A DNA stretch of 51,152 nucleotides from a virus, in IMG/VR virus record IMGVR_UViG_3300044822_000018, positions 1-51,152 of that record. One strand, 5' to 3'. Shown piece after piece: positions 1 through 51,152 of this stretch. Position 1 is the stretch's first letter, and every line of letters begins with the position of its first letter. The notes beneath the pieces were generated by a model that searched no databases, was not told the DNA's origin, and saw only the letters and a list, made by a program, of their open reading frames with translations. Position numbers and translations under genes: made by a program.

Positions 1-127
1 GGCTTTAATTTCTTCGGCTGTTTCAGCCATTGTTTGCTCCTGCAAGTTTGAGTAATCTTAAACGCAGTTCACGCATAGCGTCGATGTGTCCTTGATGAAG
101 TGCAGCGTCAACATAGCAGCCGGTACG
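1..127. repeat. End overlap, copy 1 (identical to 51026-51152)
   Basis: The first 127 bases recur exactly as the last 127 bases. The overlap runs through the end of the scaffold-like gene and the start of the next gene without breaking either frame. A length of 127 equals the largest k-mer of a common short-read assembler, so this is best read as an assembly overlap marking a closed circular or circularly permuted genome, not a physical terminal repeat. Confidence 0.95.
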
Positions 128-256
128 CGCGGCTTTCGCGACTAAATCTTGCCTATCTTCGACAATTTCGTGCATAACTTTTTCAACAAACTGCCAAGTT
201 TCTGAGTCTAACAAGTCGGCAAGGTCGTTTTTGTCGTCTTGAGTCATTAGGCGCAT
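23..256 (-). CDS. Small helical protein between portal and scaffold
   Basis: The gene encodes 77 residues, mostly charged and predicted helical. No known family is recognised. It starts next to the stop of the portal gene and its end overlaps the ATG of the scaffold-like gene across the circle junction (51048-51055), so it is translated within the head-assembly cluster. The position between portal and scaffold suggests a minor head or assembly factor, but that rests on context alone. An in-frame ATG three codons downstream is an alternative start. The last third repeats at 51048-51152 because of the end overlap. Confidence 0.6.
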   Translation of the reverse strand: MRLMTQDDKNDLADLLDSETWQFVEKVMHEIVEDRQDLVAKAARTGCYVDAALHQGHIDAMRELRLRLLKLAGANNG

Positions 257-257
257 T

Positions 258-2210
258 TTAGTGCTTGCCGTTCATAGCGTGTTGCTGTTGATTATTTTGA
301 GGATGCTGACCTGGCGGCGGCTGTCCGTGGGCTGCCGCCTGTTGAGCGGCCTGTTGTTGTTTTTGCAAGATTTGCTCTAGCTGCTCTTTGGTGCCGATCA
401 ACGTATCTACGTCTGAGTAGCCTGCGGATTCCAAAACTTTGCGCGTTATGGCGAACATTTTCATTGGGTCCTGCATGACTAACGGGTTTTGCATAAGAAG
501 CTGATAGATGCCCATATCTTGATTTAGCCGCGATTGGGCATCCACAGGGTCAGTTGCACCCGAAACGTCGAGCCGATAGTCCAATCCCATAATTTCAGGT
601 GAAATGGTAAAAAGCTGGCCTTGATTGTCCGTACCTTGAATGTCAGCATTGGTGTATTGTAGTTTGAGCCGGTGGACGAAGTTGAACAATGCGCGACACG
701 AAACTCTAAACCTAATGGCAACCAAGTCATTTCGCGTACCTGTTGAAGCGGCTTGGGTTTTTACTTCGCTTGCGCTGCGTCGTCCTGAGCTTTGCGCGCC
801 GATCATCGGCTGTCCTTGACCCGTAACTTGCGTGACATAGTTCATAAGAAGGCTTTCTTCTTGCGAACTTGCCAGGGGAATGTCGCTGAGTTGAATGACT
901 TCGGGTTTAGCCGTACCTTCCCACATGACGCCCGGTGCCCAAGTCTGTTCTCCGTCATGCAGTTCGGTGCCTGTTGGGATAAATAACGGCGGATCAATGC
1001 GTAAGTCAACGGCGTTGTTACGGTCGTTGTTCATTTTGTTGATTTGACCAACAAGCGCCGTCAAACGCTCGATAAACGAATATCCGGCAAACTGATCTTC
1101 GCGCGGAGCCCACGAATACTCAAAAAACGGGCGTTCGTGCGGATTTGGGTAGTCATACGGCATCCAACCCAACAGTTCTTGAGTCAAATAGTCGTAATAA
1201 AATATATTCTCTTCGCAAATGCCGTCGCCGTCCATATCGTATTCGCGAGAGTGTATTCTGTAAACCAGTACTGGCCCGCGATTACGAAAGAACGGCGAAT
1301 TGTGACTTCCTTGAGACAAGTATGGATTAACCTGTTTGCCGGTCGTCTTGTCGTAAACCCCTTGAATGTCAGTAGATATGCCGTCTTGTGACCCACTTTC
1401 AACGTAAGAAAGAGAACGCTCCACGGCGTCAGCCCAAAGCGTGCCCGCCTCGATCATTTCTAACAGTTCGCCCTCGTACAAAAACATTTTGCGCCACACG
1501 GCAGCGGCTTCGTTGATGCTAGGCGCTGTTGCGGGCAATACGCCAAAGTCTTTTAGTTTAAGAGCCTGAAGCCTAACGTCATCGTACAGCGTTTCTTCGA
1601 TCTGTTTTTCGACGTATTCGTAACGCTGCTGCATATTATCCTGGTCGATAACAGGCACGCCGTCGTTTTGAACAGGTTGGCGAATCTTAACTGTTCGACG
1701 TGTCTTTTTGCGAACCCAAACGGCTTCCATTATGCTTGTACCGCCGTGAAAGCTCTTATTCAGCCAGGAGATAAGTTCTTCAAACCAAGTATCGCTGCCG
1801 CGTTGGCGGACTAATTCGGTGTTGTAATACCGTTCTATCAGATAAGCATGGGGCTGCGCGTCTTGCGTGTTACCAGACACGATAAAAAAACGCGGTACTA
1901 ACGTGCGCGCCGCAATATACGCCAGGGCAGTTTCTAGTTGGGCCGGAATGATCGGCACGCAAATATTTGAAGCATCGTCCCACGGCTCGTTTTGCTGTGG
2001 GTCTAGCTCCATCTCAAACAGTTTTTCCCAATCATCGAGATTACGGTCAAGAGCGGCACGCGCGGCTATGCCAGCGATCATGCCGTTCATCAAGTCGGTA
2101 CTCAACAGTTGGCGCTCGTCCAACGAAAGTTTGCGCTTGGGCGAAGCATAGCTGATTTGCGGGTCATCTGGTTGGATCGTGCTGGTTGTCACGATCTTGG
2201 GTTTTGCCAT
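258..2210 (-). CDS. Portal protein
   Basis: The gene encodes about 650 residues and sits directly after the terminase, the usual place of a portal. Typical portal features are a long helical N-terminal part, a central segment with bipartite patterns of aromatic and acidic residues (ENIFYYDYLTQELLG, ERPFFEYSWAPREDQFAGYS), the helix following GQINKMNNDRNNAVDL, and a Gln/Ala/Pro-rich C-terminal tail. The dodecameric portal forms the vertex through which DNA is packaged and ejected. I chose the ATG at 2210 (protein begins MAKPK). The longer frame would need a TTG at 2246 inside a hairpin loop. No Shine-Dalgarno precedes either start, but a -10 element lies 8 bases before the ATG, so the transcript may be leaderless. 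Confidence 0.85.
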   Translation of the reverse strand: MAKPKIVTTSTIQPDDPQISYASPKRKLSLDERQLLSTDLMNGMIAGIAARAALDRNLDDWEKLFEMELDPQQNEPWDDASNICVPIIPAQLETALAYIAARTLVPRFFIVSGNTQDAQPHAYLIERYYNTELVRQRGSDTWFEELISWLNKSFHGGTSIMEAVWVRKKTRRTVKIRQPVQNDGVPVIDQDNMQQRYEYVEKQIEETLYDDVRLQALKLKDFGVLPATAPSINEAAAVWRKMFLYEGELLEMIEAGTLWADAVERSLSYVESGSQDGISTDIQGVYDKTTGKQVNPYLSQGSHNSPFFRNRGPVLVYRIHSREYDMDGDGICEENIFYYDYLTQELLGWMPYDYPNPHERPFFEYSWAPREDQFAGYSFIERLTALVGQINKMNNDRNNAVDLRIDPPLFIPTGTELHDGEQTWAPGVMWEGTAKPEVIQLSDIPLASSQEESLLMNYVTQVTGQGQPMIGAQSSGRRSASEVKTQAASTGTRNDLVAIRFRVSCRALFNFVHRLKLQYTNADIQGTDNQGQLFTISPEIMGLDYRLDVSGATDPVDAQSRLNQDMGIYQLLMQNPLVMQDPMKMFAITRKVLESAGYSDVDTLIGTKEQLEQILQKQQQAAQQAAAHGQPPPGQHPQNNQQQHAMNGKH

Positions 2211-2217
2211 CGCCGCT

Positions 2218-2246
2218 AGTATACGACAGAAGCCGCCTGTTTCCAA
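2218..2246 (-). promoter_or_regulatory. Putative promoter of the portal gene
   Basis: On the minus strand TTGGAA (2246-2241) is followed after 17 bases by TATACT (2223-2218). This is 4 of 6 and 5 of 6 matches to the sigma-70 boxes at ideal spacing. The expected start is at about 2211-2210, which is the A of the portal ATG. The -35 lies in the loop of the hairpin at 2229-2254. Confidence 0.4.
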
Positions 2247-2254
2247 GCGGCTTC
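2229..2254 (-). other. Hairpin before the portal gene
   Basis: GAAGCCGC (2229-2236) and GCGGCTTC (2247-2254) form a perfect 8-bp stem with a 10-base loop. A second stem, TTAGCC/GGCTAA (2259-2276), lies just upstream in the direction of transcription. Neither is followed by a T run, so a role in mRNA processing, stability or translation is more likely than intrinsic termination. Confidence 0.55.
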
Positions 2255-2279
2255 CAGATTAGCCAGCACCGGCTAATTC

Positions 2280-2474
2280 TTAGGCTTTAGGGACTTTTGC
2301 GCCTTTGTAATGCAGTTGCGTGTTCAAGTGTCCCGACGTTTGACGATGCCCGAGTCCGTAAATGCCCATGTTCGGCACTTTGTTTTTACCTGGTTTCATG
2401 GTTGACGGAGCCACAGAAGTGCCTTTGCCGAACATTTTGGCGGTTTTAACCTTGTGGCCTTTCATCTTCTCCAC
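2280..2474 (-). CDS. Small basic protein
   Basis: The gene encodes 64 residues rich in Lys, Gly, Met and His (about a fifth Lys) with no acidic stretch and no recognised domain. It starts with GTG two bases after the stop of the preceding small gene. An in-frame ATG at 2465 with GGAG just before it is an alternative. It lies between terminase and portal beside another small basic protein, so a DNA-binding minor head or packaging protein is possible. That is inference from charge and place only. Confidence 0.6.
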   Translation of the reverse strand: MEKMKGHKVKTAKMFGKGTSVAPSTMKPGKNKVPNMGIYGLGHRQTSGHLNTQLHYKGAKVPKA

Positions 2475-2475
2475 G

Positions 2476-2661
2476 CTACTGGCCCATCAATTCGCGCAGT
2501 TTTTTGCTGGCCTGCGACGGGCGCTTGTAGCCACCGCCTTGGTTCATCTGCGCCGACAAACCCGCTTTGACGCTGCCGGTAAGTTTTGAGCCCTGGCCCA
2601 TTTTAACAGCCAAAGAACCAACATGGCTGTCACCGACTTTTTTGTTGTTGATTCCGGTCAC
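2476..2661 (-). CDS. Small basic protein
   Basis: The gene encodes 61 residues that are basic and rich in Gly, Ser and Lys, with a short C-terminal helix (SQASKKLRELMG). The GTG start has a clear Shine-Dalgarno, GGGAGA, five bases upstream. It is the first gene after the large terminase and is followed at once by a second small basic gene. No family is recognised. The good ribosome site and tight packing argue that it is real. Confidence 0.6.
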   Translation of the reverse strand: MTGINNKKVGDSHVGSLAVKMGQGSKLTGSVKAGLSAQMNQGGGYKRPSQASKKLRELMGQ

Positions 2662-2714
2662 GTTGTCTCCCTATCATCCCGAAAAAGCCGTCTAGCGGCG
2701 ACACACAGAGCATA

Positions 2715-4364
2715 TCATGCGCGCAGGCGTTGTGTCGAGCGTCCGGTGTGACTTAGCGCGCGGCCTAGCACAGCCTCAACAGGCGTACCGCCGCCCCAAG
2801 AGATGCGTTCTTCTTCGGCTTCTAAGTGCGCGTATTGCTCGTACATGGCTTTGGTTGTAGCGGGCTTCGCGACTACTCGCTGCATCGCCAGGGAGTCGAT
2901 AACGTCGTCGAGATTGTTGGGTACGTCAGGCCAGGCGTTGAGTTGCCGGTATAAGTCGCCTGTTGTTCCACGGCGCAGATAGATTTTGCCTTCTCTAAAT
3001 CGAGGTTCCAGCGATTCAATGCGCTGCGCTTTGCCGCGTTTGCCTCGTTGCTCGTCGCGAAGTGCGCTATAACCCACAAGTTTGATGTGCTTATGATCTT
3101 CGAGTCCATCGTTTAGTTCCTTGATGCCCAAGCTAAGACGGGCGGTAAATTCCGCGTCTGCTCCCGCCGACTCTTGGACAACGACTTTTGGTTGGTAATA
3201 TCGGATAAGATACAGCACGCGAGCAGCTTGCTCGGATGGAAGTTTGCGAAAACCTTCACTATGTAAAACCCACCAACAGTCGTCTGCATCGCAACCAAGA
3301 ATAGTTACTCCCATTTGGTCGTTTGTTGGATTGCTCATTAAGGCCGGATCAATAGTCATTGTCACGAAAACAGGTATGTTTGCCACCTGTTGCTTATCTT
3401 CGTAGACTACGATAGGAAACGGACTGTGAAAATAGTCAAACTCGCGTTGCGGTATGCTTGTGAATACTTTTAAGCCTTCTTCAAAGGGTTGGTTTAAGTA
3501 CCACGACGCGAATAGCTTAGTTTCTAGAGATGCGCGCTGTTGCTCAAGAAATTTTTCGGTAATGGACGCAGGGAAAAACAAGTCACCGCTAACGGTGTAC
3601 GCGCCGCGAATGTAAGTTCGCCATTGTCGCGCAGTTGTAGGGTCAGGTTTGCCTTCAGTCCAACCATCGGCGGCGGCTTGCTCCAATGCGTCATCGTTAT
3701 CCATGACCCAACCGTACAGATCATTCGCTGCCCATCTAGTTCCAGATAGGACGATGCTTCCGTGCGTTTCGAGAACCGGAAACATTGATTGTATAGTTGT
3801 TCGGCCCGCCTGTTTAGCAGCGTCAGACAGGTAATTATTCTCGTTAACAAAGTCGTCCCCGAAGATTAAGTCTAAATGCTGTCCGGTGAGTGACGAACCA
3901 AGTCCAAACGTATCGACAGTTGGTTCGTGAAAAGCGCGTGTACGAGTGTTGACCACAATCTGATCGGCCGACCAAATTGGGGCGTCTTTTGATAAGTCAC
4001 CGAAAATTTCCAAGATGACAGGGTATTTGAGCTTCTGCTTAACCTCAAAAAGAAGCCCACGGGCCAGTTGCGCCGTCGCACGCCCGAGTCCGATGCGAAT
4101 ATTAGGATTTCGTAGTATACAATAGATAATGAAAGCCACCACCAAAGAAGTTTTATATGTTTTCCGTGGCGCAAGATATAGCTCTTTGTGTTGAACTCCA
4201 GTTCCTGGTATGGGCTCGCAACGCTCAAGTTCATCGCACATTTCCTTGTGTGGTTGTTCATAGATAGGATAAATAATGCCCGAGTCACGGCAAAATATAA
4301 AAAACGACGAGAGTATGTATTCTCGTCTTGTCGCCTTTGCCCAAAGATGAACTATTTTACTCAT
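2715..4364 (-). CDS. terL: Terminase large subunit
   Basis: This is the motor ATPase and headful or site-cutting nuclease that fills procapsids with DNA. The 549-residue length is typical. The ATPase domain carries a Walker A-like APRKTYKTS (residues 65-73), Walker B LDLIFGDD (164-171) and the motif III strand SGT (207-209). The C-terminal RNase H-like nuclease has the expected acids D339 (TIDPAL), E398 (VVVQES) and D487/D490 (DDVIDS). Its start overlaps the end of the small zinc-finger gene, so translation is probably coupled. The small-subunit candidate lies just upstream. Confidence 0.93.
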   Translation of the reverse strand: MSKIVHLWAKATRREYILSSFFIFCRDSGIIYPIYEQPHKEMCDELERCEPIPGTGVQHKELYLAPRKTYKTSLVVAFIIYCILRNPNIRIGLGRATAQLARGLLFEVKQKLKYPVILEIFGDLSKDAPIWSADQIVVNTRTRAFHEPTVDTFGLGSSLTGQHLDLIFGDDFVNENNYLSDAAKQAGRTTIQSMFPVLETHGSIVLSGTRWAANDLYGWVMDNDDALEQAAADGWTEGKPDPTTARQWRTYIRGAYTVSGDLFFPASITEKFLEQQRASLETKLFASWYLNQPFEEGLKVFTSIPQREFDYFHSPFPIVVYEDKQQVANIPVFVTMTIDPALMSNPTNDQMGVTILGCDADDCWWVLHSEGFRKLPSEQAARVLYLIRYYQPKVVVQESAGADAEFTARLSLGIKELNDGLEDHKHIKLVGYSALRDEQRGKRGKAQRIESLEPRFREGKIYLRRGTTGDLYRQLNAWPDVPNNLDDVIDSLAMQRVVAKPATTKAMYEQYAHLEAEEERISWGGGTPVEAVLGRALSHTGRSTQRLRA

Positions 4365-4552
4365 CGCATGAGTTTTGGAACGCGAACTGTCGTGTCATGG
4401 ATGCGTGCCTGTTGCCAAGCCAATTCCGCAGTATTTCGCGTATCCGCCTGTTTTTTCTTGCTCTCACACTCTCTGCAATGCGTCGGTGACGATTCAGAAT
4501 CGTATTTTGGCCGGAAGAATTTCGCCTCACAGACGACGCAAAAATGATACAC
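4361..4552 (-). CDS. Small zinc-ribbon protein
   Basis: The gene encodes 63 residues. A CxxC (CVVC) near the N-terminus and an HCREC motif about 20 residues later make a four-ligand zinc site, and the rest is a basic helical tail. It overlaps the start of the large terminase by four bases and follows the small-terminase candidate by one base. A competing reading in another frame (4357-4557) lacks the cysteine pattern and is rejected. A small DNA-binding packaging or HNH-like accessory role is plausible but unproven. Confidence 0.65.
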   Translation of the reverse strand: MYHFCVVCEAKFFRPKYDSESSPTHCRECESKKKQADTRNTAELAWQQARIHDTTVRVPKLMR

Positions 4553-4553
4553 C

Positions 4554-5243
4554 TCATGCCTCGCTTATCGCTGTCTCTTGAAGCAGTTTAGCGTATTGTT
4601 CTGGGCCTAGACTCGATTGCAACATGCGCTGATAGAGTTTTGCCTGTTCGATGCTTGGCGCTTCAACCTCGCCGCTAAGTTCTTTCTTAGAATCGTCGAT
4701 CACTTTCTGCCAGCCACGCTTTTGGCGTTCGCGACGTTCTTCGGCTTCTTGATCGTTGACGAGCTTGACGAATTTCATGGCGGCTTGAACCATCAACGCT
4801 TTGTCTTTAACGTCGCCTAGCAAGGAGTCGTTAAGTCCGACCTCGATAACATGCGTAGCCGAGTTAAGTATGCGCGCTTTCGCCTGTTCCGCGCTCCGCT
4901 GGTGCAAGCGCATAAGCAACATTTGCACACAATCGGCTCGCCAAGCCTTAGACGCGCGTATGCGAGTTTCCGGCGCGTTGGGAGAGAGTCGTGCGGCAAT
5001 TCCATAAGCTGTAACAATGAGACTTGGCGTTGCTGATTGGCGTTGAACTGAGGACAGGTAGTGTATAGCACAGACAAACCGAGCAAGTATTTCATCCCCG
5101 TCAAAGTTGTTGGTAAATTCTTCGCGGTCAACTTGGGGCAGCGCGCGCCACCAACGCAAAAAAGCGCCTTCGTCTAAATCCCAAAGTACGCCTGTTGACG
5201 AGATTGGTAGCGCAGGCGCTAACTCAAAGTCGTTGTCCAGCAC
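4554..5243 (-). CDS. Putative terminase small subunit
   Basis: The gene encodes 229 residues, largely helical, with long amphipathic segments (about residues 95-190) of the kind that make a central oligomerisation domain, and an acidic first third. It stands directly upstream of the zinc-ribbon gene and the large terminase, the standard place of the DNA-recognising small subunit. No clear helix-turn-helix is seen at the N-terminus, so the assignment rests mainly on position and size. The GTG start follows immediately on the stop of the Lys/Met-rich mini-gene, without an obvious Shine-Dalgarno. Confidence 0.5.
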   Translation of the reverse strand: MLDNDFELAPALPISSTGVLWDLDEGAFLRWWRALPQVDREEFTNNFDGDEILARFVCAIHYLSSVQRQSATPSLIVTAYGIAARLSPNAPETRIRASKAWRADCVQMLLMRLHQRSAEQAKARILNSATHVIEVGLNDSLLGDVKDKALMVQAAMKFVKLVNDQEAEERRERQKRGWQKVIDDSKKELSGEVEAPSIEQAKLYQRMLQSSLGPEQYAKLLQETAISEA

Positions 5244-5357
5244 TTATTTTTTCTTTTTCTTTTTTCCCATCATCTTAGGGTCCATCATCTTTTTGCCCAT
5301 CGCCATCATATCAGGCATCTTCTTCTTGCCTTTTTTCTTCTTGCCTTTGGCGGGCAT
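5244..5357 (-). CDS. Lys/Met-rich 37-residue peptide
   Basis: This ORF of 37 codons is made almost only of Lys, Met, Gly and Pro: about 19 Lys and 9 Met, ending in six Lys. It fills the gap between the basic 216-residue protein and the small-terminase candidate exactly: the stop TAA touches the next GTG. The ATG at 5357 gives 37 residues. A TTG at 5375 would give 43. Such a polycation would bind DNA or RNA, or be an internal head peptide. A composition artefact of a repeat is the alternative. Confidence 0.5.
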   Translation of the reverse strand: MPAKGKKKKGKKKMPDMMAMGKKMMDPKMMGKKKKKK

Positions 5358-5377
5358 TTCTTTGTCGTCTTTCAAGA

Positions 5378-6028
5378 CTAACTCGCTTTCTTTTTGCGTG
5401 ATTTTGCTAGTTCCGATGGGCGCTTTGGGGTTGTTTCGACTTTACTCGATGCGGACTTAGGGATGCGTTTTGAGGCTGGCATATTGCCGCCGCCACCGGG
5501 TTTAGCGGCTTTGCGCGATGTGTTAGTCCTTTTATCGGCTTCGGCGTTTGCCTTAGCGTTTTTCTCGGCTTTGGTTACTCTGCCTTTGGGCAAAGCGCGT
5601 TGACCGCTTTTGAGTTGTTTGGCACTAGATAGAGATTTGGCGCTTGTAAGCGCGGATTTGCTGCTGGGGAGGGCAGGGCGTTGAGTGACGTTCTTGACGC
5701 TGGCTGACCCGCTGCGGCGTCCCGCAGAGCGCGCAAGGCCGCTTCCGGCGCGCTTGGCAAGGTCACCACCGACAGATTCGGCGGCGTCCACCGCCGCTCG
5801 TCCTCGTCCGCCTCCGGCCAAGGTTGCGACGGTTCCAAGAGCAATTTTATCAGTTGCGTTAGAATCGACGGAGTGGCTTTTTTTGCCAGCTTTGGCGTAG
5901 ATTTTATCGACTGTTGCTTGATCGCCTGTTTCTTCGGCGTGTTCACGCTGGGCAGAATAATATCGTTCTTTATAACGAGACTCAGATTCGCCCTTTTTTC
6001 TTTTCGGTGCCCATCCGGGGGTAGCCAC
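5378..6028 (-). CDS. Basic Lys/Ala/Ser-rich protein
   Basis: The gene encodes 216 residues. The first 60 form a charged helical segment (KRKKGESESRYKERYYSAQR). The rest is low-complexity Lys/Ala/Ser/Gly sequence like a histone H1 tail. The start is GTG, five bases after the stop of the preceding gene. The frame at 5575-6030 overlaps it and is a shadow. Its strong positive charge suggests DNA compaction in the head, but no family match is claimed. Confidence 0.6.
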   Translation of the reverse strand: MATPGWAPKRKKGESESRYKERYYSAQREHAEETGDQATVDKIYAKAGKKSHSVDSNATDKIALGTVATLAGGGRGRAAVDAAESVGGDLAKRAGSGLARSAGRRSGSASVKNVTQRPALPSSKSALTSAKSLSSAKQLKSGQRALPKGRVTKAEKNAKANAEADKRTNTSRKAAKPGGGGNMPASKRIPKSASSKVETTPKRPSELAKSRKKKAS

Positions 6029-6033
6029 ACTAA

Positions 6034-6201
6034 CTAGGCAGCTTTCTTGATCGCGATGGCGATAGGCCCGAGCGCGATTTTCTGCGTCCCAAGCGTCACA
6101 TCAAACTGCGGAATGTTGAGCGTGTACGACGAACCGGCCTCAAAAGCGGTAAACGCCTCAACCAGCGTTTGAACCAATGTGAGAATTTGCGCGAGTGACA
6201 T
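6034..6201 (-). CDS. Small hydrophobic/amphipathic protein
   Basis: The gene encodes 55 residues: an N-terminal amphipathic helix (SLAQILTLVQTLVEAFTAFEAG) and a beta-rich second half ending IKKAA. The start at 6201 is fixed by a strong Shine-Dalgarno, AAGGAGA, six bases upstream. A much longer open frame to 6594 would overlap the GroES-like gene almost fully and lacks a ribosome site, so the short form is preferred. Function unknown. Confidence 0.65.
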   Translation of the reverse strand: MSLAQILTLVQTLVEAFTAFEAGSSYTLNIPQFDVTLGTQKIALGPIAIAIKKAA

Positions 6202-6217
6202 AATTGAGTCTCCTTGG

Positions 6218-6601
6218 TTAAATGGTTGCGGTGTAGAGTTGATGACTTGTTGCGCTGTCTGTTTCAACTTGGGCGGCATTACAATCATCGTCGGTGTCGG
6301 ATTCGAAGTCAAGGATTGCCCGGCAGTTGTCGATGTGGAGGACGTAGAGTGTAATGCCGGTGGCGGTGTCGGCTTCGTCGTAGGCGTGCTGCCTAAAGAC
6401 GACGACTGTTCCGGGGACGATTTCGGGTCGCCGATGTGCGACAGTTGGGTGGCATGATGTAACCAGGCCAAGAACTCTTGGTAAGCGTGCATGATGCTGG
6501 ACCTCGATCCCTGTCGGCGTAAAGCCGTCACCCGTGAGCGGTTCGATAAATACAGTATACGGCTGAAAAGGCAAATAGCTGCGATCGTCGTCATGGATCA
6601 T
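6218..6601 (-). CDS. GroES-like co-chaperonin fold protein (tentative)
   Basis: The gene encodes 127 residues. The middle half follows the cpn10 pattern: a strand with GLVTSC, a turn with PEIVPGTVVVFRQHAYDEA (compare the GDxVLF...YxG segment of GroES) and a closing strand LYVLHIDNCRAIL (compare LLREDDILAVI). An acidic, disordered tail of about 30 residues follows. Phage GroES-like proteins such as T4 gp31 adapt the host GroEL cage for capsid protein folding, which would fit a late gene. The ATG overlaps the upstream stop (ATGA), so it is coupled to the ribbon-helix-helix gene. Confidence 0.5.
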   Translation of the reverse strand: MIHDDDRSYLPFQPYTVFIEPLTGDGFTPTGIEVQHHARLPRVLGLVTSCHPTVAHRRPEIVPGTVVVFRQHAYDEADTATGITLYVLHIDNCRAILDFESDTDDDCNAAQVETDSATSHQLYTATI

Positions 6602-7161
6602 TCGGCCAAGCCCAAATCTTCTTCAACGGGAACAGGCGCAACAGGCATCGTGTCGATGCGCTGTAACTGCGGCGAATTGGGCAACGGCGTTGATATATCC
6701 GCCGCGATGCGCTGCATTTTCTGAGAATGAATATACGCCGGATCGTTTTCAGAGATTTCATCGACGATGCGCTCGACGAGCGGACGCGCGGCGCGCAGCG
6801 AGCCCGTCGTGAACGCCGTCGCCACTTTCGAGGGTTCGTTAAGCGCTTTGGCATACGCGCGCATGGGCGTGACTTTAACCAGGGCATCGCGGTCGGTACG
6901 CGCCGAGAACTCGCCGTAGCGTTGCAGGCCGTCAATCATGGCGTTTGTGGCTACGACGCTGACCGGCGTCGAATCAGCCTCAGCAATATCGCACAGGCGC
7001 TCAAAAACTTCGGGCAACACGCGCAATTTTAGCTCGACGCGGGCTTTTGCGGCCCGATTGAGCTTCATCGCGCGCTTACGCAGTTCGATAAGCTCTTGGT
7101 TTTCGGCCAACTTGGGCCGTCCGCGCTTTTTTACGGGCGGCGTCACCATACGGTATGCCAA
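6598..7161 (-). CDS. Ribbon-helix-helix DNA-binding protein with AT-hook-like arm
   Basis: The gene encodes 187 residues. An N-terminal arm with KKRGRPK resembles an AT-hook, then a charged helix. At about residues 46-80 comes a strand plus two helices (ELKLRVLPEVFERLCDIAEA...VSVVATNAMIDGLQRY), the Arc/MetJ ribbon-helix-helix layout. The second half is helical and acidic. It is the third of three adjacent proteins of this type. The start is TTG at 7161 or ATG at 7149, neither with a clear Shine-Dalgarno. A promoter-like pair lies upstream at 7187-7216. Likely role: repression or genome organisation. Confidence 0.6.
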   Translation of the reverse strand: MAYRMVTPPVKKRGRPKLAENQELIELRKRAMKLNRAAKARVELKLRVLPEVFERLCDIAEADSTPVSVVATNAMIDGLQRYGEFSARTDRDALVKVTPMRAYAKALNEPSKVATAFTTGSLRAARPLVERIVDEISENDPAYIHSQKMQRIAADISTPLPNSPQLQRIDTMPVAPVPVEEDLGLAE

Positions 7162-7186
7162 GACGAGTTATTTTTGCCCACGCGAT

Positions 7187-7216
7187 AGCCTATGACCCAC
7201 CTAATAGCCCTGTCAA
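7187..7216 (-). promoter_or_regulatory. Putative promoter of the third RHH gene
   Basis: On the minus strand a perfect -35 TTGACA (7216-7211) is followed after 18 bases by TAGGCT (7192-7187), a weak -10. It sits in the 148-base gap 7162-7309, the largest gap within the leftward arm between 1 and 13676, where an extra start would be useful. Confidence 0.35.
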
Positions 7217-7309
7217 AACGATAATTGCAGGTTTTTCGGTCGAAGCACACCGGCGGTAAAGGGTTTGTGTCCACCTGATCGGACATAACCTGGCACATTA
7301 CACACGTAA

Positions 7310-7714
7310 TCATGCGGTTTTTTTCTTGTCAAAGTCCAAAAATGCCAAATCTTCGGCGGTATGCGCTGTCGAATCGGCATGATTGGGATACGCGCTAGGC
7401 GGCGGCGGGATATTTTTGTCGCCTTCTTGCGGTTGCACAAAGCAAAGCGACTCGATATAGCCAGGTATTTCCGACGTTGGCGGTTTGAGCGGCGCGACGC
7501 CTAGCGTATCGGGCCGAAAGTACGGATGCTCGAAGTCGGTTATGTAGCACAGGTACGCGCGCGTAAAATCTTCCATGAATTTGTTCATAGAGACATTGCG
7601 AATATAAGCATGAGCGCGTAAAACTGTCCAAATTTCAGGGGCGAAGCGCAGACTCATCGGCACCACGCCGTCTTTTGTTCTGCCTGTTCCTGGGGGTCGT
7701 CCTAATCTAGCCAC
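7310..7714 (-). CDS. Ribbon-helix-helix DNA-binding protein
   Basis: The gene encodes 134 residues. It begins with a basic arm (ARLGRPPGTGR, AT-hook-like), then a strand (VVPMSLRFAP) and two helices (EIWTVLRAHAYIRN, MNKFMEDFTRAYLCY) at about residues 18-57, the ribbon-helix-helix order. The C-terminal half is Pro-rich and ends acidic and Lys-capped. The GTG start has a good Shine-Dalgarno (GGAGGA, six bases away). It overlaps the end of the preceding RHH gene by eight bases. Confidence 0.6.
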   Translation of the reverse strand: MARLGRPPGTGRTKDGVVPMSLRFAPEIWTVLRAHAYIRNVSMNKFMEDFTRAYLCYITDFEHPYFRPDTLGVAPLKPPTSEIPGYIESLCFVQPQEGDKNIPPPPSAYPNHADSTAHTAEDLAFLDFDKKKTA

Positions 7715-8120
7715 GAATTTCCTCCGTTACGGTGTCAACTGCTTCTTCTGGGGTTTTACCCTCTGCCAGCCTAGCATACGCGCGCAATCCCAACCCAAGA
7801 ATCACATTTGTCACCGACGCAAGTGTGCGGCTCTCGGCGTGGGCGATTTCGCGCAAGGCGCGTTGCACAGCCGGATCAGCCCTGAGCATGAAGCGCCCCG
7901 GCAAGTTGCCCCCGCTTGGGTCGCGCTCGAACGTCGGCGGCTTGGCGTTCTTTAACAGGCGGCGAAGCTGGGAGAATTTGGGCCGCTCGACGGCCAGTAC
8001 AAGAGGCGGACCTTCGGGCGGTCTTGGAATTGGCCGATACTCTAAGTCTTTTAGTTGTTCGGCAAAACTGCGTTTTTCCATGCTGGCCTTTTCTAAGGGT
8101 GCGTGTAAGGACATAAACAC
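7707..8120 (-). CDS. Ribbon-helix-helix DNA-binding protein
   Basis: The gene encodes up to 137 residues. A Pro-rich basic N-terminal half is followed at about residues 72-120 by a strand (GRFMLRADP) and two helices (AVQRALREIAHAES, LASVTNVILGLGLRAYARLA), the clearest RHH module of the three neighbours. GTG at 8120 directly abuts the stop of the giant glycosidase gene. An internal ATG at 8081 (MEKRSF) with AAGG before it is an equally possible start. Regulation of late genes or coating of phage DNA are the likely options. Confidence 0.6.
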   Translation of the reverse strand: MFMSLHAPLEKASMEKRSFAEQLKDLEYRPIPRPPEGPPLVLAVERPKFSQLRRLLKNAKPPTFERDPSGGNLPGRFMLRADPAVQRALREIAHAESRTLASVTNVILGLGLRAYARLAEGKTPEEAVDTVTEEIRG

Positions 8121-11100
8121 CTAGCAAGTCGCCGACGTTCCGGTATATCCCGGAGCGCCGGGAATGATGCAGGCATTGACGGCTTTGAAATATGCGTTCA
8201 TGTAATTTAGCGGTAGACCAAAGTTCACCACGTAGTCAGTATGACCGGCAAAACTCGTCGTCGATAACCCGTAATTCGAGGCCACAGTACTCCACGTTGG
8301 ATCACTGTCGCGCACGAACGTCCCGAACGCAGGCCCATAGCTCATTGTGTCGGTGACGACCGCGCCGTATGTAGCGAGACTGATCGCGTACATGACCTGC
8401 AGAGGATGGTTGAAGCCGTAGCTCACAGCATCGCCCGAAGTGCAGGTCGTGCCCGGTCCCGGCGTCACGTTGCATATTTGCGCTGGAGTGCGGTTGAGGA
8501 CGAGGTGATCGCCGTAGCTTAGGCCGGTAAAACCACGCCTACTTTGACAGTTCGTATCCGTGTTCGTGGATATAGCGGGCCAGACGTCGCTTTGCGAAGC
8601 CTGAGCGCAATCCAAAAACATGTATGTTTCATGCTTGATGGCTTTGTTTGTTAGAATATCGTTCGCGGTAATTATCATCGCACTTAGGCCGACTGCCCCA
8701 TGCTGCCCGTTGCCAGGGAATGTCGTCGAGCTACCACCCGAATCATAAGCTGGATTTGGAATACTACCGGGAATCGGATAATAACCGCTGTTATTATTCG
8801 ACGTTCCCGAGGTCCAGGCGGGCCCGCCCGTTGAGTAAATAGCAGCACCAAGGCCGGAAATATAACCCGTATTGCTCGTGTTATTAAACGTCGTGCAGGA
8901 CGTTGTACTCGTACCACCATTTTCTTGGGAAGTGCATGAAGCCGCCGCAGATTGGCTTGAGCCATATCCAGCGTTCTCGATAACAATCTCATACTGATAT
9001 GGTGAAGCTATCGTCGGCCAACCCGTTCCGTTAGTAGAAGATGGCTTCCAACCTACTGGTTCGATCACAATTAAGTGACAATCGCAACTACCGATTCCGT
9101 CTGCCGCTTCTGTCGTGGCCCCTGCGGGAACGTGTAGGTTACTTATGCCTGTTGTGAATCCACAATATGACGAAGTTTCACTGTTGGTAAAACAGTTGAA
9201 CGTGTATGTTGGATCGGTACTCTTCGCATAATAGAAGCCCGAGAACCCGGGCTGCGATGTACCAGGGACCGCGCTAACCGCGAGGCCCTTTGATGCCTGC
9301 CAACCCGCCACGCAACCAGAGCAACCGGAGTAACTTGAATACGTCGAGCCGGTGTAATTCGACATCGCCGATGCGCTATACGATTTGATGTTGTTGGCTA
9401 TCCCTGCGGTATTGACTCGCTGAGTCATGGCTAAAGCATTGGGCCACTGTGGTTCGGCGTAGCCAGTAATCGAATCAGTGCCAGGGTAGTTAGGATTTGG
9501 CGTAGTCGAAGGCGCAGCCGTTGGACTTGGGTACGGGTCTACAACAGCCGCGTTTGCAAGTGCCTGCAAATAGGTCGTGGGGATGGCCGTTGGGAATACT
9601 TGGACGCCCCATATGTCAGCTACGGCTTTACGCGATACCTGGTCGCTTGCAACGCCAATATTAAACGCAAGACCGGAAAAACTAAACGCCGCACTTGGTG
9701 CAGTATACGCGCTACACGTCTGCTGAAACAAGCAGATATAGTAAGTTAAGTTGCCTGTTGTACCTGAATCTTGCGTCATCGCAATCGTGTAAGTCTGTAA
9801 CGCCGTCAGGCCGTTTTGGGACGCGCTTGGGCCAGCCTGTGCGTTGGTCGTTACGTTGTAAGCGTGCGTGCCTGTTGAGCCTTGCGGATTGACCGTGCCG
9901 TTGCAAATGCCTAAGTCTATATCAAACACGCTCATCGAAACCGCGCTAGAGCCATTTGCCGTAGACGTGCATTTCGTGCTAAAAATAACCGTGATGCCTG
10001 GCGGCGTCGTCGGCAGGCTGGTGATATACGGATTCGGCGTATAATACAAGCCGCCAAACGGCGCAGCGTTAGTATAAATCGGCGTAGGACTCGGAACAGG
10101 CGTAGGCACTTGGACGGTTACAGGCAAATCGACTGAGTGTCCCGAGCCGTCATAAATCGTAACGACGACCGTACCCGAGGCTTGCGGAGTCAAAGTCAAC
10201 GTGCCTGTTGCGCTGCTGCCTGTTATCGAGCCGTTAACTATGCCGCTTTGCGGGATATTAAAACTAAACGCCGCAGAGTTATTCGGATCAGAAATCGCGA
10301 CTGTCGTCGGCGCGGCGGTCGGTCCAGAGAAAGTAATCGACGTAGGCGAGATAGTCAACGGTCCCGGCGTTGAGGGCGGCTGCGTCGGCGGCGCGGGCGT
10401 AGCGCCAGGCACGAAATACGCGAAGCCTAGTCCGACAGAACTTGTTGCGCCCGCCGCGCACGGATTTGCAACATCTTTGACTGTGATCGTAAGATAGCTA
10501 CTGGCCGAAGTTGTCGAGTATTTAATATTATAAAGCTCGCTTGAGCCAACGCCGTTATCGACATACGCGGCGTTTGTTGCGATAGGCGCAGGTGCTGTAT
10601 CAGAAGTCTGCGCCGTAATTTGCACGTTCGCGCAGTACGCGCCTAATACAAAGTTTAGTGTGTTTTTGGTTGTGTAGTTAGGCGTGCCTTTATTAACAAC
10701 AAAACTAAACCCGTTACCTACACCGGACGTGACAACCTGGGAAGAAATGCCACCTGTGTTGGCCGAATCGGGCTGTCCGTCGCCGGTGTCCCATGTAATT
10801 GTCGGCGGTGGACCGTAAGCGCCATAAAACAAACTCGGCCCGATTGCAGTATATGTCGAAATGATGCCGTTACACGTTGTCTTTGTGTCGAAGCCATTAA
10901 CAGTCGAACTTCCGGCTGACTGACCCCAGTTTGCCCAGCAATAACCCGTAGCGCCGACGCCGCCTGTTAAAGTTGTCAAGTCCAAAGAGTTAGAACTCGA
11001 ATGGGCAAAACTTTGTGCCGTAATCGCAATCGTGCCAACAGGCGGCGGCGTTGGCGATGGCGGCGGTGTCGCGCTCACGGTATAGGGCAGCGGCGTTGTT

Positions 11101-13676
11101 CGCGTGCCGTCTGAAACTGTGATTGTTCCCGAGCCCACGGTTAGAGGCATAATCTTAATCGTCGAGCCCGAAACGCTCACGTTGACGTTGTTCGCCGGTG
11201 GCGCTGTTGCCGTAAAGCTGCCCATGAAGTTGGGATCATAGATCGACACGGTTTGGCTTGGCGAGTTCGTATACGCGAACGTGACCGTCGTCGGCACGAT
11301 AGTAAGCGGGCCAGGCGTTGGCGACACGCCAGGGGTAGGCGATACGCCTGGACTGGGCGTCATGAACGGCGTGAAGCCGATGACCTGCGTCTGTTCGGTT
11401 ACGTTATAAGAATACGTCCAAGGCTGCGACGTACCGCCTGTTTGCGTGAACTGAATCGGCGCGGTTGCCGTGGTGCCGTCGAGATTAAACACCGTCAGAA
11501 CAGGCGTGCCGTTGTTTGGGTTGTAGGACGCCGGAACCGAGAACGTGACCGCCTGCGGCGCGGGCGTCGTTATGGTTGACGTGCCGATGACTTCGCGCTG
11601 AGCGTTGATATAATTCCAAAACGTCTTTTTGCCCGACGAATAATCAATGGTGGTGGACACGGTGTTTGCGGTGTTGCCGGTAAAACTGTAATACCAAACC
11701 GACGGCGTATAAGTTGTATTGGAGTCAGACAAAAGCGACGTGAAACTTTGAATCGCGACGCCCTGCGGCAAGAGCGCGTTCGATGCGCCTGACGAACAAG
11801 AGTTCTCCAAAGAATACGCCGCGAAGCCCGTCGAGCCAGGGCATAGCTGAAAATAATAGTTCGGCGCTAAGTACCCTTCGAGCATACGCTGCAAGTACAA
11901 GTGCGGCGTATACACAGTGATAGTTTGATCAGTCAGGCCACCGGCTGACACGTTGTCGCCCCAACCGCCTTCGCCCACGGCTACGGGCTTTGAGCCGTTC
12001 CAGCCGGTTAAGATCGTCTGGGACTCCGTCGAACTGGGGTCCTCAAACGTGGTATAGCATAGCTGACCGGCGAACGCCGTCGAGTGCGGACAGCCGATGT
12101 GCGGATTGTTGCCGCCTGTTGGATACCACGGATTCGTAATAGGATAGTTGTGATTGTTAAACACGTCAACCATCGGGTTTAAGTCATACCCGATGCCCGT
12201 GCATGAGCCGTAGTCGCTCAGACCAAGATTCTGCGCTTGTGTCGGCGTGCAAAAACTATACGCCCCCACGAACGCCGGTCCTAAAACTTGGACAGACGGC
12301 GCGACCGAGTGAATCAAGTCGTGAACGTGCTGACCGCGCTGTTCGTACCAGTTTTGCCACGAGCCATAATTAACGCCCAAGTTCGCCGTGCAATCATAAA
12401 TCGACGCCTGTTGATCGTCAGGCTCGTTTGGACCTAGAATAAAATACTTAATCGGCAAGTTTGGAATAGTAGCAGCGGCTGTTATAGTCGAATCCGTGTC
12501 GCACGCGCCCATGCCGACTGTCCAATCCGAATTTTCTATACTGGCGGCGGTCGCCGCGTTACCCCAGATAGTTGAGTTATCAGTCGAGTTAACGCCCGAA
12601 ACATGATGAATATTCATACTGGCAATCGCGTTCTGCCAGGACGAAGTGTTAGCGTTGTCCGTCGGAAGCTGATCGGGCCGCACGTTGACCCCCACGAGGT
12701 TCGCCACTTGCGACGCCGTGCGCTGCGTGCTGGCGGTAAAGCCCACGATGGGCGTCGGCGTTGGACCAGGGACGGCGGCGAACTGCGGCGCGAGCAGAGC
12801 CTCAAACACGAACCCGGCGTGATTCTGCGCCGCCGACGTGGTGATCGTGGGACCAATCGGCGTCACGGTGTCTTGCGTCACAAAATTCGACGTGAACGCA
12901 TAGCGCGTCGTAGGCATCGCCGCCGAATCTGAATAAAGTTTGGTTGTCCAGTTAAGCGGCGTGGTGTCTGTTTGACCCGTGGTGCCGCCCGACGTATGAA
13001 AAATAATCGGCTGAGTATACAGCGCATTGGGCGTAAGTTGCGGCGGCGTAACCGTCGTGCCTGTCGTCGCGGTCGCAAGTATGCCGTATTGATTAAACAC
13101 GCTAGAGTTCTGCACGACGTTTTGGTATTCAAGGCACTGAGCTAAAAGCGCCTTGGAGTTTGTGTTGTTCTTGGTAAACGTCGTTGTTGTGGTATCACCC
13201 GACGGTACAAAGCGATACCATATATAACCCGAATACGTCGGGTTGGTATTTAGACTCGTCAACTGCTGCCAAGTCGAGTCAGAGTTGGTGATCGTGTCTC
13301 CGGCCTCGTTGACAGTAAGCGCGCAAATTTGCAAATCGGTATTGTTCATGAAATACGTCCCGGCGTGCGGCCAGGTAACTACATCATTGGGCGACGTGAA
13401 CGTATCGGTATTAGTAACTTGCACCAGCTTAATCGCGCCTGGCGTCGCGGTCGGAACAGGCGTCGGCAGCGTCGGCACAGCCGTCGGCGTCGCTAGCATC
13501 GCAGGGTTAATTCCCGGCCCGCACAGCGTCACAGGCTGATTGTTGACGTTAAAGAGCTTCACGCAGTTAACTGTGGGAATCGCCATCGTCTGCGCCCACA
13601 AACTGCCAGGCAGGCCAGTTATTACGGCGAGAACTCCCATAAACAACAGTGCCCAAAGGCTCTTATTTATCGTCAC
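8121..13676 (-). CDS. Giant exported multidomain protein with GH-A glycosidase domain
   Basis: The gene encodes 1,851 residues. An N-terminal Sec signal peptide (basic start, hydrophobic LWALLFMGVLAVITG, likely cut after WAQ near residue 29) is followed by a Pro/Thr linker (about 65-85), a beta-rich domain, then a TIM-barrel-like domain with GPNEPD (E418) and VGEGGW (E569). These fit the acid/base and nucleophile strands of clan GH-A glycosidases. Further Pro/Ser/Thr linkers separate Ig-like or jelly-roll modules, and a Cys-rich C-terminal domain of about 450 residues ends the protein. The many cysteines fit an oxidising, extracytoplasmic place. It is the first gene of the leftward arm. The GTG start has no well-spaced Shine-Dalgarno. 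TATGAT lies 11 bases upstream. Substrate is unknown: a host polysaccharide is likely. Confidence 0.75.
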   Translation of the reverse strand: MTINKSLWALLFMGVLAVITGLPGSLWAQTMAIPTVNCVKLFNVNNQPVTLCGPGINPAMLATPTAVPTLPTPVPTATPGAIKLVQVTNTDTFTSPNDVVTWPHAGTYFMNNTDLQICALTVNEAGDTITNSDSTWQQLTSLNTNPTYSGYIWYRFVPSGDTTTTTFTKNNTNSKALLAQCLEYQNVVQNSSVFNQYGILATATTGTTVTPPQLTPNALYTQPIIFHTSGGTTGQTDTTPLNWTTKLYSDSAAMPTTRYAFTSNFVTQDTVTPIGPTITTSAAQNHAGFVFEALLAPQFAAVPGPTPTPIVGFTASTQRTASQVANLVGVNVRPDQLPTDNANTSSWQNAIASMNIHHVSGVNSTDNSTIWGNAATAASIENSDWTVGMGACDTDSTITAAATIPNLPIKYFILGPNEPDDQQASIYDCTANLGVNYGSWQNWYEQRGQHVHDLIHSVAPSVQVLGPAFVGAYSFCTPTQAQNLGLSDYGSCTGIGYDLNPMVDVFNNHNYPITNPWYPTGGNNPHIGCPHSTAFAGQLCYTTFEDPSSTESQTILTGWNGSKPVAVGEGGWGDNVSAGGLTDQTITVYTPHLYLQRMLEGYLAPNYYFQLCPGSTGFAAYSLENSCSSGASNALLPQGVAIQSFTSLLSDSNTTYTPSVWYYSFTGNTANTVSTTIDYSSGKKTFWNYINAQREVIGTSTITTPAPQAVTFSVPASYNPNNGTPVLTVFNLDGTTATAPIQFTQTGGTSQPWTYSYNVTEQTQVIGFTPFMTPSPGVSPTPGVSPTPGPLTIVPTTVTFAYTNSPSQTVSIYDPNFMGSFTATAPPANNVNVSVSGSTIKIMPLTVGSGTITVSDGTRTTPLPYTVSATPPPSPTPPPVGTIAITAQSFAHSSSNSLDLTTLTGGVGATGYCWANWGQSAGSSTVNGFDTKTTCNGIISTYTAIGPSLFYGAYGPPPTITWDTGDGQPDSANTGGISSQVVTSGVGNGFSFVVNKGTPNYTTKNTLNFVLGAYCANVQITAQTSDTAPAPIATNAAYVDNGVGSSELYNIKYSTTSASSYLTITVKDVANPCAAGATSSVGLGFAYFVPGATPAPPTQPPSTPGPLTISPTSITFSGPTAAPTTVAISDPNNSAAFSFNIPQSGIVNGSITGSSATGTLTLTPQASGTVVVTIYDGSGHSVDLPVTVQVPTPVPSPTPIYTNAAPFGGLYYTPNPYITSLPTTPPGITVIFSTKCTSTANGSSAVSMSVFDIDLGICNGTVNPQGSTGTHAYNVTTNAQAGPSASQNGLTALQTYTIAMTQDSGTTGNLTYYICLFQQTCSAYTAPSAAFSFSGLAFNIGVASDQVSRKAVADIWGVQVFPTAIPTTYLQALANAAVVDPYPSPTAAPSTTPNPNYPGTDSITGYAEPQWPNALAMTQRVNTAGIANNIKSYSASAMSNYTGSTYSSYSGCSGCVAGWQASKGLAVSAVPGTSQPGFSGFYYAKSTDPTYTFNCFTNSETSSYCGFTTGISNLHVPAGATTEAADGIGSCDCHLIVIEPVGWKPSSTNGTGWPTIASPYQYEIVIENAGYGSSQSAAASCTSQENGGTSTTSCTTFNNTSNTGYISGLGAAIYSTGGPAWTSGTSNNNSGYYPIPGSIPNPAYDSGGSSTTFPGNGQHGAVGLSAMIITANDILTNKAIKHETYMFLDCAQASQSDVWPAISTNTDTNCQSRRGFTGLSYGDHLVLNRTPAQICNVTPGPGTTCTSGDAVSYGFNHPLQVMYAISLATYGAVVTDTMSYGPAFGTFVRDSDPTWSTVASNYGLSTTSFAGHTDYVVNFGLPLNYMNAYFKAVNACIIPGAPGYTGTSATC

Positions 13677-13829
13677 CTCTTGAGACTATCATATTTTCTC
13701 TCGCGCGCGTATAGGCGCTTGAGTCCCGAACATATATAGAATCAAATAATTATGTGTTTTGAAAAATTGTGCGCGTATTTAGAGCAGCGCCGCGTGCCAA
13801 ATTCGCAAATCCTGCCGGTACACCCCCCT

Positions 13830-13845
13830 TGTGATCCCCATCACA
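13830..13845. promoter_or_regulatory. CRP/FNR-type operator, perfect TGTGA-N6-TCACA
   Basis: TGTGA (13830-13834), six bases, TCACA (13841-13845). This is the full symmetric core recognised by cAMP receptor proteins. It lies about 155 bases upstream of the giant exported glycosidase gene and could serve either arm. Confidence 0.6.
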
Positions 13846-13873
13846 CTTGGCTTGAACAGGCAGGAACAGTCAG

Positions 13874-13951
13874 ATTGTTAACAATTTGCAATTTAACAGG
13901 CAGATTTGTCGATTGTTAACAATTAACAGACGCATTTAACTGTTAACAGTT
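13874..13951. repeat. Cluster of GTTAAC-centred palindromes
   Basis: ATTGTTAACAAT occurs at 13874-13885 and 13912-13923 and AACTGTTAACAGTT at 13938-13951, with centres 38 and 27 bases apart. Additional AACAG half-sites lie at about 13855, 13865, 13895 and 13925. The half-site CTGTT/AACAG is the core of the heptamer enriched throughout this genome. Binding sites for an initiator or repressor are likely. Confidence 0.6.
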
Positions 13952-14106
13952 GACTCGAATACTTGTTTAACCTTAAACCTTCGGTACGCCGGGCATATTT
14001 CCTGCCTGTTTAACCCAAAACAGTTTTCACCTGTAAATCGTTAAGCTACACAAACTATTATGCCGGCAACAAATAATTAAGACAAGCAAACTATTTAGAA
14101 ACGTAG

Positions 14107-14122
14107 TGTGATTATTGTCACA
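14107..14122. promoter_or_regulatory. CRP/FNR-type operator, perfect TGTGA-N6-TCACA
   Basis: TGTGA (14107-14111), six bases, TCACA (14118-14122), extended to GTGTGA/TCACAC. This is the second such site within 300 bases. It lies on the rightward side, about 230 bases before the first early gene. Confidence 0.6.
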
Positions 14123-14323
14123 CTTAAACGGTATCAACAGGAGCAGGAATTAACAGCAGGTTTAGCGAAGCACGTTAGCGGTGGTCCTGGTTCGGTCGGC
14201 TACGGTATCGGTTTCGGCGATACACGGGCGCGACGGTTCGATACTCCTGGACAGGCAGCACGCTCGACGTGTTTGGCGCAGAGAGTCAGAAGTGAATCAA
14301 GTAATGCCACTAACTAAGACTTC

Positions 14324-14337
14324 ACCAGTTAACTGGT
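14324..14337. promoter_or_regulatory. Palindromic operator-like site ACCAGTT/AACTGGT
   Basis: A perfect 14-bp palindrome centred on GTTAAC ends a few bases before the GGGAG ribosome site of the first rightward gene. A protein bound here would block transcription or translation start. It shares the GTTAAC centre with the upstream cluster. Confidence 0.45.
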
Positions 14338-14350
14338 AGGGAGCAGCAAG

Positions 14351-14737
14351 TTGGACAACTACCACAAACACGGTAATGACGTGTATTCCTACGAGACGTG
14401 TATTTTAACACGGACGGATGAAGGCGTCTCAATCGTGAATCGAACATTCTATTCCAAAACCACGTTGCGTCACCTACAAGACGCGATACGCTCGGGCTAT
14501 TTGGAAACCTTGATAAACTACGGCACGGGCAAGTTCATCGTGAACCTGTATGATGTGCCGATTGGCGCTAGTGCGGAGGACTTGAAGAAGCTCGCGATCG
14601 GCAAACGCGTTGTAAACGTGCCGCTATTGTCAAACAAGGCGGCCTCGTCGAGTGAATCGCTGGACATCGTTCGGCGTGCGCCTGTTGTACCTGTCGCAGC
14701 GTCGCATGGGGACGAAGAATTGAGGCCGACGCTGTGA
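14351..14737 (+). CDS. First early protein, unknown function
   Basis: The gene encodes 128 residues with mixed alpha/beta composition in the first 90 (TCILTRTDEGVSIVNRTF, LRHLQDAIRSGYLETLINYG) and a polar, Ser-rich tail. No family is recognised. The TTG start is supported by GGGAG nine bases upstream, and the next gene's GTG overlaps its stop (GTGA). First position after the control region suggests an early host-takeover or regulatory role, as inference only. Confidence 0.6.
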   Translation: MDNYHKHGNDVYSYETCILTRTDEGVSIVNRTFYSKTTLRHLQDAIRSGYLETLINYGTGKFIVNLYDVPIGASAEDLKKLAIGKRVVNVPLLSNKAASSSESLDIVRRAPVVPVAASHGDEELRPTL

Positions 14738-14913
14738 AGATCGGCGATAGAGTTAAAACGCTACCGCACACTGACGCATTTATGCGTGGGTTGCGTTACG
14801 CGACGATAATAAACATAACGTCGAACGGCACGCGTATTCACGTTTCGTTTGATAATGAATCATCGTCTAAGCGTCGCGTGTTTTCACCGTCGTCTTTGGA
14901 GGTGGTTGAATGA
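14734..14913 (+). CDS. Small beta-rich basic protein
   Basis: The gene encodes 59 residues. It opens like a small KOW/SH3-type barrel (KIGDRVKTLP...ATIINITSNGTRIHVSFD, then SLEVVE), a pattern seen in small nucleic-acid-binding proteins. The GTG overlaps the upstream stop, and its own stop overlaps the next ATG (ATGA), so the three small genes are translationally coupled. Function unknown. Confidence 0.55.
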   Translation: MKIGDRVKTLPHTDAFMRGLRYATIINITSNGTRIHVSFDNESSSKRRVFSPSSLEVVE

Positions 14914-15047
14914 ACGTACACAACGCTGTGAGCGACTACGCGGAAGAACCGGCGATATTGCACGATGCGCTTTGCGAGATGGTTGACGGTTCGCCTTCGT
15001 GCAGTTGCGAAGTGATACCCGATGATTGGGCCCAGTTTTATGAGTGA
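14910..15047 (+). CDS. Small acidic protein
   Basis: The gene encodes 45 residues and is acidic, with a CSC pair near residues 31-33. It is locked between neighbours by a four-base overlap upstream and an eight-base overlap with the downstream ATPase start. No family is recognised. Confidence 0.5.
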   Translation: MNVHNAVSDYAEEPAILHDALCEMVDGSPSCSCEVIPDDWAQFYE

Positions 15048-16557
15048 CACAATTACCGAATGGCGGCTTGGTAAGAAGCACGGTAACACCTACGAACATC
15101 GTGTGACGTTGACTCAATTAGGGTTTCGCTTTGATGGCGAAACAAAAGAATGGGTTACTTGGAACGAAGAACAGTTCGCGCAGGGTTACTTCTTAGTGAC
15201 CGGCCAACCCTATTCGGCCCGCACAGACGGGCAGAAAGATGGAGAAGTGAACGCAACCGAAAGCGAAATTGATTTAACTGGTAACGGACGCGGCTTTACC
15301 GACCCGCAATTAAATGCGGCGTTAAAGGCGTTAGGCGGTGGCTCGGTCGGGTTTGACTATGCCCGCGTATCCAAAGCCGGGCGTATCGCATACGGCGTTG
15401 AGAAGTATGGCTCGGACGCCCTAATGCGGGCCATTCGGTTCGTCATCGAAACCGAAGCCAAAGAAGGCCCAGAAGCGCCGCGCAAGCCTTCGCAGGCAGA
15501 TCGGCTCAACGAGCTAGGCAAGGCTCCTGTAGCGCCTGCGAAGGCCCCAAGTGAGGCTCCGCCTGTTCCGCCCGCCGACGACGTGACTTCGGCGGTAGCG
15601 GCATTGCGCAAGCTCATGGGAACGGGCGTGCTGGACGAAGCCCGCGTCCGAGCTATTGCCGACGAGGCGGTGAAAGACGGCGTCGGTGCCTTCGCTCAAG
15701 TCATCGACGATGCGGTAAAGGCCGCCGTCGGTCGGCCCAAGATTCTGGAAGTAAGGTCGCCGGGCGCGACTGTTCAAGTTAAGGGCGCACATCGTGACTT
15801 TGAGCGGGTTATGAAGTGTGTCGGCGCGGGGTTAAACGTGCTGATGACCGGGCCTAGCGGTTGCGGCAAAAGCGTAATAGCCAAACACGTCGCGCAAGGG
15901 TTAAATCGTCCGTTTCATTCAGAGTCTTTCTCCGGTGGCAAGACCGAATCGGCAATTACTGCCCGCCTGTTGCCAAGCAAAGGCGGGGACTTCATTCCCG
16001 TTGATAGTCAATGGCTCCACGCTTACGCGAATGGCTATGTCATCTTCGCCGACGAGTTAGACGCTGCCGATGCGAACGTCTGGATAGTCGCAAACGAGAT
16101 GCTTGGCTCAGACGGGTTTCATTGCGAGATTCGGGCTATCGGCAAAGATGGCACCGCCCGTGACGAGGCTGTTTGGGTTAAACGGCATCCCAACACGGTC
16201 TTGATTGGCGCAATGAATACGTTCGGCACAGGGCCGAACATGATGTTCCAAGGCCGTAACGCACTAGACGCAGCATCGTTAGATCGGTGGTTGTTGCTCG
16301 AAGTTAGCTATGACGAGGCTATCGACCGTGCTTACGAAGTTGACGATCAAACGCGCAATTTTGTAAACTGGGTCCTCGCTGCCCGTAAAATCGTTCTTGA
16401 ACGTGGCATGAAGCGCGTGGTGAGTCACCGGATGACGGCCAAAGGTTGCGCGCTTCTTGCTGCGGGATTCAAGCAAAAAGAAGTTCGCGAGATGCTTCTC
16501 GTCGGTTGGACGAAAGACGAAGTACTCCAAGTCAAAGACGCGGATACTCAAAGCTAA
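15040..16557 (+). CDS. MoxR/CobS-like AAA+ ATPase
   Basis: The gene encodes 505 residues from the ATG at 15040. An N-terminal region of about 140 residues and a Pro/Ala linker precede an AAA+ module with Walker A GPSGCGKS (271-278), Walker B GYVIFADELD (332-341) and the AMNTFGTG sensor-1 strand, of the MoxR/CobS (AAA_5) type. Such ATPases load or remodel partners together with a VWA-domain protein, and the next gene, which starts in the overlapping TAATG, has a VWA-like fold. The pair is probably a chaperone-like remodelling machine used early in infection. The exact target is unknown. Confidence 0.75.
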   Translation: MSDTITEWRLGKKHGNTYEHRVTLTQLGFRFDGETKEWVTWNEEQFAQGYFLVTGQPYSARTDGQKDGEVNATESEIDLTGNGRGFTDPQLNAALKALGGGSVGFDYARVSKAGRIAYGVEKYGSDALMRAIRFVIETEAKEGPEAPRKPSQADRLNELGKAPVAPAKAPSEAPPVPPADDVTSAVAALRKLMGTGVLDEARVRAIADEAVKDGVGAFAQVIDDAVKAAVGRPKILEVRSPGATVQVKGAHRDFERVMKCVGAGLNVLMTGPSGCGKSVIAKHVAQGLNRPFHSESFSGGKTESAITARLLPSKGGDFIPVDSQWLHAYANGYVIFADELDAADANVWIVANEMLGSDGFHCEIRAIGKDGTARDEAVWVKRHPNTVLIGAMNTFGTGPNMMFQGRNALDAASLDRWLLLEVSYDEAIDRAYEVDDQTRNFVNWVLAARKIVLERGMKRVVSHRMTAKGCALLAAGFKQKEVREMLLVGWTKDEVLQVKDADTQS

Positions 16558-17420
16558 TGGCTAAGGCTAAAAAGCTAGTTTTTAATTATGACTCTTACGC
16601 TGCCGTGGTGGATGCGACTCTGCATCCACCCTCGGTAGCCGCTAGTAACAAAGCCGATTGGCAAAAGCGGGTCAACGGTGGTGACCCGGACAATTGCAGA
16701 GCCAAGTGGTATGGTTGGAACAATACCAAGGTGCCCGCCATCGACAAGTTAGCGGACTTTTTTCTAGTCAAAGGCTGGGATGCGGGCGTTAAAAAGATGC
16801 GCGCTTGCATGAACCAAATCAAAGCGCCAGAAGTTATGAGCGTTCGTCGCCGCCAAACTTGGCGCGAAGAAGGCGCAGAATTGTCCCGCGAACGGTTATA
16901 CGCGGGTTACGAGCAATTCTGGCGTGGTCGCGTCACGCAAGGCGTCAACATTCCCAAGCGCATACGTTTGGTGTTTGACGTTTGCGTAAATAGCGCCGTC
17001 ATGTCAGAAGACATGTTTTGGGTAGGTGCTGCGGGTGTGACGTTGGCCGAGGCACTAACCGAAGCCGGTCATTCGGTTGAGTTAGTCGCTTCGGTTCTTA
17101 TTTCAGACTACGCAACCGATACAACCTACAGAGTTAACACGATAGTCAAAGCCTTCGACCAACCGTTTAACTATTCGACGACGCTGGCTATTACGGGTCA
17201 TGCCGCGTACTTCCGGCAAGTTATACTCTGCCATCAACGGGCGTATACGCCTACTTTGTGGGCCGGTTGCGGTTCGCCGAGGCGGTTTTCTATAGATCGC
17301 GTAGATTCGACAGGTGTCGAGCAAATCTTAATCTCTCACATGACTAGCGCCGAACAGGCAAACAGTTATGTGGCCGAGACTATAGCCGAGTTAGAAACTC
17401 CGGCCAATGCGTTCGCGTAA
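16557..17420 (+). CDS. VWA-like partner of the AAA+ ATPase
   Basis: The gene encodes 287 residues. The C-terminal two thirds look like a von Willebrand A fold: strand IRLVFDVCVNSAV (D141), a long amphipathic helix (FWVGAAGVTLAEALTEAG), strand SVELVASVLI, then further strand-helix pairs. The metal-site DxSxS is degenerate (DVCVNS). MoxR-type ATPases are routinely paired with VWA proteins, and the one-base overlap (TAATG) supports a complex. A cobalamin enzyme is unlikely. A phage-adapted CobS/CobT-like or RavA/ViaA-like pair is the better comparison. Confidence 0.55.
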   Translation: MAKAKKLVFNYDSYAAVVDATLHPPSVAASNKADWQKRVNGGDPDNCRAKWYGWNNTKVPAIDKLADFFLVKGWDAGVKKMRACMNQIKAPEVMSVRRRQTWREEGAELSRERLYAGYEQFWRGRVTQGVNIPKRIRLVFDVCVNSAVMSEDMFWVGAAGVTLAEALTEAGHSVELVASVLISDYATDTTYRVNTIVKAFDQPFNYSTTLAITGHAAYFRQVILCHQRAYTPTLWAGCGSPRRFSIDRVDSTGVEQILISHMTSAEQANSYVAETIAELETPANAFA

Positions 17421-17589
17421 GCGCCGCCGCATGTTAAACAGACCGAACAGGCCCCTGTTGTGGGGGCCTGCGCGTTCTAGTTTATGGGCTAGACTCAAGC
17501 AATCAAATAGTATTTGGTACATCGCTTGTTTGGCGCTTGGCCTGTTGGTGTATTTCGTACTCAAGCAAATCATCGGGAGTTTTTCGTAA
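17407..17589 (+). CDS. Small membrane protein (uncertain)
   Basis: The gene encodes up to 60 residues: a basic N-terminus then one transmembrane segment (WYIACLALGLLVYFVL). It ends just before a strong terminator, as a last operon gene would. No Shine-Dalgarno is seen, the start is unclear (ATG 17407 or 17431), and a GC-rich hairpin (17448-17470) lies inside the 5' part, so it may also be an untranslated leader. Confidence 0.35.
   Translation: MRSRKRRRMLNRPNRPLLWGPARSSLWARLKQSNSIWYIACLALGLLVYFVLKQIIGSFS
17448..17470 (+). other. GC-rich hairpin
   Basis: CAGGCCCC (17448-17455) pairs with GGGGCCTG (17463-17470) across a seven-base loop, and outer GAAC/GTTC can extend it. There is no T tract, so it is a pause or processing structure rather than a classic terminator. 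It is built around a CCTGTT motif copy. Confidence 0.45.
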
Positions 17590-17594
17590 TTGCT

Positions 17595-17631
17595 GCCCGG
17601 CCCAGGCTAGAGCCTGGGTCGGGCCTTTTTT
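17595..17631 (+). terminator. Rho-independent terminator
   Basis: A 14-bp stem (GCCCGGCCCAGGCT with AGCCTGGGTCGGGC, one G-U pair) with a very small loop is followed by six T. It closes the first early operon. The T tract runs straight into a -10-like TATGAT at 17635. Confidence 0.85.
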
Positions 17632-17634
17632 GTA

Positions 17635-17640
17635 TATGAT
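17635..17640 (+). promoter_or_regulatory. Putative -10 element behind the terminator
   Basis: TATGAT lies 11 bases before the TTG start of the prim-pol gene and matches 5 of 6 consensus bases. No -35 hexamer is seen at the right distance because that position is taken by the terminator stem. TG four bases upstream may partly compensate. Confidence 0.35.
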
Positions 17641-17651
17641 GGGGTGAAAAT

Positions 17652-19349
17652 TTGCAAGCAGAAAATAATCTTAACCGCCGTAGCGCGCAGATAAATCTCG
17701 CGCAATATCCGACAGATTGTTTGCTAACTAGAGTCTTGCCCGGAGTCAAGCAGCCAACAGCCAAAAAAGGCGAACAGGTAATTTATACGCCTGTTAAAGA
17801 GTTTGTCTTGGGTTTTGGCGAGAATTGCGGGCTGGGTTTAGCAGGCAAGTTTATATGCGTTGACATAGATCGGCCTGCTGATCCTGTAGCAGCCGAATAT
17901 TCGGCGCGTCTGCCTGTTACGTATACTGTCAAGACGCCTAGAGGCTGGCACTATTTGTTTCGTGTTCCGTCGGGTTGGACCGGCGCGAAGAAAAAAATCG
18001 CCTGTGGCGAGATTCTCACGTCGGGCTATATCGTGGGACCCGGAAGCTGGATTGAGCCGACTGAAGGGCATCCTGGGGGCGAATACCGGCTCGTAAACTT
18101 CTGCGATCCCGTGCCCGCCCCCGATTGGCTCTTAGACTTAGCGCGGCGTGACCCGGAGCCTAGTTTAGACGTAACGCGGACGGGGACGGAGCGCGACCGC
18201 ATCCTCGATGGTGAGCGCGACGATGCGTTGACGGCACTCGCCGGTTCGATGCGCCGCCAGGGCTATAGCGAAGATGCGATGCGCGCCATGTTGAGCGCCA
18301 TCGTTGAGAGCGGCGTCGTCGAGCAGCCGCCTGGGCGCGAGGTGACCGAGCGCGACGTAGCGCGCATCGCGCGTTCGATGGCGCAGCATCAAACAGGCGG
18401 CAGCACAGTTCCCGAGATTGCACTGTTGCCCGACAAGTGGACGACCGGCGCAGACGTATCGCGTGATTTTGAAAAACTAGAATGGGTCTTGCCAGGGTTT
18501 ATCCCGGCTGTTGGTTTAACCGTGTTATACGGCGATGGCAAGATCGGTAAAAGCTCTTGGGCGTCGTGGCTTGCGTCAGCCGTATCGCGGACAGGCAAAA
18601 AAGTCATCATGGTCCCGTCAGGCGAAGAAACTTTTAAGCAATTTGTTCAACGTGCTAGACTTACTGACTGTGAAGATTCCCTGTTTGTCTGTTGGCCTGG
18701 CGAAGCGCGCTTTGTTTTGCCCAAGTCCGTGCGTGAATTAAATCATGCAATAGAACTGCTCAAAGACGTAGGTTTAATTTACATAGATGCGTTGTACTCT
18801 CACTTTGGGGACACTCCGGGATTACACGCCGGAGAACGTGCGCGCTATAATTTGCAGGCTTTGGCGCAACTTGCGTTAGACCGACGTATCGCGGTACTTG
18901 GCACGATCCACGAAAACGCCTCGGGCGGCCTGTTGGGTTCGCGCGAGATGCGAAACGTAGCGCGCAGCTTGATTCATGCCAAACGCAAACCCGGAGGCGA
19001 CTTCACAATATGGTCGGACGGTTCCAATGGCTTTTCTAGCGATTTCGGTGTTAGTTTTCCAGGTGTTGCTGTGCCTGTCCTGGATAGTAATAATCGGCCT
19101 GTTGTGTTTACTGACTTATTTGGTCAGAATCATCCGCAAGCTGTGTGGGTTCTCAGACTTGGCGAAAAAATCGGTGCCCCCGATACTATAACAGTTGACG
19201 ACATCTCTAAAACGCCTGTTGAGTTAATCCGCGAATATTTAATCTTAAATCCCGGCGCAAGCAACGCCCAGATCGCCGACGCTCTGAGCATGGGCAAGTC
19301 CACTGTCGATAGGCACGCGCGCGAGGCTAGGTCTACGCTTGCTAACTAA
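17652..19349 (+). CDS. Prim-pol / RepA-like helicase fusion
   Basis: The gene encodes 565 residues. The N-terminal third is a bifunctional primase-polymerase (AEP) domain with metal ligands in FICVDID (D71, D73), GWHYLF (H100) and the YIVGPGS strand. A central helical part leads to a RecA-fold helicase domain with Walker A GDGKIGKS (294-301), Walker B LIYIDALYS (375-383) and a conserved GTIHENASGG strand. The C-terminal 33 residues form a helix-turn-helix (NAQIADALSMGKSTVDRHAR). It primes and unwinds at the phage fork. The TTG start has GGGG seven bases upstream. It follows a terminator and so is transcribed separately from the first operon. Confidence 0.85.
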   Translation: MQAENNLNRRSAQINLAQYPTDCLLTRVLPGVKQPTAKKGEQVIYTPVKEFVLGFGENCGLGLAGKFICVDIDRPADPVAAEYSARLPVTYTVKTPRGWHYLFRVPSGWTGAKKKIACGEILTSGYIVGPGSWIEPTEGHPGGEYRLVNFCDPVPAPDWLLDLARRDPEPSLDVTRTGTERDRILDGERDDALTALAGSMRRQGYSEDAMRAMLSAIVESGVVEQPPGREVTERDVARIARSMAQHQTGGSTVPEIALLPDKWTTGADVSRDFEKLEWVLPGFIPAVGLTVLYGDGKIGKSSWASWLASAVSRTGKKVIMVPSGEETFKQFVQRARLTDCEDSLFVCWPGEARFVLPKSVRELNHAIELLKDVGLIYIDALYSHFGDTPGLHAGERARYNLQALAQLALDRRIAVLGTIHENASGGLLGSREMRNVARSLIHAKRKPGGDFTIWSDGSNGFSSDFGVSFPGVAVPVLDSNNRPVVFTDLFGQNHPQAVWVLRLGEKIGAPDTITVDDISKTPVELIREYLILNPGASNAQIADALSMGKSTVDRHAREARSTLAN

Positions 19350-19358
19350 GCAGAGTCG

Positions 19359-19414
19359 CCACACTCACACACTCACACTCTCTAGTATATAGGGGTGCGA
19401 GTGTGTGAGTGTGG
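19359..19414. repeat. Long CACACTC inverted repeat (56-base hairpin)
   Basis: CCACACTCACACACTC (19359-19374) and its exact complement GAGTGTGTGAGTGTGG (19399-19414) flank 24 bases that can fold further (CTA..TAG). It lies 10 bases after the prim-pol stop. There is no T tract, so intrinsic termination is not obvious. A replication signal, protein-binding element or RNA structure is possible. Confidence 0.7.
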
Positions 19415-19444
19415 TTGCCTTGGACACCGAGCAAGCGTCGAGTC

Positions 19445-19461
19445 TTGAGAATAGTTCTCAA
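19445..19461. promoter_or_regulatory. Operator-like palindrome TTGAGAA-TAG-TTCTCAA
   Basis: A perfect 7-bp dyad with a 3-base centre ends 21 bases upstream of the -35 box of the promoter at 19483. Position fits an activator or repressor site for the second early operon. Confidence 0.5.
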
Positions 19462-19482
19462 TAGCGAATTGTATGGCATCGC

Positions 19483-19511
19483 TTGACACGGTTAATTATT
19501 AGCGGTATAAT
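19483..19511 (+). promoter_or_regulatory. Perfect consensus sigma-70 promoter
   Basis: TTGACA (19483-19488), exactly 17 bases, TATAAT (19506-19511). All 12 bases match consensus. The leader is about 29 bases and carries GAGGTG before the GTG of the next gene. It must be one of the strongest promoters in the genome and drives the operon from 19547 onward. Confidence 0.85.
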
Positions 19512-19546
19512 TAAAGCACGACACTCCACAACTGCTGAGGTGAAAA

Positions 19547-19930
19547 GTGGATCAAGACAAGTTATTCGCAGAACTCAGAAATATCGTCAGCGAAACCTCC
19601 GAGGCGTCCGACGCGCTAGACTTAGTGTCGGAACAGGTTCAAGTGGCTTTAGCGATGTCAAAGATCGCCGGGGCCATGATGGAGAACGCCGACGAAATCG
19701 ACAAGCTCTGCTTAAGCGCGGATCATGCTTTCGGCGGACACCAGTTCTTGCTTGTGTACGGCGCGCTTGTGAATATGCTGATGGTCGGCGTATATCACAG
19801 CCGCAAAGTCGATGCCCAACGGTACAAGACGGCCAAAGGCCAAAGACTGGCGGCTATCTACAACAAAGCCATCGTCGAGTATGCCAAGCGCGGCCTTGAC
19901 GAAATGCTCGTAACGACACTCGACGACTAA
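19547..19930 (+). CDS. Helical protein of unknown function
   Basis: The gene encodes 127 residues, almost all helix, acidic in the first half (SETSEASDALDLVSEQVQ) and with a Met-rich hydrophobic middle (FLLVYGALVNMLMVGVYHS). It is the first gene after the strongest promoter seen and has a good ribosome site (GAGGTG, six bases from GTG), so it should be made early and in quantity. It overlaps the next ATG by one base. No family is recognised. Confidence 0.65.
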   Translation: MDQDKLFAELRNIVSETSEASDALDLVSEQVQVALAMSKIAGAMMENADEIDKLCLSADHAFGGHQFLLVYGALVNMLMVGVYHSRKVDAQRYKTAKGQRLAAIYNKAIVEYAKRGLDEMLVTTLDD

Positions 19931-20355
19931 TGGACGAGAAAGCAGGCGAAGATGCGGAGCGGTCGGTGAGCGACCTGCATAGTCCGGTCGTTTACCTGGA
20001 AGAAGCGCGTCACGTGCTGCGCAACATCCGCAAGGCGCTTCAAGTCCCCGAAGCAGAATCGATTACGGAATATGCGCGCTTGCACTTTGCGCGCTCCGTC
20101 GTCGCGTGTGACATCTACAACATCATGGACTCGATGCCGGAGGGTGTCGGCGAGGCGTTCATCCGCGACCGCATCATGGCCGCGCTCGCGAAGTTCCCTG
20201 CTCGGAACGCGGGAAGCGTGACCCCGGTCGTCATTGACGGCGCAACGTACAATCGCGTTGACGACGCACGTAAAACTCTCGAACAGCGGCTTCAAGAACT
20301 CGCCGACGCCTGTTCTTTGCCCGATGTTGAGCCGCAGGCCGAAGAACAAGCATGA
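19930..20355 (+). CDS. Helical protein of unknown function
   Basis: The gene encodes 141 residues, predicted helical throughout, with an acidic C-terminal tail (DVEPQAEEQA). Its start overlaps the preceding stop (TAATG) and its end overlaps the SF2 helicase ATG (ATGA), so it may act with the helicase, though nothing in its sequence names a function. An antisense frame of nearly equal length exists but has no ribosome site or operon context. Confidence 0.6.
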   Translation: MDEKAGEDAERSVSDLHSPVVYLEEARHVLRNIRKALQVPEAESITEYARLHFARSVVACDIYNIMDSMPEGVGEAFIRDRIMAALAKFPARNAGSVTPVVIDGATYNRVDDARKTLEQRLQELADACSLPDVEPQAEEQA

Positions 20356-21752
20356 CGCCGAACTATCCGCATCAAGACTACGAGATTAAAAACTTCGGGC
20401 GCGCACCAAAGCGCGCCCTTTTTTGGTCGCCGCGAACAGGCAAGACACGCGCTGCGATACAGAGCGCACTCGAAGCTCGCGTCTATGACTTGCTTGTGAT
20501 AGCGCCGCTGTCAACGTGCCCTCAATGGGCCACCGCGCTCGAAGAGCATGGCCTGCCGGTCGTGCGCGGCTATGCCATGAATCGCGGACCGTTGCTCGCG
20601 GCCTTGCGTAAGCGCACAGGCGTCGTCGTGCTGTCCTGGCGACGCATCTCGGCCAAGAACCCCGAAGATCGCAAGCGCGGACGCCCAAGCAGCATCGCAG
20701 AAAGATTACTTGCCTGCAACTTTACTGGTATAATATGCGACGAATCGCACAACATGGCGAGCCCTAGCGCCGATCAAGCAAGATTAGCCAGGCGCTTGTG
20801 CTGGCAAGCTCCGTGGGTTCGCCTGTTAACAGGCACACCGGCAGCGAATCACTATGGCTCTTTGTGGGGGCAACTAAGCGCCTTAGACAAAGACGCATTT
20901 GGCGGAAGCTATGAAAAATTTGCTCAGAGATACTTGGTTCGCGATACGATGTTCCCTTCGCGTGTTCTCGGCCATTTACCGACTGTCGAGAACGAACTGC
21001 GGCCAAAAATGCTCCCATACATATCTATCGTCAGACGGGATGATGTTTTCGGGCCAGATAAATACGAAGAAAACGTCAGAATCGTGGATTTACCCCCCAA
21101 CGCTATTAGAATATATCGAACGCTTGCGACAAAGTGGTTGATCGACGACCTGTTGCAAGTTGACGCTACGCAAATACTCAAGCGCCTTGTGCGTTTGCAA
21201 CAGGTAGCAGCAGGCTTCGTCAAAGACGATGACGGCTTTATTCACAACCTGCATACGGCAAAAATCGACGCCGTGACCGAAGATTTAGCTAAGATCACCG
21301 AGAGCGACGAAAAAGCCGTCGTCTTTCACAGGTTTAGATGGGAAGGCGAACAGTTAATCAAGCGCGCCAAAACTCTAGGGGTGCCAGTCTATGAGATTAA
21401 CGGCGATACGCCTGTCGCCGAGCGCAGTATTTGCCTGTCAGAGATGGCAAAACCAGGCGCTAAGATCGCTGTCGTGCAAACCAAGTCTGGCGGAGTTGGT
21501 ATTAGTTTTGCAGAAGTACCGTACCAGTTGGTACTCTCTCAGTCTTTCAGTTTTACAGACGAAGAACAGGCACATGATCGCACATATAAGCCGCACACCG
21601 CGCGCTTTGTGACGTATTACAGAACTAGCGGAACCGTTGACGAATTTATCGCATCGGTGCTAAAATCCAAGCAGAGTTTGCGCACCGCCGTAACGCGCGC
21701 AGATTTAGAAGCGATGGCGTTCGGCACAATCAAAAAGATGAGGATGAAGTGA
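20352..21752 (+). CDS. SNF2-like SF2 helicase/translocase
   Basis: The gene encodes 466 residues. Helicase motifs in order: I SPRTGKT (26-32), Ia VIAPLSTCPQWATAL, II DESH (130-133), III LLTGTPA, IV AVVFHRF, V TKSGGVGISF and VI SQSFSFTDEEQAHDRTY. This is the SNF2/RAD54-like layout found in many phages, used to move on duplex DNA during replication, recombination or against host defence. The ATG overlaps the upstream stop. A GCCTGTTAACAGGC palindrome lies inside it at 20821-20834. Confidence 0.88.
   Translation: MTPNYPHQDYEIKNFGRAPKRALFWSPRTGKTRAAIQSALEARVYDLLVIAPLSTCPQWATALEEHGLPVVRGYAMNRGPLLAALRKRTGVVVLSWRRISAKNPEDRKRGRPSSIAERLLACNFTGIICDESHNMASPSADQARLARRLCWQAPWVRLLTGTPAANHYGSLWGQLSALDKDAFGGSYEKFAQRYLVRDTMFPSRVLGHLPTVENELRPKMLPYISIVRRDDVFGPDKYEENVRIVDLPPNAIRIYRTLATKWLIDDLLQVDATQILKRLVRLQQVAAGFVKDDDGFIHNLHTAKIDAVTEDLAKITESDEKAVVFHRFRWEGEQLIKRAKTLGVPVYEINGDTPVAERSICLSEMAKPGAKIAVVQTKSGGVGISFAEVPYQLVLSQSFSFTDEEQAHDRTYKPHTARFVTYYRTSGTVDEFIASVLKSKQSLRTAVTRADLEAMAFGTIKKMRMK
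20821..20834. repeat. Palindrome of two head-to-head motif copies
   Basis: GCCTGTTAACAGGC is a perfect 14-bp dyad made from two copies of the enriched heptamer around a GTTAAC centre. It is the full palindromic version of the sites in the control region, here inside the helicase gene. Confidence 0.6.
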
Positions 21753-21943
21753 AAGAGTTTAAAAACGACATCAATACGCCTGTTGTTGTAGAAAACAGGC
21801 AAAAGCAGCAGGCGAAAGAAAAACTCGCCGAAATCAAAAAAGCGAGCAACAAAACATTTTTTTGGGACAAGCGAGATAAACAAATTACGCCGCAAGAACT
21901 GTTTGACCTTATGGAGCAAGCCGGTTTCGAGTTGCCGCTGTGA
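21749..21943 (+). CDS. Small charged protein
   Basis: The gene encodes 64 residues: a Lys/Gln-rich helix (RQKQQAKEKLAEIKKASNK) followed by a short acidic helix (QELFDLMEQAGFEL). The GTG overlaps the helicase stop (GTGA) and its stop overlaps the next GTG. Unknown function, probably an accessory of the operon. Confidence 0.55.
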   Translation: MKEFKNDINTPVVVENRQKQQAKEKLAEIKKASNKTFFWDKRDKQITPQELFDLMEQAGFELPL

Positions 21944-22113
21944 ACGACTACTTAGAACTATACTACTCGTCTGAGCCCGCCGAACACGTTCACGCCTACG
22001 AGTTTGTGCCAGGGGGTATACAAATAGATTGGCGCGTTCAAGGCTGGCGCATCGTGCGGTACTGCGCGGGCTGCGACTGTTACGAAGCCGTCACGGTGGC
22101 GTTCAATGACTAA
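21940..22113 (+). CDS. Small protein with C-terminal cysteines
   Basis: The gene encodes 57 residues with aromatic-rich strands (DYLELYYSS, IQIDWRVQGWRIVRY) and a CAGCDC cluster near the end. The GTG overlaps the preceding stop, and the end overlaps the lipoprotein ATG by eight bases. No family is recognised. The cysteines may bind metal. Confidence 0.5.
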   Translation: MNDYLELYYSSEPAEHVHAYEFVPGGIQIDWRVQGWRIVRYCAGCDCYEAVTVAFND

Positions 22114-22345
22114 AAAGCTCGCGCTTGTTTTAGCTCTGGCGGGTTGCGCTCCTTCGGGGGCGCAGGCGGTCAAGCCGACTGTTATAGGCCAGTGGTGCGC
22201 GCCGCTGCCCAACCACAAAAGCGTCTGCGTCACACACGCAAACGCGAAAATCAAAGCCGTCATACGCTATTGCGCCGTGCGTTACGACAACGACAAGCAT
22301 CTTATTGCCTGTATTACTTCAGGCATGAAAGCAAAGAAATCATGA
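22106..22345 (+). CDS. Putative phage lipoprotein
   Basis: The gene encodes 79 residues. KK, a short hydrophobic run LALVLA and the lipobox LAGC (Cys at residue 14) mark it for signal peptidase II and lipid anchoring. The mature part of about 65 residues has four cysteines that could pair. Phage lipoproteins made early often block superinfection by masking a receptor, for example T5 Llp, so exclusion is the leading guess. An Rz1-like role is less likely because the gene is far from the lysis genes and not Pro-rich. Confidence 0.65.
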   Translation: MTKKLALVLALAGCAPSGAQAVKPTVIGQWCAPLPNHKSVCVTHANAKIKAVIRYCAVRYDNDKHLIACITSGMKAKKS

Positions 22346-22572
22346 TGCTGGATTGCATACAACAGGCATTACAGGCACAACCGCGTTTAACCCGCAGACA
22401 GTTAGATGTTTTAGTTTACACAGCAAAAGGTATGCCTGCAAAACAAATCGCCAAAACTCTTGGCATCGGAGAGCAAACAGTTAGGCACACAGCTTGGCGA
22501 CTTTACAAAAAACTAGGCGTCAAGAACAGTTTACAGGCAGCAATCTACGCTGCCAGGGCGGGGTACGTATGA
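22342..22572 (+). CDS. LuxR/GerE-type helix-turn-helix protein
   Basis: The gene encodes 76 residues and is little more than a GerE domain: LTRRQLDVLVYTAKGMPAKQIAKTLGIGEQTVRHTAWRLYKKLGVKNSLQAA in full register with LuxR C-terminal domains, including the KQIA and T-V-R-H recognition helix. There is no receiver or ligand domain. It overlaps the lipoprotein stop (ATGATG). It is the best candidate for an early transcription regulator besides the RHH proteins. Confidence 0.8.
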   Translation: MMLDCIQQALQAQPRLTRRQLDVLVYTAKGMPAKQIAKTLGIGEQTVRHTAWRLYKKLGVKNSLQAAIYAARAGYV

Positions 22573-22724
22573 TGCCGGTGCCCTATTTTGGCAACGAAAA
22601 CGCTCCTGACGTGACGCAAGACGACGGAACAGACGAAACCAACATAGATTTTTTTGACGAAATACCCGAGTACGGCGACGACGAGGACACCGGAATGGGT
22701 AGCCCAACAGGTGAGGATATATGA
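22569..22724 (+). CDS. Very acidic small protein
   Basis: The gene encodes 51 residues with about 17 Asp/Glu and no Lys or Arg that I can see. It overlaps both neighbours by four bases. Strongly acidic early phage peptides sometimes mimic DNA and inhibit host enzymes. Composition alone supports that idea here. Confidence 0.55.
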   Translation: MMPVPYFGNENAPDVTQDDGTDETNIDFFDEIPEYGDDEDTGMGSPTGEDI

Positions 22725-22831
22725 ACGACCACTTTGAGTTTTACATTCTTATCGTCGTAATTGCATCATCGTTAGGCATAATCATTGGAAATGTGCTAGG
22801 TATGCTATGGATAATCAAAAAGTCGAAGTAG
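22721..22831 (+). CDS. Single-pass membrane peptide
   Basis: The gene encodes 36 residues: a short polar start, one transmembrane helix (ILIVVIASSLGIIIGNVLGM) and a basic end KKSK. The ribosome site GTGAGG lies just upstream, and the ATG overlaps the preceding stop. Function unknown. Confidence 0.5.
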   Translation: MNDHFEFYILIVVIASSLGIIIGNVLGMLWIIKKSK

Positions 22832-22854
22832 CTCAACAGGTGAGGACATTTGAA

Positions 22855-22971
22855 ATGGAAGATGAATACGTTTGCGAAAACTGCGGACCCGAAATAGAGT
22901 GCGAAGAATGTGAAGCCTGCGGCGAGTGTCTAAACGGTGACTGCTATTGTGAGAACGAGGATGGAGGATGA
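22855..22971 (+). CDS. Cys-rich acidic mini-protein
   Basis: The gene encodes 38 residues with eight cysteines in C7xxC10, C16xxC19xxC22xxC25 and C30xC32 spacing, and about 14 acidic residues. That pattern fits one or two bound metal ions. AGGTGAGG precedes the ATG. An in-frame ATG at 22807 would add 16 residues and overlap the upstream gene. The end overlaps the next gene's ATG. Confidence 0.5.
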   Translation: MEDEYVCENCGPEIECEECEACGECLNGDCYCENEDGG

Positions 22972-23318
22972 TGGATAGCCACGTTGACATAGCCTTTCGT
23001 AACCCTATACCCGCGCCTGTTCCACATCGCGCTCAACTGTTGCGTGATGCGACTTATGCTATACAGCTTTACGATGCGGCTAACTCAGCGCAACACGCGC
23101 GAAATCCTAACTGGCATGAGTTTGATCCGGTCTATAAGCCTGTTTCTCATAGCGGCGAACTAGGCTACGCCGCAGGGTTTTTGTGTGTCGATGCGGCTTT
23201 ACATGGTGCGATCAACTTGCTACACTTAGGCCCCAAAGCACACAACGCCGCTGATATATGGATGGCAACGCAGAGTGCAACAGGCATACTCAATACCAAT
23301 TCCAACAGACTCAAGTAA
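22968..23318 (+). CDS. Protein of unknown function
   Basis: The gene encodes 116 residues, helical, with a conserved-looking hydrophobic stretch (GELGYAAGFLCVDAALHGAINLLHLG). GGAGG precedes the double ATG (22968/22971). Its 3' end overlaps the polymerase start by 44 bases, so the two are probably translated together. Confidence 0.6.
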   Translation: MMDSHVDIAFRNPIPAPVPHRAQLLRDATYAIQLYDAANSAQHARNPNWHEFDPVYKPVSHSGELGYAAGFLCVDAALHGAINLLHLGPKAHNAADIWMATQSATGILNTNSNRLK

Positions 23319-25527
23319 CTGCACAGTTTGCCCAAGACACGCGAAATGCGCCTCGCCGGAGCTTGTTTCGAACGGCAACAGACGCGCGAAGGTCATGGTC
23401 GTAGGGCCAGGGCCTTCTTCGCGTGACGATACGCTAGGCGCGGCGTTCTCTGACTCGTCGGGACGCCTCTTGCGCGCGATGTTGGCCGACGCTGGGTTTG
23501 AGCTCGATGACGTGTTTTACTCGAACGCGGTGCGCTGCGGCGGTAAGCCGCCGACGCCGAGCGAAATAGACGCCTGTAGACCCTGGTTGGCCGCCGACAT
23601 AGCCGAAGTACAGCCGCAGGCGATCATCGCGCTTGGCGACCCTGCGCTGCGCGCTCTAACGAAGCTCTCGGGCCTTCAGACTAAGCGCGGTTCCTCGTAT
23701 AAGCTACACGCGAGTCTGAGCCCGCACACGTCCGAAGAAATCGTCTGGCCGACGTACTCACCGGCCTACGTCGCGATGTATCCGCAAGCGCGCCACACGG
23801 TTGTCGCAGACCTGCGCCGCGTTCGGGACAGAACCAAACAGGCAGAAGAAATACCTTGGGAATGGTGGGACGGTGCTGCGCTACCGCCAGGGCCTTACGG
23901 TTTTGACATAGAGACAGATTGGGACCGCAAGACTAAAACAGGCGGCGACAATATGATTCAATGCGCCGTTGCTGTGTCTAATCGCGTGTTTGTCGCATAC
24001 GGCCCAGAACAGGCAAAGCTCTTAGCACAACAATTAACAGGCGAGGTTTACACGTTAAATGGCTGGAAATTCGACAACCCAAAATGTCGGGCACTTGGAA
24101 TTGCCGTTCCGCATGGTGTGGACGTTATGGGAATGGCGTATTTGGATGACGAAACGCAACCCTTGGGACTCGAATCGCTCGCAGTTAAATATTTGGGCGT
24201 CCGGGGATGGAAGGACTTGCGTGACGCTGAACCTGGTACTGATGAGTTTGCCCTTTACAACGCGAAAGATAGTTATTACACTCTATTGCTTGCGCTTAAA
24301 CTCCGAAATGTCCTGGGAAAACGGACAGCCTTAATCACGCACGTTATGTCACCGGCCAGGCTTGCGCTCGACGCTTGTACGGAGAGAGGAGTACCGCTAA
24401 ATGCTGGAGCCATACAGCGAGCAAGAGATTCTTACGTCGCCGCCTTACATAGCGAACATGATGAGGTTATACAACTTGCATGTGCAAGCGGCTACACAGA
24501 ACACAACCCTAACAGTACCGCCGAAGTCGGAGCAATACTTACGGCGCGGGGAATACACCTTTCACATACGCCCTCCGGCAAACTCGCAACAGGTAAAGGC
24601 GTGTTGCAGGAGGCCGGGGGAGATGCGTATGCTGCTGCGCTACTTTCATATCGTGAGGCTCGCAAGGCGCTATCCACCTATGTGGAACCGTATGAGCGGG
24701 CAATTCAAAGTACGGGCCGCGTTCACCCGGAGTACACCATCTGGCGGACTGTTACGAATCGTACGAGTGCGCGTAATCCGAACGTCCAAAACTTGCCCAG
24801 AAACCTCAAAGATTTCTTCAACGTCACTAGCGTTGATTACTCAGCTATTGAGTTCCGCCTTGCAGCGTGGTGCGCCGGAGAAACCGGCATCCTGCGACGT
24901 TTTGCCGAAAACCCGGCGTGGGACCCGCACCGTTACTTCGCGGCGCTTTTTTACAACAAGCCAGAGAGTGAAGTTACAAAGAGCGAAAGGCAAGTGGCTA
25001 AGTCCGCTAACTTTTCGCAACTCTACATGGGAAACGGCGATACTCTGCAAGCGTACGCCGGGAAGATGGGCATCGTATTGGACAGCCGAACGTGTCACGA
25101 CATTCATCATAGATGGCATGCCACGTTCCCCGCGTTCCGTCATTTCTACCAGCAAACCCTGGTGGAACTTATGGAGTGCGGCTATGTCGAAACGGCCACG
25201 GGCTATCGGCGGCATTATGGTGACTTCCGCGCTCTACCGCCAATTAGGCGAACTGCAGCGTTACGAGAGTGCGTTAATGTCAAAGTCCAAACTCTAGCGG
25301 CGCACGTCGCGCTGATCGGCCTGGCCGAATGTCACAGGCAAGGTTTGCCTGTTTGCGGATTCATTCACGACGCGAATCTTTTTGACTTCAAGACTAAGCG
25401 AGAAGCCCTTGACGCGATGCCGTTAATTGAGTATTGTATGATTACGCATCCGGTAAAAGTCTTGCGTGAACACTTTAACGTAAATCTCGATGTTCCCTTG
25501 ATTGTGGAGGCGACATTCGCGGCGTGA
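23275..25527 (+). CDS. UDG-like domain fused to family A DNA polymerase
   Basis: The gene encodes 750 residues. Residues 1-180 follow the family 4 uracil-DNA glycosylase plan, with iron-sulfur cysteines C16, C19, C88 and C101 and the GPGPS loop, but the motif usually reading HP is YSPAY, with Ser162 where the His stands. Then come a 3'-5' exonuclease (D211/E213, NGWKFDN at 262-268, Y328-D332) and PolA motifs A VDYSAIEF (D521), B RQVAKSANF (K576) and C IHDAN (D699, Ala for the usual Glu). It is the replicative polymerase. The N-terminal domain probably senses uracil instead of excising it. GTG start without a clear ribosome site. Confidence 0.85.
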   Translation: MQQAYSIPIPTDSSNCTVCPRHAKCASPELVSNGNRRAKVMVVGPGPSSRDDTLGAAFSDSSGRLLRAMLADAGFELDDVFYSNAVRCGGKPPTPSEIDACRPWLAADIAEVQPQAIIALGDPALRALTKLSGLQTKRGSSYKLHASLSPHTSEEIVWPTYSPAYVAMYPQARHTVVADLRRVRDRTKQAEEIPWEWWDGAALPPGPYGFDIETDWDRKTKTGGDNMIQCAVAVSNRVFVAYGPEQAKLLAQQLTGEVYTLNGWKFDNPKCRALGIAVPHGVDVMGMAYLDDETQPLGLESLAVKYLGVRGWKDLRDAEPGTDEFALYNAKDSYYTLLLALKLRNVLGKRTALITHVMSPARLALDACTERGVPLNAGAIQRARDSYVAALHSEHDEVIQLACASGYTEHNPNSTAEVGAILTARGIHLSHTPSGKLATGKGVLQEAGGDAYAAALLSYREARKALSTYVEPYERAIQSTGRVHPEYTIWRTVTNRTSARNPNVQNLPRNLKDFFNVTSVDYSAIEFRLAAWCAGETGILRRFAENPAWDPHRYFAALFYNKPESEVTKSERQVAKSANFSQLYMGNGDTLQAYAGKMGIVLDSRTCHDIHHRWHATFPAFRHFYQQTLVELMECGYVETATGYRRHYGDFRALPPIRRTAALRECVNVKVQTLAAHVALIGLAECHRQGLPVCGFIHDANLFDFKTKREALDAMPLIEYCMITHPVKVLREHFNVNLDVPLIVEATFAA

Positions 25528-25613
25528 GGGCTTTCAAATTTATCGGCAATCCTATTGACAACTTGTACGGGCGCGCTGCCAGTACACTACCAACATTTGA
25601 GGAGATTAAACCC

Positions 25614-25919
25614 GTGACTACCGTACTCGAAAAGTCAGACCTGCTTAGTCGGCTCGACGCGCTCGAACCCGTCAAACGTACCAACAAAGGCGGCGGGGGC
25701 CGTCCTCCGGCATACAGCGTCGCTGACGTTGAAGCGTTTTACTCCGCGCGTTCACGCGGCATCTCTTGGGCGCAGATCAACGGCGTTCTCGACAAGCCGC
25801 TAAAGCGCCCAGGATCGCTCGCACAAAGCGTTCACGCTGCCGCCGAGCGGCATGGCATCCCGACCCAACGCGCCGCGCGTGCGCCGAAGAAAGTTCACAT
25901 TCTCGACACACCGGCTTAG
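25614..25919 (+). CDS. Putative DNA-binding protein
   Basis: The gene encodes 101 residues from the GTG at 25614, which has GAGGAG nine bases upstream. The frame is open from 25524 but that earlier GTG lacks a ribosome site. A GGGGRPP AT-hook-like segment is followed by helices (SVADVEAFYSARSRGISWAQINGVLD) resembling a winged or helix-turn-helix unit and a basic tail. It is the last gene before a strong terminator. Confidence 0.55.
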   Translation: MTTVLEKSDLLSRLDALEPVKRTNKGGGGRPPAYSVADVEAFYSARSRGISWAQINGVLDKPLKRPGSLAQSVHAAAERHGIPTQRAARAPKKVHILDTPA

Positions 25920-26004
25920 GCCCCGGCGGACAGTTTCAGCGGTTTATGCGGGGCCGCTGCCTCCGCTTTCCTGACACGTCGCCTGTCGTGTGGGGACAAC
26001 AGGC

Positions 26005-26049
26005 AAAACCCCTTGACGGTTTAAGAGTGCCGTCAAGGGGTTTTTGTTT
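26005..26049 (+). terminator. Rho-independent terminator
   Basis: AAAACCCCTTGACGG (26005-26019) pairs perfectly with CCGTCAAGGGGTTTT (26030-26044) over a 10-base loop, followed by TTTTTG. A 15-bp perfect stem. Its T tract abuts the -35 of the next promoter. Confidence 0.92.
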
Positions 26050-26076
26050 GACACTTTTGTAATTTTATGGTATCAT
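26048..26076 (+). promoter_or_regulatory. Sigma-70-type promoter of the recombination operon
   Basis: TTGACA (26048-26053), 17 bases, TATCAT (26071-26076): 6 of 6 and 5 of 6 matches. The start is expected near 26083, inside the AGGAGG ribosome site (26082-26087), so the leader before the ATG at 26092 is very short. Confidence 0.8.
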
Positions 26077-26091
26077 TGGGCAGGAGGATAT

Positions 26092-26937
26092 ATGAACGAT
26101 TTTGTTATTAGTGCGTCCGCTCTAAGCGCGTTCAAGCGTTGCCCGAAAAGCTATTACTTCGGCTACGAACAGGCGCTAACAGTCATCGAACAAAAAGAGG
26201 CTCTAACCAACGGCATCGACTTTCACACGTATGCCGCCGACTATGCGATCTATCGGCGCGATGGCGTGGAGCCTGACTTCGGCAAGTACGACAACGACAA
26301 GATGTACGAAGTATTCAACGCATGGGTTAGGCATCGCGGCGCGACAGAGTTTGACAACATGGCCGAGATTTTGCACGTCGAAGAACCCATGTTCACCGAA
26401 CTGTTGCCCGGCGTTCAACTCCGCACGACGTTAGACTTAGTTTATCGCGACAAAAACGGCTGGATCGTAATTCGCGACTACAAGACGTTCGCAAAGATGC
26501 CGTCGCTCGACGCTAGTCTCGATTTTCAAGCGCGCATTTACATCGCTGCGATCATGCGTAAGTACCAGACTGAAAACGTCAAGTTTGAACACGTCTACGT
26601 TCGGCGCGACCTGTTCCACGAAGGCAAACAGTCTCACGTCGCCTGGACGCCCGAAGAATCTTACGTCTACGAAGAAATCGTTATCCCGCGCGCCGAGGCC
26701 GATCGGCTCTGGAAAGAAACGCAATACGTGGCGGGTATTATTCTAGACGCAACAGGTACGAACATCTTTTACAGAGTTGACCTTAAAGGCACGTCGCCGT
26801 TTACGTGCGGGTCGTGCTTTTACAAGACGGTCTGTGCAGCCGAGAATCAGAACGGCGGCATGGATGGCCTAGACCTCGAAGAACTAGACTATCGCGTCAA
26901 CAGAAACGAGCGCAATCAACAAGAGATACCAGCATGA
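26092..26937 (+). CDS. Cas4/RecB-like PD-(D/E)XK nuclease
   Basis: The gene encodes 281 residues. SASALSAFKRCPKSYYFGYEQ opens the fold like RecB/Cas4/AddB nucleases, the active site follows as LRTTLDLVYRDKNGWIVIRDYKT (D..., D-x-K), and the C-terminal CGSCFYKTVC plus the early Cys makes an iron-sulfur cluster likely. The ATG at 26092 with AGGAGG is clearly right. The frame's earlier ATG is inside the promoter. It heads the recombination cassette and probably resects ends for the annealase or ATPase downstream. Confidence 0.82.
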   Translation: MNDFVISASALSAFKRCPKSYYFGYEQALTVIEQKEALTNGIDFHTYAADYAIYRRDGVEPDFGKYDNDKMYEVFNAWVRHRGATEFDNMAEILHVEEPMFTELLPGVQLRTTLDLVYRDKNGWIVIRDYKTFAKMPSLDASLDFQARIYIAAIMRKYQTENVKFEHVYVRRDLFHEGKQSHVAWTPEESYVYEEIVIPRAEADRLWKETQYVAGIILDATGTNIFYRVDLKGTSPFTCGSCFYKTVCAAENQNGGMDGLDLEELDYRVNRNERNQQEIPA

Positions 26938-27230
26938 ACGACGACACGATCCGCGTAAAGAACGCGCTTGCGCTCAAACTCGCGCTTGAAAATGCGTACC
27001 ACGCGCAACCCGACGTTACCGAGATATACGACTTGGTGAACTGCGCTTTTGACGCCCTCATCGCAGCCACGCCGCAAGAACAGCCGCCCGAGATTAGTCC
27101 ATGTGACGATTGTGGTTACTGCAATAATCCAACTTCGCCCGAGGCGCACAATCACGGGCCTTGCTTCAACTGCTACTGCCCTTCACATAAAGCCCATTAT
27201 ATAGCGCCCGAGAGCGAGGCAAAGCCATGA
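26934..27230 (+). CDS. Small zinc-finger protein
   Basis: The gene encodes 98 residues. A helical N-terminal half is followed by a Cys/His-rich end: CDDCGYC then CFNCYCPSHKAH, enough ligands for two zinc ions. It overlaps the nuclease stop and the next start by four bases each. Likely nucleic-acid or protein binding within the recombination operon. Confidence 0.6.
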   Translation: MNDDTIRVKNALALKLALENAYHAQPDVTEIYDLVNCAFDALIAATPQEQPPEISPCDDCGYCNNPTSPEAHNHGPCFNCYCPSHKAHYIAPESEAKP

Positions 27231-27505
27231 ACGACGAACAGGCTATTTTTAGACGCAGACCTGTTTGGCGCTGTGTAAACTGCTCGCATTTAAGTCTACG
27301 TGTTGACGAAAGTCAACTGTGCGACGCCTGTTCTGCCAGGGCCAATTTACTGCGCGGAATAAAATGCTCGCTGCTCTTGATCGCGATGTACGTGTCCGTC
27401 ATCGTCGGACTACTCAATTTAGACACTGGCGTAGTGACGTTGTTTTGTGCTATGATTTTTGGCATGAGCGTAATATATTTTAACTCACTACTCACACACA
27501 AATGA
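27227..27505 (+). CDS. Zinc-ribbon membrane protein
   Basis: The gene encodes 92 residues. An N-terminal zinc ribbon (CVNC, then CDAC) precedes two transmembrane segments (SLLLIAMYVSVIVGLL and VVTLFCAMIFGMSVIYF) with a short tail. Four-base overlaps connect it to both neighbours. A membrane anchor within a recombination operon is odd. Function unknown. Confidence 0.6.
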   Translation: MNDEQAIFRRRPVWRCVNCSHLSLRVDESQLCDACSARANLLRGIKCSLLLIAMYVSVIVGLLNLDTGVVTLFCAMIFGMSVIYFNSLLTHK

Positions 27506-28290
27506 TCTACTTGCTCGACGCCGATCAGAACGGCTCAGACTCGATTCAGCACCTTGTTGACTCCGGCAAAATTAAATACTTGCCTATGTCAACTTTTCAA
27601 GTGTTCGACAAAACAGTTAAAGAACTGTTGCCTGTTGTGGGACCTGATGACTTAGTCATCATCGACACAATAGGCTCGCTTTTTGAAACTACGCGAGGGG
27701 ACGCAAAACTTGGAACTGACGTATCGGTTGACCTATGGACGCTACGGGGAAAGTACCTAGACGGGGACAAGAACTATCTCACCGTCTACTCTTTGGCAGG
27801 TGATACGATTATACGTCGGATTAAAAATCTCAGGGCAAGGGGTGCGAGAATTATTACTACGTCGCATGAGTCCGAGAAACAAGACCCTACGGACTTGATG
27901 AAAAAGCGCGCACCGGCTCTGAGTGACGCGCTCTATAAGTCAATCATGGCGAACACGTCCGACGTTGTGCGCCTGTCGGAAATTATCGACCCAATCTTAA
28001 ACGAGGATGGTAGTGTCAAGGTACCGAGTGGGACACGAATCTTACAACTCCGTAAAACGGAGGAAGCCGTCGCTAAGTACCACGTCTTGCCGGAGGTTTC
28101 TGACCGAATCAAAAGGTTATTGCGACTACCTTCGAGAAGTGGTTTGTATACTTACTACGCGCATGTCCAAAAACGTCCAACCTGGTTACACATATACGGA
28201 CCGCCAGGAGTAGGTAAAACCGCGCTTTCTGCTTCAGAAGCCGAAACTCCAAACCCACAACACACAACACCAAATCAAGAAAGCGACTAA
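27502..28290 (+). CDS. Sak4-like RecA-fold ATPase, apparently circularly permuted
   Basis: The gene encodes 262 residues. In Sak4/AAA_24 recombinases the order is Walker A, strand LxIDxD, Walker B, TxH strand. Here the protein begins with the second strand YLLDAD (3-8), has Walker B LVIIDT (51-56) and ITTSHE (118-123), and only at the end RPTWLHIYGPPGVGKTALSA with Walker A at 233-240. No other P-loop exists upstream or in the neighbours. Cutting between Walker A and strand 2 and joining the old ends restores the family order exactly. The gene sits between a RecB-like nuclease and an SSB-like protein, the usual place of Sak4. ATG overlaps the upstream stop. No Shine-Dalgarno is seen. Confidence 0.75.
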   Translation: MIYLLDADQNGSDSIQHLVDSGKIKYLPMSTFQVFDKTVKELLPVVGPDDLVIIDTIGSLFETTRGDAKLGTDVSVDLWTLRGKYLDGDKNYLTVYSLAGDTIIRRIKNLRARGARIITTSHESEKQDPTDLMKKRAPALSDALYKSIMANTSDVVRLSEIIDPILNEDGSVKVPSGTRILQLRKTEEAVAKYHVLPEVSDRIKRLLRLPSRSGLYTYYAHVQKRPTWLHIYGPPGVGKTALSASEAETPNPQHTTPNQESD

Positions 28291-28291
28291 C

Positions 28292-28819
28292 ATGGCCGAA
28301 GAAATGTTCACAGTAGACGAAATCACGATCATCAACGAACAAGTGCCTGTTGGTGATTACAAAGCGCGCTTGGTCGATGCAACCGGCGAGCTTTCCAAGA
28401 GCAAACAAAAGCCCACGGTCTACGCGACCTGGGAAATCGTGGCGGGCGAACACGAAGGCAAAGAAACCCGCTCGTTCTACTCTCTAGCCGTGACGCGCAA
28501 ACAAAACAAGAAAGGCGTCATGCAGACCTACGCGGGCGGCATCGCCGACTACACCGCCGCGATGCGCCTCGTAAAGCCGCAATTCAACGGAACCTGGCCG
28601 GTCAACCCGACGCTCGAACTGGCCGAACAAGCCGCCGTTGGCTTCAAGAAGGCGTTCTCGGGCAAGGTCGTTAATCTCAAAGTCATGCCGAATAACTACA
28701 CCGATGATTCGGGCCAAGCTGTCAACGGAACGCGCGTCAAAGTCATCGGGACAGGCGGCGGTGTGCCTGTTGCTGCTGCCGCAGTTAAAAGCGGCGTAGA
28801 TATGTTCGACGATCTATGA
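28292..28819 (+). CDS. SSB-like single-strand DNA-binding protein
   Basis: The gene encodes 175 residues. The first 130 are beta-rich with GDYKARLVDA, TVYATWEIVAGEHEGKETRSFY and VNLKVMPNNYTD, like the DUF669/OB-type phage single-strand binding proteins. The C-terminus is the acidic hydrophobic tip DMFDDL, as used by SSBs to dock partners. It starts two bases after the Sak4-like gene, a standard pairing. It would hold single strands for recombination and replication. Confidence 0.72.
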   Translation: MAEEMFTVDEITIINEQVPVGDYKARLVDATGELSKSKQKPTVYATWEIVAGEHEGKETRSFYSLAVTRKQNKKGVMQTYAGGIADYTAAMRLVKPQFNGTWPVNPTLELAEQAAVGFKKAFSGKVVNLKVMPNNYTDDSGQAVNGTRVKVIGTGGGVPVAAAAVKSGVDMFDDL

Positions 28820-29172
28820 CCGAAGCGCAGTTAAAAACCGGGCTTTGTGCAAAACTAAAGGCCGCTTACCCAGCGGCCTTCTTTTTTAGAACAGGAGCGG
28901 GCGCGTTCGCGATGGCAGGTTTGCCGGATATTATAGGCATCGTGTTTGGCCGGTTTGTCGGCATCGAGGCTAAACGGCCAGGCAAATACTCAACACCCTT
29001 AAAAGGCTGTACGCCAGCACAGCTTCATGTGCGCGATTTAATCTTTCGCGCAGGCGGCATTTGGCTGGCGACAGACGACATTGACGACTGTTTAGTTAGA
29101 CTCAAAAAAGCGTTGTACTCGTGTGGCGCGTCTGTCAACGATGAAGAAAAAACGCCAATAGGATCGTTGTAA
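28816..29172 (+). CDS. VRR-NUC nuclease
   Basis: The gene encodes 118 residues. The compact VRR-NUC/Holliday-resolvase-like PD-(D/E)XK fold is shown by FFFRTGAGAFAMAGLPDIIGI then FVGIEAKRPGK and a PAQLHVRDLIFRAGG helix. Such enzymes cleave branched DNA. The ATG overlaps the SSB stop (ATGA). A complete terminator hairpin occupies codons 15-24, and the 3' end overlaps the convergent late gene by 38 bases. Confidence 0.82.
   Translation: MTEAQLKTGLCAKLKAAYPAAFFFRTGAGAFAMAGLPDIIGIVFGRFVGIEAKRPGKYSTPLKGCTPAQLHVRDLIFRAGGIWLATDDIDDCLVRLKKALYSCGASVNDEEKTPIGSL
28858..28887. terminator. Bidirectional terminator inside the VRR-NUC gene
   Basis: AAGGCCGCT (28858-28866), loop TACCC, AGCGGCCTT (28872-28880), then C and six T on the + strand. 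On the minus strand the same stem is followed by TTTAGTTTT-like sequence. It would stop early transcripts after the SSB gene and late transcripts running antisense past 29135. Confidence 0.75.
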
Positions 29173-29434
29173 TAACGCCCAACATTGGCAGCACGTAGCC
29201 GGGAAGCTGGTTCGACGTAAGTCGTTCCAGCTTCTTGTTTACTTCATCGCGCCAGTTCTTTTCGATTGTCCAATGTAGCTCTTGCTCTTGACGCGGAACG
29301 AGGTTTTGAACATTGGCCTTTAATTCGTTGACGTTTTGACTCACAGCGCGCACGTCCTCTTTGGTTGCGAACAAGTTGATGGCCTCTCTATAGGTCAAGT
29401 ACTTGTCATCTTGGCTTCCCTGTTCGTGTATCAT
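29135..29434 (-). CDS. Tail-anchored coiled-coil protein, XhlA-like
   Basis: The gene encodes 99 residues from the ATG at 29434, which has GGGAG upstream. The frame extends further back without a start signal. Residues 20-75 are a heptad-like coiled coil and the end is one transmembrane helix (YVLPMLGVITTILLAFFL) with a basic tip. This matches the architecture of XhlA-type holin-associated proteins. It is the last gene of the late arm and overlaps the early arm tail to tail. Confidence 0.6.
   Translation of the reverse strand: MIHEQGSQDDKYLTYREAINLFATKEDVRAVSQNVNELKANVQNLVPRQEQELHWTIEKNWRDEVNKKLERLTSNQLPGYVLPMLGVITTILLAFFLHR
29203..29240 (+). terminator. Hairpin ending the rightward arm
   Basis: GAAGCTGG (29203-29210) pairs with CCAGCTTC (29227-29234), with an inner GAC/GTC stem, followed by TTGTTT. 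It lies 31 bases after the VRR-NUC stop, within the convergent late gene. A backup terminator for early transcripts is likely. Confidence 0.5.
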
Positions 29435-29444
29435 TAAAACTCCC

Positions 29445-31826
29445 TTATTGGGATTCCCTACTGATCGTCCGATCAGTTCTCGCGGCGGCTTTGGCACTAC
29501 GCGGCTTCTGCGAGTGCAAGCCAAAAACTTGAAGTAGCATTTCATGCAAAAGAGAATGTGGACCGCTTAACGCGGTAGGACCATACGGCTGAAAAATTGC
29601 GTCTTTGCGATGAAGAAATTCTTGGCCGACGACGTTTGCGGCGTTCATGCCTAAACTTGCGCCGGGAACAGTATTTTCGATAAACTGTTCGCCCATGCTA
29701 ACAGGCGACGTGCCGTGCGGATTCTTCGCGTCTATCTCGGCTCCAAGCGCCGCGCCAACTGGCCCTGCCGTCGCGCCCGAGGCGAAGTAATCAGCCTGGT
29801 TAAAATAACCCTCGGCGGCGTCTTTGACCGGGCCGCCTATCACAATCTCGCTATTGTGCTTGCGGTCGGTAAGCGCGTCTTGAGCCTTGATGATCGACTC
29901 AGGGTAAAACGGACGCGCGCGAATGGCTCGGCCAACGGCGCTAGGAACGGTTCCAACTCGAAAGGCGACAAACGGACCGCCAAGAGCTTGCAACGCGCTC
30001 ACAAAGGCGCTGACGTTGCGATAATCGCCCAGGTCGCGGTTAATATGATCGGCAATTTGGTAGTCGCGCGCAATTTCGTGCCCCGGCAACGCTTTGGGCA
30101 AAAACGAATCGTAGTGTTCGTAAAGCGCCTGACGATAGCCGAGTTCAAGCCTGTTGAGTATGTTCGAGTCAATTTTACCAACCTGGCTAATGCCAAGCGG
30201 GCCTTTGATGCTTGAGATATAATCAGCGTGCAAGCCTAAGTCTGACATACGTGCTAACTGTTGCGCGTCCAGACCGCGAAACGCATAGGCCAGGCCCTTG
30301 CCGAACGCAACAGGTCCGCCGCTGATATACGCCAGCATACCCACGTTGCGAAGTCCGTGCGGCAACGGGTCGAGCATAACAGAGTTGCGACCTGCGCCTC
30401 GCGCGAAGCCTGCCAGTTTATCTATCGGTCCGCCTGCAGGGCCAATAGTAACGCGCTTGGGTCCAAAAGACAGGCTCTGGACTGTTTGATTTGCCTGTCT
30501 GTCGCGTTCGGCTTGAGTTGCGTTGGCCCAATCAAAGTCTTTGATGCCGCCGTGATTAGCCAAAAAGTCGCGTGTTTCTCGCGTAATCAAGCCGTGCGCT
30601 ACGTCTGTTCGCGTGTTATCTAGGTGCTGTTTCCAGATTTGAAATTCGTCCGCGCCTGGTGCAGTTAGACGAGTCTGCAAGTCCTGCATCGCGTTGTGAA
30701 CGTCGTATTTGCTTGTACCCAGAGGCGCGGTAGAGTCTTGACGCAAAAAATAGTCGTTGCCGTGCAATTTGCGCGTTAGTTGCTCGTAGCCAAGATTCAT
30801 CGCCTGTGCGCGCATCTGTTGATTGCCGTAAACAAACGCATGTTCAAGCACGCGCTGTCTAAGCGGATCGACGTTAAGACCCTGGCCTTTGACGGCGGCC
30901 TTGTTTTGCTCTAACAGTTCTTTGTCTTTTTGCATTGCAGGACGAATAAACTTGTTAGAGATTTTGTTTTCGATGCCCATGCGCGCAGTTTTGCCCACGT
31001 CGCCGGTTAGATATTTGTCTAGTTCGGGCCGACGGCCAAAATACTGCCCGCCTGTTTTTACTACGTCTTTGCCCAGAGTTTGTATTGAAGTCAAAACCGG
31101 GGCAAGTGCTTTGCTGCCAGGTACGATAGCCGCTATGCCGCTAGCCGCCTGTTGAACGTGTCCTGCGAGATTAGCCATGTCAGCAAGTTTGCTAACTGGC
31201 CCTGCCCAAAAGAGCGGATCGACGATAAGATTTGTGCCAAATTTAAGCACGCCGTGAACTATGGGATGATTTTTCTTGCCTGTTACATGGTCATCTAAGT
31301 ATTCGTTAAAATAATCGACGCCCAGTTTTCGCATAACGGTGTCTAGGTTTTTGCCAACTTTGGCTGTATCGAACGGATGTACTGCGTTGTCGATGCCGTT
31401 TCTGACGATCTTGACTACGTCTGGGTGGCTAGGATCAAACGCTGCGATGCCGCCTTGTAGCGCGCGACCGGGCGCGCCCAGTACCGCGTCGAGCCCGCCA
31501 AGCGTGTCGTTCCAAGCGTGCGCCATGAACTGTTCGCCGCCTGTGACGCCTTGCGCCACGGCGTGCGTCGCCGCTCCAAAAAACTTTTGCGCTTGATTCT
31601 GGGCGTGAACGTGCGGCGATGGCGTCTTACGAATGGCGCTATCGTCGTGGAACTGAGTTGGCGGCGGCGGCGTGGGCAGCTTGGACGCGCCAGGGGGTTG
31701 TGCAGGCTGACTGTCCTGACCAGACGGCGCAGCATCGACAAAACCCTTAGGGGCTGTTGTAGGAGCGTCGTCAACAAAGCCATGTTTGGGCGCAGGCGTT
31801 GTTACGGACTCGTCCACGAACGGCAT
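29445..31826 (-). CDS. Large internal virion (ejection) protein
   Basis: The gene encodes 793 residues. The N-terminus carries three short repeats of the type FVDE/FVDDAP/FVDAAP and a Pro-rich region, a pattern common at the start of podovirus internal proteins. A helical body with several Gly/Ala-rich amphipathic stretches follows. It is the largest product of the tail-end cluster and follows another coiled-coil protein, like the internal core genes of T7-like phages. It probably forms the ejected channel. No lytic transglycosylase motif is seen. Confidence 0.6.
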   Translation of the reverse strand: MPFVDESVTTPAPKHGFVDDAPTTAPKGFVDAAPSGQDSQPAQPPGASKLPTPPPPTQFHDDSAIRKTPSPHVHAQNQAQKFFGAATHAVAQGVTGGEQFMAHAWNDTLGGLDAVLGAPGRALQGGIAAFDPSHPDVVKIVRNGIDNAVHPFDTAKVGKNLDTVMRKLGVDYFNEYLDDHVTGKKNHPIVHGVLKFGTNLIVDPLFWAGPVSKLADMANLAGHVQQAASGIAAIVPGSKALAPVLTSIQTLGKDVVKTGGQYFGRRPELDKYLTGDVGKTARMGIENKISNKFIRPAMQKDKELLEQNKAAVKGQGLNVDPLRQRVLEHAFVYGNQQMRAQAMNLGYEQLTRKLHGNDYFLRQDSTAPLGTSKYDVHNAMQDLQTRLTAPGADEFQIWKQHLDNTRTDVAHGLITRETRDFLANHGGIKDFDWANATQAERDRQANQTVQSLSFGPKRVTIGPAGGPIDKLAGFARGAGRNSVMLDPLPHGLRNVGMLAYISGGPVAFGKGLAYAFRGLDAQQLARMSDLGLHADYISSIKGPLGISQVGKIDSNILNRLELGYRQALYEHYDSFLPKALPGHEIARDYQIADHINRDLGDYRNVSAFVSALQALGGPFVAFRVGTVPSAVGRAIRARPFYPESIIKAQDALTDRKHNSEIVIGGPVKDAAEGYFNQADYFASGATAGPVGAALGAEIDAKNPHGTSPVSMGEQFIENTVPGASLGMNAANVVGQEFLHRKDAIFQPYGPTALSGPHSLLHEMLLQVFGLHSQKPRSAKAAARTDRTISRESQ

Positions 31827-33253
31827 TAGTTACGCCACGTTCTAGTAGTTTTTCCGTCCGAAACTTCAAATGTACCGTCAGCGTTTTTGCTAACTGTGCG
31901 CCATCCCGCAGGTAAACCTACAGCCCCGCCGCTGTTGTTTTTACTAGGCGCGTCTTGTCCAGGTACGACTTGAACTTTGTGACCTGTTGTTGCCGACAAA
32001 GAATTGTCTTGCGCTGTACCGATAGCTTGAAGGGCTGCTGCCTGTTTAGTAACTAAATCTTCGTATTTGCTCGCAAGTGTCGGCACGGCTTGGCCGGTGT
32101 CGGGGTCTGTATAATTGGGGTCGAGTTCGCGCACTATATCGTCAGGGACTTCTTTACCGGCGGCGATATAATTGCGAGCCTGACTGTTGAGAAAGTCTAA
32201 CTGTTGCTTCATCAAGCTCGTTGTTTGTTTTAGGCCGTAATTGCCTTCGAGTTCTTGCTGGTATTGCCACTTGTTTAAGCTAATCTGTCCGTTTTTTTCG
32301 TAAACAGCTAGGCGGCGTTCGGCCATGCTCGCAGCGTTTTGCGCTATATTTATGCGTTGTTGCGTTGCCTGTTCCATTATTTGATCGTGTCTGCTTTTGC
32401 GCGCCTCACCCAAACCAAATTCGCGCGTTTTTTCGACTAAAGCACGGTTTTTATATTTCATCTCGTCATCGAACTGAAAACCCAGGCGTTTTAGTCTGTC
32501 GATTTTTGCTTGTTCGGCCTGTCCTATTAAGCCTTGTGAGTACGCGCTTTTAGGATCAACGAGTTCGTTGTAGTTATACATGGGCGGTTCGCCGCCGTTA
32601 GACACAAAAGCGGCGTTACTCGGTCCCATGTTTTTAATTTGCTGCACGAAGTTCTTGTACGGCACGACGCCTTTGGACACGTTTTCTTGCAAACTGTCCA
32701 TGTTGCGCCGGATCGTATCGGCTTGGGCGCTATTAAGCGCGGGCAAAACTTGGGCTTCGCCCATAAGTTGCTGCTTTTGCTCGGGCGAGCCGCCATAGGC
32801 ATCGACTTTAGCTTTGCGCTGCGGCGAGTTAGGAGGCCAGGCTAGGATGCTGTCGCGCTCTTGGGGCGAGATTTGGCTTATGTCGGGCATTGGTTGGGCC
32901 GTAAACTGCGCCCAGTTGTAGATTTTGGTACCGTTGGGACCATCTTCAGCCGGAGGTGGGTCAATGCCGTACTTGCGGAACTTTGCTAACAACAAGTCCG
33001 TATACTTAGGTTGTTGCAACTGTTCGGGTTTAAGCTGACTTAAAGTCGTGTTAATGTCTTGTATGCCAGCTTGACGTTGACTTTGCTGCAAGTCAAACTG
33101 TTGGCGCTGCATTTGGAGTTTTTGCAGAGCTAGTTGGTTTTGGTTTTGCTGCATGAGCATATTGCGATCTTGCCGCTGCTCGGATGCTTGTTTAGCCTGA
33201 TTGGCTCCCTGGGCAAGACCAGCTAGTATGCCTAAGATTGGATTAAAAGACAT
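31826..33253 (-). CDS. Putative internal virion protein, coiled coil
   Basis: The gene encodes 475 residues. A short hydrophobic start (NPILGILAGLAQGANQA) precedes a long Gln-rich coiled coil (about 20-65), then a helical body. GGAGTG lies six bases before the ATG. One-base overlap with the next gene (TAATG) links it to the large internal protein. Gene order and composition resemble podovirus ejection proteins, but there is no decisive motif. Confidence 0.5.
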   Translation of the reverse strand: MSFNPILGILAGLAQGANQAKQASEQRQDRNMLMQQNQNQLALQKLQMQRQQFDLQQSQRQAGIQDINTTLSQLKPEQLQQPKYTDLLLAKFRKYGIDPPPAEDGPNGTKIYNWAQFTAQPMPDISQISPQERDSILAWPPNSPQRKAKVDAYGGSPEQKQQLMGEAQVLPALNSAQADTIRRNMDSLQENVSKGVVPYKNFVQQIKNMGPSNAAFVSNGGEPPMYNYNELVDPKSAYSQGLIGQAEQAKIDRLKRLGFQFDDEMKYKNRALVEKTREFGLGEARKSRHDQIMEQATQQRINIAQNAASMAERRLAVYEKNGQISLNKWQYQQELEGNYGLKQTTSLMKQQLDFLNSQARNYIAAGKEVPDDIVRELDPNYTDPDTGQAVPTLASKYEDLVTKQAAALQAIGTAQDNSLSATTGHKVQVVPGQDAPSKNNSGGAVGLPAGWRTVSKNADGTFEVSDGKTTRTWRN

Positions 33254-33256
33254 TGT

Positions 33257-34588
33257 TCACTCCAGCAGCCCAGGCGGGCACCAAAAACCGGAAGCAAGCA
33301 TCGAATCCCCATCTTTAAGGATACAATCCGCTGCATCCGTTCGGTACTGTAACCCTGGCGCATCAATTTTTTTCGCGGTATCTAACGCACTAGAGTTTAA
33401 CTCCGAAAGAGAATCGCCAATATGAATAGCAAGTCCAACGATGCCCTCGGGACTCGCGACGTGCAGCCCTTTGACGGAATCGAAAGCGAGTTCATAGGGC
33501 AAGAAATCACCGCCGATCAAATCATCGACTTTGATGCCGCGCACTTCAACATCGAGCGACGTGTGCTTCATCTCTCGCTTCCCATGTTCCCAAGGGTACG
33601 GTGGGATCGTTAAGCGCAATGAGAAAGCCGTTTGATTTGACCATTCGGGCAGGTCTGTACCTGTTGCCAGGGCATAAAGAAGCTGACTCGCGCTTTCCCA
33701 CAGGCACAGACTCGTCGGCTCAGAGTCATACCCAAAGCGCGGCGTCCATTCCAAGAAATACGCCTCGCCATCTTCACCGGCGATGGCGTTCATATCATAT
33801 ATGCCTGGCGGAGCCTGTTCTCGCAAGAAAACCTGTGTTAGATTGGAAAACCCAAGTTTTAGGGCTATGTCAGGCTCGTCCGCGTAGAACCATACCGCGT
33901 TAAACGCGCAACCTGTTGCGGGGCCAATGTCGTCGTTCCAGCACTTTTTGTGTTCGATTGTGCCTTCATAGGGTCCGACAAATGCACGACCGTTCCACCA
34001 GCGCGCTGTCGAAAGCGGTACGCCGTCGATCTTTTGCTGCACCATGCACTCGCCGCGCGGCCCAAAACGCCGTATAACAGAATCAAGATATTCGCTTAAC
34101 TGTTGCCCGCCTGTTGCGCTCTTAGTTGCGTCAGACTCTAAAAACCTGTCGGACTTCCAGTAGACGCTTTCTTCTTGTGGCAGTTTTTGAGCCCATTGGC
34201 GTGCCTCTTGAAATGACTTAAAGTCTACGTAGGAAGGTAAAGTTGCCCCACAGTTTTTGGCTATCTCAAAGCCGTAACTTCTATCTTTTTCGAGTTTATC
34301 GCAAAATTTACCGCCGCCTACTACCAACAGGCCCCAACGTCGCGCCTCGTCGGCCTGTTCGCCCATGCCAGAGGAATCAAACAAAACAACCGTAGGCTGA
34401 TTAGCCAACGCGCCTTGTTTGGCCCAATCGAGTAGTTTTGCCCACGTCGAACAGGTCGGCACTAAGCCAGTACCTACCTGTTGCTGTTCTTTGTCTTGGT
34501 TCCAGACAAGAACTTTGCAGCCTTCGGCTTGAAGTCTAAGCCAAAAACTAAGGCCGCACGAAAACGACGTAGCAATAGCGACGTTCAC
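33257..34588 (-). CDS. PurD-like ATP-grasp ligase
   Basis: The gene encodes 443 residues, the length of glycinamide ribonucleotide synthetase. PurD-like landmarks are the FCDKLEKDRSYGFEIAKNCG helix (94-114), QQKIDGVPLS (184-193), YFLEWTPRFGYD (277-288; PurD has LEFNxRFGDPE) and a C-terminal SPEGIVGLAIHIGDSL...LDTAKKI...LQYRTDAA segment that tracks the PurD end. Substitution of the N and DPE positions suggests a changed acceptor. It lies between two virion proteins and overlaps the upstream stop, so it is expressed late. It may ligate an amino acid to a protein or nucleotide. Purine synthesis itself seems less likely at this place. Confidence 0.7.
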   Translation of the reverse strand: MNVAIATSFSCGLSFWLRLQAEGCKVLVWNQDKEQQQVGTGLVPTCSTWAKLLDWAKQGALANQPTVVLFDSSGMGEQADEARRWGLLVVGGGKFCDKLEKDRSYGFEIAKNCGATLPSYVDFKSFQEARQWAQKLPQEESVYWKSDRFLESDATKSATGGQQLSEYLDSVIRRFGPRGECMVQQKIDGVPLSTARWWNGRAFVGPYEGTIEHKKCWNDDIGPATGCAFNAVWFYADEPDIALKLGFSNLTQVFLREQAPPGIYDMNAIAGEDGEAYFLEWTPRFGYDSEPTSLCLWESASQLLYALATGTDLPEWSNQTAFSLRLTIPPYPWEHGKREMKHTSLDVEVRGIKVDDLIGGDFLPYELAFDSVKGLHVASPEGIVGLAIHIGDSLSELNSSALDTAKKIDAPGLQYRTDAADCILKDGDSMLASGFWCPPGLLE

Positions 34589-35964
34589 CCGAACAGGCTT
34601 CCCAGACCGCCCAAAATAGAGCCAATTAAGTTAAGATTGCCGGATTGCGCCTGTTGCGCCTGTTGATTGTTGTACTGTTGGCCTGCGAAGTAAGAATTAC
34701 CGGCGTTTTGCCCTGCGCCTAGAAACGAGTTGAGCGTATTTTGATCTAGTCCTAACGAGCCCAACAAGTTAGAATAAGCGTTTTCTTGCGCCGTTTGTTG
34801 TTGTCCCTGTACGTTGCCATAGATATTCGCCGCGCCGCTCTGGTCGGTAGCATACTGACTTGCTGCCTGGGACGCAAGATTGCCTGAGTCCGCGTAGGCG
34901 CTATTAGCGTTAGATTGATTTTGGTTAGCGAGTCCTCCCGCCGAACTCCAAGCGTTGTTTAGCGTGTTCTGCGAAGTGTTATACAAGCTGCCTGCGCCTT
35001 CGAGCGCGCTTTGTTGCAAGCCCGACGTAGCGTTGTAAAGATTACCCGCGCCGGATAAAGCACTTTGTTGTAGGCCCGTTACGGCGTTGCCTAGCGAGCC
35101 TGAGTTTGCAATCGCTGAGTTTTGCTGTCCTGCGTTTGCTAGGCTCATGTTGCCCGCTGCCTGTTGTGCGGTCAAGTTCTGACCGGCTAGTTGGCTTTGC
35201 AGGCTTTGCGCGGTCTGCATGTTTGAATTGGCTTGATTACCGGCGATTTGATTTATGAGCGCGCCTTGATTAGCCGTACCGCCGAGTTGGTTTTGCAGCG
35301 AGTTAAGCAAAGACGTATTGGCCGAGTTCGCGACGTTTTGGCTTGCTTGAACTTCGGGGCCTTGCGTTTGCGCGAAGTTTAACAGATTATTCGTTGCCTG
35401 GTTCGCGCCTGTTGCTTGGACGCCGCCGCCACTTAGATTTTGCGCCGCCATCGTGCCATACGGCGACGAGCCCGAATTTGCCAGCGAGCCAGCCAACGAT
35501 CCTGCGTTTGAGATATACGGCGAGTTGCTCAAAGTCGAAAGCTGACCGGCGTTCGACGCGCCTGAATCGGCGTAATACTGACTGTTGAGCAGGTTTGACT
35601 GTGCCTGGCCTGATGCTTGCGGCACTCCAGCGTTGTTATACAGCGCGTTAGTGGCGTTTTGCTGTCCTTGCGTGCCGCCTGTTCCTATAGCGCCTAAGCT
35701 ATTAGCGGCGTTAAATTGACTCGCATAGTTGCCCGCTGCCGTGTAAGGCTGTTGAATGTTCGGGCTTAAATTGTTGTATGCCTGTCCTGTCGCCCCAAGC
35801 TGATAGTTTTGCGGCTGATTTGTGCTGATTGTTTGCCCGGTGTTTGGGTTGACGCCTGTGAACGTAGCAATTTGCGAGCCAATAGAATTAACAATCGGCC
35901 CAAGGGCTTGATTCATAAGCCCCTGGTCGATATTAGCTTGGTTTTGCTGCGCTCCTCCGCCCAT
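34585..35964 (-). CDS. Gln/Asn/Ala/Ser-rich structural protein
   Basis: The gene encodes 459 residues of low complexity: about half Ala, Gln, Asn, Gly and Ser, with tandem units such as GLQQSALSGAGNLYNATS and GLQQSALEGAGSLYNTSQ (around residues 295-330). Few charges, no signal peptide. It overlaps the PurD-like gene by four bases. Such sequences form helical or beta-solenoid stacks, and an internal or neck protein is likely. Functional assignment is weak. Confidence 0.5.
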   Translation of the reverse strand: MGGGAQQNQANIDQGLMNQALGPIVNSIGSQIATFTGVNPNTGQTISTNQPQNYQLGATGQAYNNLSPNIQQPYTAAGNYASQFNAANSLGAIGTGGTQGQQNATNALYNNAGVPQASGQAQSNLLNSQYYADSGASNAGQLSTLSNSPYISNAGSLAGSLANSGSSPYGTMAAQNLSGGGVQATGANQATNNLLNFAQTQGPEVQASQNVANSANTSLLNSLQNQLGGTANQGALINQIAGNQANSNMQTAQSLQSQLAGQNLTAQQAAGNMSLANAGQQNSAIANSGSLGNAVTGLQQSALSGAGNLYNATSGLQQSALEGAGSLYNTSQNTLNNAWSSAGGLANQNQSNANSAYADSGNLASQAASQYATDQSGAANIYGNVQGQQQTAQENAYSNLLGSLGLDQNTLNSFLGAGQNAGNSYFAGQQYNNQQAQQAQSGNLNLIGSILGGLGSLFG

Positions 35965-36425
35965 TAAACTACTCCGTAAACAAAAACAAGTGCGTATAAA
36001 CTACTATGCCGAATAGGTGCTAATTTTTCTTTCTCGAAAACTTTTGCCAGGGCGTTGATGAACTCGGTATTGGCTGCAAGGACGTGACAGATAAGGCCCT
36101 TGACTTCAGTTGGGTTGTCAACCATAGCCCGTAGCATTTTAAGTGCAGCATAAGTAGCCAACACTCCAAATCGTCCTTTAACCGGGCAAACATTCATAAC
36201 CTCCAACAGATACGGACTAATCATTCTGACGTTTACGGCGATGGCTAAACGCTTGTTGTAAAACAGTCCTAGCCAGATCGAACCGTCAACAGGTACCGGA
36301 CCTCGGTTAAGCCCGAAACGCTCTCGATAACGATTTAGTAAAATCTCTGTTCGCGCGTCGTTTACCGTGTCTAGTATTACAGGTCCGTCAAATTCGACGG
36401 GCTTAGTACGAGTTGCCGTTGCCAC
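35964..36425 (-). CDS. GNAT-like acetyltransferase fold protein
   Basis: The gene encodes 153 residues. The order strand (IWLGLFYNKRLAIAVNVRMISPYLLEVMNVCP), a KGRFGVLATYAALKMLRAM loop-helix, strand KGLICHVLAAN and helix TEFINALAKVFEK fits the GNAT core, where the V-strand and pyrophosphate loop precede the main helix. T7-like phages carry a GNAT-like structural assembly protein (gp13) in their internal-protein cluster, so it could be enzymatic or purely an assembly factor. Confidence 0.5.
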   Translation of the reverse strand: MATATRTKPVEFDGPVILDTVNDARTEILLNRYRERFGLNRGPVPVDGSIWLGLFYNKRLAIAVNVRMISPYLLEVMNVCPVKGRFGVLATYAALKMLRAMVDNPTEVKGLICHVLAANTEFINALAKVFEKEKLAPIRHSSLYALVFVYGVV

Positions 36426-36882
36426 TTGGTAGTGTCGAACTTGACGATGATCCTGGTAATGGATTTTGCGAACTCATTAGAGCTTGTATCAGCGTTGAAA
36501 TGCCGCCGCCTAGCGCGCCGTTTGAGCCGCCCATGTTCATGTTAGGTTGCGGAGCGTTTGCGCCTTGTGCGCCTTGACTCATGCCATAAGAGCCGTTGCC
36601 CATGCCCTGCGGCATCGGATTAGCGCCCTGGACGCCTTGGGTTGCCGTTCCGGCACGTTGACTTTGCTGTTGCGCTTGGTGTTGAGCCAGCATAGCCATA
36701 AGCTGCAAAAGCTCCTGACCTTGTTGGCCCTGTTGATTCGTATTTTGAGTTGCTTGACCTTGTGGTGACTGTTGCTGCGTGCCGCCAAGTTGGTTTTGGC
36801 CCGTCATGCCGTTGTTGTTGGCGGTGCCTGTTGGCGCGGTTCCGGCACTTTGCGCCTGCATTTGCTGCAAATACTGTCCCAT
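36403..36882 (-). CDS. Gln/Gly/Asn-rich low-complexity protein
   Basis: The gene encodes 159 residues, with Gln as the commonest residue, plus Gly, Asn, Met and Ser. It ends in a Ser run and GNGNSY. AGGAG lies four bases before the ATG. It overlaps the GNAT-like gene by 23 bases. Disordered phage proteins of this kind are seen near tail and internal protein genes. No function can be given. Confidence 0.5.
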   Translation of the reverse strand: MGQYLQQMQAQSAGTAPTGTANNNGMTGQNQLGGTQQQSPQGQATQNTNQQGQQGQELLQLMAMLAQHQAQQQSQRAGTATQGVQGANPMPQGMGNGSYGMSQGAQGANAPQPNMNMGGSNGALGGGISTLIQALMSSQNPLPGSSSSSTLPSGNGNSY

Positions 36883-36897
36883 GCTGCTCCTATCTTA

Positions 36898-37161
36898 TCA
36901 CAGTATCGGAACCCAGGCGGTTCCGTTAGAGCGGTAAATAAATGTGCCCGATACTCCGTCACTTCGGAGATAGATCGAGCCTGCTGCTTGAATTTGCTGG
37001 TTGTCGGGAACTCCCGCGCCGATTGTGATTGTGCCCGCAGGTAACGTGGTGACGTTAGTGGTTAAAGGGTTAATTGCGCGAGGGCCAGTCTTAACGCTGT
37101 ACTGAAGCTGTGAGCTTTGTGACGAGTTTTGTTTAGCGGGCATTATGATTGCTGTAGCCAT
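36898..37161 (-). CDS. Small structural protein, fibre-like
   Basis: The gene encodes 87 residues and is beta-rich. The end, QAAGSIYLRSDGVSGTFIYRSNGTAWVPIL, is the short beta motif widely found in phage fibre and appendage proteins (SxYxxxDG..lY.k..G..W). It overlaps the nozzle-like gene by 19 bases. Likely a small tail or fibre component. Confidence 0.55.
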   Translation of the reverse strand: MATAIIMPAKQNSSQSSQLQYSVKTGPRAINPLTTNVTTLPAGTITIGAGVPDNQQIQAAGSIYLRSDGVSGTFIYRSNGTAWVPIL

Positions 37162-39167
37162 GCTCTTTCTTGCGTACCTGCAACTGTTACCGAATAAATA
37201 ACAGGCGGCGTAGTTGTCGCAGTAGATTGTATGCTGACATATAATTGTGCGCTAAATCCGCGTGCGTTGGCCTGCGGAATAGGGATTATTTGACTTGGGC
37301 CTTTGCTTAGATCGACAGTTATGTTCGTCGTAACTGTTCCGCCAAATCCAAGTACGTCAAGTTTAATTTCTGCTGTATTAACTTGGACAGGCGCTTCAAC
37401 GCAAATATAGTGATAGCTCTTTTCAATCCAAGGCGTCTGCGACGATTCGACGCCTGTTTGCCATACTGCCGTCGCCGGATTGCCCAAGTCACCGTCGCGG
37501 GCAAACCAGGCATCTAACGCAGGCGTCGTCGTGCGCGAGGCTACAACGTAGTTGTGCCTAGGCGTAATGGCTTTGCCGTTGGCGTCTGTCGGCGGCGCTG
37601 ATTCTGATGGCACGCTAACTGCCGACAAGCAAGCATACGGCAACGGCGAAATCCATTCTTGACTTGGCAAGTAATAGCCCAGAGTCACGTTAGAAGCCGG
37701 AAAAGAAAGCCAGTATGTTCGATCAGCGAAGAATCCAACGGCGTTTTGTTGATCGGCAACAGGTATCTGCTCTATAAAACCGCGCACTTTTTCGCCGATA
37801 TAAAGCGGCGTATTGCCATCAAACTGATAGACGCCTTCTTCTGAAAGCCAGAACACGACGCCTTGACAGTTACATACTGACTGTTGAGACACGCAGCCTA
37901 TATCAGCGGCCTTGATTACTATAAAAGTTGCGGGATCGTTGCCAAATAGCAACCAAAAAGTGCGCTGCTTAAATAATACGGCACAGCTTGCTAGACTCAC
38001 GGCAGCAACAGGCAAATCGCCAAAGTACCTAGGCAGCACAGAGCTAGGCGGGTTCGGCACACCAGAATTGCCAACAAGAGTTACGGAGTCGGCCTTGTTA
38101 AACGACCAGGGCAAGCCGTAATCAGACCACCAAAGCTGAATCTGCGGCTGATTTAACGTGTCTGCGTTGTTGACTACTAGAAAACAAAACAATCTTTCGA
38201 CGTGTTGAAACACGACGCCTGTTGCGACAGCGTTGCTAACTGTCGTGGTAAACGGCGGTGGATCGTGATTTAAGTCAAGCTGTGCGTTACTAGCAATAGC
38301 GCCGTCGGCTACGTCGTCGCTGTACGCCGCGTTCCCTGTTAAGCCCGACGCGATTAGAAACCACGTAGGCTGGTTTGTGCTAAGGCGATAAATATTTGTC
38401 TTGTACGTCGAGCCGTCTGCGTTAGTGCCTGACCAAGTATGCCCCGCGAGCAAGTTAATAACTGAGTATGTGGGCGCGCTTGTTGTAGACACCCCTGCGA
38501 GAACATAGTCACGATAAATAAACTCGCCGTCTATCGTGTTTTCGCCATAATTACCTGGCAAAGTCAACAGGCTATCGGGACTTGTTTCTTGGGTTGTGCC
38601 GTCTGCATACGTAACTGTGCGCGTCAGCGTGTAAAAATATATGCCTTGCGCGAGTGCGACGTAACTCCCACTTGGCGTCGTACTAACGCAGTTTATGTCC
38701 GTGCCAATTAGATAAGCTGTAGGCGGCTGCTGCCATATATAGATTGACCCGTCGCGAATTTGTGTGCCGTTGTTTAGGTACAAAGCTGTTCCGTATTGAG
38801 CCGCTGAATTAAACGAAGCTGTGTACTGCAAACTTGCTAACGTGGCAGTTTGCGTGTTGTACACGCCTGTTATGTAATATATGCTACTGGCAGGTTCATA
38901 ATACGGCGCGCAAAAAACTACAAAACGCTGATCTTCTTTTGGCGTAAAACTTGTTACGAACGTAATCGGACTTGTTGTCGGTATGCCAGAAACTTCTATA
39001 GGTACGCGACCACGTTGCACCATCATAGCGGCTAAGACGCGGTGCGTATCGACATTAATTGAACCCGATGAAGCGTCTGCGGGGTCGATATACTCGTCGG
39101 CGGCTGTTGCGTCGTAACCCTTAAACGGTCCTACACGTATAAGCGCTTGATATTTTTCGCTTGGCAT
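37143..39167 (-). CDS. Putative tail nozzle / tail tubular protein
   Basis: The gene encodes 674 residues, nearly all beta. It opens with GPFKGYDATAADEYIDPADASSGSINVD, a start pattern shared by podovirus stabilisation and nozzle proteins. The middle part has repeated strand units compatible with a beta-propeller (VVFWLSEEGVYQFDGNTPLYIG). Place between adaptor and internal proteins and size fit the gp12-like nozzle. The ATG follows directly on the upstream stop. Confidence 0.5.
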   Translation of the reverse strand: MPSEKYQALIRVGPFKGYDATAADEYIDPADASSGSINVDTHRVLAAMMVQRGRVPIEVSGIPTTSPITFVTSFTPKEDQRFVVFCAPYYEPASSIYYITGVYNTQTATLASLQYTASFNSAAQYGTALYLNNGTQIRDGSIYIWQQPPTAYLIGTDINCVSTTPSGSYVALAQGIYFYTLTRTVTYADGTTQETSPDSLLTLPGNYGENTIDGEFIYRDYVLAGVSTTSAPTYSVINLLAGHTWSGTNADGSTYKTNIYRLSTNQPTWFLIASGLTGNAAYSDDVADGAIASNAQLDLNHDPPPFTTTVSNAVATGVVFQHVERLFCFLVVNNADTLNQPQIQLWWSDYGLPWSFNKADSVTLVGNSGVPNPPSSVLPRYFGDLPVAAVSLASCAVLFKQRTFWLLFGNDPATFIVIKAADIGCVSQQSVCNCQGVVFWLSEEGVYQFDGNTPLYIGEKVRGFIEQIPVADQQNAVGFFADRTYWLSFPASNVTLGYYLPSQEWISPLPYACLSAVSVPSESAPPTDANGKAITPRHNYVVASRTTTPALDAWFARDGDLGNPATAVWQTGVESSQTPWIEKSYHYICVEAPVQVNTAEIKLDVLGFGGTVTTNITVDLSKGPSQIIPIPQANARGFSAQLYVSIQSTATTTPPVIYSVTVAGTQERAWLQQS

Positions 39168-40514
39168 TTAATAGCCAATGAGTTCGAGCGTAAACGGCTG
39201 ACTAGGCGTAGACGAGCCCACATAAACAGTTTGAGGATTAGCCCAATTCGCGTTAAACAAGGTGCCACCAAGCGGCGAAAACCAAACGCCGTTGCCGTTA
39301 GTTTGAGCTATGCCGTTGACGCCAAAACTTGACAAATTCGTATTAACCGCCGTAAACGCCGCTACGCCTGTTGGCAGCGTGATCGTTGCACAGTAATACA
39401 TACCCGTAGGATAGTACGGCCCACAGCCAGTTTGTGCCGTGCTGGGCGTTTGCGGGTAAAGCATCACAATGTGCGGCGCGTTGATGGGGTTGCCGTTTTG
39501 GTCATAAGCTAAAAGCGTCGTGCCGCCGATGGTATGCAATATGCCGTTAGAATCGAGCCAAAATACTTTCGCCGCCTGTCCTGGCGAATAAACTTGAATC
39601 ATATCGGCTGTTTGGCCGTTTTGTTCGAGCATGGTCAGCGGGACTTGCATCGTCGTGCGGCCATATAAATTAGCCGTGCCGTTGTATTGCCCGCCGCCAG
39701 GGATGAGCGGGATCGTCGTTGGGCTTGTGCTGGGTTGTGGCGTAGGCGTGGCCGGAGGCGTCGGCGTGGCACTAGGACTCGGCGAAGGCGACGGCGTGCC
39801 GTCAGGCGGCGCGACGGCCCCTGTCGTGAGCGTGTAGCCTTGCAGGCCGATGAAAGCGTTCGCGCCGTCACAGTTGGCCCCATTATTGACGTAGGAGAAC
39901 GTCATGCCCGAGTTAGCCGCCGCCGTCGTGAACTGAACCGAGATTGTATTGTTTTGCCGAGAAAACGTGTTTTGCGAAATCGTGCCGGATTGCGGCGTAA
40001 AACTGTTGTCGTCTGCGCTAACTGTCCAAGTCGCGTTCGAGCAATAATTTTGCACAAAAGCGTTGAACGTATAAGTCTGATTCGCCGATAAGCCCGTATT
40101 ACCGCCGCCGCCAGTTAAGCCCGTATCTATCGTGAAAGAGCCCGACCCGCCTGTTATGATGCTTGTATACGGATCAGCCGTTCCCGTTGTGTTGGGCAAA
40201 GCGCCGTCTGTCCAAGTCGCTAACGGTCCGCCGCTTGATGAAGAAATAGAAATTCCGGACGGCGCAACGATGACTGTCGTATATGTCGTCGAAGCTTTGA
40301 ACGCAACTACGTCGCCGCTAAACTCATAGCCGTAACCAATGCCGCCAGGAGACGTGCCGCCCGACAAGTTTGTGTAATTGTGCGTGACGCTGCCTGTCGG
40401 CGTCACAACGACAACGACGCCCGCCGCTGTGCTGCTTGCCAGCGTCGTGCAAACGCCGAATAGGATTAACGCGATGCAGAGCGCGCGATAAAATCTAATA
40501 GCCAATCGCGACAT
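39168..40514 (-). CDS. Exported protein with jelly-roll-like module and Pro linker
   Basis: The gene encodes 448 residues. A Sec signal peptide (RLAIRFYRALCIALILFGVC, cut near ASSTAA, residue 32) is followed by a beta-rich module of about 190 residues with paired cysteines, a Pro/Ser/Thr linker (about 234-268) and a C-terminal domain ending LELIGY. The first module resembles one in the 1,851-residue protein: Tyr-Cys-x-Asn strand, ITA/VSA strand and a FSYV/FAYF strand. It overlaps the fibre-tip gene by 20 bases in the late operon. Confidence 0.65.
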   Translation of the reverse strand: MSRLAIRFYRALCIALILFGVCTTLASSTAAGVVVVVTPTGSVTHNYTNLSGGTSPGGIGYGYEFSGDVVAFKASTTYTTVIVAPSGISISSSSGGPLATWTDGALPNTTGTADPYTSIITGGSGSFTIDTGLTGGGGNTGLSANQTYTFNAFVQNYCSNATWTVSADDNSFTPQSGTISQNTFSRQNNTISVQFTTAAANSGMTFSYVNNGANCDGANAFIGLQGYTLTTGAVAPPDGTPSPSPSPSATPTPPATPTPQPSTSPTTIPLIPGGGQYNGTANLYGRTTMQVPLTMLEQNGQTADMIQVYSPGQAAKVFWLDSNGILHTIGGTTLLAYDQNGNPINAPHIVMLYPQTPSTAQTGCGPYYPTGMYYCATITLPTGVAAFTAVNTNLSSFGVNGIAQTNGNGVWFSPLGGTLFNANWANPQTVYVGSSTPSQPFTLELIGY

Positions 40515-40854
40515 AATACACCGTGCAAGTTGATCCTGTGTTACCGCCTGAAACAGACACGCTAAAGCCTGCCGTGTTTGGCGGTCCGTATGCCTCGGGC
40601 GTTAAGCTAAACCCAGACGGACTTGTGCCAGGGGTGCCAATCGAAAGCTGCAACGAGACAAGTGCGTTTGGAAACACTTCTGGAAAAGCAACGACAGCCG
40701 CCGCAGAAGCATCGCCCGCAACGCCTTGAACTTGGCCCCATTGAAAAGTATACGGCGTCGAACCCGTGCCGATAAAAGTCAGCGAGTTGTTGCCTGTTAC
40801 GGGTTCATAACTACCTGGCGCGAACGGCAACGGTGTGAAATAGCTCATTCCCAT
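40495..40854 (-). CDS. Tail fibre tip, gp53-like C-terminal domain
   Basis: The gene encodes 119 residues, of which the last 80 match the gp53-like fibre end: FQWGQV, then VAFPEVFPNALVSLQLS, then a core strand and a closing YYVAIGY (family form W-x-AIGY). This domain usually ends long fibres. Here it stands nearly alone, so it may be a separately made receptor-binding tip. It overlaps both neighbours. Confidence 0.75.
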   Translation of the reverse strand: MGMSYFTPLPFAPGSYEPVTGNNSLTFIGTGSTPYTFQWGQVQGVAGDASAAAVVAFPEVFPNALVSLQLSIGTPGTSPSGFSLTPEAYGPPNTAGFSVSVSGGNTGSTCTVYYVAIGY

Positions 40855-41690
40855 TCTCCCGTATAGCCGTATGCCTTGTGGTTGCCTTTAATATAAAAGC
40901 TGCGATTTGTACGCACTTTGGGCGCGCGGGCATCGTCGCCTGTTCTACGCCTGTTCCAAGTGCGTAAATTACGCATTTCTTTTTCGTATTCGCCTGCCGC
41001 ATAGTTGCGCGCCTCGGCGGCTTTGTCTGAATCGTCAGAAAATTTAGCGTACTCGCACATCTTCCAGACGATAGCGTTCACAAAGTTTATCGGAAAATAC
41101 GTCGCGTCTGTTAGCAAAACCAAATCCGGCACAACAGGCACGCCATACATCGTGATAGTGCCCGCGCCACCGGGCGCTGGCTGTATGCCGAGATAGCCGC
41201 CGTCCCAGTAATACTCCGGCGCAAAGCCGCCATACCAGGGCGAGCCCGGTCCTGCCGCGCCAATGCCCTGGTAGGGAAAAATCGACGGAGCCGCGCTGAT
41301 CCAAGCCGGAGCGAACTGACCGGTGACACCGCCAGGTATTTCTACGCCTGTGGCTGTCGGCAGCATCGTGCCGCTCGAATCGTTAACGCCGATTTGCTGC
41401 CCAGACATAATTTTTTTAGTCGTGCGCGGGCACAGTTGGCCGTTAACAAATACGGCGTCTGTTGTGATTACAACAGGCGAGATTTGATACGTTGCCTGGT
41501 TAGGAATAATAGTTATGTCCCAACGCGCTTGCGGAAACAGCACGTCGCGGTTGACGGCTTTGCAAGCGTCGTTTGCGAAACTAATCATGGAATTGTCAGA
41601 CCAACGACCGTTTGACGATGGGTCGTTAAGACGCAAACGCGCCTTGCTAACTAAGTCCGAGCATTGAAGATTCGCGCCGATAACAGGCAT
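40845..41690 (-). CDS. Head-tail adaptor protein
   Basis: The gene encodes 281 residues. The N-terminal CSDLVSKARLRLNDPSSNGRWSDNSMISFANDACKAV is the classic adaptor/neck opening: helix, L-N-D, then W-S-D-ELI-like helix. Beta strands follow, then a long C-terminal helix bundle (AEARNYAAGEYEKEMRNLRTW). In podoviruses this ring binds the portal and seats the tail. It overlaps the exported glycosidase gene by one base. Confidence 0.75.
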   Translation of the reverse strand: MPVIGANLQCSDLVSKARLRLNDPSSNGRWSDNSMISFANDACKAVNRDVLFPQARWDITIIPNQATYQISPVVITTDAVFVNGQLCPRTTKKIMSGQQIGVNDSSGTMLPTATGVEIPGGVTGQFAPAWISAAPSIFPYQGIGAAGPGSPWYGGFAPEYYWDGGYLGIQPAPGGAGTITMYGVPVVPDLVLLTDATYFPINFVNAIVWKMCEYAKFSDDSDKAAEARNYAAGEYEKEMRNLRTWNRRRTGDDARAPKVRTNRSFYIKGNHKAYGYTGEWE

Positions 41691-44281
41691 TATGGGAACG
41701 GGTTCCCTTCACAGAGTGGTGCGCCTGTGGGGTTCGGGTTCGGCGTGTATCCGGTCGGGCACACGACAGGTTGCGGCGTCGCGGGGTTTGGCGTGCTGCC
41801 GGTGACGTTACCGATTTGCAGAATGATCGGCATATCCCAAACAGGCACGACGACACTCGCCAAACCAGTGTACGCCGTCAATGGAGTCGTTGTTACTGCG
41901 CCGGTTAGCGGATTGATGGCCCACGTCGTGTAGCTCGCGTTGGCTTGATTAAATCTAATAGTCGGTGTTGTCGTGGGCACCGCGATGGGGGCGAGCGGCG
42001 ATGACTGCTCAAAACCCCCATCATTCTTCCAAACAACTAACCAAAAGCTGCCATCGGCTTTTTCAAGCAACAGGCTTTTCACGTCGCTTGTGCCGTCGAT
42101 GTAATACGACAGCGATGCGTGCGGTAACGTGGCGGTGCTTGGGAATGTGTCGCCAGGGTCGTTGAGAATTTGAGAAAACGCACGCATCGACGTATACGCT
42201 GGTGTCGGGTTGAGATACCCGTCTAATAAAGCGTAGAAGTCCGAGTTATTTTCCATCGCCAGGTCGTAGATGTACACGCCATCTGCGCCGTCAGACTCAC
42301 CTTGCAGCATTGCGCGCATCGTGTACTTTGATTTGGTTGGGAAGTCGATGTACGCCGGTTGATTGCCATACGTACCATTTGCGTCATACGCACCTTCTTC
42401 GCTGACCACGACGGGCTGCACGGGGGAACTGCCGCAAATAATTTGTGTCGTAGCCATCGTTTGTGCGAGGCCCGATTCACCGGGCACAACCGTAACGTCA
42501 GGGTTGCCGACACCTGCAAAGGTATACCCGTGCAGGTTACACAGGTCCGTATACGTGCCCGGCTGCACGCCTTGCGACGTGTAATAGTTCGCCAGTGTAT
42601 TAAAGTCGAGATTGTCGCTGGCAAAGATAACCGGCGATGAAATTAGCTTAACGCTATGCGGAAACGGGCTTGCTGTTGGGCCGTAGCTGACCGAGCGCGC
42701 GCTTGACATCGCCTGCTGATTGGCGAACACGTAGGCCGCCCAATTCGACGACGTGCAAGGCGTGCCGCCAGTTGTTGGATTAGGCGTCGCGTTCGTGCTA
42801 GACCCGCATGACGCCGCAGCGGGCGACGGCGAGGCTAGGGGCAGAGTTCCGACAAATGTTCCAACTGTTGCGTTCGGATGCGGTGCTGCGGTGCTGCCGG
42901 TGTTTCCGCCGTGTTCGTAAGAGCCGTCCCCCGATGCGTTGTATTCGTTGAGTCCCTCGAATCCGCGCATGGCTAACGGGGTCGTGCCATTGTCCGTAAC
43001 GCAGTTATAAAGCGTCGTTAGGCTTGCGATGGTGCTGTAATCGACGGTGCCCGACTCAATGTCGTAGCCGAGCGGAACGAGCGTATTCTGATACCAGCCG
43101 CAGATCGTCGATACGCTCTCGGAGCCGAGCCCGTCGCGAAGATGGCGGAATACCATATCGGCCATGATATTACGGCCCGTTCCGGTTGCACCCGAGATGA
43201 GCGTGTTGCCGTTGGGTGCCGGGGTTGTGGCGTAATAGTAGAAGGCACCACCGCCGCTGTCTTGGTAGGAGAAGTGCGTATTAACGCCCTCATTGTAGAG
43301 CAGCGTGTTTGCGGGAATTGCTACAACCGGAATCGGGCTGGGATAGGGCGTTGCGGGTACGATAGACGGGCCAGGTAAAACCGATAGCGTTTCGTTTAGA
43401 ATATTTTTGGATGCAGGCCAAACGCTGTATCCAAGTTCCGACCCAAAGTACGACGCGGCGGCGTTGCTTGTCGTGGTTGGGTACGTCGCTTGTGCGTAAA
43501 CAATGTTCGAGTAGTCGACCGTCGTTGGACCGACGCCCTCAACGCTTTCGCCTGTCGTGTTGCCGACGCTGTTGCCGTTTGAGAAGTAAAACGGAGGATA
43601 CATGACGGCACTTGGATAGTACGTGCCGTCTAAACCGTTAAAGTCCCAAGCCTGCAAGACATAGGTGCCCGCTGTAGCCGACGAGATCGTGTTGCCGGAA
43701 AGAGTTTTGTTGGCCGAACTCGTCCAGGGTCCCGTTGTCGCGGCAACCGATGGCAGCGGATTTGGAACAGTTGCCGTTACGCTGCCAGGGCATCCGTTGG
43801 CATTTGCCAGGTCCACGAGAATCGTTTTTGAGGGCGTGTTGGTGCTACTCGACAGCAGTAAGCTTGCCGTTGTGCCTTCGCCGCTTGCCGCCGCGCATTT
43901 TACCCAAATACCGTATGTTGGGGAGCCGCTAGGCGTCGAGATTTCCGTCCAGCCGCTAATCGTGCCACCGGGCTGCGTCGATGATCCTAACGCTCCCTGT
44001 GCTTCAAAGACAAGCATGTGTGACGAGGACGCAGGCGTGGCGGACAACGATGCCGTGACCGTTTGGCTCCCTAAGTTTGTCGTGTTGACGCCATACCCCG
44101 GAGATTGCGCTGGATACGCCATCGCGAGCGGTGACGCGGTTGGGTACGCCGTGATCGACGGACTCGGTGAGGGCGATGCGCTGGTGACAAATGTCCAGAC
44201 ACCGGCACGACTTGAATTGTCAATCGCAAGGAAAATAGCAAATAAAGCACCTAGTATTGCTAAAATGCGAATTGACTTCAA
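41690..44281 (-). CDS. Exported GH-A-like glycosidase
   Basis: The gene encodes 863 residues. The signal peptide is IRILAILGALFAIFLAI, cut near SRA (residue 26). Next comes a beta domain with a Pro/Ser linker, then a TIM-barrel-like catalytic domain with RGFEGLNEY (E446) and VVVSEEG (E628 or E629), the acid/base and nucleophile strands of clan GH-A. A beta-sandwich and a Pro-rich Cys-containing tail close it. The TTG start has AGGA overlapping the upstream stop. It has only about two copies of the phage-wide AACAGG motif in 2.6 kb, unlike most neighbours, a hint of recent gain. Confidence 0.7.
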   Translation of the reverse strand: MKSIRILAILGALFAIFLAIDNSSRAGVWTFVTSASPSPSPSITAYPTASPLAMAYPAQSPGYGVNTTNLGSQTVTASLSATPASSSHMLVFEAQGALGSSTQPGGTISGWTEISTPSGSPTYGIWVKCAAASGEGTTASLLLSSSTNTPSKTILVDLANANGCPGSVTATVPNPLPSVAATTGPWTSSANKTLSGNTISSATAGTYVLQAWDFNGLDGTYYPSAVMYPPFYFSNGNSVGNTTGESVEGVGPTTVDYSNIVYAQATYPTTTSNAAASYFGSELGYSVWPASKNILNETLSVLPGPSIVPATPYPSPIPVVAIPANTLLYNEGVNTHFSYQDSGGGAFYYYATTPAPNGNTLISGATGTGRNIMADMVFRHLRDGLGSESVSTICGWYQNTLVPLGYDIESGTVDYSTIASLTTLYNCVTDNGTTPLAMRGFEGLNEYNASGDGSYEHGGNTGSTAAPHPNATVGTFVGTLPLASPSPAAASCGSSTNATPNPTTGGTPCTSSNWAAYVFANQQAMSSARSVSYGPTASPFPHSVKLISSPVIFASDNLDFNTLANYYTSQGVQPGTYTDLCNLHGYTFAGVGNPDVTVVPGESGLAQTMATTQIICGSSPVQPVVVSEEGAYDANGTYGNQPAYIDFPTKSKYTMRAMLQGESDGADGVYIYDLAMENNSDFYALLDGYLNPTPAYTSMRAFSQILNDPGDTFPSTATLPHASLSYYIDGTSDVKSLLLEKADGSFWLVVWKNDGGFEQSSPLAPIAVPTTTPTIRFNQANASYTTWAINPLTGAVTTTPLTAYTGLASVVVPVWDMPIILQIGNVTGSTPNPATPQPVVCPTGYTPNPNPTGAPLCEGNPFP

Positions 44282-44290
44282 GGTATTTTC

Positions 44291-45964
44291 CTAGAACTGA
44301 CTGTACGTGATAATGCCGTTCACGCCGCCAGTTCCCGTCACAACGAGGCACAATGAACGAGTAGTGGCTAATGGAGCTAGAATTGTTCCAATAGCTCCAC
44401 CGTAATTGGTACTAGCGGCGTATGCGCCTGTTATGTCAGTTGTACCGCTCCCACACGTTGCGCTTGAACTTGACTGAAGTTTAGCAGTTGTAGAGGCTCC
44501 AAGCTGCAACGAAATGCCGCAGACGTAAATATTTTTTGTGGTTGAATAGGTGACAGCGGTCGTCGTCCCGGCTGTCGTAATGTTGTCAATCGCATAACTG
44601 GAATCACACGCAATGGGCGCGTTGCCGCCTGTTGAGTTTTGCGTCGTTGCGACAATGCCAGCGTTGTGCTTAAAACCATCGATATTCGATGACGACTCAA
44701 CCTGCGAGTCCCACGAGTTTGAACCGCCGCTGTAGAGTTCGCCAAACGAGGCTGTAAAGAGCGAACCCGTTGACGAGTAGTTTTGCCCGGATGGATTAGC
44801 GTTCGATATAACTTGGCCCGCCGAACCGATAATCGACGTAGTCCCAGGGTTGCCGCCCGTATGCCAGTTGATCGTCGCGCTCGTTCCCGCGAAAGACGTC
44901 AGCGCCAGTTTCACGTTGGCGTGCGGCGCGATGTTACAGGTATACGAGTTGTTGACCGTAGTCGAGGCTACAACCCCTCCTGGCGCGTTGCCGGTACACA
45001 TCTGCGACCAGGGGAACGTGCCCGAGCCGTCGTCTGCCGTAAAGGTAAACGTGCCTGTCCAAGTACCGGAAATGTTAAACGCAAGTCCGGCGTAGCCGCC
45101 AACCGGAATAATGACGCTGCCATTAGCGGTTAATGTCTGCGAACCGGATTGACTGCCCGCATCGGTAACAAGATCACCTGTGGCTGCGGTTTGATTGACG
45201 GCGGCGCTGTTTGAGCCCGAAATCGGCCACAAGCCGCTGCTTGTCACGGTACCGGATACCGCGATAGGCGTCATGCCGGTAATGCCTTGAATCGTCTGTA
45301 CGCCCGTTGCAGGCGTTCCCGCTGCTCCCGAGCCTATAGTTGTAACACTGCCAGCTAAAGAAACTGGAACAGTCGTCGCTATCGAAACGGGCTGCGTGGC
45401 CTGGTAAAAATTTCCCGTAACCGGCACAGAAGTCGCAAGAGACACGGGCACAGTCGTGGCAATCGAAACTGGCTGAGTTGCTTGATAAAACGTACCCGAC
45501 ACAGGCACAGCGATGCCGCCTGTTATGCCTTGAATAGCCTGCGCGACTGTGCCGTTCGTGCCAGCCGCCGTAACTGAGCCGCCTGTCGAACCGCCGCCTG
45601 TTACGACGTTGACTTTGAGATTGCCACTTGCGTCAAGTTGAACGGGCGCAAATTGACCATTGGTAAGAGTTGGCGCGCTTGAATTATAAATACCGCCTGC
45701 GCCTAGAAAAGACTGAATGGTGGCAGTTTGACCGCTCGTTGTGCCCGAATACGGGAACGTGACTGTTGCGGTGCCGCCTCCCGATATGACGTTGACGTTA
45801 AGCGCGTTAGCCGATGTGCCAATAGCCGAATTACACGTTGGTACGTTAAGAACAGTTGCCAGGGCCGCAGTATACGCGCAAGTCGCGCCGTCGGCTTTGG
45901 CGATTTGCGGATAGGCAAAAGCGCACAAAAAAAGCGCGAAAGCTAGTAAATTACGAAACCGCAA
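44291..45964 (-). CDS. Exported repeat protein with virion-like beta repeats
   Basis: The gene encodes 557 residues from the TTG at 45964, which gives a textbook signal peptide (RFRN, LLAFALFLCAFAYP, cut after AKA) and an AGGTGG site eight bases upstream. The frame is open to 46003 but that start places 13 extra residues before it. Two imperfect repeats of FYQATQPVSIATTVPVSLA type lie around residues 165-220, a pattern common in phage appendage proteins. The C-terminal 250 residues are beta-rich with cysteines. It overlaps the upstream gene by 14 bases. Confidence 0.6.
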   Translation of the reverse strand: MRFRNLLAFALFLCAFAYPQIAKADGATCAYTAALATVLNVPTCNSAIGTSANALNVNVISGGGTATVTFPYSGTTSGQTATIQSFLGAGGIYNSSAPTLTNGQFAPVQLDASGNLKVNVVTGGGSTGGSVTAAGTNGTVAQAIQGITGGIAVPVSGTFYQATQPVSIATTVPVSLATSVPVTGNFYQATQPVSIATTVPVSLAGSVTTIGSGAAGTPATGVQTIQGITGMTPIAVSGTVTSSGLWPISGSNSAAVNQTAATGDLVTDAGSQSGSQTLTANGSVIIPVGGYAGLAFNISGTWTGTFTFTADDGSGTFPWSQMCTGNAPGGVVASTTVNNSYTCNIAPHANVKLALTSFAGTSATINWHTGGNPGTTSIIGSAGQVISNANPSGQNYSSTGSLFTASFGELYSGGSNSWDSQVESSSNIDGFKHNAGIVATTQNSTGGNAPIACDSSYAIDNITTAGTTTAVTYSTTKNIYVCGISLQLGASTTAKLQSSSSATCGSGTTDITGAYAASTNYGGAIGTILAPLATTRSLCLVVTGTGGVNGIITYSQF

Positions 45965-46457
45965 AACACACCACCTGCACACCGTTTGTCGGCGCTGATC
46001 CACCAGTTAAAATAGTCGCAACGGCGCGCACGGCAACAAGCGGCCAGTTTACGCGCAAAATCGGTGCCGTTCCCGAAAGCATTGGGTTTGCCATGACGCC
46101 TGTTGAGCCTTGTTCGCTAGGTCCGGGCAAAATAAACCACGATGTTAGTAAAGCCGTTGGGCTGGACCCTTTGCCTGTTGGCGTGATATTGACGCCGTTG
46201 ACGTTTTGAGTTGGTTGACCTACGGGCTGACCCGCCACGTAAATAGCGGGGTCTAGCGTGCCATACACAGTCACAGAATAGCCGACTGTTTGCGCGCCAG
46301 GGCCAATAAACTGAAACGCAAAGTCTTTAAAGCCGATAGCCTCGGTCATTTGAATACCCGAGTCTAACGCTGCGCCTGTCGATGCAGGTAAAAGGCTAAG
46401 TAATAGCTCGCCGCCGCGCAGCCCAACGCGGTTTAGTCCCGCGCCTGACGCGCCCAT
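45951..46457 (-). CDS. Structural protein of unknown type
   Basis: The gene encodes 168 residues, beta-rich, without signal peptide. It contains DFAFQFIGPGAQTVGYSVTVYGTLDP, like small beta-sandwich decoration or fibre-base modules. It follows the 217-residue gene by one base and overlaps the exported repeat protein. Probably a virion component. Confidence 0.55.
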   Translation of the reverse strand: MGASGAGLNRVGLRGGELLLSLLPASTGAALDSGIQMTEAIGFKDFAFQFIGPGAQTVGYSVTVYGTLDPAIYVAGQPVGQPTQNVNGVNITPTGKGSSPTALLTSWFILPGPSEQGSTGVMANPMLSGTAPILRVNWPLVAVRAVATILTGGSAPTNGVQVVCFAVS

Positions 46458-46458
46458 T

Positions 46459-47112
46459 TCAGTAGTCTACGCCAGGCAAAACGAGCGATTGTGCGATAAG
46501 AGGATCGCCTGCTACGGCGCGACGTATGCCAACGGGCACAATAGCCATAACGACCTGCGCGCCTGCGCCGATAGAGCCGGTCGAAGCAACAGTCGTAACG
46601 CGCAGCGTAATTTGAATCCCTGCGGGATAAACCGCGTCCCAGTTTGTCGGTACAAAGATGCCCGAACCGCCAGTAGTCGCAAGCGAAAGCCAGCCTACGT
46701 TCGGCGGTGCCTGGCCGATGAGATTGCCCGGCGTATACGCCGTGTTCGACGCTGCGGTATTAGCCGAGTTAAACGGCACATCATTGGCAAAAACACAGTT
46801 GCCTGCGACGGCTGTTACAGCGTTAACGCCCGACGTGTCGAATGTGTCGTTTGGCGCGATGTTGCCTTGTGTATATGCGCCTGAGCCGACCACAAGATTA
46901 AACGAATCGCCGCCCGCTACCGCGTCGATAGACGGCACGTAGATAACAACTTTGCGAATCTTGAAGTTAAACGGCAGAACTTTCAAACTTTGAACAGTTG
47001 CGTTGGCTACGCCCGCTCCGATAGCGCCCGCCGAACTAAGCGACGCTTCGCTCAGCGAATAAAGCGTATCAGAAGTAGGAGTTTCGTTGAGGCCGCGCAG
47101 CGTTACTGGCAT
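46459..47112 (-). CDS. Structural protein next to capsid
   Basis: The gene encodes 217 residues, beta-rich (FKIRKVVIYVPS, IQITLRVTTV, GAQVVMAIVPVGI). GGGGAGC sits seven bases before the ATG, a strong ribosome site. It lies directly after the capsid gene, so a head decoration or head-completion protein is likely. No family is recognised. Confidence 0.6.
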   Translation of the reverse strand: MPVTLRGLNETPTSDTLYSLSEASLSSAGAIGAGVANATVQSLKVLPFNFKIRKVVIYVPSIDAVAGGDSFNLVVGSGAYTQGNIAPNDTFDTSGVNAVTAVAGNCVFANDVPFNSANTAASNTAYTPGNLIGQAPPNVGWLSLATTGGSGIFVPTNWDAVYPAGIQITLRVTTVASTGSIGAGAQVVMAIVPVGIRRAVAGDPLIAQSLVLPGVDY

Positions 47113-47115
47113 TAT

Positions 47116-48069
47116 TTAGCTCCCCTGCGAGCCGACGATACCCCACGGCGTAATAAAGCCGTATGTTGACCGGAACGACGTTGCCATGTTGAAGTTTTTC
47201 GTGCTTGGTTCCATCCAAGACGACACGCGGTTTTCCCACTTGTGCCCAACGACCAGGCTGTGCGAGTCGCCTTGAATGTCGCCTGCGGCAGCGGCCACGC
47301 ACCAAAACGTCGGCGACGTGAGATACCGCACGACCATAAGCGTGACAGTATCGCGAACCACGTTGATCGTGTTCTGGTTCGAGTATACCGAATTGGGCGT
47401 GCCGAGAATTTCTTCGGCAACCTTGGCAAGCTGCGGTCCGCAGAGCAAGTAAACCGGCGTCTTGCGACGCGGCAGGCCACGGTCAGACAACATCGTTTCA
47501 AACAGGATGTACGCCTGTTGAAGCGCCTCGGGCGTTAGCTGCAACGCGCCGAGCGAATTGCTCTGGGTTAAGCCAATCATCGAGACAACGCCGGTCGGCG
47601 TGCTGCGTGGTGCCAGGGGATGAACAGTTGAGAACAGCGGCAGGCCGTCCGAGCCTAACGCCGTGGGCGAGAAGCCCAGGTTTAGCGTGTTCCAGAAAGT
47701 CAGGTCCTTCGTGACCTGTTCGGCGTCCGAGAGCATTTCGGGCAGCTTGCCCATGAAGCCAATCGCATCTTCGACTTGGGCTTCTTCGGTGATGGCCGCC
47801 GCGAGCGCGAACGTGAAGTAATTAAACGTCGTCGGAATCAACTCGAACGGCTGATCGTAAACCGGCGCGCTGCCTTCAGGCTTGTAGCGCAACGTGCCGA
47901 TTTCGGCGTAAGGCATGAACGTCGCGAAACTGCGCTTAGGATCGGTTGAAATGACGTTGAAGAATTTCTTGTAAAGCGGCGGAACTTTCGACGCTCGATT
48001 CGTAAACGAGCGTTCCATCGCTTTACTAGCGGTCTGTACGCTAGAACGGGTATTAAGAATAATCGCCAT
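47116..48069 (-). CDS. Major capsid protein, HK97 fold (Mu gpT-like)
   Basis: The gene encodes 317 residues. It shows the Mu F-type/gpT signature DGLPLFSTVHPL (about residues 142-153), an N-terminal arm and a spine-like helix (AQVEDAIGFMGKLPEMLSDAEQVTKDLTFWNTLNLGF), then a P-domain strand-helix set. Many copies form the icosahedral shell. It has three bases between its stop and the next gene, and the 308-residue protein lies just upstream. Confidence 0.85.
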   Translation of the reverse strand: MAIILNTRSSVQTASKAMERSFTNRASKVPPLYKKFFNVISTDPKRSFATFMPYAEIGTLRYKPEGSAPVYDQPFELIPTTFNYFTFALAAAITEEAQVEDAIGFMGKLPEMLSDAEQVTKDLTFWNTLNLGFSPTALGSDGLPLFSTVHPLAPRSTPTGVVSMIGLTQSNSLGALQLTPEALQQAYILFETMLSDRGLPRRKTPVYLLCGPQLAKVAEEILGTPNSVYSNQNTINVVRDTVTLMVVRYLTSPTFWCVAAAAGDIQGDSHSLVVGHKWENRVSSWMEPSTKNFNMATSFRSTYGFITPWGIVGSQGS

Positions 48070-48072
48070 GAT

Positions 48073-48999
48073 TTAGACCAATCCCGTTCCGTTGAACGAC
48101 ACAATTACTCGCTTTCCTAAATCGCCTATGCTTCCGACAACGCTTTGCACGCCATCGGACGAATTAATGATCGTACAAATCGCACCGTTAGCCGATGGAT
48201 CAACGACCCAAAAACCGCTTACGGTATCCAGCGTTAGGCCGCAGGTCGTGCCGATAAGCGCGGGCGTCCAGGTGTAAGTTTGACGCAGCGAAAATTCCCA
48301 GTACGTAAAGCCTTGCAGCTTGACGACATACGCCGTATACGCTTCGTTTGGCGTTAGCGGCGGAACTGTGACAGTCGCGCCGTAAAGACTTTGGTTGCCG
48401 ACGTTGATGCTGCCGCCGATGCCGCTGAAAAAGTTAGCGTTTGAGTCGTTGACCGCGATGCCGACGATGTTCGTGCTAGGATTCGTGGCCGCGCGTTGGA
48501 CGCCGATGCTATTGGCAAACGGGTTCGCAACAGTCACAGTCGAGCCGAGCGTCGTGCCGGTGGACTGTCTGACTTCGTAGCCAGGCAGCTTAGAAGCATA
48601 AACCGCGAAGCCGGTCGCCATAGCTGGGGCTCCGGCAGCGGCCACGCTGATCGTCGGCAAGTAGCCAGGCAATGAATTAACTACGAACTCGGTACCCGGC
48701 AGCGATTCATTAGTGGACGTGCCGGTGTAGGTCAAGACGTAATAATAAGAGCCGCCCGGTGCATTTGCCGTTACTGTCTGAGTGACAGTTACAGCCGACG
48801 CGAGCGGCCCTGCGACTCCTACGCCCGTACCGACGCCGAGCCCTGGCGGATTTACGATTGTGCCGGTCGGCGTCGAGATTAAAACATCGCCTTCGCGCCA
48901 AAACGCTGAAGGCGCTGGCACATACGATTGTTGTACCGGCGCTTCAAAACTCGGATTGCCAGCCCATTGCGGCATCAAGTACGGGATAGTCAAACCCAT
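48073..48999 (-). CDS. Beta-rich protein upstream of the capsid gene
   Basis: The gene encodes 308 residues. A Gly/Val/Thr-rich body has Ig- or fibronectin-like strands (GGSYYYVLTYTGTSTNESLPGTEF, ATGFAVYASKLPGYE). The ATG has GGGAG eight bases upstream. A promoter-like pair lies in the gap before it. Such proteins often decorate heads. Its genomic place before the capsid supports that, but no direct family match is claimed. Confidence 0.55.
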   Translation of the reverse strand: MGLTIPYLMPQWAGNPSFEAPVQQSYVPAPSAFWREGDVLISTPTGTIVNPPGLGVGTGVGVAGPLASAVTVTQTVTANAPGGSYYYVLTYTGTSTNESLPGTEFVVNSLPGYLPTISVAAAGAPAMATGFAVYASKLPGYEVRQSTGTTLGSTVTVANPFANSIGVQRAATNPSTNIVGIAVNDSNANFFSGIGGSINVGNQSLYGATVTVPPLTPNEAYTAYVVKLQGFTYWEFSLRQTYTWTPALIGTTCGLTLDTVSGFWVVDPSANGAICTIINSSDGVQSVVGSIGDLGKRVIVSFNGTGLV

Positions 49000-49030
49000 T
49001 AAAAAGCTCCCAGATTTAACATTTGAGAGC

Positions 49031-49060
49031 AGCTTATCATGCTATAACAGTTAGCGTCAA
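49031..49060 (-). promoter_or_regulatory. Putative promoter of the capsid cluster
   Basis: On the minus strand TTGACG (49060-49055) is followed after 18 bases by TAAGCT (49036-49031). The -35 matches 5 of 6, the -10 only 3 of 6. The 72-base gap 49000-49071 is one of the few in the late arm. Confidence 0.3.
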
Positions 49061-49071
49061 CAGATACACGT

Positions 49072-49329
49072 TTAACTCGATGGTGTATTTTGTCCGTTTA
49101 ACTCTTTGACAACTGCTTGATGCGCCCGATAATACGGCCCAACACCAAAAATTAAGCCAACAAGTCCAGCCCACCAATTACTAGCAAAAAAATGCAAAGC
49201 GTCAAGCGGCGTGTTGCATAGCCCCATACCCCACCCAACAACAAACATGCCCAGAATCAAACTTTGCAAGCCGAATAGCGCCGATACGGCATAAGATTTA
49301 AGCGTCTGGTATACAACAGGCGGCATCAT
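49072..49329 (-). CDS. Putative holin
   Basis: The gene encodes 85 residues from the double ATG that overlaps the lysozyme stop (ATGATG). Two transmembrane segments (SAVSALFGLQSLILGMFVVGWGMG-like and WWAGLVGLIFGVGPYY) and a polar charged tail give class II holin topology. It stands directly after the endolysin, so the pair is a lysis cassette. The longer frame to 49410 overlaps the lysozyme and has no start signal. Confidence 0.7.
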   Translation of the reverse strand: MMPPVVYQTLKSYAVSALFGLQSLILGMFVVGWGMGLCNTPLDALHFFASNWWAGLVGLIFGVGPYYRAHQAVVKELNGQNTPSS

Positions 49330-49760
49330 GGCGGCGTTAAAAATAAGGCTTTTTCGGCTGCGCGCCTGTTGACCAGGCCCTGAAGTACGCGCCCGCCTGC
49401 ATAAACCCAACGACTAAATTCGTTAGCGGCTAAATCAAACTTGCGCTGATTTACATAGAACATGAGCGTAGAATCGGCCAACGCCGTAATGCCTAAGTTA
49501 TACGCAAAACTAACAAGCGCGCTAAATTGATTAGGATTTAGCACAACGTCAGTTTCGTTTTGGACTTGGTTGGCGACTTCTTGTAACTGTTCGACGAGCC
49601 ATACTTCGGCTTGGGTTTGCGTGCATGTTTGACCTGGCACAACGCCGGAAGTGCGCCCGTAGCCTATCGTCCAGACGCCTACAGGATCGGCGTAGGCGAC
49701 CAGGCTACAGCCCTCAAAACGCTTGACTAGCTCTAAGCCCGCGCTGTTGATGCTAGGCAT
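49326..49760 (-). CDS. GH24 endolysin (T4-type lysozyme)
   Basis: The gene encodes 144 residues. GLELVKRFEGCSLVAYADPVGVWTIGYGRTSG holds the Glu...Asp...Thr catalytic set of the E-8-D-5-T form (E16 in RFEG, D25 in ADP, T in WTIGYG). The rest fits the lysozyme helical lobe (NQFSALVSFAYNLG, NRRAAEKALF). It cuts the glycan strand of peptidoglycan. No signal peptide, so it needs the adjacent holin. Unusually it is placed between scaffold-region genes and the capsid genes. Confidence 0.9.
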   Translation of the reverse strand: MPSINSAGLELVKRFEGCSLVAYADPVGVWTIGYGRTSGVVPGQTCTQTQAEVWLVEQLQEVANQVQNETDVVLNPNQFSALVSFAYNLGITALADSTLMFYVNQRKFDLAANEFSRWVYAGGRVLQGLVNRRAAEKALFLTPP

Positions 49761-50285
49761 TTATTTGTCTTTAATTTGCATCGTACCTTGGTACGCGCCA
49801 TGCGACTCGCCTTCAATCTGGTCGCTAAATTCAACGGCTTGGTTTGCAAGCCGCGAATAGGCGTAATCTTCGTAGGCCGTGTAATAGCGTTCGACGTACT
49901 TCGCTGGCATTTCAAACAACGCTTGATCTTCCCACACGACGTAATTGCCGCTAGGAGTTTCTAAGTCGATGATTGCTGCGAGCGCGCAGTTCGGATCGAC
50001 TTCGTCAAATTCAACAGGTCGCATATGTCCTGCGCGAACCATCGAGCCTGTTTTTGGCTGCGTGCGAACGCGCCACACGTATTTAGAATTTGGATTGGGC
50101 TTTTTGAGAATCTTTTCCGGCGACCCTAGCAGAAGCGTTGCATCTTCGCCAGGGTATTTCTTGCCAATATACGGCGCGGCGCTAATGCGTCCGCCGTTGG
50201 GCGTCGTCACTTTGATGCCACGTTGCATACGGGCCGAATGATCGGCGATAAGGGCCTGTCGGGTGATTTCTGCTGCGTCTGCCAT
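49761..50285 (-). CDS. Protein of unknown function, head region
   Basis: The gene encodes 174 residues with mixed alpha/beta features, including VWRVRTQPKTGSMVRAGHMRPVEFDEVDP and a helical end. It follows the scaffold-like gene by eight bases and abuts the lysozyme start. A head or connector-associated role is suggested only by place. Confidence 0.55.
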   Translation of the reverse strand: MADAAEITRQALIADHSARMQRGIKVTTPNGGRISAAPYIGKKYPGEDATLLLGSPEKILKKPNPNSKYVWRVRTQPKTGSMVRAGHMRPVEFDEVDPNCALAAIIDLETPSGNYVVWEDQALFEMPAKYVERYYTAYEDYAYSRLANQAVEFSDQIEGESHGAYQGTMQIKDK

Positions 50286-50293
50286 AATTGCTC

Positions 50294-51055
50294 CTAGTAG
50301 CCGTAATCGGCGTTGACTTCAGATTCGATGGCTTCAACGTCCTCGTCTGTTAGCGAACCGCGCCGTTTCATCGTGGCGATGAGTTGGTTCAAGCCTTCGT
50401 CTTTTTGCAGGTCGGGATTAGCGAAGATGGCCCCCTCGGGGCGCTTGCCGAGCGCGCGGCGTCCTGGGGCACCGCCGCCGCCCATCTGAGGCGGTTCGGG
50501 CTTTGGCGCGCTCGCAGCGGCCTTGCGGTAGAGCCCAGCGGCGGCGGCGTCCCAGCGTAGGTTTAACTGGCGCTGGCGCTGGTTGGCGGGCAATTGCAGC
50601 AAGGCGCGCACGTCAATGTCGGACAGTTCTTTGCGAAAAATGGGCTCGATCTTCGAGAACATCACATCCTGACCGGATTTTTGCGTGATAAAATTCTCAA
50701 CAAATAAATCGCCCGACGTTTGCATATAGGGATTTGCGTGTTGAGCAAACTCCTCCATGCGCTCGTTTGTCATCATTTCGGCAAGGTTCATCATCGCCGC
50801 CGTAGGATTGGCCGCGATCTGAAGGTCTAATTGGGCGCGCTGTTCGGGCGTCAGCATCGCCAACTGTTGCTTGAGCGTCATTTTGGGCGGCGGCGCAGGC
50901 GCTTGAACTTGACGCGCGCCAAATGTCTCGGCCAGGCCGCGCGCGACGGCTTCGGCGATGGCGGCGCTGTTATCTACCGGCGCGGCGACAGGCGGTTTTT
51001 CTTCGTCTTTGATTTCGTCTAAAGCGGCTTTAATTTCTTCGGCTGTTTCAGCCAT
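50294..51055 (-). CDS. Scaffold-like / head assembly protein
   Basis: The gene encodes 253 residues from the ATG at 51055, which has AGGAG seven bases upstream. An upstream TTG at 51070 is weaker. Acidic helical N-terminus (AEEIKAALDEIKDEE), Pro/Ala linker, long helices in the middle and a Gly/Pro-rich segment before an acidic C-terminal helix. Charge and helix content and place after the portal fit a scaffolding protein. It has almost no AACAGG motif copies. Confidence 0.5.
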   Translation of the reverse strand: MAETAEEIKAALDEIKDEEKPPVAAPVDNSAAIAEAVARGLAETFGARQVQAPAPPPKMTLKQQLAMLTPEQRAQLDLQIAANPTAAMMNLAEMMTNERMEEFAQHANPYMQTSGDLFVENFITQKSGQDVMFSKIEPIFRKELSDIDVRALLQLPANQRQRQLNLRWDAAAAGLYRKAAASAPKPEPPQMGGGGAPGRRALGKRPEGAIFANPDLQKDEGLNQLIATMKRRGSLTDEDVEAIESEVNADYGY

Positions 51056-51152
51056 TGTTTGCTCCTGCAAGTTTGAGTAATCTTAAACGCAGTTCACGCA
51101 TAGCGTCGATGTGTCCTTGATGAAGTGCAGCGTCAACATAGCAGCCGGTACG
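51026..51152. repeat. End overlap, copy 2 (identical to 1-127)
   Basis: This is the second copy of the 127-base overlap. It holds the start of the scaffold-like gene and the C-terminal part of the 77-residue gene annotated in full at 23-256. When the genome is circularised one copy should be dropped, leaving about 51,025 bp. Confidence 0.95.
51048..51152 (-). CDS. Partial repeat of the 77-residue gene (end overlap)
   Basis: This is the C-terminal part of the gene given in full at 23-256. It appears again here only because the window ends in the 127-base overlap. It should not be counted as a second gene. Confidence 0.85.
   Translation of the reverse strand, partial: RTGCYVDAALHQGHIDAMRELRLRLLKLAGANNG

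Follow-up and report, generated by a model that had tools for sequence, protein, structure and literature searches.

Does a virus encode a recombination ATPase whose motifs are arranged in a permuted order, and did that order arise in nature? The question is raised by one gene of a metagenomic contig. We analysed the whole of this contig, hereafter the window, which comprises 51,152 nt (positions 1–51,152 of the IMG/VR virus record IMGVR_UViG_3300044822_000018). Judging from sequence, we consider it probable, at about three chances in four, that the gene product is a Sak4-family ATPase whose RecA core has been circularly permuted in nature; it likely arose by tandem duplication and most likely works as Sak4.

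Motif order and the Sak4 profile

The gene starts with an ATG that shares 4 nt (ATGA) with the preceding ORF, and its stop codon, TAA, lies one base 5' of the SSB-like gene (Table 1). Its 262 codons contain no stop or frameshift in translation. The motif positions given in the original prediction were all recovered: the protein opens MIYLLDAD, placing strand YLLDAD at its start, Walker B (LVIIDT) occupies residues 51–56, the sensor strand (ITTSHE) occupies residues 118–123, and the only Walker A (GPPGVGKT) is found near the protein end at residues 233–240, with 22 residues remaining after GKT. The chain order is β2, Walker B, sensor strand, C-terminal part, linker, β1, Walker A and α1; that is, Walker A does not precede Walker B, and the order is reversed. 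Residues of both Walker motifs aligned to Sak4 family columns, and the β2 Asp, the sensor His, Walker A and Walker B are all intact. The displaced C-terminal piece has a GC3 of 0.35, versus 0.55 in the rest of the gene, and a weaker codon signal.

Table 1. Features of the window in and around the permuted gene.
Feature	Coordinates	Strand	Remarks
DNA polymerase A with N-terminal UDG-superfamily domain	23275..25527	+	Pfam UDG 6.9e-28; anchor of the syntenic module
PD-(D/E)XK (Cas4/RecB-like) exonuclease	26089..26937	+	Pfam PDDEXK_1 3.6e-18; PHROG_69 exonuclease 1.9e-21
Small Cys-rich ORF	26934..27230	+	Between exonuclease and Sak4
Small Cys-rich ORF, apparently membrane-spanning	27227..27505	+	4-nt overlap with permuted gene
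8-mer ACACACAA	27494..27501	+	Directly 5' of new start codon; second copy at 28260–28267, 2 nt past the PNP codons
Permuted Sak4-like (AAA_24 / PHROG_124) ATPase gene	27502..28290	+	262 aa
Sak4 core, β2 to C-terminal part	27502..28131	+	Residues 1–210; Walker B, sensor strand, K192-Y-H194 at K-x-R position
Displaced Sak4 N-terminal piece	28132..28287	+	Residues 211–262; linker, β1 WLHIY, Walker A GPPGVGKT 233–240, α1, TPNP, tail QHTTPNQESD
SSB-like protein, acidic C-terminus (VDMFDDL)	28292..28819	+	Homologous to genes 0–4 nt behind Sak4 in L089, L033, L092 and L079
VRR-NUC / Holliday-resolvase-like endonuclease	28816..29172	+	PHROG_93 endonuclease 9.1e-9

It had been predicted that the family order would be recovered by moving the tail to the front, and this held true with Pfam AAA_24, PHROG_124 and hhalign alike. 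The native protein matched AAA_24 (2.6e-9, 37.6 bits, cut-off 27) and PHROG_124, the Sak4 family (1.4e-16, 61.8 bits), in two stretches each, and the main stretch began past the P-loop part of both profiles. When the tail was moved to the front, each match became a single stretch, and the score rose from 61.8 to 74.3 bits for PHROG_124 and from 37.6 to 47.1 bits for AAA_24. Residues 1–210 alone scored 49.8 bits against PHROG_124 over residues 4–192, while the C-terminal 66 residues alone matched the beginning of that profile (positions 47–64). For hhalign, the profile was built from 69 Sak4 proteins gathered in this analysis. In native order, residues 2–158 aligned with columns 55–205 and residues 229–246 with columns 34–51; in rotated order, one co-linear alignment of 34–248 was obtained (E 1e-14). 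The N-terminal part resembles the later part of the family and the C-terminal part its beginning, the two together covering the domain, and only 3 columns, at the α1/β2 loop, are left unmatched between them. Since columns 34–51 are supplied by the C-terminus and columns 55 onward by the N-terminus, the Sak4 profile is rebuilt almost without loss. Both pieces are homologous to Sak4.

We also scored all 262 rotations of the protein against the local Sak4 profile. Offsets 192–230 scored best, and the best single domain reached 33.5 bits rotated versus 16.6 (plus 9.4) native; eight conventional Sak4s peaked at an offset of about 0 in the same scan. The rotated score was not reached with any of 5000 shuffled tails (maximum 26.6), 90 non-Sak4 P-loop segments used as tails (maximum 28.1) or 3803 unrelated ORF tails, from which Sak4 ORFs had been left out (maximum 27.9). 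The match of the rotated order exceeds chance.

Ancestry of the C-terminal P-loop piece

Because the P-loop motif is common, we tested whether the tail descends from Sak4 or from another P-loop protein. When all ORFs of the fetched loci were ranked by their match to residues 211–262, the nine best were Sak4 N-termini, headed by that of L011 with 18.4 bits. A tblastn search of INPHARED with the tail returned only weak E-values, the lowest of which belonged to the Sak4-annotated Akkermansia phage Chambord; Sak4/AAA proteins of Pseudomonas, Bdellovibrio and Manatee Spring were also listed. At the position just before β2 that is PNP or PKP in many Sak4s, the tail keeps TPNP, which places the cut almost exactly at the α1/β2 loop. 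P[NK]P at 4–9 residues after GK[ST], a spacing pattern picked after the alignment had been inspected, is present in the permuted protein, in 21 of 72 Sak4s and in none of 82 other P-loop ORFs. Three relatives (L059, L056 and L085) have an internal Met directly before β2, the point at which the permuted protein starts.

Taken by itself, the tail reaches 19.2 bits with Pfam AAA_16 but 14.0 bits with AAA_24, and phmmer ties it to p97/VCP in the PDB. This would be in line with a fusion in which a Sak4 without its original N-terminus regained Walker A from the beginning of an unrelated P-loop (AAA+) gene. However, genuine Sak4 N-termini (L012, L013, L099 and L102) are equally ambiguous in Pfam, and the p97 score reflects the P-loop alone, added up across a tandem pair of AAA domains. 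The best p97 match was 26.5–27.7 bits whether the upstream residues were native, removed or reversed, and the best single domain reached about 13.6 bits versus 18.4 for the L011 Sak4. A p97-like AAA+ fragment was rejected, as similarity was confined to the P-loop and the upstream residues added nothing to the best score. With the PNP motif also absent from the 82 other P-loop ORFs, we regard such a fusion as very unlikely.

Genomic slot and distribution of the permuted order

Relatives were surveyed through the linked polymerase gene (polA) in 80 IMG/VR contigs. Sak4 was found in 72 of them and was permuted in none: all complete Sak4s with a recognisable P-loop had the conventional order, and the rest were co-linear with the family. 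Pattern matching found no standard Walker A in some of these conventional Sak4s (L030, L040, L043, L044, L052 and L080); L030, for instance, has GEPGTRKT. From sequence, this suggests altered ATP use in the family.

In phages with a related PolA, the polymerase gene is followed by the PD-(D/E)XK exonuclease, Sak4 and an SSB-like gene, often with a resolvase or VRR-NUC gene thereafter. The VRR-NUC-like gene of the window has 49 homologues in relatives, the best of which lie 0.5–0.7 kb behind Sak4. Since the window shares the PolA, exonuclease, SSB-like and VRR-NUC-like surroundings with its relatives, the permuted gene fills the Sak4 slot. The gene had been proposed to hold a working position beside its nuclease and SSB neighbours. 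This stands for the homology of the neighbours and for the SSB-like gene, which follows directly, but the nuclease is separated from the gene by two small ORFs. Neither ORF has a homologue in any fetched locus or a PHROG match. A second, intact Sak4 was not found in the window, nor was a remnant of a conventional N-terminus found upstream of position 27502 in any frame. The profile reconstruction, the ordinary order in relatives, the homologous neighbours and the lack of a second Sak4 in the window favour the original prediction of a natural permutation.

The order is unique in our survey. A second permuted copy was not found in IMG/VR, GTDB genomes or INPHARED, and the order is represented by one genome only. 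The sequence is strongly diverged from all known Sak4s. Peptide patterns revealed no close relatives in IMG/VR and GTDB: RPTWLHIYGPP had no matches, and the 8 IMG/VR proteins with EKQDPTD were all unrelated. The sole tblastn match, L001, covered residues 164–238 only, stemmed from a chance seed and is not a Sak4; positions 1–1500 of this contig hold a short-repeat array at the contig start, reading REQPRKLGVALG / ESNLGSLGLLW. No paper in the open-access literature searched was found to describe a permuted Sak4 or RecA-fold recombinase, in agreement with the novelty claimed at the outset.

A single IMG/VR record with no second copy could reflect an assembly or amplification artefact in a metagenome contig. 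Such an artefact, however, needs three separate junctions, between which the longest exact identity is 8 nt. The permuted gene shares no exact repeat of at least 14 nt with the rest of the window, and this lack of longer repeats argues against an assembler misjoin. The outcome is, moreover, an open gene with correct boundaries, located in the slot where Sak4 is expected. We consider an artefact the least probable of the explanations weighed here, slightly behind even the AAA+ fusion.

Possible origin, fold and activity

A natural permutation could have arisen as follows. The probable first step was tandem duplication of a conventional Sak4 gene; the first copy would then have lost its N-terminus and the second its core. 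Translation would start at the Met just before β2 of the first copy and stop shortly after α1, at PNP, of the second. The strand order of the RecA/ASCE sheet is 5-1-4-3-2, in which β5 adjoins β1. Since these strands are neighbours, the old C-terminus could be joined to β1 by a linker of roughly 15 residues. The new chain ends would sit in the α1/β2 loop, at the sheet edge, and ATP would be held between the P-loop, synthesised last, and Walker B, synthesised first. The direct repeat of ACACACAA may mark a breakpoint microhomology, although this is suggestive only: an 8-nt match of this kind arose by chance in 73 of 20000 random pairs (0.4%) and in 276 of 20000 A/C-rich pairs (1.4%).

AlphaFold2 predicted a confident α/β RecA-like core (about residues 1–65, 95–122 and part of 141–155), with pLDDT mostly above 90 where structured. 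The Foldseek neighbours of this core were Rad51C (Rad51C-XRCC3), Dmc1 and F1 ATPase, and also Sak4-type phage proteins such as that of Serratia phage Serbin. The P-loop piece received no confident position in either run, with pLDDT mostly below 60 in this region; the alignments were shallow and left the two halves unpaired. In the alignment of the first run, the C-terminal tails of the family overlapped the P-loop columns; that of the second run was cleaner, and a strand appeared at residues 228–232, with low pLDDT and from an unpaired alignment.

HK620 Sak4 requires ATP to bind and anneal ssDNA, and its SSB stimulates it (PMC5928155). Sak4-52A forms filaments, in which each protomer has Lys229, Arg231 and His232 positioned at its neighbour's ATP analogue (PMC11846896). 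In the permuted protein, the Lys of the corresponding K-x-R motif is kept and the Arg, 94% conserved in the family alignment, is replaced by His. With the Walker A residues, the Walker B Asp and the equivalent Lys (K192) all present and the Arg changed to His, the protein has probably remained an ATP-dependent annealer, although its ATP turnover may be altered. It would act with the adjacent exonuclease and SSB in ATP-dependent ssDNA binding and annealing.

The replacement of a near-invariant Arg would also fit a decayed gene, as would the weak codon signal and low AlphaFold2 confidence at the C-terminus and the strong divergence from all known Sak4s. Duplication and deletion would in this case have left a long in-frame ORF without a working ATPase. 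A dead gene is, however, expected to lose features such as Walker A, Walker B, the sensor His and the β2 Asp quickly, and here they are intact; no stop or frameshift interrupts the ORF, which is tightly coupled to its neighbours and is the only Sak4 in the window. We therefore judge decay to be unlikely, though the most probable of the alternatives. We lean somewhat towards the permuted Sak4 being a working recombination protein of the RecA/Rad51 superfamily that evolved naturally by circular permutation, with the P-loop as the last part to be translated and the new ends beside the nucleotide site. Its sensor and trans-acting residues may have been retuned (His for Arg), altering ATP control or filament assembly.

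The permuted protein shares its core segments, Walker A and B, sensor strand and size with the Sak4 / PHROG_124 / AAA_24 annealing ATPases (HK620 Sak4, Sak4-52A of PDB 8RC5, and PA73), and conventional Sak4s occupy the same genomic slot between exonuclease and SSB. It differs from them in having β1, Walker A and α1 at the C-terminus, His for the K-x-R Arg, and a very divergent sequence. Permuted P-loop domains are already known for GTPases; what would be new here is the permuted order in Sak4. The cpGTPases of the YRG family (RsgA/YjeQ, YqeH and YlqF) are likewise P-loop NTPases with circularly permuted motif order, but they have a GTPase (TRAFAC) fold with the order G4-G5-G1-G2-G3, whereas the permuted Sak4 is a RecA/ASCE ATPase cut after α1 and before β2. 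The rare cpRAS domain, with the order G3-G4-G5-G1-G2, was inferred from sequence (PMC2430557). It is a eukaryotic Ras GTPase with several members, and its cut falls between strands 2 and 3, in contrast to the α1/β2 cut seen here in one genome. A natural permuted Sak4, if confirmed, would mean that new ends at α1/β2 can be accommodated by the RecA core, and would provide a test of how the position of the P-loop affects folding and oligomer assembly. Annotation by motif-order rules would miss or mis-call such genes.

No tRNA was found in the window. Elsewhere on it, two regions of the minus strand, which carries the virion genes, encode very long Ser/Thr/Pro-rich proteins with PSPTP-type repeats (8121–13676 and 41690–44281), perhaps adhesins, and a 443-aa protein encoded among the virion genes (33257–34588, minus strand) appears ATP-grasp-like by eye.
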